Below, one piece after another: positions 1 to 64,000 of a DNA stretch of 64,000 nt. Source of the stretch: Solidesulfovibrio carbinolicus (lineage in GTDB: Bacteria; Desulfobacterota; Desulfovibrionia; Desulfovibrionales; Desulfovibrionaceae). Position 1 is the first letter of the stretch. Each line of letters opens with the position of its first letter. The notes beneath the pieces are model-generated. The model was not told where the DNA came from and did not search any database. It saw only the letters and a list, made by a program, of their open reading frames with translations. The position numbers and the translations under genes were made by a program. The stretch is from NCBI RefSeq assembly GCF_004135975.1, contig NZ_CP026538.1, forward strand, positions 1,550,001-1,614,000. The letters run 5' to 3'.

Positions 1-1500
1 CGTGGCCCAGACGTCGCCGGCCTTGAGGTCCTTGAGGCTCACGCGTTTTAAAAGCGTGAAATCCCGGGGATGGTCCTTGGCGTAGGAGTCGAGGTCCACG
101 GTCTTGCCCAGGCACAGCTTGGTCATGTCGAGGCCGAGCAGGCCGCCGTAGGCCTTGTCCCGGGCCACGTCGAAATAGACGCTGCGCAGTTTTTCGTAGG
201 CCAGGCCCTTGTCCATGAGCTTGCGGGCCAGGGCCATGGCCTCGTCCATGGCCTCGCCGGCCAGGGGAAAGACCGCGTCGGCCACGCCCAGGCTGGCGGC
301 CAGGGCGGCGACCTGCTCCCGGGCCTTCTCGGCGTACTCCCGGCACTTGCGCCCGGCCGCCCGCGAGGCCTCCAGGCAGCGGTCGTCCAGGTCGGCCAGG
401 CCCACGGCCAGGGTCGGCCGGCCGCCGGAGCGGGCAAGGGTGCGCCGCAACACGTCCAGGGTGACGATGCGCCGCCAGGCGTCCAGGTCGCCGGGCTCGG
501 ACAGGGGCGGGCCGAAGGTGAAAAGCCCGGGCGCGGCCGCAGCCGGGTCGAGATGGACCGGTTCGGGCTGGCCGACGCTGGTGAGCGCCACGCCCTTTTT
601 CTCGGGCGCGGCAAAAAGGGTGGTGGACAGGTAGCGCTCGCCGCTGTCGGCCAGGATGACCACGATGAGCCCCTCGGCCAGTTCCCCGGCCAGCCGCGCC
701 GCCGCCGCCATGGCCGCGCCGCCGCTCATGCCGGCCAGGATGCCTTCGTCCCGGGCCAGCCGCCGGGCCATGGCAAAGGCGTCCTCGTCCTCCACCGGCA
801 CGATGGCGTCCAGGGCGTGCTTGTTAAATATGCCCGGCGGATAGGACTCCTGCATGTTTTTGAGGCCCTGGATCTTGTGGCCGGGCCGTGGCTCCACCGC
901 CACCACGGTGATGGCGGGGTTCAGTTCTTTTAATTTCTTGACCAGCCCCATGGCCGTGCCCGAGGTGCCCAGGGCGGCCACCACGTGGGTGACGGCTCCG
1001 CCCGTGGATTCGAAGATCTCCACGGCCGTGGCCGCGTAGTGGGCCTCGATGCTGGCCGGGTTGTTGAACTGGTCCATGAGCACGTAGCGGTCGGGCTCTT
1101 CCCGGGCCAGGCGGTAGGCTTCCTCGATGGCCCCATCCGTGCCCCGATTGCCCGGGGTGAGTACGATTTCCGCGCCGTAGGCCCGCATGATGCGCTTTCT
1201 TTCCTCCGAGGCCGAGGCCGGCATGAGGAGCTTTAACGGATAGCCCTTGACGGCGCAGACCATGGCCAGGCCGATGCCGGTGTTGCCCGAGGTGGCCTCG
1301 ATGACCGTGCGCCCGGAGGTGAGTTCCCCCGAGCGTTCGGCCGCCTCGATCATGGCCAGGGCCACCCGGTCCTTGATGGAGCCGCCGGGGTTTCGGGACT
1401 CGATCTTGGCGCAGATGGTCACGCGCGGATTGGGGCAAACCCGGCGCATCCGCACCAGCGGGGTCTTGCCGACCAGGGACAACACGGAATCGTGGATCAT
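1..1500 (-). CDS. cysK: Cysteine synthase fused to a degenerate cysteinyl-tRNA-synthetase-like domain (3' end outside window)
   Basis: The gene starts at the ATG at 1500 and reads without a stop for 500 codons to the window edge, so the C-terminus is missing. Residues 1-300 are a complete PLP-dependent O-acetylserine sulfhydrylase: the PLP lysine is K43 in GGSIKDR, the substrate loop SGNTG is at 71-75, a GTSGT phosphate loop follows, and the fold ends near DSGERYLSTT (residues 285-294). Members usually end at about 300-310 residues. Here residues 326-500 resemble the catalytic half of CysRS: ADLDDRCLEAS (369-379) lines up with TDIDDKIIKRA of the synthetase, and the stretch around GLAYEKLRSVYFDVARD plus the later PRDFTLLKR match the helices that follow. 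The HIGH motif and the first zinc cysteine are not present at the expected places, so aminoacylation is unlikely. The synthase activity is probable; the role of the second domain is unknown. Confidence 0.88.
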   Translation of the reverse strand, partial: MIHDSVLSLVGKTPLVRMRRVCPNPRVTICAKIESRNPGGSIKDRVALAMIEAAERSGELTSGRTVIEATSGNTGIGLAMVCAVKGYPLKLLMPASASEERKRIMRAYGAEIVLTPGNRGTDGAIEEAYRLAREEPDRYVLMDQFNNPASIEAHYAATAVEIFESTGGAVTHVVAALGTSGTAMGLVKKLKELNPAITVVAVEPRPGHKIQGLKNMQESYPPGIFNKHALDAIVPVEDEDAFAMARRLARDEGILAGMSGGAAMAAAARLAGELAEGLIVVILADSGERYLSTTLFAAPEKKGVALTSVGQPEPVHLDPAAAAPGLFTFGPPLSEPGDLDAWRRIVTLDVLRRTLARSGGRPTLAVGLADLDDRCLEASRAAGRKCREYAEKAREQVAALAASLGVADAVFPLAGEAMDEAMALARKLMDKGLAYEKLRSVYFDVARDKAYGGLLGLDMTKLCLGKTVDLDSYAKDHPRDFTLLKRVSLKDLKAGDVWAT

Positions 1501-1626
1501 GGCGCGCCTCTCGGAAATTTGGCCCGCATTCGTCCGGGCAGGGTCCGTGGTAGGCAAAAAACCGCCAACCGGCAAGAGTGGCAGGAAATTTGCTTGGGCT
1601 TGGCCAGTTCAACCAAGGAAGGGGCC

Positions 1627-3396
1627 ATGGAGATCAACAAGTACCTTGCCGACAACCTGGCGTATCTGGCCGAGACCGGCGACCCGGTCGGGCGCTGGCT
1701 GGCCGAGGAAAATCCCGATCCGGCCATTGTCCACGAGCGGCTGCACCGCAACGCCTCGGGCATCGTGGACTGGCGCATGGACGACGGCGTGGGGCTGTTC
1801 GAGAAGCTGCCGCCGCCGTTTTTCTACCGCGACTGGCGGCCCAAGGAGCAGCTTGAGGGCGCGGGCACCATCATTGTCGGCGTGGGCATCGGTTATGGCC
1901 TCAACCACGTGCTGACCGGCACGCCGGATTCCCACAAGGTGCTGGTGGCCGAACCCCGGCCGGAAATGCTCCTGGCTTGCCTGGGCCAGACCGATTACCG
2001 GCCTTATCTGCGCCATGGCAAGCTGCGTTTCGTGCCGCCCCGGGCGGCCGACATTGAGTTGGCCATCCAAAATTTTGACGTGAGCTTCCTGTTTTCCCGG
2101 GTCTGGCTGCGAAACGATCTGGCCTGTCAGCAGATAGGGCCGGAATATCCCCGCCTGGGGGCGCTGGTCAAAGCCAAGATGGAAAGCCTGTCGGTGGAGC
2201 TCACCACGTTGCGCCACAAGCAGGAAGTCATGGTCGGCAACGAACTGCGCAACTACTCCCGGGCCATGGACGAGGGCAGTCTGGCCCGCATGGCCGGCAT
2301 GGCCAAGGGATTGACGGCCGTGCTGCTTGGCGCGGGGCCGTCCCTGGCCGAGTTCGCGCCGGTGCTGCGGGAGCACCGGGACAAGGGCTTTTACGCCGCC
2401 GCCCTCCAGACCCTGCCGGCGCTTGAACGGCTGGGCATCAAGCCCGACCTGTGCCTGGCCATCGACTTTAACGACAACATGATGCAAAGCCTGGATAATT
2501 TGCGCGACCTGTCGTTTGCGGCCGATATCCCCTTTGTCTATTCCACCAAGATGGACCCGGCGGTGGTGGCCCGTTATCCCGGGCCGCGCATCCCGTTGTG
2601 GACCCAGGGCGGCATCGGCACCTATGTGCTCAAGGACCAGGAGCTGGTGCTGGACGCTGGCGGCAACGTGTCGGTGACGTTGGAGCGCCTGCTGGGCTGG
2701 GCCGGGGCCGAACGCTTCGTGTTCGTCGGCTGCGACCTGTCCTGGCAGGGCGAGCGCACCCACGTGGACGGCCACCACAACGCCGTCTGGGTGCACACCT
2801 ACAATCCCCGCGACGATGTGAAGCTTAAAAACCTGCACGGCCAGACCATCTACACCCACATGGGCTTTCTGGCCGCCAAGCGCGACATCGAAAAGGATAT
2901 CAATGCCTCCTCGGCCGGTTTTTTCAACCTCTACGGCGGCGGCGTGGTCATTGACGGCGCGGTCAACGTGGGGCCGACCGATCTGGCTTCGGGCGATTTG
3001 TTCGCCAGCCGGGGCGCGGCCAAGGATGTGTTCCTTGAGGCCCTGGCCCGGGCGGCCAGCCCGCGCTCGCGGCCCATCTTTTCGCCCAAGGCCGAAGCTT
3101 GGGCGACGTCGCTCAAAAACGCTTCAAGGCGGCTGGAGAAGCTCATGCGCAAGGCCGACAAGCACCAGCGGGAGATCAAGGACCTGCTCTCCCAGATCCA
3201 GTTCTTCACCCGCCACGATCCGCTCTACATGCCCTATCTCTACAACGAGATCATGGACTTGGCTGGGCTGGTGCAGACCAAAAAACGCTATGGTGTCAAG
3301 GAACTGACGGCATTCAAGGCCATCCGGGGCCGCATTCTGGAAAAGACCCGGGAGATCGACGCCTGTCTGGCCCCGTCGGGGTCCTGGGCGGCCTGA
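1627..3396 (+). CDS. DUF115 / motility-associated factor (Maf)-like protein
   Basis: This 589-residue protein belongs to the DUF115 (MAF_flag10, MptE-like) family. The diagnostic central region is visible: LLGAGPSLAEFAPVL, then a stretch around LPALERLGIKPDLCLAIDFND, and further on FVFVGCDLSW. Family members are putative glycosyltransferases that modify flagellin or other surface proteins with nonulosonic acids, and related proteins act as pterin pyrophosphokinases; which applies here cannot be told from sequence. A longer reading frame opens at 1492, but the ATG at 1627 is preceded by AAGGAAGGGG (1615-1624), a good ribosome-binding site, so that start is chosen. It is divergent from the cysteine synthase gene and is followed by a strong terminator. 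No flagellar genes lie nearby. Confidence 0.8.
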   Translation: MEINKYLADNLAYLAETGDPVGRWLAEENPDPAIVHERLHRNASGIVDWRMDDGVGLFEKLPPPFFYRDWRPKEQLEGAGTIIVGVGIGYGLNHVLTGTPDSHKVLVAEPRPEMLLACLGQTDYRPYLRHGKLRFVPPRAADIELAIQNFDVSFLFSRVWLRNDLACQQIGPEYPRLGALVKAKMESLSVELTTLRHKQEVMVGNELRNYSRAMDEGSLARMAGMAKGLTAVLLGAGPSLAEFAPVLREHRDKGFYAAALQTLPALERLGIKPDLCLAIDFNDNMMQSLDNLRDLSFAADIPFVYSTKMDPAVVARYPGPRIPLWTQGGIGTYVLKDQELVLDAGGNVSVTLERLLGWAGAERFVFVGCDLSWQGERTHVDGHHNAVWVHTYNPRDDVKLKNLHGQTIYTHMGFLAAKRDIEKDINASSAGFFNLYGGGVVIDGAVNVGPTDLASGDLFASRGAAKDVFLEALARAASPRSRPIFSPKAEAWATSLKNASRRLEKLMRKADKHQREIKDLLSQIQFFTRHDPLYMPYLYNEIMDLAGLVQTKKRYGVKELTAFKAIRGRILEKTREIDACLAPSGSWAA

Positions 3397-3420
3397 AGCG
3401 AAAATTTGACGCAAAACGAG

Positions 3421-3458
3421 ACGCGGCCGCGCTCCGAAAGGGCGCGGCCGCGTTTTTT
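3421..3458 (+). terminator. Rho-independent terminator after the DUF115 gene
   Basis: A perfect 12-bp GC stem (3421-3432 with 3442-3453) closes a 9-base loop and runs into six T. It lies 24 bases after the stop codon. Confidence 0.9.
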
Positions 3459-3500
3459 CGTGATCCGGGGCAGGGATGGCGACGGTTGCCGGACGCGACA

Positions 3501-4238
3501 CTAGCCGAAATCCGGCCAGTCCTTTTCGAAGCGGACCTTGCCCTTGGTCTTTTTGTATTTGCGCATGAGCACGTACAGCGCGCCCGCGCCGCCGTGGCGG
3601 GGCAGGGCGGTGGTAAAGGCCAGCACCACGCGCTTTAAGGGGTCGTGGGTGAGCCAGGACTTGAGTTCTTCCTTGAGCACCGGCAGTCCGCCCGGGGAAT
3701 TGGCCCCGCGCCCGGGAATGAGCAGCAGGCAGCGCTTGCCGGCCAGATACTGCTCGCGCATGAAATGGAACAGGGTGAGCTTGGCCTGATCGGCGGTAAA
3801 GCCGTGGAGGTCCAGATGGGCCTCGGGCGAGAACTGGCCGGCCCGCAGTTGGCGGTAGATCTTGGGGTCGAGGTCGGTGATGAAGCCCTGGACGTATTCG
3901 TCGCTGTATTCCAGGGTGAATTCCACCTTGCCGTCGACGAGATCGCGCAGGGCGGTGAGCGCGTTTTGCTCCTCGTCGGCCGGGGAGGGAGGCGCTGGCG
4001 GCGGGGCGACGGGACGCACGTCACGGCCGCCAATTTTTTCCCGGTCGAGCTTGGCCACGCCGGACATGGCCCGCAGGAAATCCGATTCGTCAATTTCCTT
4101 GGGTTCGGCCGGCTTGGCGGCGGCAGCGGCCACGGCCTTGGACACGGCCGGGGGAAGGTCCTTTTTCCGGGCCACCTTGACGCCTTTTAAGGAGTCGGCA
4201 AAGGGGCGAAACGCGTTGGGATCGTCTTTTTTCGACAT
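3501..4238 (-). CDS. Smr-domain protein
   Basis: The 245-residue protein has a low-complexity, Ala/Pro-rich first half and a C-terminal Smr (MutS2-related) domain. The Smr signature is visible: HLDLHGFTADQAKLTL, then LLLIPGRGANSPGG, and near the end ALPRHGGAGALYVLMRK. Smr domains nick or bind branched DNA or structured RNA; some bacterial members cleave mRNA on collided ribosomes. This standalone form resembles E. coli YdaL/SmrB-type proteins. It converges with the DUF115 gene and is divergent from cbpA. The stop codon overlaps a 14-base motif (GGACGCGACACTAG on the plus strand, 3491-3504) that recurs at 32077. No clear ribosome-binding site precedes the ATG. Confidence 0.85.
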   Translation of the reverse strand: MSKKDDPNAFRPFADSLKGVKVARKKDLPPAVSKAVAAAAAKPAEPKEIDESDFLRAMSGVAKLDREKIGGRDVRPVAPPPAPPSPADEEQNALTALRDLVDGKVEFTLEYSDEYVQGFITDLDPKIYRQLRAGQFSPEAHLDLHGFTADQAKLTLFHFMREQYLAGKRCLLLIPGRGANSPGGLPVLKEELKSWLTHDPLKRVVLAFTTALPRHGGAGALYVLMRKYKKTKGKVRFEKDWPDFG

Positions 4239-4353
4239 AGGAGGGGCAGGCTAGCGGCTTGGGGCGGCCTTGGCAAGCGCGCCTCTGGCCTTTGCCGCCG
4301 CCCTGGTGTAGGTCTGACAGGGCAGGGAGTTCGCCGAAAAATCGGTCCGGCGG

Positions 4354-4381
4354 TTGACGCGGCAGGACCTCGACTTATTAT
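4354..4381 (+). promoter_or_regulatory. Predicted sigma-70 promoter of the cbpA operon
   Basis: TTGACG (4354-4359) and TATTAT (4376-4381) are separated by 16 bases, 46 bases ahead of the cbpA start. No CIRCE inverted repeat was found here, although the operon encodes chaperones. Confidence 0.55.
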
Positions 4382-4426
4382 GTAAACTTGCCGGGCCACC
4401 AGCCGGAAATGGGAGATACTGCCCCT

Positions 4427-5455
4427 ATGAGCGTTGCATACAAGGATTACTACAAGCTCCTCGGCGTCTCCAAGACCGCCAGCCAAGACGAAATATCCAA
4501 GGCTTTCAAGAAGCTTGCCCGTAAGCACCACCCCGACCTCAACCAGAACGATCCCGAGGCCGAGAAGAAGTTCAAGGAGTGCAACGAGGCCTACGAGGTC
4601 TTAAAAGACCCCGAAAAGCGCAAGCTCTACGATTCCCTCGGCGCCAACTGGCAGGACGGCCAGCATTTCCAGCGTCCGCCGGGGTTTGAAAACGTCCGCT
4701 ACAATTTTGGCGGCCCGGGCGGCCAGCAGTTTGACGCCGGGTCGTTTTCCGACTTTTTCGAAACCATCTTTGGTGGAATGGGCGGCGGCGCGTCCGCCGG
4801 CCGGGGCGGCCGGACCGGCGGGTTCACCGATTTCGGCGGCTTTGGCGGCGCGGGCGGCTTTGGCGGGGCCGGCGGCTATTCGCGCGGCCCCACCCGTGGG
4901 GCCGACGCCAACGCCACCCTGGAGCTGACCCTGGAGGAAGCCTACAAGGGCGGCGGCAAGGAAGTGGCCTTTCAGGAGCAGACCATCGGCCCGGACGGTT
5001 CCCCGCGCCTGGGGACCAAGCGGCTCAACGTCTCCATCCCGGCCGGGGTGCGCGACGGGGCCAAAATCCGGCTGGCCGGCCAGGGCAATCCCGGCCGGGC
5101 CGGCGGCCAGGCCGGCGACCTGTATCTGAAGGTGAAAATCCTGCCCCATGCGCTGTTCAAGCTGGAGGAGGCCAACGTCATCCTCGACCTGCCGCTGGCT
5201 CCCTGGGAAGCGGCGCTTGGGGGCAAGGTGCGGGTGCCGACCCTGGACGGGGCGGTGGAGATGAACATCCCGGCCGGCTCGTCCTCCGGACGCAAGCTGC
5301 GCCTGCCTGGCAAGGGCCTTTCCGGCAAGGGGCAGCGCGGCGACCAACTCGTGCGCCTCATGGTGCAGGTGCCGGCCAGTGTGAGCGACGAGCAAAAGCA
5401 ACTCTGGGAAAAGCTCGCCGCCGCCACGCCCGATTTCAGCCCCAGGAACTTTTAA
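4427..5455 (+). CDS. cbpA: CbpA-type DnaJ co-chaperone (class without zinc finger)
   Basis: The 342-residue protein begins with a J domain carrying HPD at 35-37, the motif that stimulates DnaK ATPase. A Gly/Phe-rich linker follows (about 75-165, with GGFGGAG repeats), then the two beta-sandwich substrate-binding domains. The cysteine-rich zinc repeats of true DnaJ are absent, which makes it a CbpA/DjlA-like class B protein. An ATG 13 codons upstream (4388) is in frame, but 4427 has GGGAGA in front and matches the family start (YKDYYKLLGV). It heads a three-gene run: cbpM begins 18 bases after its stop and clpB follows. A DnaK partner is not encoded next to it. Confidence 0.92.
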   Translation: MSVAYKDYYKLLGVSKTASQDEISKAFKKLARKHHPDLNQNDPEAEKKFKECNEAYEVLKDPEKRKLYDSLGANWQDGQHFQRPPGFENVRYNFGGPGGQQFDAGSFSDFFETIFGGMGGGASAGRGGRTGGFTDFGGFGGAGGFGGAGGYSRGPTRGADANATLELTLEEAYKGGGKEVAFQEQTIGPDGSPRLGTKRLNVSIPAGVRDGAKIRLAGQGNPGRAGGQAGDLYLKVKILPHALFKLEEANVILDLPLAPWEAALGGKVRVPTLDGAVEMNIPAGSSSGRKLRLPGKGLSGKGQRGDQLVRLMVQVPASVSDEQKQLWEKLAAATPDFSPRNF

Positions 5456-5473
5456 GGAGCGAGGGAGGCCGCC

Positions 5474-5791
5474 ATGGAAATCAAGCACGTCGTCATCGCC
5501 GGCAGCGTCCCCGCCCGGTCCGAAAAGCTGAGCTTTGCCCAGCTTCAGGAACTTACCGGCCTGCACCCGACCGTTGTCGGCGAACTCATCGAACTGGGCT
5601 GGATCACCCCCGAGCGCACCACGGCCGAGGCCTATCTGTTCCGCAGCCGCGATGTCTACCGCCTGCGCAAGCTCGACCGCATCCAGCGCGATTTCGAACT
5701 GCCGCTTTTAGGAGCCAGCATCGTGGTCGATCTGTTGGAACGCATCGAGTATTTGGAAGGCAAGGTCAACGAGCTGAATCGACTACTGTAG
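5474..5791 (+). CDS. cbpM: CbpM-like MerR-type chaperone modulator
   Basis: This 105-residue protein combines a MerR-like helix-turn-helix (FAQLQELTGLHPTVVGELIELG) with a C-terminal coiled helix rich in leucine (ERIEYLEGKVNELNRLL), as in CbpM. In E. coli CbpM binds the J domain of CbpA and blocks its action on DnaK. The position directly behind a CbpA-type gene, with AAGGAG and GGGAGG in the 18-base gap, supports the same pairing here. Regulation of transcription by this protein is possible from the fold but not shown. Confidence 0.87.
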   Translation: MEIKHVVIAGSVPARSEKLSFAQLQELTGLHPTVVGELIELGWITPERTTAEAYLFRSRDVYRLRKLDRIQRDFELPLLGASIVVDLLERIEYLEGKVNELNRLL

Positions 5792-5905
5792 CCTGTTTTT
5801 CGCGCTGCATGATTACGGTTGCGGCGGGAAAAAGAAATTTTTTTCCAGTTATTGCCAAGTTCCGACGCGATCTTATCTGTTGGACAGCCACGGAGGAGGA
5901 TACGC

Positions 5906-8506
<2,601 letters not shown>

Positions 8507-8531
8507 GCCGCCCGGTGCGAGAAAAATACCC

Positions 8532-8569
8532 AACGGGCCGCTTCCCTTGTCGGGGAGGCGGCCCGTTTT
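8532..8569 (+). terminator. Rho-independent terminator after clpB
   Basis: A 10-bp stem AACGGGCCGC/GCGGCCCGTT (8532-8541 with 8558-8567) is followed by a short T run, 25 bases after the clpB stop. Confidence 0.85.
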
Positions 8570-8664
8570 GTTGTCTGGGCAGGGCGTCGGACGGGAGAGG
8601 GGCACGAGTCGACGCCCGTGAAGAGGCTGTCGATTGTGGTCCGGGAAAAGGCCGCTAGCGGTGC

Positions 8665-9414
8665 TTATTCCAGGGCCACGAGGTCGAGGTCGCCCACCAG
8701 CCCGACGAGGTCGCCGAGCTGGACAAAGACCCCGCGCACGCCGCGTTTGGCCATGCCCTTGGCGGCGGCCAGCACGCCCTCCATGTCCTCGGCCGTGACG
8801 AGCAGGTTGGCCAGGGCGGTGGCCGCCGCGTCGGCCACCGCCCCCCGGTCGGCCACCACCGTCACCATGTCGGCCCGGCCCAGGCTCAGCGACGGCCCCA
8901 CCGTGGCCGAGGAGGCGCACACCGCCGCCGGCAGGCTAGCCGCGTCAAAGCGCAAGGCCAGCCGCGCCCCTTCCACGGGCTTGGCGAGCAGGGCCACCAG
9001 CCGTTCCTTTTTTCCGTGCAGGTAAACGTCGCCGCCGTTTTCCACCAAGAGCTCCGGTGAGCGGCCCACGAACCGGTCGGCCACGGCCTGGGCGAAAGCC
9101 CCGGCCACGGCGGCCATGGGCCCCACGCCAAACCGGGCCGCCGCCTCGGCCATGTCCTGGGCGATGGCCGGCGCGTCCGGGCCGGCCGCCACCGGCGTCA
9201 GGCTGCGCTGGAAATCGGGATTGAGCAGCAGGTAGGTGGACAGGCCGGCCCGAAGCCCGGACACGTAATCGGCCATGTCCCGGGCCAGGTCGCGCTGGGC
9301 CGTGACGTAAAGGTCTGTCTGGGCCACCACCACCTGGAAGCTCTGCTCGCCCGGTCGGCGGGCGGTCCGGCGGCGGTAGTCGCGCACGGGGTCGAGATGC
9401 GGCTGGTCCATCAT
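8665..9414 (-). CDS. UPF0280 family protein (ApbE-like fold)
   Basis: The 249-residue protein matches the UPF0280 family. Visible marks are the N-terminal RDYRRRTA segment, the central ENGGDVYLHG and the Ala-rich second half with CASSATVGPSLSLGRAD. The family is distantly related to ApbE flavin transferases and is found mostly in archaea and sulfate reducers; its function is not established. The Asn-Gly-Gly-Asp element is shared with ApbE, so an FMN- or metal-related role is a guess only. Two ATG codons are adjacent (9414 and 9411), with GGAG just upstream. It is divergent from the glycosyltransferase gene. Confidence 0.82.
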   Translation of the reverse strand: MMDQPHLDPVRDYRRRTARRPGEQSFQVVVAQTDLYVTAQRDLARDMADYVSGLRAGLSTYLLLNPDFQRSLTPVAAGPDAPAIAQDMAEAAARFGVGPMAAVAGAFAQAVADRFVGRSPELLVENGGDVYLHGKKERLVALLAKPVEGARLALRFDAASLPAAVCASSATVGPSLSLGRADMVTVVADRGAVADAAATALANLLVTAEDMEGVLAAAKGMAKRGVRGVFVQLGDLVGLVGDLDLVALE

Positions 9415-9511
9415 GGCAGCTCCGGTTGGGGGAAAGCGTCAGGCAGGCTTGGCCGGCCCGGCAAGGCCGGCGGCCTTGGCAGGGCGGCTCCCGGCATGTA
9501 GTGTCCGGGCC

Positions 9512-10429
9512 ATGACGCCTGCAGATTTCCTATCGTCGGCCGGTCCCCTTGTCACGGTCATCATTCCCACCCGCGACCGGGCCGAGCTGCTGCCCCGGGC
9601 CGTGGCTTCGGCCCTGGGGCAAACCTGGAAGACCCTGGAGATCCTGATTGTGGACGACGGCTCGGTGGACGACACGGCCGGGGTGTTGGCCGGCTTTGAC
9701 GATCCGCGAATCCGGGTGCTGCGCCGCGACACGTCCGGCGGGGTGTCGGCAGCCCGCAACGAGGCCGTGCGGGCGGCGCGCGGGGACTATCTGGCGCTGC
9801 TGGATTCCGACGACGAATGGCTGCCCAAAAAGACCGAACGCCAGCTGGCCTACATGGCCGCCACCGGCCACGCCGTCAGCCAGACCCAGGAAATCTGGAT
9901 ACGCGGCGGCAAACGGGTCAACCCCACCCATATCCACAAAAAGCCTGACGGCTGGTTTTTCGAAGCGTCGCTGGGCATGTGCCTGGTCAGTCCGTCCACC
10001 ACCATTTTCAAGCGCGGCGTCATCGAGGCGGCGGGCTTTTTCGACGAGAGCCTGCCGGCCTGCGAGGACTATGACCTGTGGCTGCGCATCATGCTCACGC
10101 GCCCCATCGGGCTTTTGGACGAATATCAGGTCGTGCGCCACGGCGGTCGGGGCGACCAGCTCTCCACCCTCTACATCGGCCAGGACCTCTTTCGCATCCG
10201 GGCCATGGTGGGGCTGCTGGGCCGACCGGAAACAACTGCCTGGCACTTTGCTTGCATTGAGAAGGAGTTGCGACGTAAAACCGCCATTTACGCCGCCGGC
10301 TGCCTCAAGCGCGACCGGGCCGAGGAGGCCGGCCGGGTCACGGCCATGGTGGAAGCGGCTTTGGACAGCGCCCGGGCCGGGCTGGCCGGGGCAGGCGGCA
10401 AGGAAACAGCCGACACGGCGGCCGGCTGA
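9512..10429 (+). CDS. Family 2 glycosyltransferase
   Basis: This 305-residue protein opens with the GT-A signature VTVIIPTRDRAELLPRAV, has ILIVDDGSVDDT in the nucleotide-binding region, and carries LLDSDDEW as the metal-binding DXD equivalent. The catalytic-base region CEDYDLWLR is also present. Family 2 enzymes transfer a sugar from a nucleotide donor, here probably in the cytoplasm since no membrane segment is seen. The acceptor is unknown; no other surface-polysaccharide genes are adjacent, so it may be a lone enzyme. The frame is open upstream to 9413, but the ATG at 9512 directly precedes the conserved start of the fold. Confidence 0.88.
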   Translation: MTPADFLSSAGPLVTVIIPTRDRAELLPRAVASALGQTWKTLEILIVDDGSVDDTAGVLAGFDDPRIRVLRRDTSGGVSAARNEAVRAARGDYLALLDSDDEWLPKKTERQLAYMAATGHAVSQTQEIWIRGGKRVNPTHIHKKPDGWFFEASLGMCLVSPSTTIFKRGVIEAAGFFDESLPACEDYDLWLRIMLTRPIGLLDEYQVVRHGGRGDQLSTLYIGQDLFRIRAMVGLLGRPETTAWHFACIEKELRRKTAIYAAGCLKRDRAEEAGRVTAMVEAALDSARAGLAGAGGKETADTAAG

Positions 10430-10608
10430 GTCAGCCTGCGTGGCCGGATAGGCCCCACGGCGACAAGCGAGACAGGCATGAACGCACCCGACAAACCGCG
10501 ACAACACAACGCCAGCCCGGCGGCCCCAAGCCGTCCCGGGTTTGCCTGGGGCAGGGCAGATGGGCCGGCCAAAGCCGGCATTGCCTCCCCGTCGCCGTTC
10601 GCGCCGGG

Positions 10609-10971
10609 CTATTCGGGCGCGATTTCCCGCTTGCGGATGGCCTCGGCCTTGATGCGGGTGAGCGTATGGGTCAGCGCGGCCAGGACGTTTTCGCGGATGT
10701 CGCCGGCGGCGATGATAAAAAGCAGGTCGTCGCCGGGCACGAAGACGCCGGCGTTGGCCGTGACCAGCACCCGGAACATGCCGGGCATGGCTTCGCCCTC
10801 GCGGCGGATGGCCTCAACAAGCTCCTGGTTCACCGTGACTTCGAGCTTGCCCACGGGAGCGCCGTTTCGCGACGTGGCCCGGGCCACGCCGTTGTGCACA
10901 AGCACCATGCCGACCTTTTCCAGGAAGCCCGGCTCGGTTTTGAGCGAGGCGATGGTTTTTGAGATGTCCAT
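10609..10971 (-). CDS. moaE: MoaE-like molybdopterin synthase catalytic subunit
   Basis: The 120-residue protein resembles a short MoaE, the subunit of molybdopterin synthase that inserts two sulfurs into cyclic pyranopterin monophosphate. The pattern GVARATSR near the N-terminus, then LVTANAGVFVPGDDLLFIIAAGD, and the Lys-rich end IKAEAIRKREI fit the MoaE fold, where a C-terminal lysine is catalytic. MoaE of E. coli is about 150 residues, so this is compact and the match is not perfect. The start MDISKT at 10971 is chosen; an in-frame ATG at 11007 would overlap the divergent neighbour. A pterin cofactor is needed by the tungsten enzyme at 32.7 kb. Confidence 0.7.
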   Translation of the reverse strand: MDISKTIASLKTEPGFLEKVGMVLVHNGVARATSRNGAPVGKLEVTVNQELVEAIRREGEAMPGMFRVLVTANAGVFVPGDDLLFIIAAGDIRENVLAALTHTLTRIKAEAIRKREIAPE

Positions 10972-10999
10972 AAGCGGCAAGTAAGGGAGAACAGCCCCG

Positions 11000-13717
11000 T
11001 TGTCCACGTTTTACATCGCCAATCTGCTGGAGAAGCTGCCGCAAATTCCGACCACGCGCATGGTGCACAACGCCATCTGCGTCTGGATGACCTGGGACGG
11101 CGAGCTCGACCCGGGCGTGCCCACCATGCTCGAAGACTACGGCGGCCTGCGCATGGCCGACGCCTACGGCCAGGCCCTGTGGTTTTTTTGCGGCGATGAG
11201 GGTCTGCGGGCCCTTGGGCGCATTCTCGTGTGGGGCAAGGTCAATCCCATGCGGCTTTTCATCGAAGTGGTGCCGGCGGCCATGCTGGTCGGCCCCAAGT
11301 TCGACCGGTCGTTGACCATGTCCGTGGAGCTCTCGCGCCAGCACGTCTCCCCGGGCGAAACCCTGGAGGTCCTGCTCCATCCCAATTTGAAGCCCCAGGT
11401 GGCCATGATCCCGGGGCTGTCGCTCCAGCCCGTCAAGCCGACCATGGGCCTGGCCCGGGTGGCTTTCGAGCGCCTGGACGCCGACACCGCCCTGGCCTAC
11501 GACCCGGGGCTCATCTGGTACTGCGTGCTGCGCCCCCTGGGCGACCCCTTAAGCCGCAACACCGCCGAGGGCTGGCGCAACATCGCCGAGGAACTCCTCG
11601 ACATCGTCGAACGCCTGGGCGTCAAGTTCACCCGCCACGAAGGCTTTCTGCTTTTCGAACTCTCGGGGATCAAGAAGCTGCGCGCCTGGGCGCGCGACAC
11701 CATCGCCCGCATCATGCGCCTGAAAGAAGAGGGCGAGTCCGGCCACTACTGGCCAAGCGTCATGGTCGCCGCCTCGTCCAAGGGCCGCACCCTGGGCAAG
11801 GACTTGCCGCGCCGCCTGGGCCTGGACTGGGACCAGATGAGTCCGGATTTTCCCCACATGAGTTACCGCACGGCCTTTCTCCTGGGCGGCGATTTCGTCA
11901 TCCACGAGGCCCGCACGCTGTCCCGGGGCGTCAATATCGAGGACTGGTGCAACGTGAGCCTGGCCCGGGCCGAGTCGTCCGACGAGGCCGCGGCTGACGA
12001 GGAACCCCAGGGCGAGCTGGCCGTGCCGCTGCCTTCGGCCTTGTCCGGCGGCGACGCCAAGCCGTGCTTCTACTGCGGCCTGAACAACCACGAGCCGCGC
12101 AACTGCCCGTCCAAACAGCTTATGGCCCTGGACTCCGGCGTGTGGGAGCGGTTTGGCGATGTGGACATGGGCAGCCTTGAAGCCTTGTCCGAGGGCCTCG
12201 AAAGCGCCCTGGCCGCCGATTTCGCCGCCGAGTCGGTCCGGCTGCTCGGCGGGAGCGACGCGGCTTCGCTGTATTACCAGTCCATCTTCGAGACCGACAT
12301 GCCCTTCCAACTGCGCCTGCTGGAGATCGTGTGGCGCAGCAAGGGCAAGACCTTTCCCGATGGCCTGAGCCAACTCGGCCAGCGCGAGGGCGATTTCATC
12401 TGGGGGGCGCTGTCGGCCCTTCGGGCCGGCGACGGCGAGAACTACGACGCGCTCATGGCCGAGGCCCTGTCCAAGTATCCCCGGGCCTACCAGCCCAAGT
12501 CCCTGCAAGGCTTCCAGGCCCTGGAGGCCGGCGACTGGACCAAGACCGTCTATTATTGGCAGGAGTCCGGCCGGCTTTGCTACACGGCCCTGCAGCGCGG
12601 CTATTTCCATTTTCTCGAAGGCCGGGCCTGGGAGATTCAAGGCGACTGCCACCGGGCCATCGCCCAGTATCGCGAAACCCTGCGCGAAAACCCCAAATGG
12701 ATCGAACCGACCTACCGCCAGGGCGTGTGCCTGGTGAAAATGGGCTTCATCGACCAGGGCTTGCAGTACCTGCTGCCCCTGGTGGCCGCCGACGCGCCGA
12801 CCTTCCACCGGGTGATGCTCGATCCCGAGCTGGAACGTGGCCGGTTGCAGGTGCTTGGGGCCTTATGGCGCATCTGGAACGCGGCCAGGGATGAAGCCAA
12901 GGGACGGCAATTGGTCCTGACGGAGCTGTCCGAGGCGGTACGCGGCCGGTTTCTCGACGAAGACCCCTATCTGGCCGAGGCGGCCAGCCGGGCCGAGGAA
13001 CTCGGCAAGCTCGGCAAAGTTAGCAATTACGTGGCCTTCAAGCGGTTCGTGGCCGGAGTGGACGTCTTCGAAGGCGAGGTCAAAAAAGCCATCGAGGCCG
13101 AGTTGGCCGCCATGCGCGCCCGCCAGGACCGGCAGGTGGAGGATTTGCGGGCCATCCAGCGCGAGGCGGCCTGGTTTCCGTTTCCGGCCATGCTGCGGGA
13201 GTTCAACCGCGATTTCAATTACTGCGCCACAAGGCTTAACTGGATGCGTACTGCCAAAATGGACGAGGCCGAGAATTTCCGCAAAAGCCGCGAGACCATG
13301 CCCGAGGTGGACGAGCGCATCCAGACCTTGCGCACGCGGCTGGTGACGCTGCGGGTCGTGCGCGACACCACCTTTTTCGTCATGCTTTTCGGGCGCAATT
13401 TCATGTGGATGGAAGTGGCGAGCCTGGGGCTGTCGCTTATCGTCGTGCCGCTTATGGTCTATTTCTTCCAGCGCTACGGCCAGGGCTGGGTGGCCGAGAT
13501 GATGGAGAACCAGAAGTGGCAGCTGCAAAAGGGCTTGGTGGTGATCTTGACCATCGCCGCCCTGGCCCTGGCCGCCATCAACACCGCCCTGACCTTTGAT
13601 TCAAAAAAGCGCAAGCTGTTCAAGCTGGCCGAAGAGGGCAAGCTGCCCAAGAAAAAGCCGAAGAAGAAACAGCCCAAGCCGGCCCCCAAAGCCAAGGCCG
13701 CCACGCCCAAGAAGTAG
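11000..13717 (+). CDS. Large TPR membrane protein with a CCHC zinc knuckle
   Basis: The start is TTG at 11000, preceded by AAGGGA (10983-10988), giving 905 residues. No family is recognised for the first 340 residues, which look globular and mostly soluble. Residues 356-369 read C-F-Y-C-G-L-N-N-H-E-P-R-N-C, an exact C-X2-C-X4-H-X4-C zinc knuckle. Residues about 465-620 contain TPR-like helical pairs (for example the stretch around AWEIQGDCHRAIAQYRETLR). A charged helical region follows, then two membrane segments near 804-824 and 844-864, and a very Lys/Pro/Ala-rich tail (KKKPKKKQPKP). The layout suggests an inner-membrane protein with a large cytoplasmic N-terminal part and a basic tail. Function unknown. 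An A/T hairpin follows the stop. Confidence 0.8.
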   Translation: MSTFYIANLLEKLPQIPTTRMVHNAICVWMTWDGELDPGVPTMLEDYGGLRMADAYGQALWFFCGDEGLRALGRILVWGKVNPMRLFIEVVPAAMLVGPKFDRSLTMSVELSRQHVSPGETLEVLLHPNLKPQVAMIPGLSLQPVKPTMGLARVAFERLDADTALAYDPGLIWYCVLRPLGDPLSRNTAEGWRNIAEELLDIVERLGVKFTRHEGFLLFELSGIKKLRAWARDTIARIMRLKEEGESGHYWPSVMVAASSKGRTLGKDLPRRLGLDWDQMSPDFPHMSYRTAFLLGGDFVIHEARTLSRGVNIEDWCNVSLARAESSDEAAADEEPQGELAVPLPSALSGGDAKPCFYCGLNNHEPRNCPSKQLMALDSGVWERFGDVDMGSLEALSEGLESALAADFAAESVRLLGGSDAASLYYQSIFETDMPFQLRLLEIVWRSKGKTFPDGLSQLGQREGDFIWGALSALRAGDGENYDALMAEALSKYPRAYQPKSLQGFQALEAGDWTKTVYYWQESGRLCYTALQRGYFHFLEGRAWEIQGDCHRAIAQYRETLRENPKWIEPTYRQGVCLVKMGFIDQGLQYLLPLVAADAPTFHRVMLDPELERGRLQVLGALWRIWNAARDEAKGRQLVLTELSEAVRGRFLDEDPYLAEAASRAEELGKLGKVSNYVAFKRFVAGVDVFEGEVKKAIEAELAAMRARQDRQVEDLRAIQREAAWFPFPAMLREFNRDFNYCATRLNWMRTAKMDEAENFRKSRETMPEVDERIQTLRTRLVTLRVVRDTTFFVMLFGRNFMWMEVASLGLSLIVVPLMVYFFQRYGQGWVAEMMENQKWQLQKGLVVILTIAALALAAINTALTFDSKKRKLFKLAEEGKLPKKKPKKKQPKPAPKAKAATPKK

Positions 13718-13730
13718 GGGGGCGGCGCTC

Positions 13731-13774
13731 GTGTCGCATCCCTTAAAAAATACGAGAGTATTTTTTAAAAAAAT
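13731..13774 (+). repeat. A/T hairpin element, copy A (terminator-like)
   Basis: GTGTCGCATCCC is followed by a perfect 11-bp A/T stem TTAAAAAATAC/GTATTTTTTAA (13743-13753 with 13758-13768) with loop GAGA. A close relative lies on the opposite strand at 32050-32090. The hairpin with its A and T flanks could end transcription from both sides, between the TPR gene and the converging ttuA-like gene. Confidence 0.7.
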
Positions 13775-13829
13775 AATGGGTTAGTCTGTTGTCTGCGAGA
13801 TGTCCGGTGTGCTTTTCGTGGACGCGGCG

Positions 13830-14756
13830 CTAGACCGCTTCCCGCCGCGCCTTGTGGGTCGCCACCTGCTCGCGCACCCGGCACACGCCGCAGACCTCCC
13901 CGGACGACGGAAAACCGCACTGGGCGCAGGCGTAAAGCGTATCCTGCCCCTCGCCCCGGGACGCGCCGGCGAAGTGCGGCCGGCCCTGGGCCAAAAACGC
14001 CTCGTAAAAGGCGGTCTTCTGACCGGGGCTGCGGTCTTCCAGGTCGGCGATGAGCTTTTTGTGACCCGTGAAGCTGGCCCCGCCGCTGTAGGGACAGGCC
14101 GCTTTCCAGTGGTCGATGCCCTTTAAGAAGCAATACGCCGCCGTCTCGAATTCGGTCAGCCGGTAGAGGGGCTTTATCTTGCGCACGAACTTGCCCTCGC
14201 CGGGCAGCGTCGGACCCTGGGTTCCCAGGTAGGCCGGATCCCAGCGCAGGACGTTGGCGAAAAGCCGGGCCGTCTCATCGTCGAGATTGTGGCCGGTGGC
14301 CAGGGCGGCAAAGCCGTTTTCGTAGGCGAAGCGGTTGAAGTAGTGCCGCTTGATCTTGCCGCACACGGCGCACACCGGCCGGCGCACGGCGTCCTTGACG
14401 TCCGGCACGGCCAGGCCGTGCTCGGCGGTGTGGAGCACGTGCAGGGTCAGGCCGTTTGCGGCGCAAAAGGCCTTGGTGCGCTCGGCCACCGGGTCGGACG
14501 AGTCCGGGATGCCCAGATGGACGTGGAGTCCCTCCACCACGTGGCCGAGGTCGGTGAGCACCCGCATGAGCGCCAGCGAGTCCTTGCCGCCCGAGACAGC
14601 CACCAGCACCTTCTCATCCCGGCCGATCATGCCGTGGCGGCGCACGGCCGTCTCCACCTGCTTTTTGAAAAACCCCTCGAAACAGCTCGGGCAGAAACCG
14701 GCATGGTGGCTTGGCAGCTTGACCGCCGCCAGTTCGCCGCAGCGCTTGCACTTCAT
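13830..14756 (-). CDS. ttuA: TtuA/Ncs6-type tRNA 2-thiolation enzyme
   Basis: This 308-residue protein has the full TtuA layout. An N-terminal zinc finger is formed by C3, C6, C22 and C25; the PP-loop SGGKDS is at 55-60; three internal cysteines C129, C132 and C221 sit where TtuA binds its [4Fe-4S] cluster; and a C-terminal zinc finger is formed by C277, C280, C289 and C292. The family activates tRNA uridine by adenylation and replaces the oxygen with sulfur delivered by a ubiquitin-like carrier. The start at 14756 has AAGGA seven bases upstream; the open frame reaches further but without family match. A MoaD/ThiS-like gene sits 85 bases upstream in the same direction and is the likely sulfur donor. 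Confidence 0.88.
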   Translation of the reverse strand: MKCKRCGELAAVKLPSHHAGFCPSCFEGFFKKQVETAVRRHGMIGRDEKVLVAVSGGKDSLALMRVLTDLGHVVEGLHVHLGIPDSSDPVAERTKAFCAANGLTLHVLHTAEHGLAVPDVKDAVRRPVCAVCGKIKRHYFNRFAYENGFAALATGHNLDDETARLFANVLRWDPAYLGTQGPTLPGEGKFVRKIKPLYRLTEFETAAYCFLKGIDHWKAACPYSGGASFTGHKKLIADLEDRSPGQKTAFYEAFLAQGRPHFAGASRGEGQDTLYACAQCGFPSSGEVCGVCRVREQVATHKARREAV

Positions 14757-14841
14757 GGATTGGTCCTTGTCATGGCAAAAGGGAGCAGCTGCCGTACGCG
14801 GCGGCCGCGCCGAAAAGGGGACAGGGGGCAAATGCCGGCCA

Positions 14842-15039
14842 TCAGCCCCGGGAAACCACCATCCGCACGGTGACATGGTCCCCGGGCCACAGGTGGCGAT
14901 CCGGGGTGAGCAGCTCGCCATCGCGGATGATGAGCGCATCGTTGACGCGCAGGTGAAGATTGTTGAGCAATTGGAGGACGGTCTTGATTTTCGGGTAGGT
15001 GGTCGGCTGATTTTTGCCGTCTATGGTCACGGTGATCAT
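14842..15039 (-). CDS. MoaD/ThiS-family small sulfur carrier
   Basis: The 65-residue protein shows the ubiquitin-like ThiS/MoaD pattern: a beta hairpin (MITVTIDGK), the helix around TVLQLLNNLHL, and the DGELLTPDRHLWPGDHVTV turn. These carriers accept sulfur as a thiocarboxylate on a terminal Gly-Gly. Here the chain ends Ser-Arg-Gly, with a single terminal glycine. Placement just upstream of the TtuA-type gene suggests the TtuB role in tRNA thiolation. The start is the ATG at 15039; longer frames lack family match. Confidence 0.82.
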   Translation of the reverse strand: MITVTIDGKNQPTTYPKIKTVLQLLNNLHLRVNDALIIRDGELLTPDRHLWPGDHVTVRMVVSRG

Positions 15040-15183
15040 GGCCCGGCTTAGTATCCCGGCCCCTTCCCGGAATCAAGCCGGTCACGGTCGGAAAACGGTT
15101 GACCGTGGAAAGGGTTTTGCGCATAAGGTGGAAGCAGCGGACAGGCGACTTGCCGATTTGTCCAGCACCGCAAGGAGTTAGTC

Positions 15184-15561
15184 ATGAGCGGGAAGATACT
15201 GGTCGTTGACGACGAAAAGCATATTCGGATGCTCTATCAGGAAGAACTGGAAGGCGAGGGCTACGTGGTCGCGGTCTCGGACGGCGAGGACGACATCCTG
15301 GCGCTGTTGGAAAAACATGCCCCCGATGTGGTGGTCCTCGACATCAAACTTGGCGGCAACCGCTCGGGGTTGGACCTCCTTCAGGAAATCCGGGGTAAGG
15401 ACCAGACCGTCCCGGTGATTTTAAGCACCGCCTACGACAGCTTCCAGCACGATCTCAAATCCATCGCCGCCGACTACTACGTGGTCAAATCCGTGGATCT
15501 CGGCGAGCTCAAATCCAAGGTCGCTCAGGCCATGGCCAAGGCCCTGGCCGGCGCGTCCTGA
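15184..15561 (+). CDS. Single-domain response regulator (CheY-like)
   Basis: The 125-residue protein is one receiver domain. The acidic pair D9-D10, the phosphoacceptor D53 in VVVLDIK and the late lysine in VVKSVDL are all present, while the switch position is in LSTAYDS. No output domain is attached, so it must signal by protein contact. It stands alone: the nearest kinase genes are more than 20 kb away. CAAGGAG lies eight bases ahead of the ATG. A GC hairpin with little T tract (about 15569-15595) follows. Confidence 0.93.
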   Translation: MSGKILVVDDEKHIRMLYQEELEGEGYVVAVSDGEDDILALLEKHAPDVVVLDIKLGGNRSGLDLLQEIRGKDQTVPVILSTAYDSFQHDLKSIAADYYVVKSVDLGELKSKVAQAMAKALAGAS

Positions 15562-15816
15562 TCATAGCGCGCCCCTGCCGGTTCCGGCCGGCGGGGGCGT
15601 GTGCCCCTTGCCCGATGCCCTCACCAAGGGCACGCCACTCCTGTTGTCGCCCGCGTCAATACATGCTTTTCTGTGGCCGTAAACATTTGCCGTTTTCGAT
15701 ACGGGCAAACGCATTTGTCGGGGACGGCTAGACGGCCAGGCCACAAACGGCCTTGGCGCGCCGGCCGCCGCCCGGGCGATTGCCCTTGCCCCGACGCGGC
15801 GTTCGTGCTAGCCGCC

Positions 15817-16467
15817 ATGCCCATGCTTCCCGATATTTCGCGCGCCGTTCAGGAAATCGCGCTGCTCCTCGTCCCGGTCCTCATGGGCGTCACCTTCCAC
15901 GAGGTGGCCCATGGCTACGTGGCCAACTGGCTTGGCGACCCAACCGCCCGGCTGGCCGGCCGCCTGACGTTTAACCCCATCAAACACCTTGATCTCTTCG
16001 GCGCGTTGGCCTTTTTGCTCACCCGCATGATCGGCTGGGCCAAGCCCGTGCCCGTGGACCCGCGCTATTTCCGCGACCCGGCCAAGGGCATGATGCTCGT
16101 GGCCCTGGCCGGACCGGCCATGAACGTGCTGTTGGCCATCTTCTTCGCCCTGGCCATCCGCATGGTCGAATACGCCGCCATGGGGACGCTCCAAGGCTCC
16201 ACGGCCTACAGCATCCTCGAACCCCTGGCCTACATCTGCGCCGCCGGGGTGCAGGTCAACCTGGCCCTGGCCGTGTTCAACCTGATCCCCGTGCCGCCGC
16301 TGGACGGCAGCAACGTCCTGGCCGCCTTCCTGCCGCACCATCTGGCCATGCGCTACATGGACCTCGGCCGCTGGGGATTTTTCGCGCTGCTGCTTTTGGC
16401 CGTCACCGGCATCCTTGGCCGCATCATCCTGCCGCCGGTGCGCTACTTCACCCAGATCCTGCTGTAA
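15817..16467 (+). CDS. Site-2 protease family (M50) membrane metalloprotease
   Basis: The 216-residue protein is an all-membrane M50 protease of the short YwhC/Rv2869-unlike type without a PDZ domain. Zinc ligands H28 and H32 with catalytic E29 are in HEVAHG; the third ligand region is in FNLIPVPPLDGS. Four to five hydrophobic helices are visible. Such proteases cut membrane-embedded substrates, but no substrate is suggested by context. trpS follows after 60 bases in the same direction. Start choice is uncertain: ATG codons at 15817 and 15823 and a GTG at 15805 are in frame and none has a clear ribosome-binding site. Confidence 0.88.
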   Translation: MPMLPDISRAVQEIALLLVPVLMGVTFHEVAHGYVANWLGDPTARLAGRLTFNPIKHLDLFGALAFLLTRMIGWAKPVPVDPRYFRDPAKGMMLVALAGPAMNVLLAIFFALAIRMVEYAAMGTLQGSTAYSILEPLAYICAAGVQVNLALAVFNLIPVPPLDGSNVLAAFLPHHLAMRYMDLGRWGFFALLLLAVTGILGRIILPPVRYFTQILL

Positions 16468-16527
16468 GGCCGCGGCCCCGGCCGCCTTCACCCGATACCC
16501 TCCACGACGAAAACGGAACACAAGCCC

Positions 16528-17535
16528 ATGAGCGACAACGCCCCCAAGGAAAACAAACGCATCGTCTCCGGCATGCGCCCCACCGGCGCGCTCCACCTCG
16601 GCCACTACTTTGGCGTGCTCAAGAACTGGGTCAACATCCAGGACAGCCACGAGTGCTTCTTCTTTGTCGCCGACTGGCACGCGCTCACCACCGAATACGC
16701 CGACCCCAAGCGCATCAAGGGCTTTGTTCCCGAACTCGTCAAGGACTGGGTGGCCGCCGGCTTGGATCCCGAAAAATCCGTGCTGTTCCAGCAGTCCCAG
16801 GTCAAGGAGCACGCCGAGCTGCATCTGCTGCTGTCCATGGTCACGCCGGTCTCCTGGCTGGAGCGCTGCCCCACCTACAAGGACCAGCTCCAGGAGCTGG
16901 CCGCCAAGGAACTCAACACCTACGGCTTTTTGGGCTACCCCGTGCTCATGGCCTCGGACATCCTGCTCTACAAGCCCGGGTTCGTGCCCGTGGGCCTCGA
17001 CCAGCTGCCCCACCTGGAACTTACCCGGGAAATCGCCCGCCGGGCCAACCACCTCTACGGCAACTTCTTCCCCGAACCCCAAGCCATGCTCACCCCGGAT
17101 TCGAAGCTGCCCGGCCTCGACGGCCGCAAGATGAGCAAGAGCTACGGCAACGCCATCGGCCTGTCCGAAGAGCCCGGGGCCATGAAGAAGAAGGTCATGA
17201 GCATGCTGACCTGCGAAAAGCGCGCTCGCCTGACCGACCCGGGTGATCCCAAGGAATGCAATCTCTTCCCCTACCACGAGCTGCTCACCGACTCGGCCAG
17301 GCTGCCCGAAATCGTCGAGGGCTGCACCCAGGCCACCTGGGGCTGCGGCGACTGCAAGAAGCTCCTCGTCGAATCCATGAACGCCTTCCTTGAACCCATC
17401 CGCGACCGGCGTAAGGCCTTCGACAAAGACCCCAAGCTCGTCTGGGACATGCTCGAAGCCGGCAACGGCAAAGCCCGCGCCCGCGCTTCGCGAAATCTGG
17501 ACGCGCTCAAGAAAAAGTTGAACTTTATCTTTTAG
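16528..17535 (+). CDS. trpS: Tryptophanyl-tRNA synthetase
   Basis: This 335-residue class I synthetase has HLGH at 23-26 (HIGH motif) and KMSKS at 201-205. It charges tRNA-Trp with tryptophan in the cytoplasm. Length agrees with bacterial TrpRS. It lies 60 bases behind the M50 protease gene, probably in one transcript, and is followed by the composite palindrome at 17544-17710 that separates it from selB on the other strand. Confidence 0.97.
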   Translation: MSDNAPKENKRIVSGMRPTGALHLGHYFGVLKNWVNIQDSHECFFFVADWHALTTEYADPKRIKGFVPELVKDWVAAGLDPEKSVLFQQSQVKEHAELHLLLSMVTPVSWLERCPTYKDQLQELAAKELNTYGFLGYPVLMASDILLYKPGFVPVGLDQLPHLELTREIARRANHLYGNFFPEPQAMLTPDSKLPGLDGRKMSKSYGNAIGLSEEPGAMKKKVMSMLTCEKRARLTDPGDPKECNLFPYHELLTDSARLPEIVEGCTQATWGCGDCKKLLVESMNAFLEPIRDRRKAFDKDPKLVWDMLEAGNGKARARASRNLDALKKKLNFIF

Positions 17536-17543
17536 ATAAGACA

Positions 17544-17710
17544 GGAAGATGCCTCCGGCGGCCGGGGGGCTCAGCCCCCCGGCCCCCCGACCTGAAAAAC
17601 CATAGCGCCTGTTGGCGCGCGCGAAGCCGCGCGCCAACAGGCGCTATGGTTTTTCCCCATGCGGGGTTTCCAAAGGGGCTCAGCCCCTTTGGCCGCCGGA
17701 GGCATCTTCC
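17544..17710. repeat. Composite palindromic repeat with 20-base inverted ends
   Basis: GGAAGATGCCTCCGGCGGCC at 17544-17563 is repeated perfectly inverted at 17691-17710. Next to each end is a GC palindrome (GGGGGGCTCAGCCCCCC on the left, AAAGGGGCTCAGCCCCTTT on the right), and in the middle is a long perfect hairpin. Related single units lie at 19672 and 60417. Confidence 0.85.
17595..17654. terminator. Bidirectional terminator between trpS and selB
   Basis: A perfect 27-bp stem (17595-17621 with 17628-17654) closes a 6-base loop. Five A at the left foot and five T at the right foot give a U-tract on both strands. It lies in the centre of the composite repeat and separates the convergent trpS and selB genes. 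Confidence 0.88.
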
Positions 17711-17720
17711 TCTTTACTTC

Positions 17721-19640
17721 TCACCGTTTACGTAACTGCCGCTTGTCGCCGACCCGGACCGTCACCTTTTCCTTGTCCAGGTATTCGAGCAGCGCGATGA
17801 GGAATTTGCGCGACAGGCCGGTCAGTTCGCGAAATTCGGCCGGTCCCATGTCGAGAGCGCCGGCGGCGTAGTAGGCCTGCACCTTCTCGATGAGCGCCTT
17901 GATGGCTTCGGCGCAGAAGTACATGCCTTCCTGGGCCTTGACGATGCACCCTTCGTCCTGGAGCACCTTGTAGACCGGCTGGGCCTCCTTGAAGGTCAGG
18001 TCCAGCGGCTCCAGGATGTCTTTCACGTTGGGTGGGGTCAGGCCGCCCTTGACGTAGGCGTCAAGCAGGATGCCGCGCAGCTTGGCCTGGTCCGAGGCCA
18101 GGGAGACCTTGTGGTCGGGCAGGCGGATGACGTCGCCTTCGGTGGCCAGTTTACCGGCGCGCAGCAGGCGTTCGACCATGAAGTGGAACAGTTTGGGGGT
18201 GAGCTTCTTGCCCCAGGTGGAGGCCAGCTCACTGCGCGACACGCCGAGCTTGAGGGGTTCGCGCTTGTGGAAGGCGGCGACGAAGTCGGTCAGCGTGGCC
18301 GCCAGTTCGGCCACGGTGTCGCCGTGGACGTAGTGGCGGCCTTCCTTGCCTTCGCGGTCGACCAGGGCCGCGCCGCCCTTGTCGCAAAGCGCCCCAAGGG
18401 CCTTTTCCAGGGCCTTGGATTCCAGGTCGGACAGGGTCATGAGCCGGGCAAACCCCAGGCCGTCCGGTCCGGCCCGGCGCAGTTGCAGGGCGACCATTCC
18501 CGCCCCGGACGCTGCGGTCAGTTCGGCCAAAAGCGCGGTGGTGGCCTCGGTGTTGCGCTTGATGCGATAGGCCATGGGCGTGACGACCCGGCCGCCGGCC
18601 ACGGTGCGCAGCGGCGCGCCCGAGCGGATGACCACCCGGTCGCCGTGGACGCCGGCCAGGGGTTCGGGCAGGCGCAGCTGGCACACGGCCGTCTGGCCGG
18701 GTTCGAGCTTGTCGCGGTCGAGCAGATGGATGCGGGCCAGGATCTCCCGGGTGCCGTGGTGCAGATGCACCTCGGTGCGGTGCTTCAGCCCACGCGGCGA
18801 CGAGGCCAGACAGTGGATTTCGGCTTCCCAGACGGTGTCCGGAAAAAGCGTGCCGGGCAGGGCCAGCACTTCGCCGCGTTCGATGTCCTCGACCTCCAGG
18901 CCGGCCAGATTGACGGCCGTGCGCCGGCCGGCCGGCGAAACCTCGACGGATTCGCCGTGGGACTGCAGCCCCCGGACCTTGGAGCGTTTGTCCGTCGGGA
19001 AAAGGCGCACGTCGTCGCCGATTTTAAACGATCCGGCGATGAGCGTGCCCGTGACTACCGTGCCGTGGCCGCGCAGGGTGAACACGCGGTCGATGGGCAG
19101 CCGGGCCAGATCCGAGCGGCGCTTGGGGGCAAAGGCGGCCACCAGGTCGGACAGCGCCTGGCGCAGCTCCGGCAATCCCTGGCCGGTGTGAGAGGAGACG
19201 GGAAAAATGGGGGCATCGGCCAGGAACGTGCCGGCCAGTTCCGCCCGCACGTCGTCGGTGACCATGGCCAGCCAGTCCGGGTCCACCATGTCGCATTTGG
19301 TCAGGGCTACCAACCCCGTGGACACGCCAAGCAGGGTGCAGATGTCTAGATGCTCGCGGGTCTGGGGCATGACGCCCTCGTCGGCGGCGATGACCAGCGT
19401 CACGAAATCGATGCCGGCCGCGCCGGCCACCATGTTTTTGACGAACCGCTCATGGCCCGGCACATCCACCACGCCAAGCCTTGCGCCGCCGGGCAGATCC
19501 ATGAAGGCAAAGCCCAGTTCGATGGTGATGCCGCGCTTTTTCTCCTCGGCCAGACGGTCGCAGTCGATGCCGGTCAGCGCCTTGATGAGCGTCGTCTTGC
19601 CATGGTCGATATGCCCGGCCGTCCCCATGATCACTGGCAT
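17721..19640 (-). CDS. selB: Selenocysteine-specific elongation factor SelB
   Basis: The 639-residue protein has an EF-Tu-like GTPase domain (GHIDHGKTT at 9-17, DVPGHERF, and TKCD as the G4 motif), two beta-barrel domains, and a C-terminal series of winged helices that bind the SECIS hairpin in mRNA. It delivers Sec-tRNA to UGA codons. The start at 19640 has AAGGA eight bases upstream; the open frame reaches 20078 but that part is antisense to the neighbouring gene. A repeat unit lies in the 133-base gap behind the M18 aminopeptidase gene. selA is at 23.3-24.7 kb; no selC or selD was seen. Confidence 0.96.
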
Positions 19641-19671
19641 GTGCGCGTCCTTGTGAGCGTAAGAAGAAGAT

Positions 19672-19752
19672 GAAGATGCCTCCGGCGGCCAGGAGAGGCG
19701 CTGCCTCTCCTGGACCTCTCCGCCGGGGGCCTTAGGCCCCCGGACCCCCAAC
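19672..19752 (+). repeat. Dispersed GC palindromic repeat, single unit
   Basis: GAAGATGCCTCCGGCGGCC (19672-19690) is followed by AGGAGAGGCGCTGCCTCTCCT and then GGGGGCCTTAGGCCCCCGG, two nested palindromes. It fills the space between the M18 aminopeptidase and selB. Confidence 0.78.
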
Positions 19753-19773
19753 ATGGGGTTAGAGGCGTTGCCG

Positions 19774-21213
19774 TTAGCTCGACAGGAAGGCCTTGTAGGC
19801 CAGTTTGCTGGCGTAGATGTCGGCCACGCTGGTGATCTCGAACGGGCTGTGCATGCTGAGCACGGCCGGGCCGAAATCGATGATGTCCATGCCGTAGACG
19901 GCCAGGAACTTGGCCACCGTGCCGCCGCCGCCGAGGTCCACCCGGCCCAGTTCCGCCATCTGCCAGGGGATGCCGGCCTCGTCCAGGAGGTTACGCAGCC
20001 AGGCCACATACTCGGGGTGGGCGTCGTTGGCCCCGACCTTGCCCCGATGGCCGGTGAACTTGCAAAAGCACGGACCAAAGCCCAAAAGCGCCGAATTGAG
20101 CTTCTCGTGGAGATCCTGATAGTCCGGGTCCAGGGCGGCGTGGACGTCGGCCGACACGGCCTTGCCGGCGGCCAGCACCCGGCTCTTGCGCGCGCCGGCG
20201 TCCCAGGCGTCGATCAAGTCTTCCAGGCAATATTCGAAAAAGCGCGACTTGGCCCCGGTGGAGCCTTCGGAGCCGATCTCTTCCTTGTCCCAGAAAAGCA
20301 CGATCTGGGTGTGCTCGGGCTGGGGCGCGTCGAGCAGGGCGGACAGGGCCGTATAGACGCAGACCCGGTCGTCCTGGCCGTAGCCGCCGACCAGCGCCCC
20401 GTCCAGGCCGACAAAGCGGGCCGGACCGGCCGGCACGGCCTGCAGCTCGGCGCTGTAGAGATCGGGTTCGGTAATGCCGTACTTGGCGTTTAAGAGATCA
20501 AGCACCTTGGCCTTGATGGCCTCGTTGCCGTTCTTGGCGGCCTTGTCGGCTTCCTCGCCTTCGGCCTGTTCCGGCTTGTCGGCCGGGGAGTGGCCGATGA
20601 GGATGTTGAGCTTTTCCGCCTCAAAGGCTTCGGACAGCTTTTTTTCCACCTGCCGGTAGGCCAGGTGCGGCAAGAGGTCCGGAATGGCAAAGACCGGATC
20701 GGCGGCGTCCTCGCCGATGGTCACCGGCACCACCGTGCCGTCCTTTTTGGCCACCACGCCGTGCAGGGCCAGGGGCCGGGCCAGCCACTGGTGCTTGCGG
20801 ATGCCGCCGTAATAGTGGGTCTTGAGCTGGGCCACGCCGCAGTCCTGATAGAGCGGGCGCTGCTTGAGGTCGATGCGCGGCGTGTCGCAGTGGGCCCCGA
20901 CCAGCCGGAAGCCTTCACGCAGGGGCTTTTTGCCCTTGCGGGCCACAAAGACGGTCTTGCCCTTCATGACGCGAAAAACGGCGTCCCCGGCGAAATCGTC
21001 GTCGCATTCGGCGAATCCGGCCCCGGCCAGGGCCTCGCGCACGAAATGCACGGTTTCGCGTTCGGTCTTGCAGGCGGTGAGAAAGGACACGTAGCCCTCG
21101 GCCAGGGTCTGCATGTCCTGGCGGACTTCGGGGGAGGCGTAGGTCTCCCAGCAGCTTTTGGCTTCAATGGCGAAAGAGGGTTGGTTTTCCGCCTTGGTGG
21201 TGTCGTTGGTCAT
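19774..21213 (-). CDS. M18 family aminopeptidase
   Basis: The 479-residue enzyme is an M18 (aspartyl aminopeptidase-like) zinc peptidase. H108 and D110 in [10 protein letters not shown] provide the first metal-binding elements; [14 protein letters not shown] holds the catalytic glutamates; [12 protein letters not shown] near the C-terminus carries the last histidine. The family removes N-terminal residues from peptides in the cytoplasm, usually as a dodecamer. No signal peptide is seen. GGAGGAA lies about ten bases upstream of the ATG. The gene precedes selB in the same direction but a repeat unit separates the two. Confidence 0.93.
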
Positions 21214-21559
21214 GATGCGCGGGTTCCTCCATGATCGTACGAAGGCTGATCATAAGCATCTCGGCCCGGCGAGGGAACCCCCTTTGGCGCGGGGTTCGCC
21301 GCCCGGGCGGTGCGTGTAGCATGTCGGCGGCCGGGGGGGATGATCCCCCGCGGACCCCCTCGACGGGAAAAGGGGTAAAGGGGGGGCTTGGACGGAAATC
21401 GCCGCCGCTGCGGCATCCCCCTTGCCGGCGGCGGCCCAAGGGGCTATGGACGGACCCCCGGCCGGCTCGGCCGGGTATCTTGGGGAATAAACGGGCCATG
21501 GCCCGATTGTTGTCGCCTTGGGCCAAAGCGTAGGCAGCGAGGCGGGGAGAGGGTTGTCG
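21214..21559. other. Intergenic region with a degenerate palindromic repeat
   Basis: This divergent spacer holds GGCGGCCGGGGGGATGATCC and a following CCC-rich arm (about 21327-21362), which resembles the core of the 17.5/19.7/60.4 kb repeat family without the GAAGATGCC end. No convincing promoter pair was found. Confidence 0.5.
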
Positions 21560-23131
21560 ATGAGCGATTTTATCTGGCGCGACGATCTCGGCGCGGCCCT
21601 TGCCTGCGACGGGGCCTGGAAGAAAGCGCCGCCCGGTTCCGCCCTGGAACGCATTTTCGCGGCCATCGCCTTGTGGCGCGCGCAGGGCCGTCCCTTTGCC
21701 GGCCACGCCCTGGCCCCGGACGACGAGGCCCAGTGGGAAGCCTTGGTGCGGCGCTACTTCGACCGCGACGCCTTTGGCTGCATTTCCGTCAACGCCGCCA
21801 ACATGTGTCCGGCGCTGACGCCGGTTTCGGCCATGGGGGAACTCGTGCGCCGGCTCATGGAAGTGGACATATCCTTTGCGCTGCGTGGCGAGCTGGCCGA
21901 GGCCGGCCTGGTGCACGGCTTGGACGCGGTCAAGACCTGGATCGGCCTGGGCGGGCTGGACGCGCCGGCCAACGCCTTGCTCGCGCTGACGGCCAACGCC
22001 ACCCAGGCCAACAACTGCATCAACAACGGCCTGGTCGCCTCGGGATTTTTCGATCCCGCCCGGGACAATGTCGTGGTCTGGGACGTCAACCACCCGACCA
22101 ACCACGAAGCCTGGCTCTACCGCAAGGCGACCCAGGGATGGGGGCCGGATTCGGTGCGGATCATGCGCACGAAGCTGTTCGCGCAAACCGTTTCCGACGA
22201 CGAGGCCCGGGCCGGGGTCGTGCCCTCGGACCCGGCCGGCGAGGATGAGATCGTCGCCGCGCTTTTGCGGCTGGTGGACCGCAACACCAAGGTCGTCAGC
22301 CTCTCCTGGCAGTCCAACGAAAGCGGCCTGATCCTGCCCATGCGGCGCATCGTCGAGGAACTGCGGGCCATAAACAAGGACATCCACATCCACGCCGACA
22401 GCGCCCAGGCCTTTGGCGTGCTGGACATGCGCCTTGAGGAAACCGGCGTGGACAGCATCGCCGGCAGTTTCCACAAATGGCCCTGCGGCCCCCGCATGGT
22501 CGGCGTCATCTACATGAACCCGGCCACGGGCGCGGCCGAACGCTTCGCGCCGGGCGCCTGGGGCTACGACGAGCACATCAACACCCCGGCCCATTACGGT
22601 TTCGCGCCCGAAAGCGGCGGCATCGACGCCACGGCCCGGCGTTTTTCCTACCTGGGCCAGCAAAACGACGTCACCCTGGTGGCGGCCTGGATGACGGCGC
22701 TGTTTCACACCGGCCACTTCCATCCCGGCGTGACGCCAAAGCGCGTCGAGGCCCGGACCCATGCCCTGGGCACGCGGCTCAAAAACGCGCTCTACCGGCA
22801 TCTGCCCCGGATGTTCCCCGACTTTCGGGAAGACGCGGCCTGGCGGCACATCGTCACGCCGACCACCAACGACGCGCTGCGCAGCGCCGTCTATCTGTTC
22901 CGCACGCCCGAGGGCGTGGCGGCCGGCGACGTCATGCAGCATGTCTACGCCAAACACCGTTTCGCCATCGCCTATTTGCAGGTCATGGGGCAGGACCTGC
23001 TGCGCGTGTCGCCGTCGATCTGCAATCTGGCCGGCGACGTCGAGGGCGTGGTGGCGGCCATCGCCGACGTGGTGGAGGCGCTTCGCGCCGGCAGGCTCCC
23101 CAGTTCGCCGCCTTCGCGGGCCTACATTTAG
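21560..23131 (+). CDS. Class V aminotransferase-fold PLP enzyme
   Basis: The 523-residue protein has the aminotransferase class V fold. K306 in GSFHKWPCGPRM is the predicted PLP lysine, and IHADSAQAFG holds the aspartate that pairs with the pyridine nitrogen. The same fold serves cysteine desulfurases, isopenicillin-N epimerases and kynureninases; the sequence does not show the cysteine-loop of IscS/SufS, so it is left unassigned. It is longer than typical members (about 400), with an N-terminal helical extension of about 80 residues. The ATG at 21560 has GGGGAGAGGG upstream and an in-frame start at 21518 is less good. A bidirectional terminator follows. Confidence 0.82.
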   Translation: MSDFIWRDDLGAALACDGAWKKAPPGSALERIFAAIALWRAQGRPFAGHALAPDDEAQWEALVRRYFDRDAFGCISVNAANMCPALTPVSAMGELVRRLMEVDISFALRGELAEAGLVHGLDAVKTWIGLGGLDAPANALLALTANATQANNCINNGLVASGFFDPARDNVVVWDVNHPTNHEAWLYRKATQGWGPDSVRIMRTKLFAQTVSDDEARAGVVPSDPAGEDEIVAALLRLVDRNTKVVSLSWQSNESGLILPMRRIVEELRAINKDIHIHADSAQAFGVLDMRLEETGVDSIAGSFHKWPCGPRMVGVIYMNPATGAAERFAPGAWGYDEHINTPAHYGFAPESGGIDATARRFSYLGQQNDVTLVAAWMTALFHTGHFHPGVTPKRVEARTHALGTRLKNALYRHLPRMFPDFREDAAWRHIVTPTTNDALRSAVYLFRTPEGVAAGDVMQHVYAKHRFAIAYLQVMGQDLLRVSPSICNLAGDVEGVVAAIADVVEALRAGRLPSSPPSRAYI

Positions 23132-23224
23132 CGTGCAGCGTGTTCCTTGCGCCCGAGGCAGCGGCCAAGCTCCGGGGCGCGACCGTCCCAGGCCGGCGCG
23201 GCTTGCGGCGTCGAGATCCGAGCG

Positions 23225-23270
23225 AAAAAGGCTCCCGCCGGTCATGGCGACCGGCGGGAGCCTTGTCTTT
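23225..23270. terminator. Bidirectional terminator between the PLP enzyme gene and selA
   Basis: A perfect 16-bp stem (23228-23243 with 23249-23264), loop ATGGC, is flanked by five A on the left and a T-rich run on the right, serving two convergent genes. Confidence 0.9.
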
Positions 23271-23305
23271 TGGAATGGGGTGGAATTTTGCGGGAGGCGG
23301 CGGCG

Positions 23306-24718
23306 TTAGGCGGTTTCGGGCCGGCTGGCCTGGGCCAGCACCAAAGCCACAAGCTTCAGCTCGTCGTCGGCCAGGGTGCGGGGGTCGAGCAGCAGGGCGT
23401 CGTCCTGGGTGCGGGCCACCAGCGGCGGATCGGCCGAGAGCAGCCGCTGGCGCAGGGCGTCGGGCGAAGGCGCGTCGGCAAGCGGACGCAGCGCCACCAG
23501 GGTGGTCGGCAGATCGCGTTCGGGATAGGCCCCGCCGCCCACCCGGGAAGCGCCGGGGATGGCCGAAACCGCGTAGCGCCCGGCCAAGGCCTTTCGCAGC
23601 AGCCCGGCCAGCTTGCGGGCTTTTTTGGCCAGCGCCTCGGGGGTGGCCGTGATCATGGCCAGGGTCGGGATGACGGCCCGGGCGCGCTCGGGGTCGCGGT
23701 AGAGGCGCAGCGTGGCTTCCAGGGCGGCCAGGGTCATCTTGTCGATGCGCATGGCCCGGTTGAGGGGATTTTTGCGGATGGCGGCGATATACTTGGCCTT
23801 GCCGACGATGATGCCGGCCTGGGGGCCGCCCAGCACCTTGTCGCCGCTAAAGGTGACCACGTCCGCGCCCTCGGCCACGGCCTGCTGGACGGTCGGTTCG
23901 CCGGGCAGGCCGCAGGCCGCGAAATCGGTCAGGTTGCCGCTGCCGAGGTCCTCGATGACCGGGAGTCCCAGGCGCGCGCCCAGTTCGGCCAGTTCGGCCA
24001 GGGAGACTTCCTTGGTGAACCCCACGATGCGGTAGTTGGAGGTGTGGACCTTGAGCAGCGCGGCGGTTTCCGGGCTGACGGCGTTTTCGTAGTCGCGCGG
24101 GTGGGTGCGGTTGGTGGCTCCGACCTCGCGCAGCACGGCCCCGGATTTGGCCATGACCTCGGGGATGCGAAACGAGCCGCCGATCTCCACGAGCTGCCCC
24201 CTGGAGACGATGACCTCGCGGCCCTTGGCCAGGGTTTCCAGGACGATCATGACGGCGGCGGCGTTGTTGTTGACGACCAGCGCGTCCTCGGCCCCGGTCA
24301 GGGTGCGCAGGATGTCGACCACGTGGCTGTAGCGGCTGCCGCGTTCGCCGGTGGCCAGATCGAACTCCAGATTGGAGTAGCGTAGGCAGGCGTCAGCGGC
24401 GGCGGCGGCGGCCTCGGGGGCTAAAAGCGAGCGGCCGAGGTTGGTGTGCACCACCACGCCGGTGGCGTTTATGACGCGCCGGAAATGTGGCCGTGTGGCG
24501 GCGGCGACCTGCCGGGCGCACTGGGCGAACAGCAGGCTATGGTCGAGCTGGGCCGGTTCGGTCAGCCGGCCGGTGCGGATGTCGTCGCGCAGCCCGTCGA
24601 GGTAGTCCGTAACGGCGTCGCGCAGCATGGCCCGGGGCAGCGCGGCCAGGGCAGGGTCCTGGGCGAGGCTGCCCAGGGCGGCGTCGACCGGGGGCAGAAG
24701 GCGAAACAGGTTTTGCAC
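23306..24718 (-). CDS. selA: L-seryl-tRNA(Sec) selenium transferase SelA
   Basis: The 470-residue protein converts Ser-tRNA(Sec) to Sec-tRNA(Sec) with selenophosphate. The PLP lysine is K294 in FSGDKVLGGPQAG, agreeing with the position in E. coli SelA. The N-terminal NLFRLLPPVD matches the family start, so the GTG at 24718 is chosen; the frame is open further upstream to 24838 without family match. It is the last gene in the run MBL protein, folC, selA, with a 74-base gap behind folC. Confidence 0.95.
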   Translation of the reverse strand: MQNLFRLLPPVDAALGSLAQDPALAALPRAMLRDAVTDYLDGLRDDIRTGRLTEPAQLDHSLLFAQCARQVAAATRPHFRRVINATGVVVHTNLGRSLLAPEAAAAAADACLRYSNLEFDLATGERGSRYSHVVDILRTLTGAEDALVVNNNAAAVMIVLETLAKGREVIVSRGQLVEIGGSFRIPEVMAKSGAVLREVGATNRTHPRDYENAVSPETAALLKVHTSNYRIVGFTKEVSLAELAELGARLGLPVIEDLGSGNLTDFAACGLPGEPTVQQAVAEGADVVTFSGDKVLGGPQAGIIVGKAKYIAAIRKNPLNRAMRIDKMTLAALEATLRLYRDPERARAVIPTLAMITATPEALAKKARKLAGLLRKALAGRYAVSAIPGASRVGGGAYPERDLPTTLVALRPLADAPSPDALRQRLLSADPPLVARTQDDALLLDPRTLADDELKLVALVLAQASRPETA

Positions 24719-24792
24719 GGCGATCCCGGGGGGTTGGCGTTGGCAATGCGTCAAGGCGCGACAAATACCCCGAATCGGGTCCGAGATCAATT

Positions 24793-26079
24793 TTAGCGGT
24801 CGGCGAACAGCGCGGCCAAGAGGTACATGGAGCCGCACACGAGCACCGTGCCGTCAAGCTTTTCCACGGCCGCCAGCGCCTCGCGCGGACCGGCCACGGG
24901 CACGGCGCGTTTCCCCAGGCGGGCGGCGACCTCGGCCGCCGGCCGGGCCCGGGACACGCCCGGCAGCTCGGGCACGTAGATGGGGCCGGCGGTCAGCCGG
25001 GCGGTCATCGACGCCATGGCCTCGAAGTCCTTGTCGGCAAGGCAGGTGAAGATAAGGGCCGTGGGCGAGACGAGCAGGGCCTTGAGGGCGGCTTCCAGGG
25101 CGGTTAGCGCCGGCAGGTTGTGGGCGCTGTCGAGCAGCAGGGCCGGGGCCATGCCCGGCAGGCGCAGCAGATGGAGCCGTCCGGGCAGGAAGGTCTCGGC
25201 CAGGGCGCGGCGCACGGCCTCGGGGTCCGGGGCGATGCCCATGGCCTCGGCGCACAGCGCGAAGCCGGCCAGGGCCAGGGCGGCGTTTTGGGCCTGGTGC
25301 GGCCCGGCAAGCCTCAGCTTCACGTCCGGCACGTCCAGGCGCTTGGGGAAAAGGAGCGTGGCCTGGCGCGACGACGGATCGTAGACGGCCAGTTCGGCCG
25401 CGTCGTAAAGCCGCGTGCCGCGCGAGAGCGCTTCGCGGCGCAGCACGGCGGCGGCCTCGGCCGGCTGGGGGCCGGTGACGGCTTGGCCGCCCGGGATGAG
25501 TGCTCCGGCCTTGTCAGCGGCGATGTCGGCCAGGGTCGGCCCGATGACCGAGGCGTGGTCCAGACCCATGGGCGTGAAAAGGGTCAGGTCGCGGGGCAGG
25601 GCCGTGGTGGCGTCGCCGGCCCCGCCAAGGCCCGCTTCATAGACGGCGGCCTCGGCCCCGAGATCGGCAAAAAGCCAGACGGCCATGGCGGTCAGGAGTT
25701 CGAAATAGGTGAGCCGGCCGCCTTCGCCGCGACCGGCCACGGCGGCCTGGACGGCGCTTGCCGCCCGGGTCCAATCCTCTTCGGCGATCATCTTGCCGCC
25801 AAGGAGGATGCGCTCGCGCACGCTGACGAAATGGGGCGACAGATACAGCCCCGTAGGCAGGCCGTGGGCGGCGAGCAGGCCGGCCAGCAAGGCGGCCGTG
25901 GAACCCTTGCCGTTGGTGCCGACCACCTGGGCGGCCAGATGGGGCAGGCTCTCCAGGCGAAGCCCGGCCAGGGCCGCGCGCATCCGCCCGGGGCCGAGGT
26001 CCATGTGAAAAAGGCCCAGGGAGTCGAGATAGGCCGCAAAGGCGGCGAAATCGGGAAAATCAGAAGTCGATGCAGTCAT
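24793..26079 (-). CDS. folC: Folylpolyglutamate / dihydrofolate synthase
   Basis: The 428-residue ligase has the Mur-ligase-like P-loop GTNGKGS (54-60), the YLSPHFVSVRERI element and HNLPALTALEAAL in the C-terminal domain. FolC joins glutamate to folates and in many bacteria also makes dihydrofolate from dihydropteroate. The ATG at 26079 overlaps the end of the upstream gene by 20 bases, so translation is probably coupled. No strong ribosome-binding site is visible. Confidence 0.94.
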   Translation of the reverse strand: MTASTSDFPDFAAFAAYLDSLGLFHMDLGPGRMRAALAGLRLESLPHLAAQVVGTNGKGSTAALLAGLLAAHGLPTGLYLSPHFVSVRERILLGGKMIAEEDWTRAASAVQAAVAGRGEGGRLTYFELLTAMAVWLFADLGAEAAVYEAGLGGAGDATTALPRDLTLFTPMGLDHASVIGPTLADIAADKAGALIPGGQAVTGPQPAEAAAVLRREALSRGTRLYDAAELAVYDPSSRQATLLFPKRLDVPDVKLRLAGPHQAQNAALALAGFALCAEAMGIAPDPEAVRRALAETFLPGRLHLLRLPGMAPALLLDSAHNLPALTALEAALKALLVSPTALIFTCLADKDFEAMASMTARLTAGPIYVPELPGVSRARPAAEVAARLGKRAVPVAGPREALAAVEKLDGTVLVCGSMYLLAALFADR

Positions 26080-26842
26080 GTTCTCGCAGGAGCCGGTAGT
26101 GGTAGCCGGCCAGTTCACGGGCCAGTTCGTCCACGATGACGGCGGCGAACGGAGCCTTTAAGTGGTAGATAAAGATGTCCGGCCGGGCGCGCAGTTTGTC
26201 GAGTTCGGCGCGCAACAGCTTCGGGGTCAGGTGCTTGGAGGCCATGGCCAGGGCCTCCATGGAAGACGGGAACGAGGCCTCGGTGATCAGATTTTTGAGC
26301 GCAAAGGGCAGGGCGTCCATGGCCTTCCAGAAGTCGTCGCACGGGCCGGTGTCGCCGGTGTAGGCGAGGTTTCGCGCCCCGCCGTCCTGCCACAGGACAA
26401 AGCCCGAGGCGGCTTTGGCGTGATTGACGGGATAGGCGGCGACGCTGAGATCGCCGATGACGACGGGTACGCCCGGAGTCATGGGAGCGTAGGTCAAAAC
26501 CGGCGAATCCGTGGGGATGACGGTGAAGTCGGGCCAGATGGTGTCGTTTAGCAGGTGGGTGGAAATGGCGTCGAGGACTTCGGGCAGGCCGTGGATGGCC
26601 ACTGGGGCCCGGCTGCCGGCGACGAAGAACTCGATGAGGTTGTCGGCCAGAAACAGGATGTCCTTGATGTGGTCGAGGTGGCTGTGGCTGACGAAAATAT
26701 GTTCGAGCCTGGCCTGAGCGGCGAGGTCCAGGGAGGAGGTGACGGAGCCGGCGTCGAGGAGGATGGTGTCGTTGACGCAAAACGAGGTAAGGTTGTGCCC
26801 CGGCAGATCCGAGCCGGAGCATCCGAGCACGCGCAGCTTCAT
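26060..26842 (-). CDS. Metallo-beta-lactamase-fold hydrolase, cyclic-nucleotide phosphodiesterase class II-like
   Basis: This 260-residue protein has the MBL metal motif HSHLDH (H53, H55, D57, H58) and a later TGDTGPCDDFW element. The sequence around the motif (FVSHSHLDHIKD) and the preceding GCSGSDLPGHNLTSF resemble class II cAMP phosphodiesterases such as CpdP and yeast PDE1. The substrate here is not known. It is cytoplasmic by sequence. It heads the run with folC and selA; its stop lies 20 bases inside folC. Confidence 0.8.
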   Translation of the reverse strand: MKLRVLGCSGSDLPGHNLTSFCVNDTILLDAGSVTSSLDLAAQARLEHIFVSHSHLDHIKDILFLADNLIEFFVAGSRAPVAIHGLPEVLDAISTHLLNDTIWPDFTVIPTDSPVLTYAPMTPGVPVVIGDLSVAAYPVNHAKAASGFVLWQDGGARNLAYTGDTGPCDDFWKAMDALPFALKNLITEASFPSSMEALAMASKHLTPKLLRAELDKLRARPDIFIYHLKAPFAAVIVDELARELAGYHYRLLREHDCIDF

Positions 26843-26918
26843 GCCAGTCTCCTTATGGCGGGCAATGTCCCGGGATTTGCCAGTGTGAGCCGCAAGGAGC
26901 CTTTCGTCAAGGCCGGCC

Positions 26919-26947
26919 TTGACCGGAGGGGGCGGCTTGTTTAGTTT
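26919..26947 (+). promoter_or_regulatory. Predicted promoter of tRNA-Arg
   Basis: TTGACC (26919-26924) and TAGTTT (26942-26947) are 17 bases apart, and the tRNA begins ten bases after the -10 box. Confidence 0.5.
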
Positions 26948-26956
26948 TCGTGCCGC

Positions 26957-27033
26957 GCGCCCGTAGCTCAGTCGGATAGAGCATCTGCCTTCTAAGCAGA
27001 CGGCCCGGGGTTCGAATCCCTGCGGGCGCGCCA
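26957..27033 (+). tRNA. tRNA-Arg (anticodon TCT)
   Basis: The 77-base cloverleaf has a 7-bp acceptor stem GCGCCCG/CGGGCGC, D arm AGCTCAGTCGGATAGAGC, anticodon stem CTGCC/AGCAG framing TTCTAA, and T arm GGTTCGAATCC. CCA is encoded. Confidence 0.97.
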
Positions 27034-27043
27034 GAAGAATATC

Positions 27044-27071
27044 AAGGGGTTCCGTTTTCGGAACCCCTTTT
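27044..27071 (+). terminator. Rho-independent terminator of tRNA-Arg
   Basis: An 11-bp stem AAGGGGTTCCG/CGGAACCCCTT with a TTTT loop runs into T residues, eleven bases after the encoded CCA. Confidence 0.9.
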
Positions 27072-27145
27072 GATTTGTTAAGGTATTTCTGGCTGTTGGG
27101 CGGTGCCGTTGCGGCACTAAAGGCAGGATTGACCGAGGCTCCCCG

Positions 27146-28183
27146 CTACTCCCAAGAAAAAATACGCTTCCAATCCTGTTTCATGCTGATGACGACCCAA
27201 CCTTTTTGGGCCGCTTCGGCCAGCAGGGAGTCGGGGAACGTCCCGATCTTGGACTGGGCGGCGTAGGCATATTCCCGCTCGGCGTCGTCGTGGCGCACGA
27301 GCATCATAAGCCGCGCGCCGCCGCCGGCCTGGGCGTATTCGAGCATTTCCTTGTCCCCGTCGGAATTGCCAAAGGCCGCCTGGGGATGGCGGCCGATCAT
27401 GAGGTGGATGCCCTGGGGCTTGCCCGGGCCGACGTTGTTGAGCAACAGCCTGGGCTCTTCGGTGAGGACCGCCTTGCCGGCGGCGTCATAGCCGAATTTC
27501 GTGGCGTTGAGCGTGCCGACCACCTGTTCGGGCGGCACGCCGTAGACCTTTTCGGCGTAGGCGCGCAGAAAATCCTGGCCGCCGCCGGTGACGAAATAGG
27601 TCTTGTAGCCATGGGCGCGAAGGAGCTGCATCACTTCCAGCATGGGCTGGTAGACAAGCTCGGTGTAGGGCCGCCCCCAGCGGGCATCCCGGGCCGTATC
27701 CAGCCACCGGCGCACCTGGTTGCCGAGTTCCTCCACGGTCATGCCGGTCATGGTCGCGGCGTAGAGCTTGACGATGTCGTCGGTGGACGCGTCGGCCAGG
27801 CGCTCCAGACCGCCGGACAGCAGGGACTTGAAGGGTTCGGCCCCGGCCAGCTCCGGCTTGTCCTTGGCCAGCTCGCGCAGCCGGGCCAGACAGTAGAGCA
27901 TGGGCGTGTACATGGGCTGCTCGACCCAGGTCGTGCCGTCCTGGTCAAAGGTGGCGATGCGCGCCTCGGGCCGGACATAGCTCGGGTTCGACGGGTCGGT
28001 GGTCGCGCGCACGAAGGCCAGGATCGCCTGTTTGGCCGGCCCCTCGTTCCAGGAGGGCAGGGGGTCGGTCTGGGCCAGGGCCGTCGCGGCGACAAGCAAC
28101 AGGCAGCACAGGGCCAGGACGATCAGGCGGTCCGGCCGAAGGAAAGAAACGCTGTTTCGCCACGCAGGCAGTCGTCTGGTCAT
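27146..28183 (-). CDS. Exported HAD-superfamily phosphatase
   Basis: The 345-residue protein begins with a signal peptide (positively charged start, hydrophobic core about 19-36, cleavage near ALAQ). The HAD catalytic motif is ATFDQDGTTW with D80 as nucleophile and D82 as acid/base; motif II is VTGGGQDF and motif III is FGNSDGDKEM. These features match phosphoserine-phosphatase-like HAD hydrolases that act in the periplasm. GGAGGGAG precedes the ATG at 28183 by five bases; the open frame reaches 28315. It lies 77 bases behind the GDSL autotransporter gene in the same direction, so the two exported proteins may be made together. Confidence 0.87.
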   Translation of the reverse strand: MTRRLPAWRNSVSFLRPDRLIVLALCCLLLVAATALAQTDPLPSWNEGPAKQAILAFVRATTDPSNPSYVRPEARIATFDQDGTTWVEQPMYTPMLYCLARLRELAKDKPELAGAEPFKSLLSGGLERLADASTDDIVKLYAATMTGMTVEELGNQVRRWLDTARDARWGRPYTELVYQPMLEVMQLLRAHGYKTYFVTGGGQDFLRAYAEKVYGVPPEQVVGTLNATKFGYDAAGKAVLTEEPRLLLNNVGPGKPQGIHLMIGRHPQAAFGNSDGDKEMLEYAQAGGGARLMMLVRHDDAEREYAYAAQSKIGTFPDSLLAEAAQKGWVVISMKQDWKRIFSWE

Positions 28184-28259
28184 GCTCTCCCTCCGTTTGC
28201 ATAGCCGGCCGCCGACGGCCAGAAGCCCGAAGCGCCAAGGGGCGGTCAGAGGCGGATGC

Positions 28260-30188
28260 TTAAAAGCTGACGCTGAGGCCCAGGTCGCCGCCGTAGCTGA
28301 CGGTTTGGGCGTCAAAGGCCATGGCTGAAGCCGCGCCGCGCACCATCACCCGCTCATTGATTTTATAGGAAGTCCCCAGGCTGGCCGTGCCCCAATCGGC
28401 TTTCACCGGGGCGGCGGCCATGGAATAGGGCTGGGCCGTGGTCGTGGTCAGGGCGGCCTTGACCTTGCGGTCGGCCTGGTCCACCAGCTCGTGGTGCCAT
28501 TTGGCTTCCACGAAGGGCCGCCAGCCGCCGGCCTCGATGGCGGCGCGCCAGCCGAGCTGGCTTATGGCCGAATCGCGCATCTGCTGGCCAAAGGACAGGG
28601 CCGCAACACCGTTGCCGCCGGTGGCCGCGCCGCTGGTTCCCGATTCGGCAAAGCCCTGGATGCGCACCTGCTGCAGCACCAACCCGGCCACCGGACCGGT
28701 GACCACCTGCCCCAGGCGGATGTCGCCCCCGGCGCGAAGAGCCAGTCCCAGGGTGGTTCCCGTGGTCGTGGCGCTGTTGCTGTCGGTGAAAAGCCCCAAG
28801 GCCACGTCGCGGGCGATCTTGTCCTGCAGGAAACCGTAGGAGGCCACGACATCGCCCCAGGCCGGGCCGGCCTGATAGGCGGAATAGAGGCTGAGTGTCT
28901 GGTCGTTCTGGTCGAAGTGCCCGCCGCCCATGGAAAACTGCTGGGTCTGGGTCCCGGCGGTGAAGGCCGCGCCGACGATGAGGCCGCAGGGCAGCTGATA
29001 GTCCAGGCCCGCCGAGCCGGTAAACGGCGTGCCGGCGACATCGGGAAAGCCGGAGAAGTTTCGAAGCGCCAGCGAGCCGACGCCGCCGCCGATCCAGACG
29101 TTGACGCGTGCCTGGCCGCGATGCTGCCCGGTCAGATCGATCTGGCCCTGGATGACGGCCGTCCGGGCCAGGCCGCCCTGGATGGGGAGTTCGGCCAGCA
29201 GGGACATCAGGCTCGGGGCCGTCATCAGGCTCGCTTCATAATCCGACTCGATTTTTTGGCCGGCCGTGGTCAGGTGATGGCCGTCGATGAACAGATATGT
29301 TTCCAATTGGACGGGCGTGATGTCGGCCCAGGTGGTCACCATGGCGGCAACCGGGGACGGGGCGTTGGCCGCCAGCACCGAGGACGGCGTGAACCCGAAC
29401 AGGGTGGGATTGGTGGCCACGAACTGGAACAGGCTGGTGAGGTCGGCGGGGATGTACCGCACGCCGGCCGCCGTCAGGTACGACCATTTGGTGTTTCCGT
29501 AGGCCACGGCGCGGGCGTATTCGTCAACATTGCTGGCCGGGACGAGGCCGCCCAGGCCGGTCAGGGTCGAGGTGTAAAAGGTGTTGGGCACCATGACGGT
29601 GCGCGCTCCGGCCGCCTGCAAGCTGGCCACGCTGGCCGTGAACTGGGCCGCCACGCCGTTGAGGAAGGTCGGATTGGCGGCGATCCAGTCGGCTCCCTGT
29701 TTTTGCACGAAGATCAGATCGTTGTTGCCGCTGTTGACGACATAGAGCGCCTGGGTGTTGGCGGCGCCCCCGTTGGCGGCCAGGAGGCAAGCGATCTGCT
29801 CGGTGGCGGTCACGTTGCCGGGCAGGCCACCGGGAGCCGTCGTGCCGCCGGCCGTGGCGCTCAGGGGTGCCGTATAGGCGCTGCCGTTGCCGAAATTGGT
29901 GCCGCCGATGCTGACCGGCTCGGCGGAGAGGCCGAACCGGCCCGCCAAGAACGTGGTGGTCATGATCCCGGGGCCGGCCCATCCGCCCTGGGCTCCGCCG
30001 GCGATGGCGGCGGCGACCATGGCGTCGGCGGTCGCGTTTCCCGTGGACGTATAGCGAAAATAGCCGCTGTCCAGAGTGCTGTCGCCAAGGCCGACAAACT
30101 GATTGAACGCCCCTGCGGCGTCGGCCGGGCGAGGCGCGACGAGGGCGAGCAGGGCGGCAAGAAGCACAAGATGCAGCACTTTTGACAT
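28260..30188 (-). CDS. GDSL esterase/lipase autotransporter
   Basis: The 642-residue protein has a signal peptide (1-25), a GDSL esterase passenger and a C-terminal autotransporter beta-barrel. The nucleophile is S37 in GLGDSTLDSG, the second block is GGTNFGNGS, the third is VNSGNNDL, and the catalytic Asp/His pair lies in FIDGHHLTTAG. The last about 280 residues show alternating beta strands ending in phenylalanine, as needed for Bam-dependent insertion. Such EstA-like proteins remain on the outer membrane with the esterase outside. The ATG at 30188 is preferred; a GTG at 30194 is in frame. A promoter candidate lies 75 bases upstream. Confidence 0.9.
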   Translation of the reverse strand: MSKVLHLVLLAALLALVAPRPADAAGAFNQFVGLGDSTLDSGYFRYTSTGNATADAMVAAAIAGGAQGGWAGPGIMTTTFLAGRFGLSAEPVSIGGTNFGNGSAYTAPLSATAGGTTAPGGLPGNVTATEQIACLLAANGGAANTQALYVVNSGNNDLIFVQKQGADWIAANPTFLNGVAAQFTASVASLQAAGARTVMVPNTFYTSTLTGLGGLVPASNVDEYARAVAYGNTKWSYLTAAGVRYIPADLTSLFQFVATNPTLFGFTPSSVLAANAPSPVAAMVTTWADITPVQLETYLFIDGHHLTTAGQKIESDYEASLMTAPSLMSLLAELPIQGGLARTAVIQGQIDLTGQHRGQARVNVWIGGGVGSLALRNFSGFPDVAGTPFTGSAGLDYQLPCGLIVGAAFTAGTQTQQFSMGGGHFDQNDQTLSLYSAYQAGPAWGDVVASYGFLQDKIARDVALGLFTDSNSATTTGTTLGLALRAGGDIRLGQVVTGPVAGLVLQQVRIQGFAESGTSGAATGGNGVAALSFGQQMRDSAISQLGWRAAIEAGGWRPFVEAKWHHELVDQADRKVKAALTTTTAQPYSMAAAPVKADWGTASLGTSYKINERVMVRGAASAMAFDAQTVSYGGDLGLSVSF

Positions 30189-30194
30189 GGGCAC

Positions 30195-30650
30195 TTCCCT
30201 GGAAAGTGATTGGTGAAGTCCGTCTTGCGAAAGGACATGCGACTTGTCGCCTGCTGTTTTTGATTGTCACACAAAAACTGTACGTTATCAATCAGGCCAG
30301 CCTCCCGGATAGCGTCGTCGAGTTCCACTGCGGCTATGAATTGGCGCATTGTGGTCGGGGGCGCGTGTGTTCTGGGGAATGGCGTTCGGGTGTTTGACTT
30401 CTCAAGGCGTTTGGGGCATTTTTCTTTGTTCGGAAGCTGTTTGCCGAGTTGTCGTTTAAGGCGGGGCCGTGTGCTTGACAGGCCACGGGCATGACCTCGT
30501 CACATAAAGCAATCCCACGAAATATCATCGAAAAATGATCCTTTTGGCGAAAGGCCAACGGGGTCTTGCTTTGTTGTCGGTCTGACGGGCATGGGCCGGC
30601 GCTGCCTGGGGCAGCTGTCGGCCCGAAACGTTTACGGAGAAGGTGAGTCT
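30195..30650. other. Intergenic region between the GDSL autotransporter and the Hsp70-like gene
   Basis: This divergent 456-base spacer is less GC-rich than its surroundings. On the minus strand it holds one promoter candidate. On the plus strand TTGACA at 30475-30480 has no -10 box at usual spacing. No RNA gene or repeat was recognised. Confidence 0.5.
30263..30291 (-). promoter_or_regulatory. Predicted sigma-70 promoter of the GDSL autotransporter
   Basis: Read on the minus strand, TTGATA (30291-30286) and GACAAT (30268-30263) are separated by 17 bases and would give a leader of about 65 bases. Confidence 0.45.
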
Positions 30651-31916
30651 GTGGCTCTTGGCATTGACTTTGGAACATCAAATTCCGCTGTTGGTTTGTT
30701 GAAGGACGGATTGTCTTGCCTCGTCGCGTTGGAGGACGGGAAACAGACGATCCCCAGCGCCATTTTTTATGACACGGAAGAAGATGCCGTGCGCTTTGGC
30801 AATGAAGCAATAGCGTTTTACATGGACGGCTGCGAAGGCCGGTTGCTGCGTTCGCTCAAAAGCATACTGGGTAGCTCGCTGGTCAACGAATCAACGGAAG
30901 TGGGGTACAAGAATATCGCCTTCAAGGATATCATTGTCACCTTTGTGCGGCATTTGAAGGCAACGGCGGAAACCGCTGTCGGCCATGACGTGGACCGCGT
31001 CGTCATGGGAAGGCCTGTCCGGTTTGTGGACGCCGACGAGCAGGCCGACGTCCTGGCCCAGGCGCATCTGGAAGAAATCGCCAGGAAAGCCGGTTTTCGC
31101 GAGGTGCTTTTCCAGTACGAACCCATTGCGGCCGCCTTGGATTACGAGCAGTCGGTAAAGCAGGAAGAACTCGCCCTCATTGTCGATATCGGCGGCGGAA
31201 CGTCGGATTTTTCCGTTGTCAGGGTGTCGCCGGACAGGCGGGGCAAGGCCGACCGCAAGCAGGACATCCTGGCCAACACAGGCGTGCATGTCGGCGGAAC
31301 CGATTTGGACCTGAAACTGAGCCTTGAGCAGGTGATGCCGCTTTTCGGCTACAGGACGCAGACCAGGAGCCTGCATCCCGGCGATCCCATTCTGGACTTG
31401 CCGCCAATGTACTATCGCGAGCTGGCGACTTGGCACAAGATCGTGTTTTTGTATAACAACAGGGCCTTGCAAGGGGTCAAGAACATCAAGTATCATGCCC
31501 AGCGCCAAGATTTGGTCGACAGGCTGGTCAGGATCATTGAGCGCCAGGAAGGTCATCGTCTGGCCGGCGATGTCGAAGCCGCGAAAATCGCGCTTTCGCA
31601 GCAGGATGCCGCCTCGATTTCCTTGAATTACGTGGAGAAAGGGCTGGAAGCTTCCCTGCGTCGCCAGCCATTCGAGTCCGACATTGCGCCTGAAACAGCA
31701 AGCATCGTGTTGAAAATAAACGAATGCCTCACCCTTGCCGGCGTCCCGGCCTCGGCCATTGAGACGCTTTTCATGACGGGCGGCAGCACCGCCATCCCGT
31801 GCATCGCCCAAGCCTGTCGCCAGACCGTGCCTGCTGCCCGCTTGGTGGAAGGGAGTCGGTTCGGCAGTGTGGGCATCGGGCTGGCTCTGGATGCCGGCAG
31901 GAAGTTCGGGCCATAA
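30651..31916 (+). CDS. Hsp70-family protein, YegD-type
   Basis: The 421-residue protein is the ATPase half of an Hsp70. GIDFGTSNSAVG is the phosphate 1 loop, VDIGGGTSDFSVV the phosphate 2 loop, and FMTGGSTAIPCIAQ the adenosine motif. The substrate-binding domain of DnaK is missing, as in E. coli YegD. The role of YegD proteins is not settled. Translation probably starts at the GTG at 30651, six codons into the visible homology and behind GGAGAAGG (30636-30643). Composition is noticeably less GC-rich than the flanking genes and many codons end in A or T, which hints at transfer. No J-domain partner is adjacent. Confidence 0.85.
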   Translation: MALGIDFGTSNSAVGLLKDGLSCLVALEDGKQTIPSAIFYDTEEDAVRFGNEAIAFYMDGCEGRLLRSLKSILGSSLVNESTEVGYKNIAFKDIIVTFVRHLKATAETAVGHDVDRVVMGRPVRFVDADEQADVLAQAHLEEIARKAGFREVLFQYEPIAAALDYEQSVKQEELALIVDIGGGTSDFSVVRVSPDRRGKADRKQDILANTGVHVGGTDLDLKLSLEQVMPLFGYRTQTRSLHPGDPILDLPPMYYRELATWHKIVFLYNNRALQGVKNIKYHAQRQDLVDRLVRIIERQEGHRLAGDVEAAKIALSQQDAASISLNYVEKGLEASLRRQPFESDIAPETASIVLKINECLTLAGVPASAIETLFMTGGSTAIPCIAQACRQTVPAARLVEGSRFGSVGIGLALDAGRKFGP

Positions 31917-32049
31917 ATCCGGCCCGGCGTCCGGCACGCCTTAAGGGCGCGGTGCAGGCCCTGCGCCTTGTCGGGACGCCGTCTCCTGTCGCGTCCGCGA
32001 AAAGCGCATATGGTTTTTTGTCGTCAATGAGCTAAAACCGTCTGATTTT

Positions 32050-32090
32050 CTTAAAAAAACTATCGTACTTTTTAAGGGACGCGACACTAG
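32050..32090 (-). repeat. A/T hairpin element, copy B (terminator-like)
   Basis: On the minus strand the order CTAGTGTCGCGTCCC, CTTAAAAA, spacer, TTTTTTTAAG mirrors copy A at 13731-13774, with only a few differences over about 40 bases. It sits between the convergent Hsp70-like gene and the AOR operon and may stop both transcripts. Confidence 0.7.
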
Positions 32091-32104
32091 CGTCAGGCGG
32101 GGGC

Positions 32105-32743
32105 TTACGGGTTCATGGAAAGCGTTGCATCCTGTTGGGCCAGGAAGGCCGCATGAGCGCGGGGCAGATAGAGGCTCGAAAACAGGTACACCGTTCCCGT
32201 GGACGTCCTGATGGTCGCGATGTCCTGAAATTGTGGCTTGACGGCCATGGCGTCGAGGATGGCGGCGACGTCAGACGAGGCGAGATCGAAGGGCGGCTTC
32301 TCGAAGAGTTCGACCGGCACGGGGCGCGGGTAGTCCCGGGAGTGTGAACGTATGGCCTCGGCCAAAAGCCTGTCCGGGGCGTCCTGGTTGTCCAGCAACC
32401 GGGCGTAGCTGCGACTGAGCCGGGCCGGGTCGTGGTAGAGGGTCTGGCCGGACCGGCTGGCCAAGGACGCGATTTCGGGCAAGTCCGCGACGATGGCGGC
32501 CAGCGCCGTGCATGGATCGTCTGGCGGCGACGTTTCCAGGTGTTCGGCCAAGCCGCGCTCCCGCAGCCCTTCCAGGATGTCCTGCACAGCGATCAGCCGA
32601 GGTTCGCCGCCGGCTTCCCGGATAATCTCCAGAATCGCCCGGGACAGATCGGCTTCTTTGGCTGGCTCGGCCAGCCCGGCCGGATCAGGTAGCCCGGTCG
32701 GATCGGGCCGGTCGGCCGCGTCGGGTGTGCCTGCCGCGCTCAC
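32105..32743 (-). CDS. Unknown protein overlapping the AOR gene, two winged-helix-like halves
   Basis: The 212-residue product starts at GTG 32743, whose TG is shared with the TGA stop of the AOR gene (4-base overlap), so translation is coupled. After a Pro/Asp/Ala-rich N-terminus (about 1-30) two segments of about 80 residues each show a helix-helix-helix-hairpin pattern: the first begins LSRAILEIIREAGGE, the second LLAEAIRSHSRDYP. That suggests a tandem winged-helix fold, by eye only. No family is recognised. Its position as third gene behind the Tat-ferredoxin and AOR points to an accessory or regulatory role. Confidence 0.75.
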   Translation of the reverse strand: MSAAGTPDAADRPDPTGLPDPAGLAEPAKEADLSRAILEIIREAGGEPRLIAVQDILEGLRERGLAEHLETSPPDDPCTALAAIVADLPEIASLASRSGQTLYHDPARLSRSYARLLDNQDAPDRLLAEAIRSHSRDYPRPVPVELFEKPPFDLASSDVAAILDAMAVKPQFQDIATIRTSTGTVYLFSSLYLPRAHAAFLAQQDATLSMNP

Positions 32744-34857
32744 TTGGCGGCCTCGGGCGTGAGCCTGGCGGCGGCCAGGGTTTCGCCCACGTCCGCCAGG
32801 CCCAGTTCGGCGTAGCGCGCCTGGCTCGGCGCTCCAGTTGTTTTCTCCCAGCCCATGACCTCGTAGAAATAGTCCATGGCCTGGGCGATGTCGGCCGGGT
32901 CCATGCGGATGGTTCCCTTGGTCAGGGCCGCCGCGCCACTGGGGTCCTCGAAGACCCAGGGCGGCACAACGTCGTGGGCGGCGCGCATGTCCACCCGCCC
33001 CATGTCCCGAATGGTCAGGGCCCGGTGCAGGGTGAAGATGCGCTCCGCCACCCGGTCCAGCGCTTCCCGGTCCATGGTCTGGCCGGTGGCCAGGCTCAAC
33101 AACTTCGACTCCAGGCTGTCGTCCCCGGCATAGCCGCGCTCGCGAAGGGGAGAAGCCGCCCAGGGCCCCATCCAGTTGCACACCCCAAGGGCGTCGTGCA
33201 GTTCCTTGCGCAAAAGCGACCACTTGGCCCGTTTGGCTTTGTGCACGTTGGCCGGCGTGTAGTCTCCCGGCGCGTCCAGGGCGTCGGGGGACCCCCAGAT
33301 GGCGGCGGCCAGTTGTTTTTGCACCTCCAGGGGCAGGCCGTTTCGCACGAAGTTCGTGTGGGAGTGGCACTGGGCGTCGCGGTTGTACTGGGTGTTGATG
33401 ATCACCCCGCACTGGCCGTCGTCCTCGTTGGCGTGGTGCTTGGCATGGCCCATCTTCCAGTAGGTCGTCGTGTGGTCCTGGGCCCATTCCGATTCCGGGA
33501 TGGACCAGTGGTCGAAGATCGCGCCCGTGCCGCGACTGAGCACGTCCCCGAGTTCGCCCTGGCGGTTGGCGATGCGGGGCAGCAGGTCGAGCAGGAAGGC
33601 CGGATCGGCGCGGTCGTACTTGTCCCAGGGGATGGAGGCGTATTCCTTGGACCCGAGCCGGGCCTTGAGATAGCCGCCTTCGTAGAGCTTGCGCAGGTCG
33701 CGTTGCAGCTGGCCGTAGTTGGACCACAGGCCTAGGTCGTCGGCCAGATGCATGCCCACCATGCAGGCCTCCATGGCGGCCTCGCTGTTTTTGACCCCGG
33801 CCAATTGCTTGAAAAACGAGCGTCCGAACATGAGCGCCACGCAGGTGTTTTGGCCCGTGTCCGGAATGCCGTATTTGGCCGTCACCGACGGCATCTTGAG
33901 CATGGTGTGGCAGCGGATGGGGCAGGCCGTGCAGCCGTTGCCGCGCACGGTGTATTTCCAGGCCTCGTCGCCCAGGAAATAGGCCGCGCTGTTGGTGCGA
34001 AAGGCGATGCTGTTCGGGTCGTGGATGTCGCCGGTGATCTCGACGGGCGGTCTGGCCGCCCCCCATCGCTTGCCGGGCTGACCGATCCAGCGCGAGGCCG
34101 GATTGTAGTATTCGGCCTGGGGCGTGGGGAAGCTTGGGACAATGTGCTGGTTGTTGGCGCCAAGGATGGAGAGGTGGAACTTGACCAGGGCCTCCCAGGC
34201 GTCCTTGTCCCCGGCGATGCGCACCGCGCCGCTGCCTTGCACGGCCACGGCCTTGAGGTTCTTGCCGCCCATGATTCCGCCCACGCCGCCGGCCGAGTGG
34301 GATACGGAATTGATCACCATGCCCATGGGAGCCAGGTTTTCCCCGGCCTGGCCGATGGCCGCCACCACGCAGTCCGGCCCCAGCTCCTGGCTTATGGCCA
34401 AGGTGGTCCGGCGGATGCCCGTACCCCACAAGCGCCGGGCGTCGCGGATCTCCACTCGGGCGTCGCGGATCATGAGCCACACCGGTTTGTCGGCTTTGCC
34501 TTCCACGATCAGGGCGTCGTAGCCGGCATATTTGAGCTTGGCCGCGAAATGCCCGCCCATGTGCCCCGAGCCGACCAGCGGCTTGGGCCAGCAGGTGGGA
34601 AAAAGCGTGGTGATGGTGGCCCGGCCGTTGCAAGGCACGCTCGTGCCGACAAGGGGGCCGGTGGCGAAGACGAGCTTGTTGGCCGCGTCAAAGGGGCCGG
34701 TCCCGGCCGGGACCTCGTCCCAGAGCACCCGGTAGCCGATGCCGGCCCCGCCGAGCAGGGCCGCGTAGCGCTCGCCGGTCTCCTCGGTGGTGATCTTGCC
34801 GGTGGAGAGATCCACGCGCAGGACCTTGCCGACAAACCCGCCGCTGCCTGGGGCCAT
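32740..34857 (-). CDS. aor: Aldehyde:ferredoxin oxidoreductase (tungsten-type) catalytic subunit
   Basis: The 705-residue protein belongs to the AOR family, which oxidises aldehydes to acids, or the reverse, at a tungsten bis-pterin centre. The N-terminus KVLRVDLSTGKIT and the stretch GGHFAAKLKYAGYDAL are characteristic. The proximal [4Fe-4S] cluster ligands are C309, C312 and C316 in GCTACPIRC, with C560 in GVCNWMG as the fourth. No signal peptide is present. AAGGAGT precedes the ATG. The gene follows the polyferredoxin gene by 24 bases and overlaps the next gene by 4. Similarity to the YdhV branch is possible because of the linked YdhY-like ferredoxin. Confidence 0.93.
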   Translation of the reverse strand: MAPGSGGFVGKVLRVDLSTGKITTEETGERYAALLGGAGIGYRVLWDEVPAGTGPFDAANKLVFATGPLVGTSVPCNGRATITTLFPTCWPKPLVGSGHMGGHFAAKLKYAGYDALIVEGKADKPVWLMIRDARVEIRDARRLWGTGIRRTTLAISQELGPDCVVAAIGQAGENLAPMGMVINSVSHSAGGVGGIMGGKNLKAVAVQGSGAVRIAGDKDAWEALVKFHLSILGANNQHIVPSFPTPQAEYYNPASRWIGQPGKRWGAARPPVEITGDIHDPNSIAFRTNSAAYFLGDEAWKYTVRGNGCTACPIRCHTMLKMPSVTAKYGIPDTGQNTCVALMFGRSFFKQLAGVKNSEAAMEACMVGMHLADDLGLWSNYGQLQRDLRKLYEGGYLKARLGSKEYASIPWDKYDRADPAFLLDLLPRIANRQGELGDVLSRGTGAIFDHWSIPESEWAQDHTTTYWKMGHAKHHANEDDGQCGVIINTQYNRDAQCHSHTNFVRNGLPLEVQKQLAAAIWGSPDALDAPGDYTPANVHKAKRAKWSLLRKELHDALGVCNWMGPWAASPLRERGYAGDDSLESKLLSLATGQTMDREALDRVAERIFTLHRALTIRDMGRVDMRAAHDVVPPWVFEDPSGAAALTKGTIRMDPADIAQAMDYFYEVMGWEKTTGAPSQARYAELGLADVGETLAAARLTPEAAK

Positions 34858-34881
34858 GACGAACTCCTTCCCGGTGAAGGG

Positions 34882-35643
34882 TTATTTTCCGGCCTTGGCG
34901 CCGGCCGGGACATGGCAGTCCAGGCAGGCCTTGGCCGTCTCCGGGGAGACGACGGACAGGGCGGGCCGGGTCGGGCTGCCGTCGCGGGTGAGGTCGCGCC
35001 AGGGCACGTAGCGCAGGGCCGCCGCCGGACAGGCTTCCACGCATTTGGGCTTGCCATGGCACAGGGTGCATTTGGCGGCCACCCCGGCCTCCTCGTCAAA
35101 GGACAACATGCCCCAGGGGCAGGCCTGCTGGCACAGCCGGCAGCCCACGCACCGGGCGGCGTCGACCACCCGGGCCCCGGTTTTGGTGTCGGCGATGATG
35201 GCGTTTTGAGGACAGGCCGTGGCGCAGGGCACGGGATGGGGACACTGGCGGCACACGCCCTGGATCACCAGCCCGTCGCCCCAGTCTCCGTGCATGGCCT
35301 GGCCGCCGGTGGGGCCGGTTGGGCCGAAATTGACGGCCCGGGCGATCTTGATGCGGGCCAACGACGGCTGGGCCCGGCCGTCGTTATATTCCGTGCAGGC
35401 CAGTTCGCACCGGCCGCAGGCCACGCAGCGGGTGGGATCGGCCAGGATGACGCCCTGGGCGCTGTCCAGGATCACCAGCGGGGCGTTTTCGCCATAGGCC
35501 TCGCCAAGGCCCAGGAAGGCCAGACTGGTCAGCGCGCAGGCGGAGAGCTTGAGAAATCCCCGTCGGGTCAGCTCGGCCTCCCATCCGGTGGCCTTGGCCG
35601 CCTGTCCGATCCATTCCGACGAGATGCCGCGTTTGTTGTCCAT
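34882..35643 (-). CDS. Tat-exported four-cluster ferredoxin with a C-terminal CXXCH motif
   Basis: The 253-residue protein starts at the ATG at 35643 behind GGGAGG. Residues 27-34 read T-R-R-G-F-L-K-L, a twin-arginine signal, followed by a hydrophobic stretch. Four [4Fe-4S] sites are complete: C73/76/79/83, C131/134/140/144, C165/168/171/175 and C192/195/201/205. The tail carries C240-L-D-C243-H244, which has the form of a c-type haem attachment site. The protein would carry electrons for the AOR subunit encoded next. The combination of Tat export with a catalytic partner lacking a signal suggests joint export, or a signal that is retained as an anchor. Confidence 0.9.
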   Translation of the reverse strand: MDNKRGISSEWIGQAAKATGWEAELTRRGFLKLSACALTSLAFLGLGEAYGENAPLVILDSAQGVILADPTRCVACGRCELACTEYNDGRAQPSLARIKIARAVNFGPTGPTGGQAMHGDWGDGLVIQGVCRQCPHPVPCATACPQNAIIADTKTGARVVDAARCVGCRLCQQACPWGMLSFDEEAGVAAKCTLCHGKPKCVEACPAAALRYVPWRDLTRDGSPTRPALSVVSPETAKACLDCHVPAGAKAGK

Positions 35644-35878
35644 GTCGCGCCTCCCGGAGTCAGCGCCCCGGCCCTGGGGCGGCCGCACGCGCTATGGCGA
35701 GTCGGCCCTGGCAAAGGTCATAAAACGCTTTTCCGGGGGCGTCTAGGCCGCTGTACCCGCCTGCACAGGGAGAGGTTTCCGGCGATGGCGATGCGCCCCC
35801 CGCCGTTCGTTGACGGTCGCGCCGGACCAGGTGTCCGCGCGGCGCTTTTGAAAACCGCCTTGGGGCGGGGGAGGCGCG

Positions 35879-36994
35879 TCAGGTCCGGGGCGCGGGCAGG
35901 CACAGCGCCAGGGTGGTCTCTCCGGGCGTTGCGGCGTCGAGCAGCAGATCGCCGCCCATGGTCCTGGCCATGAGCCGGGCCGAATAGGTGCCAAGGCCTG
36001 TGCCGCCGGGCTTGCCGTGGGTGGCGTATTTCTCGAAAAACCGTTCCCGAAAGCCGGGATCGGTTTCGCCGAGGTTGCGAAGGGCAAGGGCGCGGAAGCC
36101 GTCCTTGGCCGGGGCGATGTCGATGTCCACCCGGCCGCCGGCCGGAGAGTGTTCAATGGCGTTTTTGACCAGGTTGGAGAGCATGGAGTGGCATAAAAGC
36201 TCCTCGCCAACCACGTGCACGGCGACGTCCGACGTCAGGGGAGTTCCCTCCCGGCGCAGCTCCACGGACACGCCCCGGGCGCGGCGCAGGGAAGCCAGTT
36301 CCGCCACGACCTTGCCGATCACCCGCACGATGTCCACCAGCCTGGGCGACAATTCATAAACGCCCTGTTCCATCTTGAGCAGGCCCAGGGACAGGTTGAC
36401 CATGTTGAGCATCTGGTAGCCGGCTTCTTCGATGTCTTCCAGGTAGCCGGCCTGCTCCCCGGTCAGATTGCCGCCGACGGCGATGAGCTGGGGCAGGGAC
36501 AGGATGACGCCAAGGGGTCCTTTGAGATCGTGGTGGGTGATGCGCTCCACGTCCTCGCGCAGGCGCGCCGCCTCGGCCAAGAGCGTGTTTTGGCGGGCCA
36601 ACTGCTCCATGGCCGCCTTCAGCGCCAGATGGGTCGTGACCCGGGCCTTGACCTCCTGGATGTCGAAGGGCTTGGTGATGTAGTCCACCGCCCCCAGGGC
36701 GAAGCCCGTGACCTTTTCCTGCACTTCCGTCAGGGCGGTCAGGAAAATGACGGGGATGGCGGCGGTGGCCGGATCGGCCTTGAGGCGACGGCAGACCTCG
36801 TAGCCGTCCATGCCTGGCATGAGGATGTCGAGGAGGATGAGGTCGGGCGGATTGGGGGCCAGGCTTTCCAGGGCCGTGGGGCCGTCCAGGGCCACGGCGA
36901 TCTCGTAGTCGTCGCCGAGGGTTTCGACCAGGGTATCGACGTCGGTTTCCACGTCGTCCACGATGAGAATGGTTTGTTTGGCGTCGCGTACCAT
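35879..36994 (-). CDS. Receiver-histidine kinase protein
   Basis: The 371-residue protein has an N-terminal receiver domain (ILIVDDVETD, phosphoacceptor in LILLDILMPG, conserved lysine in ITKPF), a short coiled linker, a histidine-kinase dimerisation box ITHHDLKGPLG, and an ATPase domain ending in GTGLGTYSARLMART. A receiver placed in front of a kinase suggests that it is switched by phosphorylation from another kinase. The gene begins 22 bases behind the HD-GYP gene. The ATG at 36994 is chosen; another at 37027 overlaps that gene's stop. No transmembrane segment is present. Confidence 0.85.
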   Translation of the reverse strand: MVRDAKQTILIVDDVETDVDTLVETLGDDYEIAVALDGPTALESLAPNPPDLILLDILMPGMDGYEVCRRLKADPATAAIPVIFLTALTEVQEKVTGFALGAVDYITKPFDIQEVKARVTTHLALKAAMEQLARQNTLLAEAARLREDVERITHHDLKGPLGVILSLPQLIAVGGNLTGEQAGYLEDIEEAGYQMLNMVNLSLGLLKMEQGVYELSPRLVDIVRVIGKVVAELASLRRARGVSVELRREGTPLTSDVAVHVVGEELLCHSMLSNLVKNAIEHSPAGGRVDIDIAPAKDGFRALALRNLGETDPGFRERFFEKYATHGKPGGTGLGTYSARLMARTMGGDLLLDAATPGETTLALCLPAPRT

Positions 36995-37016
36995 GTCGAT
37001 CACCGTCTTGTCGCAA

Positions 37017-38141
37017 TCAGGCCACATAGGGCTGCTCCAGCGCCTGGCGTTCTTCGTCGCTCTCGGTAAATTTGAGGGCAATCTGCCTAAAGGTTTCCTG
37101 AACGTCCAGGAAGGCGTCGACCATGGCCGGATCGAAATGGCTGCCGTGGCCGTCGCGGATGACGGCCACGGCCTGGGCGTGGGTGAAGGGGGCTTTGTAG
37201 ACGCGCCGGCTAATGAGCGCGTCGTAGACGTCGGCGATGGCCATGAGCCGGCCGGGAATGGGGATGGCCTCCCCGGCCAGCCCCTGGGGGTAGCCTGTGC
37301 CGTCCCAACGTTCCTGGTGGGTGTAGGCGATCTCCTGGGCCAGGCGCAAAAACGAGTTGTCGCCGAGGTTTTTGGCGGCGGCCTGGATGGCGTCGCGGCC
37401 GTAGACGGTGTGGCGGCGCATGACCGCGAATTCGGCGTCGGTGAGGGGGCCGGGCTTGAGCAGGATGTCGTCGCGCACGCCGACCTTGCCGATGTCGTGC
37501 AGCGGCGCGGACTTGTAGAGCAGATCAATAATCTCGTCCGTGAAATAGCCGTCGTACCCGGGTTCTCCCCGCAGTTTCTCGGCCAGCACGCGCACATAGT
37601 TGCGGGTGCGCTTGATGTGCGCGCCGGTTTCTGGGTCGCGGTATTCGGCCAGCCCGGCCATGGCCTCGATGATGGCGTCCTGGGTTAGGGCCAGTTCGCG
37701 GGTGCGTTCCCGGACTTTTTCCTCCAGGATCTCGTTTTGCCGGGCCAGCTCCTGGCGGGCCAGGCGCAGGGACAGATGGGTGCGCGCCCGGGCTTTGATT
37801 TCCGCCGGCTCAAAGGGCTTGGTCACGTAGTCCACGCCGCCGGCGGCAAAGCCGCGCGTCTTGTCGGCCACGTCGGTGAGCGCCGTGAGGAAGATGACGG
37901 GCGTGTCCGCCGTGGCCGGATCGGCCATGAGCCGGCGGCAGACCTCGTAGCCGTCCATGCCGGGCATCATGATGTCTAAAAGAATCAGGTCGGGCGTTTG
38001 CTCCCTGGCCAGGGCCAGGGCGGACGGGCCGTCGGTGGCCACGGCCACGTCATAGTCCTCGCCCAGGGCGTCCACTAGGATGTCCAGGTTGGTTTCCGTG
38101 TCATCCACCAGCAGGATCAGGCATTCGGCCAAGGGTTTCAT
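37017..38141 (-). CDS. HD-GYP response regulator, predicted cyclic-di-GMP phosphodiesterase
   Basis: The 374-residue protein joins a receiver domain ([26 protein letters not shown]) to an HD-GYP domain. The metal pair is in [10 protein letters not shown] (near residue 214), and [14 protein letters not shown] holds the GYP signature. HD-GYP proteins hydrolyse cyclic di-GMP, so the output of this system probably lowers that second messenger. Its ATG overlaps the stop of the hybrid kinase gene by 4 bases, which places it as the direct partner. Confidence 0.93.
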
Positions 38142-41100
38142 GAGGCCTCCGGGGCCTGGGCGGCCAGCAAGGCGCGTACGCGTTCCAGGGCCTGGGGAAA
38201 CTTGTAGCCCCGAATGAGGGTTTCCAGGGCCTGGATGTCTGCCTGCAGCGCCTCGCCGCAGGGCATGGCCAGCAAGGTTTCCATAATTTTGGCGCAGGGC
38301 TTGGGCTTTCTGGCTTCCAAGTGGGGGATGAGGCCGCCCAGGAGGGCCAGGGCGTCGGCGGCGCAGCCCCCCTCGGCCGGGGCCGGCGACGCGGCCTGGG
38401 GTGGGGGGGCGGGCCTTTCCCGCCCGGCCACGGCCCGGGCGAAGCGGTCCACGGCCTCGGTGAAGGCCGGCAAGGCCGCCTGGGCCGCGTCGTCGTCGCC
38501 CTGGCGCAGGGCCTTTTCCAGCTCGCCGGCCGTACGGGCCAGCTCGTCGGCCCCCACGTTGCCGGCCGCGCCTTTGACGGAATGGGCCGCGATTTCCGCC
38601 GCCGCATGGTCGCCGGCCGTCAAGGCGGCCCGGATGCGCTCGGGCACGGCCGGGAAATCCTGGCTCATCTTGTCGAGCAACCGGTCGTAGAGGGCGGCGT
38701 TGCCGCCGACCCGGCCAAGGCCGGCGGCGACGTCGATGCCGTCCAGGGCTTGGGCGGGCTGCGGGGGCGCGGCCGCCTGGACCGCCGTGTCCTGTCCGGC
38801 TCTCAGCGCGATCCGGGCAGTCAACACGGCAAATAGGGCCTGGGGATCAATGGGTTTGGCCACAAAATCGTTCATGCCGGCAGCCAGGCATTTTTCCCGG
38901 TCCTGGCGCATGGCGTTGGCGGTCATGGCCACGATGGGCAGGGTCTTCAATCCGGGCAGCTTGCGGATGGCGATGGTGGCGGCCAGGCCGTCCATGACCG
39001 GCATCTGCATGTCCATGAAAACGAGGTCGTAGGGCGTGCGCTGCACCATCTCCAAGGCGACCTCGCCGTTTTCGGCCACGTCCACGGTGTAGCCGGCCTG
39101 GGTGAGCAGCTCCCGGGCCACCTGCTGGTTGACCTCGTTGTCTTCCACCACAAGCAGCCGGCCCTGGCCTGGGTGGCCGGCCTGTCCGGCCTGCCCGTCC
39201 GGGGCCTGCCGCCGTTCCTCGTGAAAGCCGCCCAGGGCGCGCATGAGGGTGTCAAAAAGCAGGGACGGGGTCACGGGCTTGAGCAGCACGGTCTCGAAGC
39301 CGCCGTCCTCGGCCCCGCGCAGGACCTCCTCGCGGCCAAAAGCCGTGACCATGATCAGGTGCGGCGGCGGCGCATTGTATCGGGCGCGAATGCGCTCGGC
39401 GGTTTCTAGGCCGTCCATGCCGGGCATCTGCCAGTCGAGCAGCACGACCTCGAAGGGCTGGTTCTTGTTCCGGGCCGCTTCCAGGGCGTTTAGGGCTTCC
39501 TGGCCCGAAGCGGCGGCCTCCACGGAAAAGCTCATGGCGGCCAGCATGTCGGTGAGCACCGTGCGGGCGCTTTCGTTGTCGTCCACCACCAGGACGCGCC
39601 GGCCGCGCAGGTCCGGGTCGGGCAAAAGGACGCGGTGGCGTTTGCGGCTTTTGCGCAGCCGCGCCGTGAACCAGAAGGTCGAACCCGCCCCCGGGGTCGA
39701 GTCCACGCCGACCTCGCCGCCCATGAGTTCGGCCAAACGCTTGGAGATGGCCAGTCCCAGGCCCGTACCGCCAAAACGGCGGGTGGTGGAGGCGTCGGCC
39801 TGGGAAAAGCTTTGAAACAGCCGGGCGATCTGCTCCTGGGTCAGGCCGATGCCGGTGTCGCGCACCTCGAAGCGCAGGGCCGCCTCGCCGTCGTCTTCGG
39901 CGACCAGCCGCACCCGGATGCCCACCTCGCCGGCCTCGGTGAACTTGACGGCGTTGTTGGCGTAGTTGACCAGGATCTGCCCCAGGCGCAGCGGGTCGCC
40001 CACAAGGTCCTGGGGCACGTCGGCGGCCACGTCGAACAGCAGCTCCAGCCCCTTGGCTTCGGCCTTTTCCCGGATCAGCGCGGCCACGTTTTCAAGCACC
40101 GCCGACAGGTCGAAGTCGGTGCGTTCGATGGACAGCTTGCCGGCCTCGATTTTGGAGAAATCCAGGATGTCGTTGATGATGCCGAGCAGATGCTGGCTGG
40201 CCTGCTGGATCTTGCCCATGTAGTCGCGCTGGCGGGGGGTCAGCTCGGTGGTCAGGGCCAGATGGGACAGGCCCACGATGGCGTTCATGGGCGTGCGGAT
40301 TTCGTGGCTCATGTTGGCCAGGAAGTCGGATTTGAGCAGGGTGGCCTCCACGGCGGCCTCCTTGGCCGCGGCCAGAGCCCGCTCCACGGCTTTTTGCTCG
40401 CTGATGTCCACGAAGGTGCCGACCAGACCGCCGGGGCTGCCGTCGGCCCGGCGAAAGCCCGAAACGTAGTAGAGGGTCTCGTGCATCACCCCGTCGGCAA
40501 AGGGGATGCGCATTTCCCGGCGCACCGAGCCGCCGGCGGCGATGGCCTCTTCGTCCTCGCGCTGGTAGGCCCGCCGGTCCTCTTCGGGCAGATAGTCGAG
40601 GTCCAGGACACGTTTGCCGACAAGTTCCTCGCGGCGCACGCCAAAAGTCTCCTCGTAGGCCCGGTTGAAACCCATAAAGCGGGTGTCCGCGCCTTTGTAA
40701 AAGACGGGATTGGGAATGGTGTCGAGAAGCACCTGTTGGAAGGCGTTCTGGTCGGCCAGGGCCTGCTGGGCCCGGACACGTTCGCCGATGTCCAGGGCGA
40801 GCTTGAGGGCCAGGGCCAGTTCGGCCCGGGCCTTGTCCAGATAGCGCTGGTCGGCCTCGGACAGTTCCCGCAGCAGGCCGATCTCCAGCGCCCCCACGGC
40901 CGACTGGCCGTCGCCCAGGGGCAGCAGCCGGATTTCCGTCAGCCCGGCCGCGCCGCCGGCCAGGGCAACGCTGGCCGTTTCGGGCAGGTCGCGCAGGGAA
41001 AAAGGCCGACCCGAGGCGATGACGTCATCGACCAGGGGACGACAGGTTTCGGGAACGTCGCCGCCGGGCGGCCGGTCGCCGCCAAACCGGGCCAGGACCT

Positions 41101-42637
41101 GGGCGCCGGACGCGCTGCAGCGGACATGGACGGCGGCGTAGGGCAGGGACAAAAACCGGACCAGCTCGCCTAAGGCCAAGGCCGCCAGCCGGCCAGGGTC
41201 GAATTCGTTTTTAAACGACGCGGCGAAATGCGTCAGCCCCGCCTCCAGGCGCAGTTGCGATTCCATGCGCGACAGCAGACGTTTGTATTCGCTGACGTCC
41301 TCCTGCAAGCCGACGTAGCCCAGCAGGTTGCCCTTGGCGTCGTTTACCGGAGAGATGGCCACCCGGGCATGGTAATGGGAGCCGTCCTTGCGGCGGTTGA
41401 CGAATTCGCCGCTCCAGGGCTGGCCGGCGCGAAGAGCCCGGCGCATCTCGTCGTAGACTTCCCGGGGAGTCGCGCCGCTGGCCAGGATGTTGGGATCGCG
41501 CCGTTTGACCTCGGCCAGGCTGTACTGGGTCACCCGCTCGAACTGGGGGTTGACCCAGCGGATGCGGGTCTTGCGGTCGGTGACGACCACGGCCAGGGGA
41601 CTGACCTCCATGGCCACGCCAAGGGTGCGGAACCGGGCCGCCGCCCTGGCCCGGCGTCGCCGGACCCGGTCCAGGGCGACGAGGGTCAGACAGACCAGCA
41701 GCGTTCCGGCGGCGGCCAGACCGGCCGTGAGCAGCCGGTCGGCCGGCGGGAACCACGTGGCGGTATCCTGAAGCACCACCAGGGTCCAGGCCCCTTCGGG
41801 GTCGTCCCAGTTCACGGACTGGGACGCCAGGCTCCAAGTGTCGCCGGCGATGACGGCGGTGTCCTGATCGGGCGAGAAGGGAAGCGCAGCCGCCTGGCGT
41901 CCTTTGAACACGTCGCCAAAGCGGCTGACGCGGTCCATGGCGGCCGGTTTGCCTTCCGTGGCCCCTGTGGCCACGGCGTAGAGCCACCCGGGGCGCGTGG
42001 CGGCAAACACCACGCCTTCGGGCGAGAGCAGCGCGGCCTGGCTGCCGGAGCCGGCCAGGAGGGCGTCGAGGAAGGCCGCGCCGATCTTGGTCATGATGAC
42101 GCCGATGACCGGGGAGGCGGGCAGCGCGCCGTCGCGCACCGGCGCGGCGTAGTAGAGGCCGCGTTCCTGGGACTGCTTGCCCACGGCGGCGTAGATGTTG
42201 GGCCGGCCGGCCATGGCCTGTTGGAAGTAGGGCCGAAAGGCGACGTTGAGTCCTTCGGAGGTGGCCCCCTCGGTGTCGTGGATGCGGATGACGCCGCCAG
42301 CTTCGATGAGATAAGTCCCTTCGGCCGCGTATTGGCGGCGCAGGGGGTCCAGGACGTTGTGCAGTTCGCTGCGGTCGCTTTCGGTCAGGGGCGTGCCGCG
42401 AACGGCGAGTTTCACGGTGGGTTGGATCAGGCCGAGCAGGCTGGTCGCGCCGATGAGCTGGCTGTCGATGGTCTTATCGACTAGGGCGAAATGCAGGCGT
42501 TTGGCCGACTCTTGCAGCGCGTGGCGATGTTTGTCGAAAATGACGGACCTCGCCACGTGCAGGCTGACAAAAGCCGCCGCCAGAGGCAAGAGCAGGCAAG
42601 CGGCCAGAATGGTCACTCGGCGAAGGGTGGGCGTCAT
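38138..42637 (-). CDS. Hybrid sensor histidine kinase with two receivers and an HPt domain
   Basis: The 1499-residue protein is membrane-anchored: segments near 8-28 and 305-325 bracket a periplasmic dCache-like sensor. Behind it come a PAS domain (about 335-455), a GAF-like domain (465-615), a second PAS (630-755), the kinase core with phosphoacceptor in [11 protein letters not shown] (about residue 777) and ATP-binding GTGLGLA (about 959), receiver 1 with VLLDWQMPG (about 1067), receiver 2 with VFMDMQMPV (about 1207), and an HPt domain with [11 protein letters not shown] (about 1350). The last 100 residues form an extra helical part. All phosphorelay steps are in one chain. The stop overlaps the next gene's ATG, so the HD-GYP protein is the likely receiver of the phosphate. 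Confidence 0.93.
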
Positions 42638-43081
42638 GGAAAACCTTTGGATGGCGTGGACGGAGCATTCCGTAAACTATTTGCCGGGAATAGCACCAAA
42701 CGTCAAATCAAAAAGGGAAACGAATATTAAGGCGGCTCTTGCCGGAGCAGCGCTAGCAGGAGCGAAATCGCCCTGGACGGGCTTTGCTTTGGCCCGGAGA
42801 TTTTTTCTGGCTGGCCGGTTTTGGAATCGTCTCCGGTGTCGCTCCTCTGTGTCTGGAGCATCGGGAAGGGCGGATGCTTCCGGGGTTTTACGGGACGATT
42901 GGTGTGTGTCATTATTCTAACTTGTAGGAGTTTTAATTGTTTTTTCGCCAATGGTTGTCCTGAAATCTATAGAGAAAAGCGTTGTGCTGTTGCCCGTTTT
43001 TGAAAAATACCGTACACAATAGGGAAGGTAAATTGTAGGGTCGCCATGGCGAGGCTGCTGCACAACAAACACAGGTGTAAT
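42638..43081. other. AT-richer intergenic region between hybrid kinase and chemoreceptor
   Basis: The 444-base divergent spacer is less GC-rich than the genes on either side. A weak promoter candidate for the chemoreceptor is TTGCCC near 42990 with TACACA 17 bases later. A GTAGGAG ribosome-binding-like string at 42925 has no reading frame of note behind it. No RNA gene was recognised. Confidence 0.4.
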
Positions 43082-45115
43082 ATGCAAATGGGATTGCAAT
43101 CAAAGCTCTTGATGCCGACTATTTTGTCCATTGTGGCCAGCATGGCCTTGGCGGGACTTTTTTCCTATCGCAAAGCTTCGGATGAACTCTGGAATGAGCT
43201 TATTTCTTCTTCGCAGAATATTGCCGATACCGTGTGCAAGGGCCTGAACATCTACACGGAAGACATCAAAAATGTGCTCGTCATGCAGAGCCGCAGCGAC
43301 TTCATCACGGGATATGTCGCCGCCCCGGCCAAGGACGGGACCACGCAGCAAAAGGCTCTGGCCGCCCTCAAGGAGTTGCTGGCCTTTGACAGCTCCATCG
43401 ACGCCGGCTTTATCCTCGACGAAAAGGGCGGCGTGCTGTTGTCCACCGATCCCGGCATCACCGGCAGCTACGCCGACCGTGGCTATTTCCAGCAGGCGAT
43501 CAAGGGCGAGACCAACTATTCCGAACCGCTGCTGAGCCGCTCCACGGGCAAGCCGGTGTTTCTCGTGGCCACGCCCGTGGCCGTCGGCGGCCGGCCGGCC
43601 GGGGTTTTGGTCGTGCGGGTCAACTTGGCCAAATTTTCCGAGGACATGGTTGCCCCGGTCAAGGTGGGCCAAAACGGCTACGCCTTTATCGTGGACAAGG
43701 CCGGCGTGGTGTTCAGCCATCCCGACGCTGGACGCATCCTCAAATTCAAGCTGGCCGAATTCGACTGGGGCCGCAAACTCCTGTCCATGGCCCGCGGGGT
43801 GGTCGAATACCAGATGGACGGCCTGGCCAAGGCCGCCGTCTTCACCCGCGACAAGAACACCGGCTGGACCGTGGCCGTCACCGTCAACGCCGACGACATC
43901 GCCCGTTCCAGCCAGGCCGTGCGCAACGCCACCCTGCTTTTCGGCGGCGCGGGAACCCTGGTCGTGTGCCTGCTTATCGTTCTGGTCACCCGCAAGATCG
44001 TGGCCGATCTGGCCCGGTGCGTGGCCTTTGCCGGCGCGGTGGCCGAGGGCGAGCTTGGGCGCACGTTGTCCCTGGCGCGGCGTGACGAACTGGGGGCCTT
44101 GTCCGATTCCCTGGACGCCATGGTGGTCAAGCTGCGGGCCATGATCGAGACGGCCACGGCCAAAACCCGGGAGGCCGAGGAACAGACCGAGATCGCCCGG
44201 CAAGCCACGGCCCGGGCCGACGAGGCCCGGACCCGGGCCGAACAGGCCAAGCGCGAGGGCATGTTGGCCGCGGCCGGTAGGCTCGAAGGCGTGGTGGCCG
44301 TGGTGTCCTCGGCCTCGGCAGAGCTGTCGTCTCAGGTGGAGGAATCCAACCATGGCGCCCAGGAACAGGCCCGGCGCACGGCCGAAACGGCCACGGCCAT
44401 GGAAGAGATGAACGCCACCGTCCTGGAAGTGGCCCGAAACGCCGGCCGGGCCGCCGAGACCGTCCATGACGCCAAGCGCAAGGCCGAGCAGGGGGCCGAG
44501 GTGGTGGACGAGGCCGTGGCCAGCATAGGCCTTGTGCGCGACAAGGCGACCGAACTCAGCCGCGACATGCACGCCCTGGGCAAGCAGGCCGGCGACATCA
44601 GCCAGATCATGACGACGATTAACGATATCGCCGATCAGACCAATCTTTTGGCGCTCAACGCCGCCATCGAGGCGGCCCGGGCCGGCGAGGCCGGGCGGGG
44701 ATTCGCCGTGGTCGCCGACGAAGTGCGCAAACTGGCCGAAAAAACCATGGCCGCCACCCGAGAGGTCGGCGCGGCCATCATCGGCATCCAGCAGGGCACC
44801 CAGAAAAACGTCGATAATTTCGAGGCCGCCGCCAAACTCATCGGCCAGGCCACCGACCAGGCCGGGGGCTCGGGCGTGGCGCTTAAGGAGATCGTGGCCC
44901 TGGTGGAGGACGCCACCGATCAGGTCCGTTCCATCGCCACCGCCGCCGAGGAGCAGTCGGCGGCCAGCGAAGAGATCAACCGCAGCGTGGACGACATCAA
45001 CCGCATTTCCACCGAGGTCTCCCAGGCCATGAGCCATTCGGCCCAGGCCGTGTCCGAATTGGCCGAGCAGGCCCAGGAGCTGCGCGCGCTTATTGCCTCG
45101 CTCAAGGAGCAGTGA
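43082..45115 (+). CDS. Methyl-accepting chemotaxis protein
   Basis: The 677-residue receptor has a transmembrane helix near 10-30, a periplasmic dCache-like sensor (about 32-280), a second helix near 282-306, a HAMP domain (about 308-360), a long coiled coil and the signalling hairpin (516-557) with the family core [13 protein letters not shown] and [13 protein letters not shown]. It controls CheA, and so flagellar or other behaviour. No CheR-binding pentapeptide ends the protein. Two ATG codons (43082, 43088) fit; AGGTG lies just ahead of the first. It is divergent from the phosphorelay genes. Confidence 0.94.
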
Positions 45116-45146
45116 GACGGACCCGGCGGCCGGACGCCGCTTGTGA

Positions 45147-45178
45147 CGGCCTCGCCGACGATCTCGGCGGGGCCGTTT
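45147..45178 (+). terminator. Probable terminator after the chemoreceptor gene
   Basis: A 12-bp stem CGGCCTCGCCGA/TCGGCGGGGCCG with one T-G pair (45147-45158 with 45164-45175) is followed by only three T, 31 bases after the stop. Confidence 0.6.
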
Positions 45179-45290
45179 GCGTTGAGGGGACTCCGGCCGG
45201 GCTTGGCAAGGCCTTCAAGCGCAAGTAGGCCGGGAGGGGCTGGCCTGGGGATAGGCCGGTCTCGGTTTTGGGGCCGTAATCCCCTGGGGT

Positions 45291-45776
45291 TTAGTCCCAA
45301 AAGCCGGTCTGTCGAAAATGCAAGGTCATTTGGCCGCAACGCGGGCAGGGATAGCCGCCGCCAAGGAGTCGTACGACCTTGTTGTCCGCGAGACGCCACT
45401 CGGCCACGGATTCGCCATCGACCGGGGCGACGGCCGGATCGGCCAGTGAGGCGAGGGGGCCGGTGGGGCAGGAAGCCGGGCGCGTCCCCGGATCAAGCAG
45501 ATTGATGAGCACGAGGCTGCCGTTATCCCGGCAAAGGGCCGGGAACAGACAGACGGTGCGAAAGTTGGCGAAGCCGCCGAAAAGGGGCAACCGCTCCACA
45601 TGGTAGCCGCACGGGCACGAAGCCTCGGCCAGGATGCCGGCGGCCACAGGCCGGGCCAGAGTCGGCAGGCCGACCAGCAGGCAGGCTAGCAGCGTCGAAA
45701 GCGCAAGCAGGCGACGGGCGTGTCCAGGCCGGCTGGCGGAGTGGGCGCTGACCGGCGGCATGGGGTGTGCGGACAT
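45291..45776 (-). CDS. Small exported Cys-rich protein
   Basis: The 161-residue protein has a signal peptide or anchor (about 21-47, LLALSTLLACLLVGLPTLA) and seven cysteines after it: C54, C56, C76, C82, C103, C144 and C147. Two are in SCPCGYH and two in CPRCG near the end, which look like half zinc-ribbons. No family is recognised. The start at 45776 has AAGGAA upstream, and the open frame further upstream is low-complexity. It is separate from its neighbours. Confidence 0.6.
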   Translation of the reverse strand: MSAHPMPPVSAHSASRPGHARRLLALSTLLACLLVGLPTLARPVAAGILAEASCPCGYHVERLPLFGGFANFRTVCLFPALCRDNGSLVLINLLDPGTRPASCPTGPLASLADPAVAPVDGESVAEWRLADNKVVRLLGGGYPCPRCGQMTLHFRQTGFWD

Positions 45777-45887
45777 GAGGGTTCCTTGGTTGTCGTGCGG
45801 CCGGCTTGCCGGGCAACGGGAGGCGCGGGCGGCTCCGACGTCCGGCAACGGGCTGGCTTGGCGTTTGCCGGGTTCGGGGCAGAGCGG

Positions 45888-45940
45888 CTGTAGCGTTACG
45901 GCTGGGGCCGTGACCATTTTTCCTTGGGCTACAGTTTTTT
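45888..45940 (+). other. Nested hairpin with T-tract upstream of the PLD-like gene
   Basis: The outer stem CTGTAGC/GCTACAG (45888-45894 with 45928-45934) encloses an inner stem GTTACGGC/GCCGTGAC with loop TGGG, and six T follow at 45935-45940. It lies in the 351-base gap between the Cys-rich gene and the PLD-like gene. It could be an attenuator, a terminator for an unseen short RNA, or a chance fold. Confidence 0.4.
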
Positions 45941-46127
45941 CCCTGTTTTGGCGACGGGGCACGTCTGGATGGCGTTGCTGGCCGGGCGGGGCAGCCTCTG
46001 GCCAATGAGCAGGCCGTGGGGAAGAGCTGGCTTTTTTGCCCGGCTTGGGTAGAGGGGAGATGCGGTCCGTTGACGCCGAGGAAACGGCCCGCGTTTGGCT
46101 GCGCCTCAATTTGCGTGCGGAGGAAAC

Positions 46128-47777
46128 ATGCCCCCATTTGTATGCCGCGCCGCCCTCCGCCTTCTGGCCCTGGGACTGTTCGCGGCCGCCTTGCCTGTTT
46201 TCGCCGGGGCGGCCGACCCGGACCCGGCCGCCTTTTTGCCCAACGACGCGCGCTACAACCCCTGGATTTGGCCCCTGGCCCGGTTCGGCGGCCAGCCCGG
46301 GCGCTATGCCTTCAACATCCACATGGGCTTTTGCAATGTGGATTATTTCTGCGAAGTGGACACGCCGGCCGGGGGCAAGCTCTTCAAGGACGTGCGCCGC
46401 ACGGCCGCCGACGACGTGACCCGGGAGGTCCTGGCCCGCATCGACGCCCTAAACGACGTGTCCCGGCTCACCGTGCGCTACGGCGTGGGCAACGTCTCCC
46501 CCGAGGCCCTGCGGGCGCTGTTGCCGCGAACGGGAGCCATGGCGCGCATCGAGGAGGGCCGGCAACATGGCCGCTGGGGCAATCCCGAGACCCATGCCAA
46601 GGTGTTTCAGTGCGACGACGGGGCCGGCGAATATTACACCGTCCACGGCTCGCTTAATCTCCAGACCGTGGGACTCACTTGCAAGGGCAACAACGCCCTG
46701 CGTTTCGTCGAGGCCGCCCCGAACCTCTCCGCCGCCTTTAGCGCCCTGGCCGCAGCGGCCGGAAGCGGCGACGGGACCGGCCTGTTTCCGGGCGGGCGGG
46801 GAACGGCCGACTCCAGCGGGGACGATCTGCCGCCCCATGTTGTGGGCGACTATCTGGTGCGCTTCTATGGCGGCCGGGGCCAGGCCTTTGTGGGCGGCTT
46901 TCCGGCCCAGGCAGAACGGCCCTGGCCGCTGTATCTCAACGCCCCCTATCCCGGGCAGCACGCCCCGGGGGTGATCGACTGGTACGACGCCGTCATCTTC
47001 GACGCCGCCGCCGAACTGCGCCAGGGCCGCGACGTGGTCCTGGATGTGGCCATGTTCGAGATCGGCCCCACGGCCTATTTCATCGACAACCTCTACCGCT
47101 TCGTGGTCGAGGGCTTCGCCGGCCGGCGCGGGGAGGACCGGACGCGAAACGATTCCGTCCCGGCCGTGCGCCCCGGCAACCTGACCGTGCGCCTGCTCTG
47201 GCAGTTCCAGGGCGGCGATCCGGCCGCGCCGACGGCCACGGCCGCGCTGCTTTCCGGTCCTTCGGTCCTGCGCCGGGTCGATGCGGCCACGGGCAAGGCC
47301 TTCACCCTCGAATCGGCCCTGGTCTGGCCCAGCCTCGACGCGGCCGGCCGGCCGGTCAATCCCGGCACACCCCGGGACATGCACAACAAGTTCGTGCTTC
47401 TCGATGTGCCCGGCCACGAGACCGGCCGGCGCATTTACGTCTCCTCGTCCAACCTCGACACCCCGGGCCTGGGCAGCGGCCGGCTCTGGCAGGCCGGGAC
47501 CATCGTCGCCGCCCGGCCCGGCAGCGGGCTGTGGAGCGGGGGTAACGCCCAGGCCCGACAGTTGTTTACCGCGTACAAGCACTATTTCGAACTGCTCTGG
47601 GCCAGCCGGGAAGGCCAGCCCGGAGCCGGCCAGACCGCGTTTCACGAGGCGATTTCCAGGGAGCACCTAGCCGGGCGCGTCAACTGGATCGAAACCGCGC
47701 CGGACGGCGCGCCGCCGTCGCGGCCGCCGCGTCCGGGCATCGACGCCTTTTTCTTCCCGGTTCCGCTGTATCGGTGA
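46128..47777 (+). CDS. Exported phospholipase D-superfamily protein
   Basis: The 549-residue protein starts at an ATG behind GGAGGA and has a signal peptide (1-28, ending AGAAD). It contains two HxK motifs: THAKVFQCDD (H156) followed by HGSLNLQTVG, and MHNKFVLLD (H419) followed by SSNLDTPGLG. Each has the downstream Ser/Asn-rich loop of the PLD superfamily, although the classic HKD aspartate spacing is modified. PLD-like enzymes cut phosphodiester bonds of lipids or nucleic acids. The protein is likely periplasmic or secreted. The MBL-fold gene follows after 29 bases with the same orientation. Confidence 0.83.
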   Translation: MPPFVCRAALRLLALGLFAAALPVFAGAADPDPAAFLPNDARYNPWIWPLARFGGQPGRYAFNIHMGFCNVDYFCEVDTPAGGKLFKDVRRTAADDVTREVLARIDALNDVSRLTVRYGVGNVSPEALRALLPRTGAMARIEEGRQHGRWGNPETHAKVFQCDDGAGEYYTVHGSLNLQTVGLTCKGNNALRFVEAAPNLSAAFSALAAAAGSGDGTGLFPGGRGTADSSGDDLPPHVVGDYLVRFYGGRGQAFVGGFPAQAERPWPLYLNAPYPGQHAPGVIDWYDAVIFDAAAELRQGRDVVLDVAMFEIGPTAYFIDNLYRFVVEGFAGRRGEDRTRNDSVPAVRPGNLTVRLLWQFQGGDPAAPTATAALLSGPSVLRRVDAATGKAFTLESALVWPSLDAAGRPVNPGTPRDMHNKFVLLDVPGHETGRRIYVSSSNLDTPGLGSGRLWQAGTIVAARPGSGLWSGGNAQARQLFTAYKHYFELLWASREGQPGAGQTAFHEAISREHLAGRVNWIETAPDGAPPSRPPRPGIDAFFFPVPLYR

Positions 47778-47806
47778 CGCCAGGGGCGCGCCGCAAGGAG
47801 GGTTCC

Positions 47807-49051
47807 ATGAGTCCAGTTCGCCATGCAGGCTTGAGCTTGCCGCGTCGTCAAGGGCAGCGCCGGGCTTCCGCCGACCGTCCGGGCGGCCGTCTGTCCCGGG
47901 CGGCCAACCACAACACCGTGCTCACGCTGCTTGGCACCACCGGCGGCATGACCTGGTGGCCGGACTGCGACCGGGCCAGCGCCTCCCAGGCCTTGGCCGT
48001 GGGCGACGCGCTTTACGTCATCGACCTCGGCTTCGGCGCGACCCGTCGCCTGGCCCAGGCCTTCAACCGGGGCCAATACCTCCGGCGCGGCCGGGAGCGC
48101 ATCCAGGGCGATCTGACCACCTTCCTGGCCAATGTGCGGGCCGTGTTCCTGACCCATCTGCACATGGACCACCTGGGTGACTACGCGACCTTTCTCGAAG
48201 TCGGGGCGCGTTCGGGCTACGGCGGCGGTAAAAGTCTCGTCGTCATCGGCCCGGGCGAACGGGGACGGCTGGAGGAGAACCATTCGGGCTACGCCGGCGG
48301 CATCATGACGGCCGAAGCCGGGGGCGGCTGTCCGGCCACGCCCACGCCCGGAACGAAACGCATGACCGAGCTGCTGCTGCAGGCTTTTGCCCAGAACTTC
48401 AACGACTGCGCCCGCGACGAAGGCTACCCCGACCTCACCCGCATTCTCGACGTCCGGGAGATCGGCGACCCGGCGGCCATCCCCTGGCCGGCCGGTTTTG
48501 CCCCGCCCGATCCCGGCCGGCCCTGGACCGCCGCCGACACCTGCCCGGCCATGGCACCGTTTGCCGTCTACGAGGACGACCGGCTGCGGGTTACGGCCGT
48601 GCTGGTCGACCATTTCCAGGTCTACCCAAGCTTTGCCTACCGCTTCGACACCGACGACGGCGGCGTCGTCATCTCCGGCGATACCGGGCCGGACACGCGC
48701 GGCAATCTCCAGCGCCTGGCCCGTGGGGCCGACGTGCTGGTCCACGAGGTCATCGACCAGGCCTGGATCGAGTCCGCCTTTGCCGGCGTTGACAGGAACC
48801 ATCCGGCCTGGCCGCTGTATGACCACGTCATGACCGCCCACACCAGCTCGGCCGATCTGGGTCGGGTGGCCGCCTCCTGCCAGGTCAAGACGTTGGTGCT
48901 TAGCCACATCGCCCCGGGCAATACGCCGCCCTGGCGTTTCCAGGCCATCAAGCGCGACTTCCCGGGCCGGCTTGTCGTTGGCGAGGACCTTATGGAGATC
49001 GGCATCGGCCGGCCTCTCGGACGCCCGGGGGCTCGACGCCGGGCTGACTGA
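47807..49051 (+). CDS. Metallo-beta-lactamase-fold hydrolase
   Basis: The 414-residue protein has the metal motif THLHMDHLGD (H117, H119, D121, H122), ISGDTGPD as the third element and LVLSHIAPG near the end. The fold resembles RNase Z/arylsulfatase-like MBL enzymes, but the substrate is unknown. Its N-terminal 30 residues are basic without a clear hydrophobic core, so location is uncertain. AAGGAGGG precedes the ATG. The last 15 residues (GRPLGRPGARRRAD) look unlike the family and end exactly where the choloylglycine-hydrolase remnant begins, so the tail may have been created by a deletion. Confidence 0.8.
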   Translation: MSPVRHAGLSLPRRQGQRRASADRPGGRLSRAANHNTVLTLLGTTGGMTWWPDCDRASASQALAVGDALYVIDLGFGATRRLAQAFNRGQYLRRGRERIQGDLTTFLANVRAVFLTHLHMDHLGDYATFLEVGARSGYGGGKSLVVIGPGERGRLEENHSGYAGGIMTAEAGGGCPATPTPGTKRMTELLLQAFAQNFNDCARDEGYPDLTRILDVREIGDPAAIPWPAGFAPPDPGRPWTAADTCPAMAPFAVYEDDRLRVTAVLVDHFQVYPSFAYRFDTDDGGVVISGDTGPDTRGNLQRLARGADVLVHEVIDQAWIESAFAGVDRNHPAWPLYDHVMTAHTSSADLGRVAASCQVKTLVLSHIAPGNTPPWRFQAIKRDFPGRLVVGEDLMEIGIGRPLGRPGARRRAD

Positions 49052-49260
49052 AGCAGGCAGAGCGCTTCGACAAGACCATCTGGTCCGTCGTCGCCGACAC
49101 GGCCCGGCTGCGCTACTATTACTGCAGCATGGACAACAAGAACTGGCGCTACGTGGACGTGGCCAAGGCCCTGGCCGGGGCCAAGGGCATAAGCGCCATC
49201 CCGGTCTTTATTCCGGTGGAGTATCCAGACACGACCGGCCAGGCCGTGCCCATAAAATAG
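49048..49260 (+). pseudogene. C-terminal remnant of a linear amide C-N hydrolase (choloylglycine hydrolase family)
   Basis: The frame 49048-49260 has no start codon and an in-frame TGA immediately before it. It encodes about 70 residues that read like the end of the family: FDKTIWSVVADTARLRYYY, then SMDNKNWRYVDVAKAL, then a tail ending in VPIK. The N-terminal nucleophile cysteine part is absent. It overlaps the stop codon of the MBL gene by four bases. A deletion that joined the two genes is the simplest reading. Confidence 0.75.
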
Positions 49261-49343
49261 CGTCCGGCTGATGCCGCAACGCCGCCTGCAACGCCCGGCC
49301 TCGCCCCGGCTCAACCCGCAACCCCGCGCCAAAGGATGCCGCC

Positions 49344-50351
49344 ATGCCGACTTTTCCAAACGCCGCCAGACGTCTTCACGTCGCACGACTCCTTCTCGCC
49401 CTGGCCGTCTGGGCCGTTTGCGCCGCCGCGCCGGTCCCGGCCCGGGCCGCCGAGGGCGGGGTAAGCCACTACATCCTCGGCGCCTACGGCGATTTCCTCA
49501 TGGGCTATATCCCGGCCGGCGGGTTTTACGTGCGAAACGACACCTTCTACCAGTCCGCCCACATGGATAAGTCCCTCAAAGGCGGCCGGGCCTATGCCGG
49601 GGTCGATTCCACCATGGCGATGAACCTCACCAAGCTCTCCTACCTGTTCGACGTGCCGGCCATGGGCGGTTTTCTCGGCGTGGGCGTGGGCGTGCCGATC
49701 ATCATAAACGAGCACATCACCGGCGATCTGGCCGCCGACTGGAGCCACAAGTCGCGCGCAACCGGCCTGGAAACGCCCCATCACCTGGCCTACGGCGGCG
49801 GCGGCGACCGGGGCGGGCTGTCCGACATCTTCCTCATGCCGGTCATCGCCGGCTGGAACTTCGGCGAATGCCATCTAGTCGTGTCGCCCATCATCTTTTT
49901 GCCGACCGGCTACTACAATCCCAAGAAACTCACCAACCTCGGCATGAACTACGCCAGCTTCGACGGCAACGTGGCCTTCACCTGGCTGTCCAAGAGCAAG
50001 ATCGAATTTTCGGTCAACGCCGGCTACATGATCAACACCGAAAACCAGACCACCAGCTACCTGACCGGCAACCAGATCCACGCCGACTGGACCCTGGCCT
50101 ACCATTTCAACGAGCGTCTGGCCCTGGGCGCGGTGGGTTACCTTTTTGCCCAGACCACGCCGGATTCCGGCTCCGGGGCCAAGCTGGGCTCCTTTCTCTC
50201 CTCGGGCACGGGCATCGGCCCGGCCATCACCTACACCGTGCCCGTGGGCGGCAAGGAGTTGATGCTTATAACTAAGTGGCTCCACGGCCTGGGCGCGTCC
50301 AACAGCCCCATCGGCGACACGGTTTACGCTTCGTTTGCCGTCAAGTTTTAG
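49344..50351 (+). CDS. Outer-membrane transporter-like protein (SphA / phenol-degradation meta-pathway family)
   Basis: The 335-residue protein has a signal peptide (1-36, cut near ARAAE) and a beta-barrel pattern up to a terminal phenylalanine. Elements such as VSPIIFLPTGYYNPKKLTNLG and LAYHFNERLALGAVGYLF fit the SphA/MetA family of outer-membrane proteins linked to uptake of hydrophobic compounds. The substrate cannot be told. AAAGGA lies eight bases ahead of the ATG. A strong terminator follows, so the gene ends the PLD-like/MBL run. Confidence 0.83.
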   Translation: MPTFPNAARRLHVARLLLALAVWAVCAAAPVPARAAEGGVSHYILGAYGDFLMGYIPAGGFYVRNDTFYQSAHMDKSLKGGRAYAGVDSTMAMNLTKLSYLFDVPAMGGFLGVGVGVPIIINEHITGDLAADWSHKSRATGLETPHHLAYGGGGDRGGLSDIFLMPVIAGWNFGECHLVVSPIIFLPTGYYNPKKLTNLGMNYASFDGNVAFTWLSKSKIEFSVNAGYMINTENQTTSYLTGNQIHADWTLAYHFNERLALGAVGYLFAQTTPDSGSGAKLGSFLSSGTGIGPAITYTVPVGGKELMLITKWLHGLGASNSPIGDTVYASFAVKF

Positions 50352-50371
50352 GCGCGTCTTGCGCCAACGCA

Positions 50372-50406
50372 AAACGCGCCCGGATCGGATCGATCCGGGC
50401 GCGTTT
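50372..50406 (+). terminator. Rho-independent terminator after the SphA-like gene
   Basis: A 15-bp stem (50372-50386 with 50392-50406), loop GGATC, is entered from AAA and left through TTT, 20 bases after the stop. Confidence 0.85.
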
Positions 50407-50622
50407 GTATTTAGGGCGTCAGGAGAAAGGCGGGGCGAAGCACGCCGACGGACTTGTAGCGTGGAAGGCCGACCTCGCCGAAACAGACTGACCGTCGCAG
50501 GGCGATGGGCGTTTTGCCGGCCTGTTGCGGGCTTTGTGCGGCAGGCCGGGCTGGTCATGCCGGCTTCGAAGCCGCTGACTACCGCCAAGGCGTCATGTTG
50601 CGCCCGGCATCACGGGGAATAC

Positions 50623-50985
50623 TCAGCCGCCGGCCAGCTTGACGACGTAGCCGCGCTTTTTGAGTTCGGCGGCCAGCAGCTCGCGGTTGTCGCCCTGAAT
50701 CTCGATGACGCCGTCCTTGACCGCGCCGCCGCAGCCCAGGCGCTGCTTGAGTTCCCGGGCCAGGGCGTCGAGTTCCTTGCCGACCAGGGGCACTCCGGTG
50801 ACCAGGCACACGCCTTTGCCCTTGCGGCCCTTGGTCTGGCGGCTAATGCGCACCACGCCGTCCCCGGCCGGAGCCTTGGCGGCGGCGCAGGAACAGGCCG
50901 CCGGGGCGTGGCCGCAGCCCGGGCACAGGCGGCCGGCGTCGGTGGAATAGACAGGCACGGAATCGGCGGGGCGTTTGGGCGGCAT
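50623..50985 (-). CDS. yciH: SUI1/YciH-family translation factor-like protein
   Basis: The 120-residue protein has an N-terminal Cys cluster (LCPGCGH, then CSCAA), common in bacterial YciH, and the SUI1/eIF1 fold with RKGKGVCLVTGV and LKQRLGCGGAVKDGVIEIQG. YciH can favour correct start-codon selection under stress in E. coli. AAGGAG is six bases ahead of the ATG at 50985; an in-frame ATG at 51012 lies inside the upstream terminator. Confidence 0.9.
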   Translation of the reverse strand: MPPKRPADSVPVYSTDAGRLCPGCGHAPAACSCAAAKAPAGDGVVRISRQTKGRKGKGVCLVTGVPLVGKELDALARELKQRLGCGGAVKDGVIEIQGDNRELLAAELKKRGYVVKLAGG

Positions 50986-51003
50986 GGCGGTCTCCTTGGC
51001 CGA

Positions 51004-51043
51004 AAAAAACAAAAGGCCCCGAAGGTGTCGCCTTCAGGGCCTT
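51004..51043 (-). terminator. Terminator of the Val-Asp-Asp tRNA transcript
   Basis: On the minus strand a 13-bp stem AAGGCCCTGAAGG/CCTTCGGGGCCTT with one T-G pair and loop CGACA is followed by TTTTGTTTTTTT. It lies 26 bases after the last tRNA-Asp and just before the YciH start. Confidence 0.85.
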
Positions 51044-51068
51044 GTCAGGCGCAAGCGCCTTTGTGATC

Positions 51069-51145
51069 TGGCGGGGCCGACGGGACTCGAACCCGCGCCC
51101 TCCGACGTGACAGGCCGGCGTTATAACCAGCTTAACTACGGCCCC
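51069..51145 (-). tRNA. tRNA-Asp (anticodon GTC), copy 1
   Basis: Minus-strand cloverleaf with acceptor stem GGGGCCG/CGGCCCC, anticodon stem-loop GGCCTGTCACGTCGG and T arm GGGTTCGAGTCCC; CCA is encoded. Copy 2 has the same 77 bases. Confidence 0.95.
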
Positions 51146-51246
51146 AGATCAGGGGTGCAGTCCGCGAGGCAATGGAGCCTCAAATAAGAAACCTCAAAGG
51201 GACTGCGCGTTGAGGTCCCGACAGACGCGTGGCGTCTGGTGCGATC

Positions 51247-51323
51247 TGGCGGGGCCGACGGGACTCGAACCCGCGCCCTCCGACGTGACAGGCCGGCGTT
51301 ATAACCAGCTTAACTACGGCCCC
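51247..51323 (-). tRNA. tRNA-Asp (anticodon GTC), copy 2
   Basis: Identical to the copy at 51069-51145. Both copies are enclosed by the inverted flank GATC...GATC, which would lengthen the precursor acceptor stem. Confidence 0.95.
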
Positions 51324-51340
51324 AGATCATTGACAAAACG

Positions 51341-51416
51341 TGGTAGGCGGAACAGGGCTCGAACCTGTGACCCTCGGCTTGTAAGGCCGATGCTCTCCCG
51401 ACTGAGCTACCCGCCC
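51341..51416 (-). tRNA. tRNA-Val (anticodon TAC)
   Basis: Minus-strand cloverleaf of 76 bases with D arm AGCTCAGTCGGGAGAGC, anticodon loop CTTACAA and T arm AGGTTCGAGCCCT; CCA is encoded. The acceptor stem has two G-U pairs. It is the first tRNA of the transcript. Confidence 0.93.
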
Positions 51417-51432
51417 GCCCGGCGAGAAACGG

Positions 51433-51461
51433 TATCTACGCACCTCCGCCCTGGTCGTCAA
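51433..51461 (-). promoter_or_regulatory. Predicted promoter of the tRNA cluster
   Basis: On the minus strand TTGACG (51461-51456) and TAGATA (51438-51433) are 17 bases apart and end 16 bases before tRNA-Val. Confidence 0.55.
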
Positions 51462-51480
51462 CAGGTTTTTTGACCGGCGT

Positions 51481-51507
51481 TTGACGTTTTGATTTTCATT
51501 TTATATT
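51481..51507 (+). promoter_or_regulatory. Predicted promoter of the esterase gene
   Basis: TTGACG (51481-51486) is followed 15 bases later by TATATT (51502-51507) in an AT-rich stretch; the spacer is short but the boxes are good. Confidence 0.4.
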
Positions 51508-51559
51508 TCAAGGAAATGACAGTTCACAAAAAGGCCGCCGGCCAGGGAGGCAACGCCCC

Positions 51560-52426
51560 ATGACCATCCTTGGCTGGCTGATCGCCTTGCCCTTGGCCGT
51601 GGGCGCGGTGGTGGCCGGGGTGAGCTACGCCGCTTTTGGCTGGTTTGCCCTGGCCGGACGGGCCGTGCTACTGTCCCGGGGCTGCCCCGGACGTCGGGCC
51701 GCCTGCGTGCTGCGGGGGCTGGCCTCGGCCCTGGTCGCCCAGGCGATCATGGTGACCGCCTATCCCCTGGGGCCGCTTTTCCAGGCTCGCCGCAAACCCG
51801 GCCGTCTCAATGGGCAGGACAACGACGCGGCCCCGGTGGTCGTGTGCCTGCACGGCCTCTACCACAACCCCTCGGCCTTCTGGCGCATCCGGTGGGCCCT
51901 TGGCCGAGCCGGGATCAACCGCGTCCTGATCCTGGGGTATCCGAGCTTTCGGGACGATTTCGAGACCGAGGCGGCCCGGCTGGCCGCGCGCCTGCGGGAG
52001 CTCGTGCCGCCCCGCGCCCCGGTCTGTTTTCTCGGCCACAGCCTGGGCGGCCTCATGGCCCGGCGGCTGGCCGCAGAGTCGGATTTTTGCGGCCGCACCC
52101 GCTGCGTCGTGACCCTTGGCACACCGCACCAGGGCAGCGCCCTGGCCCGACTGGCCGTGGGGAAACTTGGCCGCTCGCTGACCCCGGAGAGTAAACTCTT
52201 TGGCTGCCTGAACGCCTTGCCCGATCCGCCCGGAGCGCGGCTGGTCGCCCTGGCCTCGCCCGTGGACAACCTGGTCGTGCCCGACCGCGGACTTGTGCCC
52301 GACCGACCGGGCTGGGAACTGGAGTGCACCGAGCCGGTCTCCCACGTGGCCATGCTCTATGCCGGCGCGACCGTGTCCCGGGCCGTGGCCCTCGTCGCGG
52401 CCTGCGTTGGCGGTGGCCGGGCCTGA
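51560..52426 (+). CDS. Membrane-anchored alpha/beta-hydrolase (esterase/lipase-like)
   Basis: The 288-residue protein has hydrophobic segments near 3-38 and 53-73 and then an alpha/beta-hydrolase fold. CLHGLYHNPSAFW is the oxyanion-hole region, S161 in GHSLGG the nucleophile, and SPVDNLVVPD and SHVAML hold the Asp and His candidates. It would act on an ester or lipid at the inner membrane. GGGAGG lies ahead of the ATG. The gene is divergent from the tRNA cluster and convergent with the PilT-like gene. Confidence 0.85.
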   Translation: MTILGWLIALPLAVGAVVAGVSYAAFGWFALAGRAVLLSRGCPGRRAACVLRGLASALVAQAIMVTAYPLGPLFQARRKPGRLNGQDNDAAPVVVCLHGLYHNPSAFWRIRWALGRAGINRVLILGYPSFRDDFETEAARLAARLRELVPPRAPVCFLGHSLGGLMARRLAAESDFCGRTRCVVTLGTPHQGSALARLAVGKLGRSLTPESKLFGCLNALPDPPGARLVALASPVDNLVVPDRGLVPDRPGWELECTEPVSHVAMLYAGATVSRAVALVAACVGGGRA

Positions 52427-52612
52427 GGCCCGGGCTGCACGTCCCTAACCCGCAAGCCGCCCACGGCTCCGTGGTTGCCGGCCGAGGCACCCGGGGGGCT
52501 CGGCCGTCGTGGCCTTGCTGCCGCCCAAGCCTGCATCTGACGCCCGGCTCGCCGGACAAAGGAGGCGGCCCGCAGCGGGCCGGGCGGTGAAGCTTGCCTG
52601 CCGGGTCCGGCC

Positions 52613-53845
52613 TCAGGGCGTCTTGCCGTGCATCTGGGCCACCAATTCCTCCAGGGAGACGGCGTCGTCAATGCGGTAGGGTTCGGGGGCCTCGCCTTCG
52701 AGCTCGTGGACGGCCTTTGGCGGCTGGCGCGGCTCGGGTGGGCAAGGCGGGGCCTGGGGCGGCTGGGCCAGGCTCAGGCCGGGCTGCTCCGGGGCCGGAC
52801 GGATGGGCGGCGCGGCCTGGCCCGAGGATCGGAAGGCCAGGGCCGGCGGGGTCAGCTTGGCCTTGGCTTCCAGAAATTCCTGGCGGTAGCGCTCGAAGGT
52901 GAACATGCCCTCGGCCTTGCCGGCCTGTTGGAGGTTTTCGATCTGGTTGAAGCGGTTTTCCCGGATGATGTTGCGCAGGGCCGGGGCGCTGACGGCCATG
53001 GACAGCACCGGGACGCGAAAGCCGGCCTTGGGCAAAAATTCCAGATGCTGCACCACCACCGCGCAGAGGCAGGAGGCCAGTTGGGAGCGGACGAAGTCCT
53101 GGGCGTCCGGGGCAAAGGCGTTGCACAGGCGCAACAGCGCTTCCTCGGCCGTGGCGGCGTGGAGGGTGGCGATGACCAGATGGCCGGATTCGGCGGCGTT
53201 TACGGTCAGGCGCATGGTCTCCGGTTCGCGCAGCTCGCCGACCACAATGACGTCGGCATCCTCGCGCAGCACGTCCTGAAGGCCTTGCTCGAAGCTTTGA
53301 AAGTGCGCCCCAAGCTCGCGCTGGTCAATGAGCGAGCGGTCCGAGGCGAAGCGGTATTCGATGGGGTCTTCCAAGGTCACCACATGGGCCGGACGGGTTT
53401 CGTTGATCTCGCGCAGCATGGCCGCGATGGTGGTGGACTTGCCGTTGCCCGTGGGGCCGCAGATGAGGATAAGCCCAAAGGGCCGGGCGCACAGGGCGCG
53501 CAGGGACGGATGGAGGTTCAAATCCTCGAAGCTCGGGGCCGAGGCCGGCAGAAACCGCACGGCCAGCCCCAGGCCGTCGGCGGTGTGGAAGGCGTTAAGG
53601 CGCATCTGCGACTCGGTCAGGCGGGCCGAGAAGTCCACGGACCAGCGTTCGGCCAGGATGCGGCGCTGACGGTCGGTGGTCAGGCTGGTCAGCAGATCGT
53701 CAAGTTCCGCGGCGCTAAAGACGATGTCGCGCTGAAAGTGCAGTTGGCCGTTTTTGCGGGCGGCCGCTGGCTTGTCCGCCCGCAGGTGCAAATCGGAAAC
53801 GTTGCTGCGCACGCACGAAGCAACCAGTCGTTTGAATTTTTCCAT
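52613..53845 (-). CDS. PilT-like twitching ATPase with a Pro-rich tail
   Basis: The 410-residue protein is a PilT/PilU-type secretion ATPase: Walker A GPTGNGKST (130-138), Asp box VTLEDPIEYRF, Walker B VIVVGELREPET and His box GHLVIATLHA are all present. PilT disassembles type IV pili and makes them retract. The usual length is about 345 residues; here a Pro/Glu-rich tail (about 340-400) is added, which is not part of the ATPase. The gene begins 12 bases behind the alpha-2-macroglobulin gene. No pilin or pilus assembly genes are in the window. Confidence 0.9.
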   Translation of the reverse strand: MEKFKRLVASCVRSNVSDLHLRADKPAAARKNGQLHFQRDIVFSAAELDDLLTSLTTDRQRRILAERWSVDFSARLTESQMRLNAFHTADGLGLAVRFLPASAPSFEDLNLHPSLRALCARPFGLILICGPTGNGKSTTIAAMLREINETRPAHVVTLEDPIEYRFASDRSLIDQRELGAHFQSFEQGLQDVLREDADVIVVGELREPETMRLTVNAAESGHLVIATLHAATAEEALLRLCNAFAPDAQDFVRSQLASCLCAVVVQHLEFLPKAGFRVPVLSMAVSAPALRNIIRENRFNQIENLQQAGKAEGMFTFERYRQEFLEAKAKLTPPALAFRSSGQAAPPIRPAPEQPGLSLAQPPQAPPCPPEPRQPPKAVHELEGEAPEPYRIDDAVSLEELVAQMHGKTP

Positions 53846-53857
53846 AACCCTTCGGCG

Positions 53858-56800
53858 CTATTTCCCGGCCGCCGTGACGGTAAAGGTTGCCGCCTCGCCG
53901 CTGGCTCGCAACTCCGGGGCGTACATGGCCTCGGCCTGGGCCGGCGGCAGGCTGAAAACGCCCGGGGTCACGGCCCGCAGCAGGGCGTAATGGGTCTGCC
54001 AGGCATCTTTTTTCAGATCGGCAAAGAGCAGGATGCGGTCGTCGCGCAGGTCGAGGTGCGCGGTTTCGCCCTCGCCCGGCGTTTCCATCCAGGGCAGGCG
54101 CTCGGTGGTGGCCAGGCGCGGGTTTTCCACTTCCAGGCCGGCCGGGAGCAAGTTTTCGAGCACCACGTTGGCCACAGGCCCGGCGGTGGCCCGGGCGGCG
54201 AACTTGACCACCACCAGCGCCCCTTGGGGCACGGTGTTGCCCTCGATGGGCTTGCCGTCGCGGGTCAGGTAGGTGCGCGCGATTTCCAGGCCGGCCGATT
54301 GTGGGCTGTAGGCGGCGGCCGAGGGGATGCCCCGGGTGCGCACGGCATAGTAGCAGCTGCCGGGCTGGTAGCCCGGGTCGAGGTCCAGGCGCAGGTCGCC
54401 GGGTTGGCTTAAGCCCCGAAGGCTTAAGACCTTGGCGCTGGTGACGTCGGAGAGCAGCCCGGAGCCGGCGTAGAGCTTGCCGGCGAAGGGCTTCTTGGCC
54501 TGCTGGCGGGCGTAGAACTTGCCCAGGGCCATGAGCGCGAAGGCGTTTTCCTGGGTGGACGGGTAGGCCTCGCCCTCCAGGAGCCGGCCCACGTCCACGG
54601 CCAGGCTGCCCAGGCGCGGATCGGCCGGGGCGGCGTCGAGCAGGGCCGAGAGGTAGAGCGCCTTGTCGCGCAGGGTGGAATCAAGCGTTCCGCCGGTCTC
54701 CTTGCGCGCCTCGCCCGAGGGGGGCGGGCCGGCCAGGAGCCTGTCGGCGGCCCGGGCATTGCCCACGGCGGCGTAGGCCGCGCCCAGAAGCCCGCGCGCC
54801 TCGGCGGGCAGAGGCTTGCCCGAGGCGTCGCGCAGGTTGTCCATGGCCCCGATGTCGGCCCGGCCGGCCCGGGCCTGGACGTAGAGGGCGTAGGCGGCCA
54901 GTTTGGGGCCGTCGGGGGCGTCGAGCTTGGCCTCGCGGCCGGTCTCGGCGGCAAAGCGCAAGGCCTGGGCCAGGGCTTCCTTGTCCACCGGGTAGCCGGC
55001 AGCGGCGGCTTCCACGAGGAAATGAGCGGCATACAGGCTCATCCAGGCCTGCGGCTCGTCGCCGCCGGGCCACATGGAAAAGCCGCCGTTATAGAGCTGC
55101 ATGCCGGTGATGCGCCGGATGGCGGACAAGACCATGCCGGCCGGATTGTCCCGCTCGAAGCTGCCCGGGTCCATGGCCCGAGCCAGATCGGCGAAGTAGA
55201 GCAGCGGGAAGGCCTTGGACGTGGTCTGCTCCAGGCAGCCGTACGGGTAGCCCAGAAGCGACTTCAGATTGCCGGAAAACCGGATCAGCGGATACGGCCC
55301 CACGGCCACGTCGCGCTTGGCCGAGCCGGGCAGAAACTCGCCCGAGGCCAGTTCCGGGATGGTGAGGCTGGCCGTTTCAAGGGCTCCCGAGCGCACCGAT
55401 GTGCGCGGCGGCAGGGGCGAGCGCACCGGCAGGGACACGGTGTCGGCCGTGGTCTCGCCGTTGCCGGAAACGGCCAGGGACAGGCTGGCCAGCCCCTCGG
55501 CCTGGGCGGCGGTCAGATCAAAGGGCACGTTGGCCGTGTCGCCCTTGGCGATGGACACGATGCGCGGCGAACCGACCACCGAGACCGGGCCTGTGGCGGA
55601 CAGGGCCACGGTGAACGAGCCGTCCTTGCCGGTGTCGTTGCGCACGGTGAGCGTGGCTTGGGCCTTGTCGCCAAAGCCCAAGAAGCGGGGGAAGCTCGGC
55701 AGCACCACCACCGGGCTTTTGACGATGGTTTTGGCTTCGGTTCCGGCGAAGCGCCGACCGGACAGGCCCACGGCCATGAGCCGCACCTGCCCCTGGAACT
55801 CAGGGATGTCGAAGCGCACCTCGGCCTTGCCCGTGGGGCCGACCAGCACCGGGCCGGACCAGAAGGCCACGGTCCGGGCCGCCGGACTCTGGGAGCGTAC
55901 GAACCCGGACAAGTCTTCCAGGCCGTCGCCGCCGCCGGCCAGGGCCTTGCCCATAAGCGGCGCGACCTCGGGCAGGAGCAGGGCAAAGGTGTCGCTGGTC
56001 TCCACCTGCAACTGGCGCTTGGCGTAAAAGGCGGCGAAGGGATCGGCGGTCTTTTGGGCGATGAGCTGCAAGATGCCTTCGTCCACGACGGCCACGGTGA
56101 CAAGGCTGCCGGGAGGGGCCGAGACCTCGGCGGCCAGGGTCGTGCCGGGCCGGATCTCGGCCGGCGCGGCAATGGCCACCGGCAGCCTGCCCGAGGCCTT
56201 GTCCACGCCGATGGGGGTCGCGCCGTAGGCCCGGGACGGCGCGCCGGGCACGACGTTTGCCGTCTTTTTAACCAGCGTGGCCGTGATGTAGACCCCGGGC
56301 AGATACTCGGGCTTTATCGGCACCAGCACCTCGCCGGTGTTGCCGGGCAGGTCCACGATCTGGACGTCGTGGATGGCCGTGCCCTCCACGGCCACCAAAA
56401 GTTTGCCGCCAAAGGGCGCGCGCACCTGCACCTTGGCCGTCTCGCCCGAGGCGTAGTCGGCCTTGTCGGTCTTAAGCTCAATGCGGGCCGGGTTCTCCAT
56501 GGCCCAGGGCGAGTAGCCAAAGCCGCCGGCGTAGAATTCGAGCTGGGTGGCCGCCCCGGATTCGGGGTCTTCGAGCACCACGCGGTAGCTGCCAAAGGAC
56601 GGCGGCGTAAAGCTCACCTTGCCCTTGCCGGCGGTAAGGGCCACGTCCTTGGATTCCACAAGCTTGGGGTCGCGCACGGATTCGTACTTGAGGGTTCCGC
56701 CGTCCTTTCGCAGCACGGTCTGCCATTCGTCGCGGTACAGGGTGGCGGAGAGGGTCGCCGTGGCGGCAAGCTTGCCGTCGCTGGCCACGGACACGCACTC

Positions 56801-59341
56801 GAACGCGGCCGGCTTGCCCGGGGGCAGGGCATCGCTGGCCAGGCGCTTGAGCCCCGGATAGGCGGCGTAGACATGGACCGGCATCCGCACGAGCCCGGCC
56901 ACGCCCCGGCCGCCGCCTTCGCGCACCCGGGCCGTGAAGACGGCTTCCAGGGCCGCCGGAGGCGACAGGTCGCCGGGCAGTTCGGCCGTGAACGAGGCCT
57001 TGCCCTCAGCGTCCAGGGAGGCCGATTCCTGGAAGAATTCGCTGTCCTCGAAGCTGCGCTCCGGGTCGCCGAACACGTACTGCTCGTAGCCCTTGGGCGC
57101 GAAGGCGGCCTTGACGAGCCGGCCCCGGGCTTCCACCGGCAGATCGGCCCCGGGCGCGCCAAAGAGGTAGCGGCCGGTGACGCCAAAGGCCACGGGCTGG
57201 CCGGGTTCGGCCTTGGCCGTGTCGGCGCTAAGGGACACGCTGATGCGGTCGGGCACGAACTCCTCGACCTGGAAGCGGTACTGGCCGATGACCGTCTCGC
57301 CGGTGACGATTTCCAGGCTGTAGGCCCCGGTCAGGGATTGGCTGGGCAGGGCCTGCTTGAGGCTGACCGCGCCTTCGGCCCCGGTGACGGCGGCCTGTTC
57401 GCCGATCTTGCGGCCCTGGGGGTCGGACAGGCGGATGAGCACCGGCATGGACGGCGGCACGCCCAGGCGCACGTCGCGCACCACGGCCAGCCCTTCCAGG
57501 GTCTCGCCCGGGCGGTAGATGTCGCGCTCGCCGTAGACAAAGGCGGTGTAGCCGGTGGCCGGCATGACCGCGCCGCCGACGTCGAGGCCGGCGTCGTCGG
57601 CCCGGAAGCGGTCGTACAGCAGGAAACTCACGTCGGCCCCTTTCTGGGCGACGACGAGATAGGGGCGCTTGTCATAGTTGGCCCGGGGATTGACCTTGGC
57701 CCGGAAAAGCCCCTGGGCGTCGGTGACGCCGGCGGCGAGCTCCTGGTTCTGGTGGGAGAAGACCTTGACCGAGGCCCCGGCCAGGGGAGCCAGGGTGGTG
57801 GTGGAGGCGGTCCAGACCAGCAGATCGCCGGGGCCGGACTTGGCGACGATGCCGATGTCGGTGAGGCACACGAACCGCTGGTAGCCCTCGAACTTGCCCG
57901 GGACGGTGAGCGCTATGCGGTAGAGTCCGGGTTCATGGCCCTGGATGTATTTTTCCAGATTGACCGGGGTGATCTCGGCGGCGTTGCTCTTGTGGCGCAG
58001 GGGCACCCGATCGCTGAAGATGCGGTCGCCCAGGTTGGAGTTGACCCCGCCGCCGCCGTAGTCGTCCTCGAAGGCGGAGTAGTCCATGGTGAAAAGCGGA
58101 AACATGTTGTTGAAATAGACCCGGTCGATGGACACCTCGGCGGCGGCGGCGTTGACGCTTTTCACAGCCAGGTTCTTGTAGCCGTTTCGCGACAAAAATA
58201 CGCCCTGGTCGCGGAAATCGACGGACGGGGCCAGATCCGGGATGCGCACGGTCTTGGTCGCGTTTTCACCCAGGACCGCGCCGTCGCCGGCGGTCAGCCC
58301 TTTTTCCAGGGTGACGGCGTATTCCCGGCCGGGTTCGAATTCGCCGCTCAAAATGAGTTCCGCGCCGTCGGCGGACAGTTCGGTGGCCAGATCCGGTTCG
58401 ATGCGGATGTGGCCGGCCGCGGCCTCGCCCGCTTCCACTGGGGTGGACATGAGCAGGCGCACGGCGGCCATGCCTTCCTCGGACACGGCCTTGGCCTCGC
58501 GCAGGCGCAAATTGGGGTCCAGGGCCACCGGGATGACGGCCACGGCTTCGCGGTTAAGGCCGATGCTGCCCTTTTCCGGTCGCAGCCCCGGGGTGATGAC
58601 GATTTTCACGTCGCGCTGCTGGGGGGTCTTTTCGATGGGATCGGAGACGAATTCGAGCTTCTTGGCGGCGTAGGTGGTGGTGAGCGACACGGACACGGGT
58701 TTGTCCGGGGCGCGGGGATCGATGAGCTTGATGTGGTTGACCAGGGCCTTGGGGTCAACGGAGCGGTTAAAGGCCGCCTCGCCGCGAACCACCACCATGG
58801 CCCCGCCTTCCGGGGCGGGTTCGAGGTGGGCGGTGAGGCGGGCCACTTCGAAGCTGCCGTAGCTGGCCTGCCAGGAGTCCTTGCCGGCCAGGGTCTGGGG
58901 CGGGGTGAGAAAATCCTGGCCCTTAAAGGCGATGGTGTAGACCGTGGCCTGGGCAAAGCCGTCCTTGGGCTCGAAGCGCAGCATGTAGGGCGAAACCCAG
59001 GTCCAGCGGCCGGGGAGGGCCGGCTCGATGGCGGCCGGGTCGGCGGCCGGGGAAGCCCCTTCGCGGGCTCCGGTCACGGGCCGGTCAAAGGCGGCCAACA
59101 GGTAGCGGCCGCGCTCGGGGTCCATGGCCAGTCCGGCCACGCGCACGGCGTCGAGGTTCTGGGGCGCGGCCGGCTGGGCCGGGGACTGGACGGTCGCCGG
59201 GGCCTGGGGCGCGGGGGGCTCCGGCGCGGGGGCTGGCGCGCGGGCCAGCAGGACGAATTCACCGGCCGCGATGCAAAAAAGGATGGCGATGAGCCAGTTT
59301 TTCCAGGTCTGCCGCGAGCCGCTGTGTTGGGCGTCGTTCAT
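53858..59341 (-). CDS. Bacterial alpha-2-macroglobulin with thioester motif
   Basis: The 1827-residue protein starts with a single hydrophobic segment (about 13-35), so it is probably anchored in the inner membrane and faces the periplasm; no lipobox cysteine is seen. A Pro/Ala linker, repeated macroglobulin beta-sandwich domains, the bait-like region and the thioester domain follow. The thioester is C1369-L-E-Q1372 in YGCLEQTTS, needed for covalent capture of proteases. The C-terminal domain shows the receptor-binding-like beta pattern. GGAGG precedes the ATG at 59341; the in-frame ATG at 59362 is less good. Bacterial members of this class are usually paired with pbpC, which is not adjacent here. 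Confidence 0.93.
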   Translation of the reverse strand: MNDAQHSGSRQTWKNWLIAILFCIAAGEFVLLARAPAPAPEPPAPQAPATVQSPAQPAAPQNLDAVRVAGLAMDPERGRYLLAAFDRPVTGAREGASPAADPAAIEPALPGRWTWVSPYMLRFEPKDGFAQATVYTIAFKGQDFLTPPQTLAGKDSWQASYGSFEVARLTAHLEPAPEGGAMVVVRGEAAFNRSVDPKALVNHIKLIDPRAPDKPVSVSLTTTYAAKKLEFVSDPIEKTPQQRDVKIVITPGLRPEKGSIGLNREAVAVIPVALDPNLRLREAKAVSEEGMAAVRLLMSTPVEAGEAAAGHIRIEPDLATELSADGAELILSGEFEPGREYAVTLEKGLTAGDGAVLGENATKTVRIPDLAPSVDFRDQGVFLSRNGYKNLAVKSVNAAAAEVSIDRVYFNNMFPLFTMDYSAFEDDYGGGGVNSNLGDRIFSDRVPLRHKSNAAEITPVNLEKYIQGHEPGLYRIALTVPGKFEGYQRFVCLTDIGIVAKSGPGDLLVWTASTTTLAPLAGASVKVFSHQNQELAAGVTDAQGLFRAKVNPRANYDKRPYLVVAQKGADVSFLLYDRFRADDAGLDVGGAVMPATGYTAFVYGERDIYRPGETLEGLAVVRDVRLGVPPSMPVLIRLSDPQGRKIGEQAAVTGAEGAVSLKQALPSQSLTGAYSLEIVTGETVIGQYRFQVEEFVPDRISVSLSADTAKAEPGQPVAFGVTGRYLFGAPGADLPVEARGRLVKAAFAPKGYEQYVFGDPERSFEDSEFFQESASLDAEGKASFTAELPGDLSPPAALEAVFTARVREGGGRGVAGLVRMPVHVYAAYPGLKRLASDALPPGKPAAFECVSVASDGKLAATATLSATLYRDEWQTVLRKDGGTLKYESVRDPKLVESKDVALTAGKGKVSFTPPSFGSYRVVLEDPESGAATQLEFYAGGFGYSPWAMENPARIELKTDKADYASGETAKVQVRAPFGGKLLVAVEGTAIHDVQIVDLPGNTGEVLVPIKPEYLPGVYITATLVKKTANVVPGAPSRAYGATPIGVDKASGRLPVAIAAPAEIRPGTTLAAEVSAPPGSLVTVAVVDEGILQLIAQKTADPFAAFYAKRQLQVETSDTFALLLPEVAPLMGKALAGGGDGLEDLSGFVRSQSPAARTVAFWSGPVLVGPTGKAEVRFDIPEFQGQVRLMAVGLSGRRFAGTEAKTIVKSPVVVLPSFPRFLGFGDKAQATLTVRNDTGKDGSFTVALSATGPVSVVGSPRIVSIAKGDTANVPFDLTAAQAEGLASLSLAVSGNGETTADTVSLPVRSPLPPRTSVRSGALETASLTIPELASGEFLPGSAKRDVAVGPYPLIRFSGNLKSLLGYPYGCLEQTTSKAFPLLYFADLARAMDPGSFERDNPAGMVLSAIRRITGMQLYNGGFSMWPGGDEPQAWMSLYAAHFLVEAAAAGYPVDKEALAQALRFAAETGREAKLDAPDGPKLAAYALYVQARAGRADIGAMDNLRDASGKPLPAEARGLLGAAYAAVGNARAADRLLAGPPPSGEARKETGGTLDSTLRDKALYLSALLDAAPADPRLGSLAVDVGRLLEGEAYPSTQENAFALMALGKFYARQQAKKPFAGKLYAGSGLLSDVTSAKVLSLRGLSQPGDLRLDLDPGYQPGSCYYAVRTRGIPSAAAYSPQSAGLEIARTYLTRDGKPIEGNTVPQGALVVVKFAARATAGPVANVVLENLLPAGLEVENPRLATTERLPWMETPGEGETAHLDLRDDRILLFADLKKDAWQTHYALLRAVTPGVFSLPPAQAEAMYAPELRASGEAATFTVTAAGK

Positions 59342-59466
59342 GCCGGCCTCCAGTAGCTTCATTCATACCCTGGCGCGGTTTTTTTTCAACCGCGATGATC
59401 GGGAATCCCGCGTTTGCAATACGCGCCGGCTCTGATACCCGAAAGCCATTCCACCGAGGAGGCGTT

Positions 59467-60321
59467 ATGCGTCGCATGTTCACCCGCTTCATGGCCCTGG
59501 CTTTTGCCCTGGGCGTCTGTTTGGCCCTGCCGGAAGTCGGCCAGGCCCAGGAGGAAACCCGCAAAACCACGGTCTACGGCATGTTGCGCCAAACGCCCCA
59601 GGGCGGCATCGAACTGACAAGCGCCCAGGAACCCGGGGTGGTCTACGTGCCCTTCGACCGGGGCAGCATTATGAACAGCCTGCTGGACATCAAGGTGCGG
59701 GTGACCGGGGTGGTGCGCGAGATCGTGGCCCGAAACGGCATCACCTACAAAGTATTGGCCGTGGACGAGGTGACGCCCATGACGGCCGAATACGGGGCCA
59801 CGACCATTGAGCGCGGCAAGGCGGCGGGGTTGCCCGGCACGGACCTGGCCGAGGTGCACGCCTACCATGACCGGACCTGCTATTTCTATCCGCGCTATGC
59901 CGTGGTGGAGTCCCTGGCCGGCTATTCCGACGGCCACGTGCTCAAGGTTTCGGCCCACACGGCGGCGGATTCGCCGGACGCGGTCTGCGAGCTGGCCCAG
60001 GGGCGGCCGCTTTTCGAGATCCCCAACGGCGGCGACTTCGCCTTTGCCGGCTTGGCCGGGGACACGCTGTTTGTGACCAACGGTCCGGCCGACGGCTTGC
60101 ACGGCCTTATGGCGGTCAATCTGGCGGCCCAGAAGCAGACCCTGGACGCCACGGTGATTCCGGGAGCCACGGTGGCCTCGGGAAGCCTGGCTTATGGGGA
60201 AAAAATCGAGAGCGGGCGCAAACCGGCCTGCGCGGCCGGCAAGACGGCGACACGGCCCATGCGGCTGGATCTCAAGACAGGGAAGGCGGCTGCGGCCGGC
60301 AAGGAGAGCTGCTGGCCGTAG
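59467..60321 (+). CDS. Exported protein of unknown function
   Basis: The 284-residue protein has a signal peptide (1-27, ending GQAQE) and a mainly beta-strand mature part. After a short N-terminal domain (TTVYGMLRQTPQGGIELTSA) that recalls a small OB-like exported domain, a second part contains paired cysteines. No family is recognised. The start at 59467 has GAGGAGG upstream. It is divergent from the alpha-2-macroglobulin gene with a 125-base gap, so shared regulation is possible. Confidence 0.7.
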   Translation: MRRMFTRFMALAFALGVCLALPEVGQAQEETRKTTVYGMLRQTPQGGIELTSAQEPGVVYVPFDRGSIMNSLLDIKVRVTGVVREIVARNGITYKVLAVDEVTPMTAEYGATTIERGKAAGLPGTDLAEVHAYHDRTCYFYPRYAVVESLAGYSDGHVLKVSAHTAADSPDAVCELAQGRPLFEIPNGGDFAFAGLAGDTLFVTNGPADGLHGLMAVNLAAQKQTLDATVIPGATVASGSLAYGEKIESGRKPACAAGKTATRPMRLDLKTGKAAAAGKESCWP

Positions 60322-60378
60322 GCATGGCCGCTGGCCGCGAATACCCCGTCGATACCATGCTCCGGCATCCCCATTCCC

Positions 60379-60440
60379 CCCTTTCGGGTGGGTCCGGGAG
60401 GGGCTGAGCCCCTCCCGGCCGCCGGAGGCATCTTCCTCTT
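60379..60440 (-). repeat. Dispersed GC palindromic repeat, single unit (inverted)
   Basis: GGGAGGGGCTGAGCCCCTCCC is followed by GGCCGCCGGAGGCATCTTCC (60417-60436), the reverse complement of the 20-base end of the 17544-17710 element. It separates the exported-protein gene and the DUF296 gene. Confidence 0.8.
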
Positions 60441-60460
60441 ATTCTTCCTTTTTCCCTTCA

Positions 60461-60877
60461 CTACATCCCGGTCTGATCCCACAGGGGCAGGCCGGTGGCG
60501 GCGTCGAGGCCGCGGTGCAGGCGGGCGCCTTCGATGGGGGTGATGCAGGCTTCGCCGGCGAAGATGATGTTGCCGGGCATGGCGTGGCCGCCGGTGATGG
60601 TGAAATCGCCCTTAAGCAGCGTCAGGTGCAGGTGGATGATGGGCTGGCCGTCCTTGAGGGACACGTTGCCCAGGCCGGCCAGGATTTCCGTGCCTTCATT
60701 GAGGGTGTGGGTGACGTATTTGCGGGTGTCCTGGGGATAGTAGCCGAGTTCGGCTTTTTCCAGGGCGCCAATCAGGCTCACGTGGCCTTTGGTGATGTTT
60801 TTTTCCAGGCAGATGGCCACCAGGGCGGACAGCAGGTCTTCGCCCTTGGGCAGGCGCACGAGCAGCGAGTCGTTCAT
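60461..60877 (-). CDS. PPC/DUF296-domain protein
   Basis: The 138-residue protein is a single PPC (DUF296) domain. LLVRLPKGEDLLSAL, GHVSLIGALEKAELGYY, IIHLHLTLLKGDFTITGGH and IFAGEACI follow the family order, with the paired histidines in HLHL and GGH. Plant members bind AT-rich DNA; the role of bacterial single-domain forms is unknown. Its ATG overlaps the stop of the M48 protease gene by 4 bases, so translation is coupled. Confidence 0.88.
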   Translation of the reverse strand: MNDSLLVRLPKGEDLLSALVAICLEKNITKGHVSLIGALEKAELGYYPQDTRKYVTHTLNEGTEILAGLGNVSLKDGQPIIHLHLTLLKGDFTITGGHAMPGNIIFAGEACITPIEGARLHRGLDAATGLPLWDQTGM

Positions 60878-62340
60878 TCCATGATCCTTTTTTTCCAAAA
60901 TTCGGAGCGTTTCTTGATGGTTTCTTCAAGCTTGGCCAGCTCGCGCCGGTCGGCGTCGGTCTTGGCCGCCGCCTTGGCCTTGCCCAGCTGGAACTTCACC
61001 TGGGGGGGATTGTTGTCGTAGACGGCGGCGTAGGTCAACTGGAGATAGGCGTGGAAGAGGTCGCCGGATTGGCCCAGTATCTGGCCGTAGATGGATCGGA
61101 TTTCGGCGTTTTCCGGCACCCGCTGGCGGACTTTTTCCAGATAGGCCACGGCTTGGGCCGGCTTGCCTTCCTGGGCCAGCATCCGGCCGTATTCGAAATT
61201 GGCGTCGATGTCGGTGGGGTTTTGGCGCAGGGCCGCTTCGAGCAGGCTTTTGGCCCGGGCGAAATCGCGCACCTTGAGATAGTAGCGGCCCGTCTCGCGC
61301 AGGACCAGCGGATCATTCGGGGCGCAGGCCACGGCCTCGTCAAAGGCGGCCCGGGCCTGTCCCACGTCCTCCAGGGAACGCGACAGGGCGATGGCCAGGC
61401 CGAGCTTGTCCAGGCAAGTCATCTTGTCGCCGAGCTTGCGGAAATAGGCCACGGCGTTTTTGGCGTCGGTGTAGCGGGCGCGCACCAGCATTTGGGCGCG
61501 TTTGAAGGCGGCGTCGTTGTTTTTGCGGTCCTGGACGTCCTTGGGCAGCATCTTCACCCGGTCCTTGAGATAGCCCATGCGTTCCTCAAGGCCGGGGTGG
61601 GTGCTGAGGTACGTCGGGATGACGCCGCCACCCTGCATCCAGCGCATCCGTTTCATGGTTTCGAAGGCTTCCACCAGCCCGCCCGGCGGATAGCCGGCGG
61701 CGACCAGATAGTTCATGCCGACCTGATCGGCCTCGCGTTCGTCGTCGCGGGAGTATTTGAGGTAGGCGTGGGCCGTGGCGGCCTGGGAGCCCACGGCCAC
61801 CAGGGAGCCGAGGTCCTGGTTGCCGGTGGTCGAACCCAGGACCACGCCGGCCAGGACGCCGACAAGCTGGCCCAGGGACAACAGCTTCATCTCGCCCACG
61901 CGCTTGGCGATGTGGCGCTGGCTGACGTGGGCCAGTTCGTGGGCCAAAACGCCGGCCACCTCGGACTCGTGCTCCATCTGGAGGATCAGCCCGGTGAAGA
62001 CGAAGACGTAGCCGGCCGGTCCGGCAAAGGCGTTGACGGCGTTGTTGTTGATGATGCCGACGGTGAAGGGGAAGGGCTGGGGCGGCATGGCCCTGGTCAG
62101 CCGGTCCACCAGGCCAGTGACGTAGTCGTTGATCTCGGTGTCCTCAATAAGCGGCATCCGGGATCGGATCATGATGTTGAATTTCTCGCCGAGTTCCCGT
62201 TCGTCCTTGAGGTCAAACGACAAGAAGGAGGCCTGGACCAAGGATGGGGCGAGCAGGGAGATGATGAGCCAAATGGCGACCAGGGTCGCCGCCAGCCGCC
62301 GGGGTGCGCCCGGCCGGCGATGCAAGCTTGGGGCGTCCAT
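60874..62340 (-). CDS. BepA-like M48 metalloprotease with TPR domain
   Basis: The 488-residue protein has a signal peptide (1-37), a zinc protease domain with HELAH at 134-138, a third zinc ligand region in DDEREADQVG (near 209), and C-terminal TPR repeats. The order equals E. coli BepA (YfgC), a periplasmic protease and chaperone of outer-membrane proteins such as LptD. The ATG at 62340 is chosen; the open frame reaches 62433 without signal-peptide logic. The end overlaps the DUF296 gene. A rho terminator lies between it and rho. Confidence 0.92.
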   Translation of the reverse strand: MDAPSLHRRPGAPRRLAATLVAIWLIISLLAPSLVQASFLSFDLKDERELGEKFNIMIRSRMPLIEDTEINDYVTGLVDRLTRAMPPQPFPFTVGIINNNAVNAFAGPAGYVFVFTGLILQMEHESEVAGVLAHELAHVSQRHIAKRVGEMKLLSLGQLVGVLAGVVLGSTTGNQDLGSLVAVGSQAATAHAYLKYSRDDEREADQVGMNYLVAAGYPPGGLVEAFETMKRMRWMQGGGVIPTYLSTHPGLEERMGYLKDRVKMLPKDVQDRKNNDAAFKRAQMLVRARYTDAKNAVAYFRKLGDKMTCLDKLGLAIALSRSLEDVGQARAAFDEAVACAPNDPLVLRETGRYYLKVRDFARAKSLLEAALRQNPTDIDANFEYGRMLAQEGKPAQAVAYLEKVRQRVPENAEIRSIYGQILGQSGDLFHAYLQLTYAAVYDNNPPQVKFQLGKAKAAAKTDADRRELAKLEETIKKRSEFWKKRIME

Positions 62341-62431
62341 GGCCGGCCTATACGCCCAACCGGCCGGGAAGGAAAGAGGCGGCGGGTTTGGGTGAACAAC
62401 CCTGAAGAAAACCTGGCCGGGCCAAGGCGGC

Positions 62432-62467
62432 AAAAAAGGCGGACCGCCTCGTAAGCGATCCGCCTTT
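62432..62467 (-). terminator. Rho-independent terminator after rho
   Basis: On the minus strand a 9-bp stem AAAGGCGGA/TCCGCCTTT closes a 15-base loop and continues into a run of six T. Confidence 0.8.
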
Positions 62468-62493
62468 GTCTTCGGCAGTGGGGAACCGGCGGT

Positions 62494-63741
<1,248 letters not shown>

Positions 63742-64000
63742 GGAGTTGCCCTCCATGAGACTGGACTTTACAGCGGCGGGTTGCAGGATGTCGTCGCTTT
63801 CGATGGGATCGGAAAGCACGGGTGCAGGGGCCGGCTGAGGATTTCGCCCGCGGCGTTTGGGTGCATTGCTCACAGAAATAGCCCGGCGCGGAAATGCGCA
63901 TATTGATAGTGTGTGAAAACCCGATGCAGCGTGAGTTCGTCACGTCCGCGCCCCTATGGAGGAGCGGGCGACTCGCTATGTTACGGGGGCCAAGGCAAGT
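63742..64000. other. Upstream region of rho, window edge
   Basis: Part of this stretch may encode the optional 44-residue Rho extension. TATCAAT-like AT-rich bases near 63901 could belong to a promoter, but no -35 box fits. Nothing else is seen. Confidence 0.4.

Follow-up and report, generated by a model that had tools for sequence, protein, structure and literature searches.

A CysM-type cysteine synthase fused to a degenerate cysteinyl-tRNA synthetase in Desulfobacterota, a candidate for control of cysteine synthesis by tRNA-Cys

Introduction

At the left edge of the analysed window, a stretch of 64,000 nucleotides from Solidesulfovibrio carbinolicus (NZ_CP026538.1, positions 1,550,001 to 1,614,000), a reading frame passes from a cysteine synthase into a region resembling cysteinyl-tRNA synthetase (CysRS). 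The locus raises the question of whether the two parts form a single protein and, if so, what a synthetase-like domain contributes to an enzyme that produces cysteine. The initial annotation of this DNA had offered cysteine sensing, tRNA-Cys binding and channelling as possible roles, without ranking them.

Results

Frame and extent of the fusion gene

The minus-strand frame is uninterrupted from window position 1575 to base 1, and its stop lies 816 bases beyond the left edge (G000:C1:1549185; L007:6186-8576). Both the homologues and the sequence itself indicate the ATG at 1500-1498 as the start codon, with the in-window part of the gene spanning 1-1500 (minus strand, as for all features of the fusion below). 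The product is about 770-796 residues long, with 771 residues from this conserved ATG and 796 from a TTG at 1575, up to which the frame is open. A CysM/CysK-type cysteine synthase domain (residues 26-322; window 610-1500), delineated by PALP, TIGR01136 and comparison of the model of homologue L068 with CysM 2V03, is followed by a pseudo-CysRS domain (residues 327-790; PF01406, TIGR00435, L068 model), whose N-terminal part, residues about 327-525, occupies window 1-597 and whose remainder lies beyond the window. Pfam matches follow the same order along the fusion, with PALP at 33-310 (1.2e-72), PF01406 tRNA-synt_1e at 364-569 (2.4e-23) and CysS_C at 739-781 (9.6e-5), the last, at 22.9 bits, just short of its cut-off of 23. 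A CysM-type synthase and a full-length degenerate CysRS with its anticodon domain are thus joined in one polypeptide.

The unbroken passage from synthase into CysRS-like region, originally read from the window, is borne out by this open frame and by 125 unique full-length homologues in one frame, ruling out a frameshift between two genes or an assembly artefact. The assignment of the C-terminal region to CysRS likewise holds, its 466 residues matching the TIGR00435 cysS model at 7.6e-35 over model positions 40-463 of 466 and E. coli CysRS (1LI5) at 2.2e-26 over nearly the whole length. At one related locus, L071 (G013:C5:48559-50852), the fusion is split into two overlapping frames of 645 and 282 residues, a frameshift that is either real in that strain or confined to its sequence data.

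Divergent from the fusion lies a gene at window 1492-3396, whose product includes MEINKYLADNLAYL and which recurs as an upstream neighbour in 11 Desulfovibrionales loci. Window 4388-8506 holds an ordinary-looking series of DnaJ-type, MerR/CbpM-like and ClpB-like genes, named from their translations alone. About 80 fusion loci share no operon partner, no neighbour being common to more than 13 of them.

The synthase half

The synthase half scores 361.6 bits on TIGR01136, above the curated cut-off of 344.15, and its closest solved structures are those of E. coli CysM. No fusion (125/125) departs from the Schiff-base (PLP) lysine of the SIKDR motif (residue 67; window 1375-1377), the TSGNT loop or the GLKN lysine, and the PLP active site is predicted to be intact. 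A lysine also stands opposite E. coli CysM R210 in every one of the 125. Among 59 sampled relatives the fused synthase clade never stands alone, the exceptions being the broken frame of G013 (L071) and a fusion cut by a contig end in G055.

Loss of catalytic motifs in the pseudo-CysRS half

Motifs were compared, in E. coli CysRS numbering, between the 125 unique full-length fusions (77 from Desulfovibrionales and 48 others) and 34 canonical CysRS (33 from the phylum and that of E. coli). The window protein scores 120.9 bits on TIGR00435, below the curated cut-off of 340, and 48.7 bits on the MshC model, whose cut-off is 485.1. Its HIGH position is degenerate (GDLDAWRR context; window 478-489). 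The absence of HIGH and of the first zinc cysteine, C28, had been noted at the outset and is confirmed; following the contig leftward reveals that KMSKS, C209 and E238 are also missing, that H234 is the only zinc ligand left, and that an anticodon domain is present. HxGH is found in 33/34 canonical enzymes, 0/77 Desulfovibrionales fusions and 3/48 other fusions, and K269 of KMSKS in 34/34, 1/77 and 3/48, respectively, while HxGH, K269 and K266 occur together in a single fusion (1/125). Judging by these motifs, the fused CysRS is a pseudo-synthetase whose adenylation site is dead. A separate complete cysS is encoded in the same genome (L001, 443 bits).

All four zinc ligands (C28, C209, H234, E238) are present in 34/34 canonical enzymes, 0/77 Desulfovibrionales fusions and 17/48 others; outside Desulfovibrionales, C28, C209 and H234 are kept together in 42/48, and W205 is present in 125/125 fusions. 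Partial catalytic motifs persist in L125 (HLGN and KMSRS) and L132 (HLGH and KKPSK), both from outside Desulfovibrionales, and many fusions of other orders exceed the TIGR00435 cut-off, reaching 447.7 bits. Genomes with such cut-off-passing fusions hold a separate intact cysS in 19/20 cases, G319 having only a contig-edge fragment. An active CysRS is rejected for Desulfovibrionales on motifs and an MshC-like ligase by score and by the retained anticodon domain; a CysRS persulfide synthase acting through the KIIK/KMSKS lysines is disfavoured by the loss of K73 and K269 in most fusions.

The genome of L132 (HGW-Deltaproteobacteria-15) also carries a stand-alone CysRS paralogue without an anticodon domain (L198:297-1553:-; G311:C30:23196-24452), with HLGN, an intact KMSKS and a changed zinc position 209, resembling the published CysRS*. 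Two in-frame TGA codons stand at its end, and the first is therefore probably its stop.

Predicted structure

The AlphaFold2 model of L068 (96% identical; 70 fusion sequences in the alignment) has a mean pLDDT of 91.5 and a pTM of 0.68. Its residues 2-297 superpose on E. coli CysM 2V03 with Z 43.1 at 1.7 A over 294 aa, and residues 302-763 on residues 1-461 of 1U0B_B, the E. coli CysRS in complex with tRNA, with Z 41.4 over 432 aa and an rmsd of 5.8 A; on 1LI5, 373 residues align at 2.5 A. The whole CysRS fold, including the anticodon domain, is predicted to be present. The model of L125, which retains zinc ligands, is of fair confidence (pLDDT 86.2, pTM 0.61), and because pTM is 0.68 and 0.61, the two models do not define the relative placement of the halves, their interface or an allosteric path.

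Anticodon-reading residues and pattern of constraint

In the E. coli CysRS-tRNA complex, R423, R427, W432 and D436 contact G34 (PMC12684709). All of the fusions (125/125) keep R423, D436 and R439, and 124/125 keep D451; position 427 is R in 116/125 and K in 6 (R/K in 122/125), and position 432 is aromatic in 125/125. Median column entropy, fusions versus canonical enzymes, is 2.30 versus 1.08 for residues 1-115, 2.20 versus 0.59 for residues 201-300, 1.14 versus 1.25 for residues 116-200 (CP region) and 2.35 versus 2.27 for the anticodon domain, a contrast of patterns and no test, because canonical and fused sequences are unequally sampled. Loss of constraint appears confined to the catalytic halves. 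Within-genus omega rises from 0.14 in the synthase through 0.23 in the pseudo-catalytic region to 0.40 in the anticodon domain, values that point to purifying selection across the whole fusion, weakest in the anticodon domain, whose G34-reading residues stay fixed. Since this domain evolves fast overall, its invariant residues are not simply a slow-domain effect.

The CP region has also acquired fixed residues in the fusions, namely E136, K137, S141, R186, L189 and K193 (E. coli positions; alignment A2; window near 43-198), at positions that are variable or different in canonical CysRS. They belong to the motifs YEKLRS and DFTLLKR..L..LK. The fusion-specific YEKLRSVY (window 175-198) is (nearly) invariant in alignments A1 and A2 and served as a scan pattern, and PRDFTLLKR (window 43-69) corresponds to canonical PLDFALWK. 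The newly fixed residues perhaps form an interface with the synthase.

Distribution and phylogeny

The survey for the same fusion elsewhere was productive, a full-length profile detecting it in 156/395 Desulfobacterota genomes drawn evenly from the phylum; about 45/59 sampled relatives also carry it. A contig scan with the YEKLRSVY pattern yielded, among the best 80 matches listed, 77 full-length fusions, the rest being the broken frame L071 and the contig-edge pieces L126 and L127. These best 80 matches come from Desulfovibrionales, Desulfobacterales, Syntrophobacterales and others, and all are titled as Desulfobacterota or 'Deltaproteobacteria' lineages or as unassigned Proteobacteria MAGs. 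In a FastTree phylogeny the fused CysRS domains make up a single, fully supported clade, within which those of Desulfovibrionales form a derived, long-branched group. In the genomes sampled, entire genera of the family (g36, g22, g39, g41, g20) lack the fusion, and the g20 and g22 genomes examined carry a CysK-CysE pair instead. Three genomes of the same order, G024 (98% complete), G041 and G053, lack the fusion and gave no match to a stand-alone CysK at E 1e-30.

Serine acetyltransferase and the acceptor

The source genome encodes a stand-alone CysK (1772627) beside CysE (1773952). Across the 59 relatives, a stand-alone CysK is accompanied by CysE in the same genome, usually nearby; only in G016 (89% complete) does CysK occur without a CysE match. 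Twelve genomes of these relatives have the fused synthase alone, and they gave no full CysE match, only three weak partial ones; in the phylum sample, CysE was not detected at E 1e-38 in 77/156 fusion genomes. The fusion is the sole cysKM match in 22/23 CysE-less fusion genomes examined, several of them complete in one contig, and it therefore probably makes cysteine in vivo on an acceptor that is not O-acetylserine, for which O-phosphoserine is a guess. The invariant lysine at the R210 position fits an anionic substrate and is not diagnostic of O-phosphoserine, because E. coli CysM has arginine there and uses O-acetylserine. Alternatively, organisms with CysE-less genomes may depend on transsulfuration or on a serine acetyltransferase unrelated to CysE, or may be cysteine auxotrophs.

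Discussion

The reading we favour, with a probability of roughly 45%, is a working CysM-type synthase whose C-terminal pseudo-CysRS would serve as a regulatory tRNA-Cys-binding module. An apparently dead adenylation site, together with kept anticodon reading and a kept CP region, is the pattern expected of a domain that binds tRNA-Cys without charging it. Uncharged (or total) tRNA-Cys would dock on the pseudo-synthetase and alter how active or stable the attached synthase is, or where it is located, and its cysteine output would thereby track the demand from translation. Gcn2 and HisZ are precedents for such control, which would here reside in a single cysteine-biosynthetic enzyme. The loss of loading chemistry with retention of the anticodon-reading residues suggests direct tRNA control of cysteine production. 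More tentatively, a bacterial amino-acid biosynthetic enzyme may here be set directly by its cognate tRNA, with tRNA-Cys on the fused dead CysRS controlling what is in many sulfate reducers the sole cysteine synthase, in a pathway lacking serine acetyltransferase. The conserved anticodon residues could also serve another RNA or protein partner, and the favoured reading does not account for the CP residues new to the fusions (E136, K137, R186, K193).

PLP enzymes with C-terminal regulatory domains, such as IlvA and CBS, are common, which counts for the main rival, a HisZ-like feedback sensor in which the dead CysRS binds cysteine, via zinc in those fusions that retain the ligands, and inhibits the attached synthase. 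The zinc ligands held by fusions outside Desulfovibrionales (all four in 17/48; C28, C209 and H234 in 42/48), the invariant W205 and the mediation of histidine feedback by HisZ (PMC9437257) lend it weight, yet we consider it unlikely, as the zinc site is kept in 0/77 Desulfovibrionales fusions, including that of the window, where the fusion is nevertheless conserved, and the invariant anticodon residues are left unexplained. Because the cysteine/zinc site survives only outside Desulfovibrionales, cysteine sensing through it cannot be general, although a cysteine ligand may be the signal in those other fusions, most of which keep C28, C209 and H234. Among the roles originally left unranked, tRNA-Cys binding is thus favoured by invariant anticodon residues and a destroyed ATP site, and zinc-site sensing is set aside as a general role.

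Channelling fares less well. A scaffold that keeps tRNA-Cys or the genuine CysRS close to the synthase, and passes new cysteine to charging without allostery, would suit the retained anticodon domain and the separate intact cysS of the fusion genomes tested; it is rather improbable, given that free cysteine diffuses and has other uses. A purely structural role of a decaying synthetase, in dimerisation or stability, accords with the long branches and relaxed catalytic halves but poorly with an omega of 0.23-0.40 across the domain, fixed anticodon-reading residues and a single frame retained across the phylum, which together make it improbable. Continued activation of cysteine or another amino acid, as a charging enzyme or MshC-like ligase, can appeal to the partial motifs of L125 and L132 and to the non-Desulfovibrionales fusions above the cysS cut-off. 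It is nonetheless very doubtful in view of the near-complete loss of HxGH and K269, which occur together with K266 in one fusion, the window protein's low scores on both TIGR00435 and MshC, and the intact cysS in 19/20 genomes with such fusions. Finally, tRNA-dependent synthesis, with the synthase acting on a seryl-type ester on tRNA-Cys held by the pseudo-CysRS, can point to the tRNA-Cys-type binding module on the same chain as a PLP synthase and has a chemical precedent in SepCysS (PMC5424206), but is hardly credible beside an intact cysS and a TSGNT substrate-carboxylate loop intact in 125/125 fusions, as for a free amino acid substrate.

The fusion can be placed among known systems on both sides. 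Like bacterial CysS (TIGR00435), it has the whole fold with the anticodon domain and keeps R423, D436, R439 and D451; unlike CysS, it lacks HIGH, KMSKS and, in Desulfovibrionales, three zinc ligands, is fused to a synthase and coexists with an intact cysS. It shares with CysM/CysK (TIGR01136) a score above the family cut-off, the PLP lysine and an intact TSGNT loop, whereas the fused clade always bears a C-terminal pseudo-CysRS and is used in CysE-less genomes. MshC is a catalytically active CysRS paralogue without an anticodon domain. CysRS*, a paralogue in Desulfobacterales, is also catalytically active and lacks that domain, and a 2022 review gives MshC and CysRS* as the only CysRS paralogues (PMC9437257). 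The fusion resembles both as a CysRS paralogue with another role, but keeps the anticodon domain and is joined to a synthase. HisZ, a HisRS paralogue and regulatory subunit of HisG (PMC9437257), is likewise an inactive synthetase paralogue tied to the biosynthesis of its own amino acid, although of a different class and amino acid and a separate subunit rather than a fusion. In Gcn2, a HisRS-like domain fused to an enzyme senses uncharged tRNA (PMC4335047), comparable to a synthetase-related domain on an enzyme for which tRNA sensing is proposed here; Gcn2, in contrast, is a eukaryotic kinase whose synthetase-related domain is of HisRS origin, and its tRNA sensing is broad.

A search confined to the open literature found no description of a synthase-CysRS fusion. 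Several fusions exceed the cut-off for cysteine synthase as well as that for cysS, and automatic annotation can therefore call either enzyme and miss the fusion; in public databases these proteins are presumably filed as cysteine synthase or as CysRS.

If the favoured reading is true, cysteine supply would be coupled to tRNA-Cys status within one protein, in organisms living in high sulfide, and the fusion would be a bacterial counterpart of Gcn2 tRNA sensing, built into a biosynthetic enzyme. For many CysE-less Desulfobacterota, it would also reveal which protein is the cysteine synthase.

Follow-up and report, generated by a model that had tools for sequence, protein, structure and literature searches.

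In a 2026 classification, Class V WORs (clade 41) have a large subunit (L) equivalent to YdhV and a small subunit (S) equivalent to YdhY, and are probably respiratory (PMC13328260). The class is defined by an S subunit with a Tat signal and/or a transmembrane (TM) segment, together with at least one further subunit (PMC13328260). A Class V relative from Cetobacterium somerae oxidised none of 46 aldehydes (PMC13328260). In YdhV the metal is ligated by Cys336, while aldehyde oxidoreductases lack a protein ligand to the metal (PMC12096430). Hitchhiker export through Tat is described for periplasmic hydrogenases and formate dehydrogenases (PMC10924467). Haem attachment by System I has been described as acting on nascent, Sec-delivered chains (PMC6962350). 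Among nitrous oxide reductases, clade I NosZ is exported by Tat, and the clade II enzyme, which carries a haem c domain, by Sec (PMC11102522). The use of Sec by clade II hints that Tat and haem attachment may combine poorly. Tat exports folded proteins, and a conserved protein using Tat and then haem attachment would show a combination of the two pathways, in which folding comes first and a tail is left for the haem lyase.

We analysed a 64,000-nucleotide stretch of the Solidesulfovibrio carbinolicus genome (the window), which encodes three adjacent proteins termed Y, V and W. Y (WorS, YdhY orthologue; 34882..35643, minus strand) is a predicted Tat-targeted 4x[4Fe-4S] protein of 253 amino acids, with an ATG start and a Shine-Dalgarno-like GGGAGG upstream. 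Its nearest named relative is that of S. magneticus (91% over Y). The Tat motif reads TRRGFLKL and includes R27 and R28; together with the start of the hydrophobic stretch (RRGFLKLSAC, codons 27–36) it occupies 35536..35565 on the minus strand. Y contains 19 cysteines: 16 form four complete [4Fe-4S] motifs (73/76/79/83, 131/134/140/144, 165/168/171/175 and 192/195/201/205), one lies in the signal peptide (position 36) and two belong to CLDCH (codons 240–244; 34912..34926, minus strand), a C-terminal haem c attachment motif conserved across relatives. A Tat signal, four complete cluster sites and a C-terminal CXXCH, as recorded in a preliminary description of this DNA, were therefore all confirmed. 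The best NCBIfam match of Y was NF007382 (154.7 bits, under the curated cut-off of 213), and on this evidence Y is a relative of E. coli YdhY and not an equivalog by that model.

V (WorL, YdhV orthologue; 32740..34857, minus strand) lies directly downstream of Y and encodes a predicted Mo/W bis-pyranopterin oxidoreductase of 705 amino acids. It scored 1022.1 bits against NF007354, above the cut-off of 868. We take NF007354 and NF007382 to be the models for YdhV and YdhY, consistent with the E. coli ydh matches. W (YdhW-like; 32105..32743, minus strand) comes next, its GTG start overlapping the V stop. No Pfam family covering W was found; W queries matched beside V in most loci, indicating that W resembles E. 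coli YdhW. The V score, the best model for Y and the W matches beside V together identify the operon, at the sequence level, as orthologous to E. coli ydhY-ydhV-ydhW. A stand-alone Hsp70/DnaK-like ATPase ORF (GIDFGTSNS; 30591-31916, plus strand) on the opposite strand converges on the 3' end of the operon.

Cys339 of V aligns with Cys336 of YdhV and is a probable metal ligand of the YdhV type; among 141 aligned rows, 137 of the 138 with a residue at this position have cysteine. An aldehyde ferredoxin oxidoreductase in the strict sense holds its metal without a protein ligand, and V carries Cys339. Given this residue and the negative aldehyde screen of the C. somerae enzyme, we dropped AOR as the function of V and use it as a family name. 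The preliminary description had correctly given the partner no signal peptide; its view of that partner as an AOR in function was not supported. A YdhV-family large subunit, a Cys metal ligand, RRGFLKL in Y and W downstream are all present here, as in Class V.

A Pfam search of Y (E ≤ 0.001) returned Fer4-type Fe-S binding families only, and no cytochrome c domain. Conservation of the CXXCH in orthologues, the check set beforehand, was nearly complete, with values of 0.98 for C240, 0.99 for C243 and 1.00 for H244 over 86 relatives. For the same proteins the average was 0.39 across the linker (219–239), with values of 0.20 and 0.33 at the X positions. That C, C and H are kept while linker and X positions drift argues that CLDCH is more than chance. 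The distance from a conserved Trp to the CXXCH was 25 residues in 58 of the 85 tailed proteins. The motif formed the exact protein end in 13 of the 85 and lay one residue further in for 13 more. One relative (L095) has CX4CH instead, which is also a known haem c spacing. In another (L061) the gene is frameshifted, and the other frame reads KECLDCHLPR.

Tail frequencies were taken from V-based or family-level searches, because a search seeded partly with AKACLDCH, which gave 75 loci, is biased to tailed proteins. The family-level search matched Y in 35/199 genomes. CXXCH plus a few residues ended 27 of the 28 complete orthologues fetched from it (L001, L009–L035), the exception being L026, where the tail has decayed to RVGNH and V is still adjacent. 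A V-only search over the phylum found 16/395 genomes, with a tailed Y next to V in 15 of the 16 and a distant tailless exception (G482/L123). Among Bacillota, V occurred in 12/398 genomes, six tailed (G586, G592, G593, G604, G619 and G1200) and six tailless. Coriobacteriia had V in 30/149 genomes at 31 places; three genomes were tailed (G617, G621 and G622), 27 loci from 26 genomes were tailless and G716 was not fetched. The class-wide search of Gammaproteobacteria matched 1/321 genomes, namely its own Sutterella centre. Relatives of several phyla have the tail; the Y proteins of gut Coriobacteriia and of E. coli lack it, and in the tree they nest with those of tailed Coriobacteriia. This placement fits an older tail that was lost in both, in a tree whose rooting is not settled.

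Some loci differed in arrangement. In gut Coriobacteriia (L127–L153) Y was often on the strand opposite V, unlike the Y-V-W operon elsewhere. One Bacillota locus (L173, genome G1180) held two complete, adjacent Y-V-W operons, both tailless and with Tat signals; in its first Y the hydrophobic stretch is followed by a lipobox-like LSGCG. Another Tat-targeted four-cluster ferredoxin without a CXXCH tail was seen in a pair of genomes from the family, of which one belongs to the same genus (L175 in G109, SRRKLLKVLG; L176 in G041, SRRRMLQILG), and L176 also carries a different AOR-like gene. These ferredoxins look like a sister exported WOR type. Selenocysteine was considered for them and rejected, the flagged TGA being an ordinary stop.

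An AF2 model of Y, built with 44 sequences, had a mean pLDDT of 72.6. Its core was well modelled, but residues 234–244 formed a helix of weak prediction and the position of the tail was not usable. The modelled Fe-S core (62–218) matched AOR-family small subunits: 9mqx_E (Z 19.6, rmsd 2.0, 137 aligned), 6x1o_B (Z 17.3, rmsd 1.9, 135 aligned) and 8c0z_C (Z 16.5, rmsd 1.9, 137 aligned). No cytochrome c fold was found among the structural matches, in searches that barely probe the tail. An extra CXXCH (CTLCH, 192–196) was noted within the fourth Fe-S motif; it has the same form in 20 of the 85 tailed relatives and is not conserved. Folding of Y before export would hide CTLCH, which an unfolded chain would expose to the haem lyase.

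Motif II of the tailed proteins reads CPHPVPC (CAHPVPC in G1200) and is one residue longer than in E. coli and gut Coriobacteriia. Its histidine, H136 in Y (codon 35236..35238, minus strand), does not vary among the 44 aligned sequences. In a count over 121 rows, 85 had both tail and H136 and 35 had neither; the histidine occurred alone once (L026) and the tail alone never, so that H136 was present in 85/85 tailed and absent in 35/36 tailless rows. Dropped from this count were rows cut at the 3' end (L036, L107) or 5' end (L093, L104), interrupted by an X run (L100) or frameshifted (L061), as well as the distant L123, which has neither tail nor histidine and agrees with the rule; L037, L111 and L112 had been excluded earlier as distant paralogues. 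The two tailless copies of L173 read KDPVPC and KEPVVC, with the tailed-type spacing and no histidine. The joint occurrence of tail and histidine suggests H136 as a candidate second haem ligand. Supported branches of the tree gave two independent contrasts, with the histidine following the tail in one and not in the other, too few for a test. In formate dehydrogenase-type subunits the clusters of motifs II and III are on the side where electrons leave, a location that would suit a haem at this place. M179 was set aside as second ligand, being conserved about equally in tailed (80/91) and tailless (26/28) proteins.

The cytochrome assembly family PF01578 was found in 47/48 tailed genomes tested versus 8/14 control genomes, the tailed genome without a match being G613 (L092, 1.9 Mb). 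The S. carbinolicus genome has PF01578 above cut-off at three places, one of them a 693-residue CcmF-like frame. CcmF was above cut-off in 46/199 genomes of the Bacillota group. It was present in all five tailed genomes compared (G592, G593, G604, G619 and G1200) and in none of four tailless ones (G1142, G1155, G1170 and G1180), a split with a probability of 1/126 = 0.008 when kinship is ignored. The tailless G1359 and G1470 lay outside this comparison; the tailed G586 was not among the CcmF-positive genomes, possibly because it falls outside the 199-genome sample, and does have PF01578 matches. CcmF occurred in 107/149 Coriobacteriia, a base rate that makes it uninformative as evidence in that class. 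Since PF01578 and CcmF are this common in controls and Coriobacteriia, their co-occurrence with the tail is weak there. Ccm would be needed for a haem tail and is no proof of one, as E. coli and many Coriobacteriia have Ccm without the tail.

Both arginines of the Tat motif, R27 and R28, are invariant in 44 aligned relatives, and rows failing the strict RRxF pattern mostly read S/TRRQxL or SRRSVLKL. No RRxF motif was found in the 70 residues before the conserved start of V in any aligned V, and V is therefore most likely exported as a hitchhiker on the signal of Y, as judged from these sequences. The S. carbinolicus genome encodes one TatC. Y of the window has no membrane segment beyond its signal. 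Proteins of a Syntrophales/Nitrospirota group continue for 48–71 residues beyond the CXXCH, with one hydrophobic helix that mostly ends in R/K, an arrangement that places the CXXCH outside. This TM tail and a gene for a YdhU-like cytochrome b were both present in 14 loci and both absent in 70, where many loci are short and absence means absence from the fetched stretch; the TM tail stood alone once, in L092, whose locus shows no V either. The cytochrome b gene of L064 is a Ni_hydr_CYTB match. The preliminary description had left two options for the partner and had proposed that an Fe-S protein leaves by Tat after folding and also carries a haem-attachment motif. Travel of the partner with the ferredoxin is now the favoured option, and the proposed combination gains support from the sequences, the conservation test having failed to refute it. 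Anchoring of the ferredoxin facing inward was not supported, in view of the missing membrane segment and of the helices after CXXCH in relatives. W, the relationship to E. coli ydh and H136 had been overlooked.

A haem on the tail was weighed against the possibility that the CXXCH is not haemylated, its Cys and His instead binding another metal or an Fe-S site or forming a redox disulfide, perhaps at the interface with V or W. We consider this unlikely. A bare, terminal CXXCH in a protein with no cytochrome fold and 16 other cluster cysteines would suit such a role, and the tail is an accessory, since some relatives have the same partner and no tail. However, H244 is as strictly conserved as the cysteines, and the CX4CH variant occurs. 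The tested Bacillota without CcmF are tailless, and the Tat signal brings Y to where a CXXCH meets the haem lyase.

That signal also bears on whether Y and V could remain cytoplasmic or bound on the cytoplasmic side, with a Tat-like sequence that is an uncleaved anchor or unused, and with no haem attached. The RL in place of RR in E. coli YdhY speaks for this, as does the purification of CsWOR41L from cells without S bound (PMC13328260). Retention nevertheless appears very improbable given the invariance of R27-R28, the 15 relatives in which a helix mostly ending in R/K leaves the CXXCH facing out, and the reading of Class V as periplasmic already made in the field (PMC13328260). We give almost no credence to the CXXCH as a chance or vestigial feature of the lineage. 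The motif does arise by chance within Fe-S motifs, as in motif IV of 20/85 proteins, and L026 has lost its tail motif while V still adjoins, but this reading is contradicted by the conservation across several phyla despite divergent linkers.

We therefore favour, as the probable explanation, that Y serves as small subunit in a periplasmic Mo/W oxidoreductase of Class V (YdhV-type), and that the C-terminus of Y became a one-haem tag. From the operon, signals, motifs and conservation, and from the coupling of the tail to H136 and of the helix to cytochrome b, all visible in the sequences, we infer export of V, haem attachment, a ligand role and an electron partner as follows. Y would acquire its four [4Fe-4S] clusters in the cytoplasm and bind V once V holds its pterin cofactor, and the two would exit as a folded pair by Tat on the Y signal. 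The tail of about 25 residues would remain flexible and solvent-exposed, so that Ccm could attach haem c to C240 and C243 after export, with H244 as the proximal ligand. The best candidate for the second ligand is H136 on the motif II loop, through which the haem would be docked next to the Fe-S chain. Electrons may then travel, in either direction, along a path that links V through the four clusters and the haem to an outside partner: presumably periplasmic cytochromes c in Desulfovibrionales, and the neighbouring cytochrome b in the Syntrophales/Nitrospirota form with a helix after CXXCH.

More tentatively, and with confidence a little short of even, we propose a natural haem tag on the small subunit of a widespread Mo/W enzyme. 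Assembly of all clusters and of the partner would precede Tat export, and one haem c would be clipped afterwards onto the free tail, where its binding by a histidine of the Fe-S domain would give a continuous Fe-S-haem wire without a cytochrome fold. One clade would have extended the tail into a membrane anchor, with the haem bridging to cytochrome b. If present, the tail haem would give Class V WORs a definite route by which electrons leave and would make their physiological role (PMC13328260) testable.

E. coli YdhY-YdhV-YdhW, from the ydhYVWXUT operon, shares with the window operon its three subunits and their order; the V of the window is above the NF007354 cut-off, and the metal-ligand Cys is conserved. 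YdhY differs in ending where the tail would begin and in having RL for RR and E for H136, and the E. coli operon differs in also encoding a second ferredoxin, YdhX (TRRKFVLG), and the cytochrome b YdhU. AorA of Aromatoleum AOR, the small subunit of Pyrococcus WOR5 and 9mqx_E share the four-cluster core with Y (Z 16.5-19.6, 135-137 residues), and these matches stop at about position 218 of Y, before the tail. All three belong to what are presumably cytoplasmic enzymes. CsWOR41 of C. somerae is similar in its three-gene L/S/W operon and the Tat signal on S (PMC13328260). It differs in that tail and haem are absent from the main text of that paper, where the terms CXXCH, heme, haem and c-type do not occur, a comparison made by description and not with the S sequence (PMC13328260). 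Among the papers found in literature searches, no title or abstract described a haem tail for the YdhY family, and no paper linked YdhY with CXXCH.

The haem c addition of the clade II nitrous oxide reductase cNosZ is a whole cytochrome domain. cNosZ is a redox enzyme to which a haem c unit has been added at the C-terminus, as is proposed for Y, but it is exported by Sec and not by Tat (PMC11102522). C-tail-anchored Tat Fe-S proteins combine a Tat signal, Fe-S clusters, a C-terminal helix and a cytochrome b partner, as does the Syntrophales/Nitrospirota form; in the part of that account consulted, none is said to have a CXXCH separating the domain from the helix (PMC10924467), and Y of the window is without the helix. 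In the engineered C-terminal haem tag (Braun et al. 2005), a short CXXCH on a non-cytochrome is filled by Ccm, and nearby His residues give the second ligand (PMC6962350). That tag is artificial and Sec-exported, in which it differs from Y (PMC6962350).
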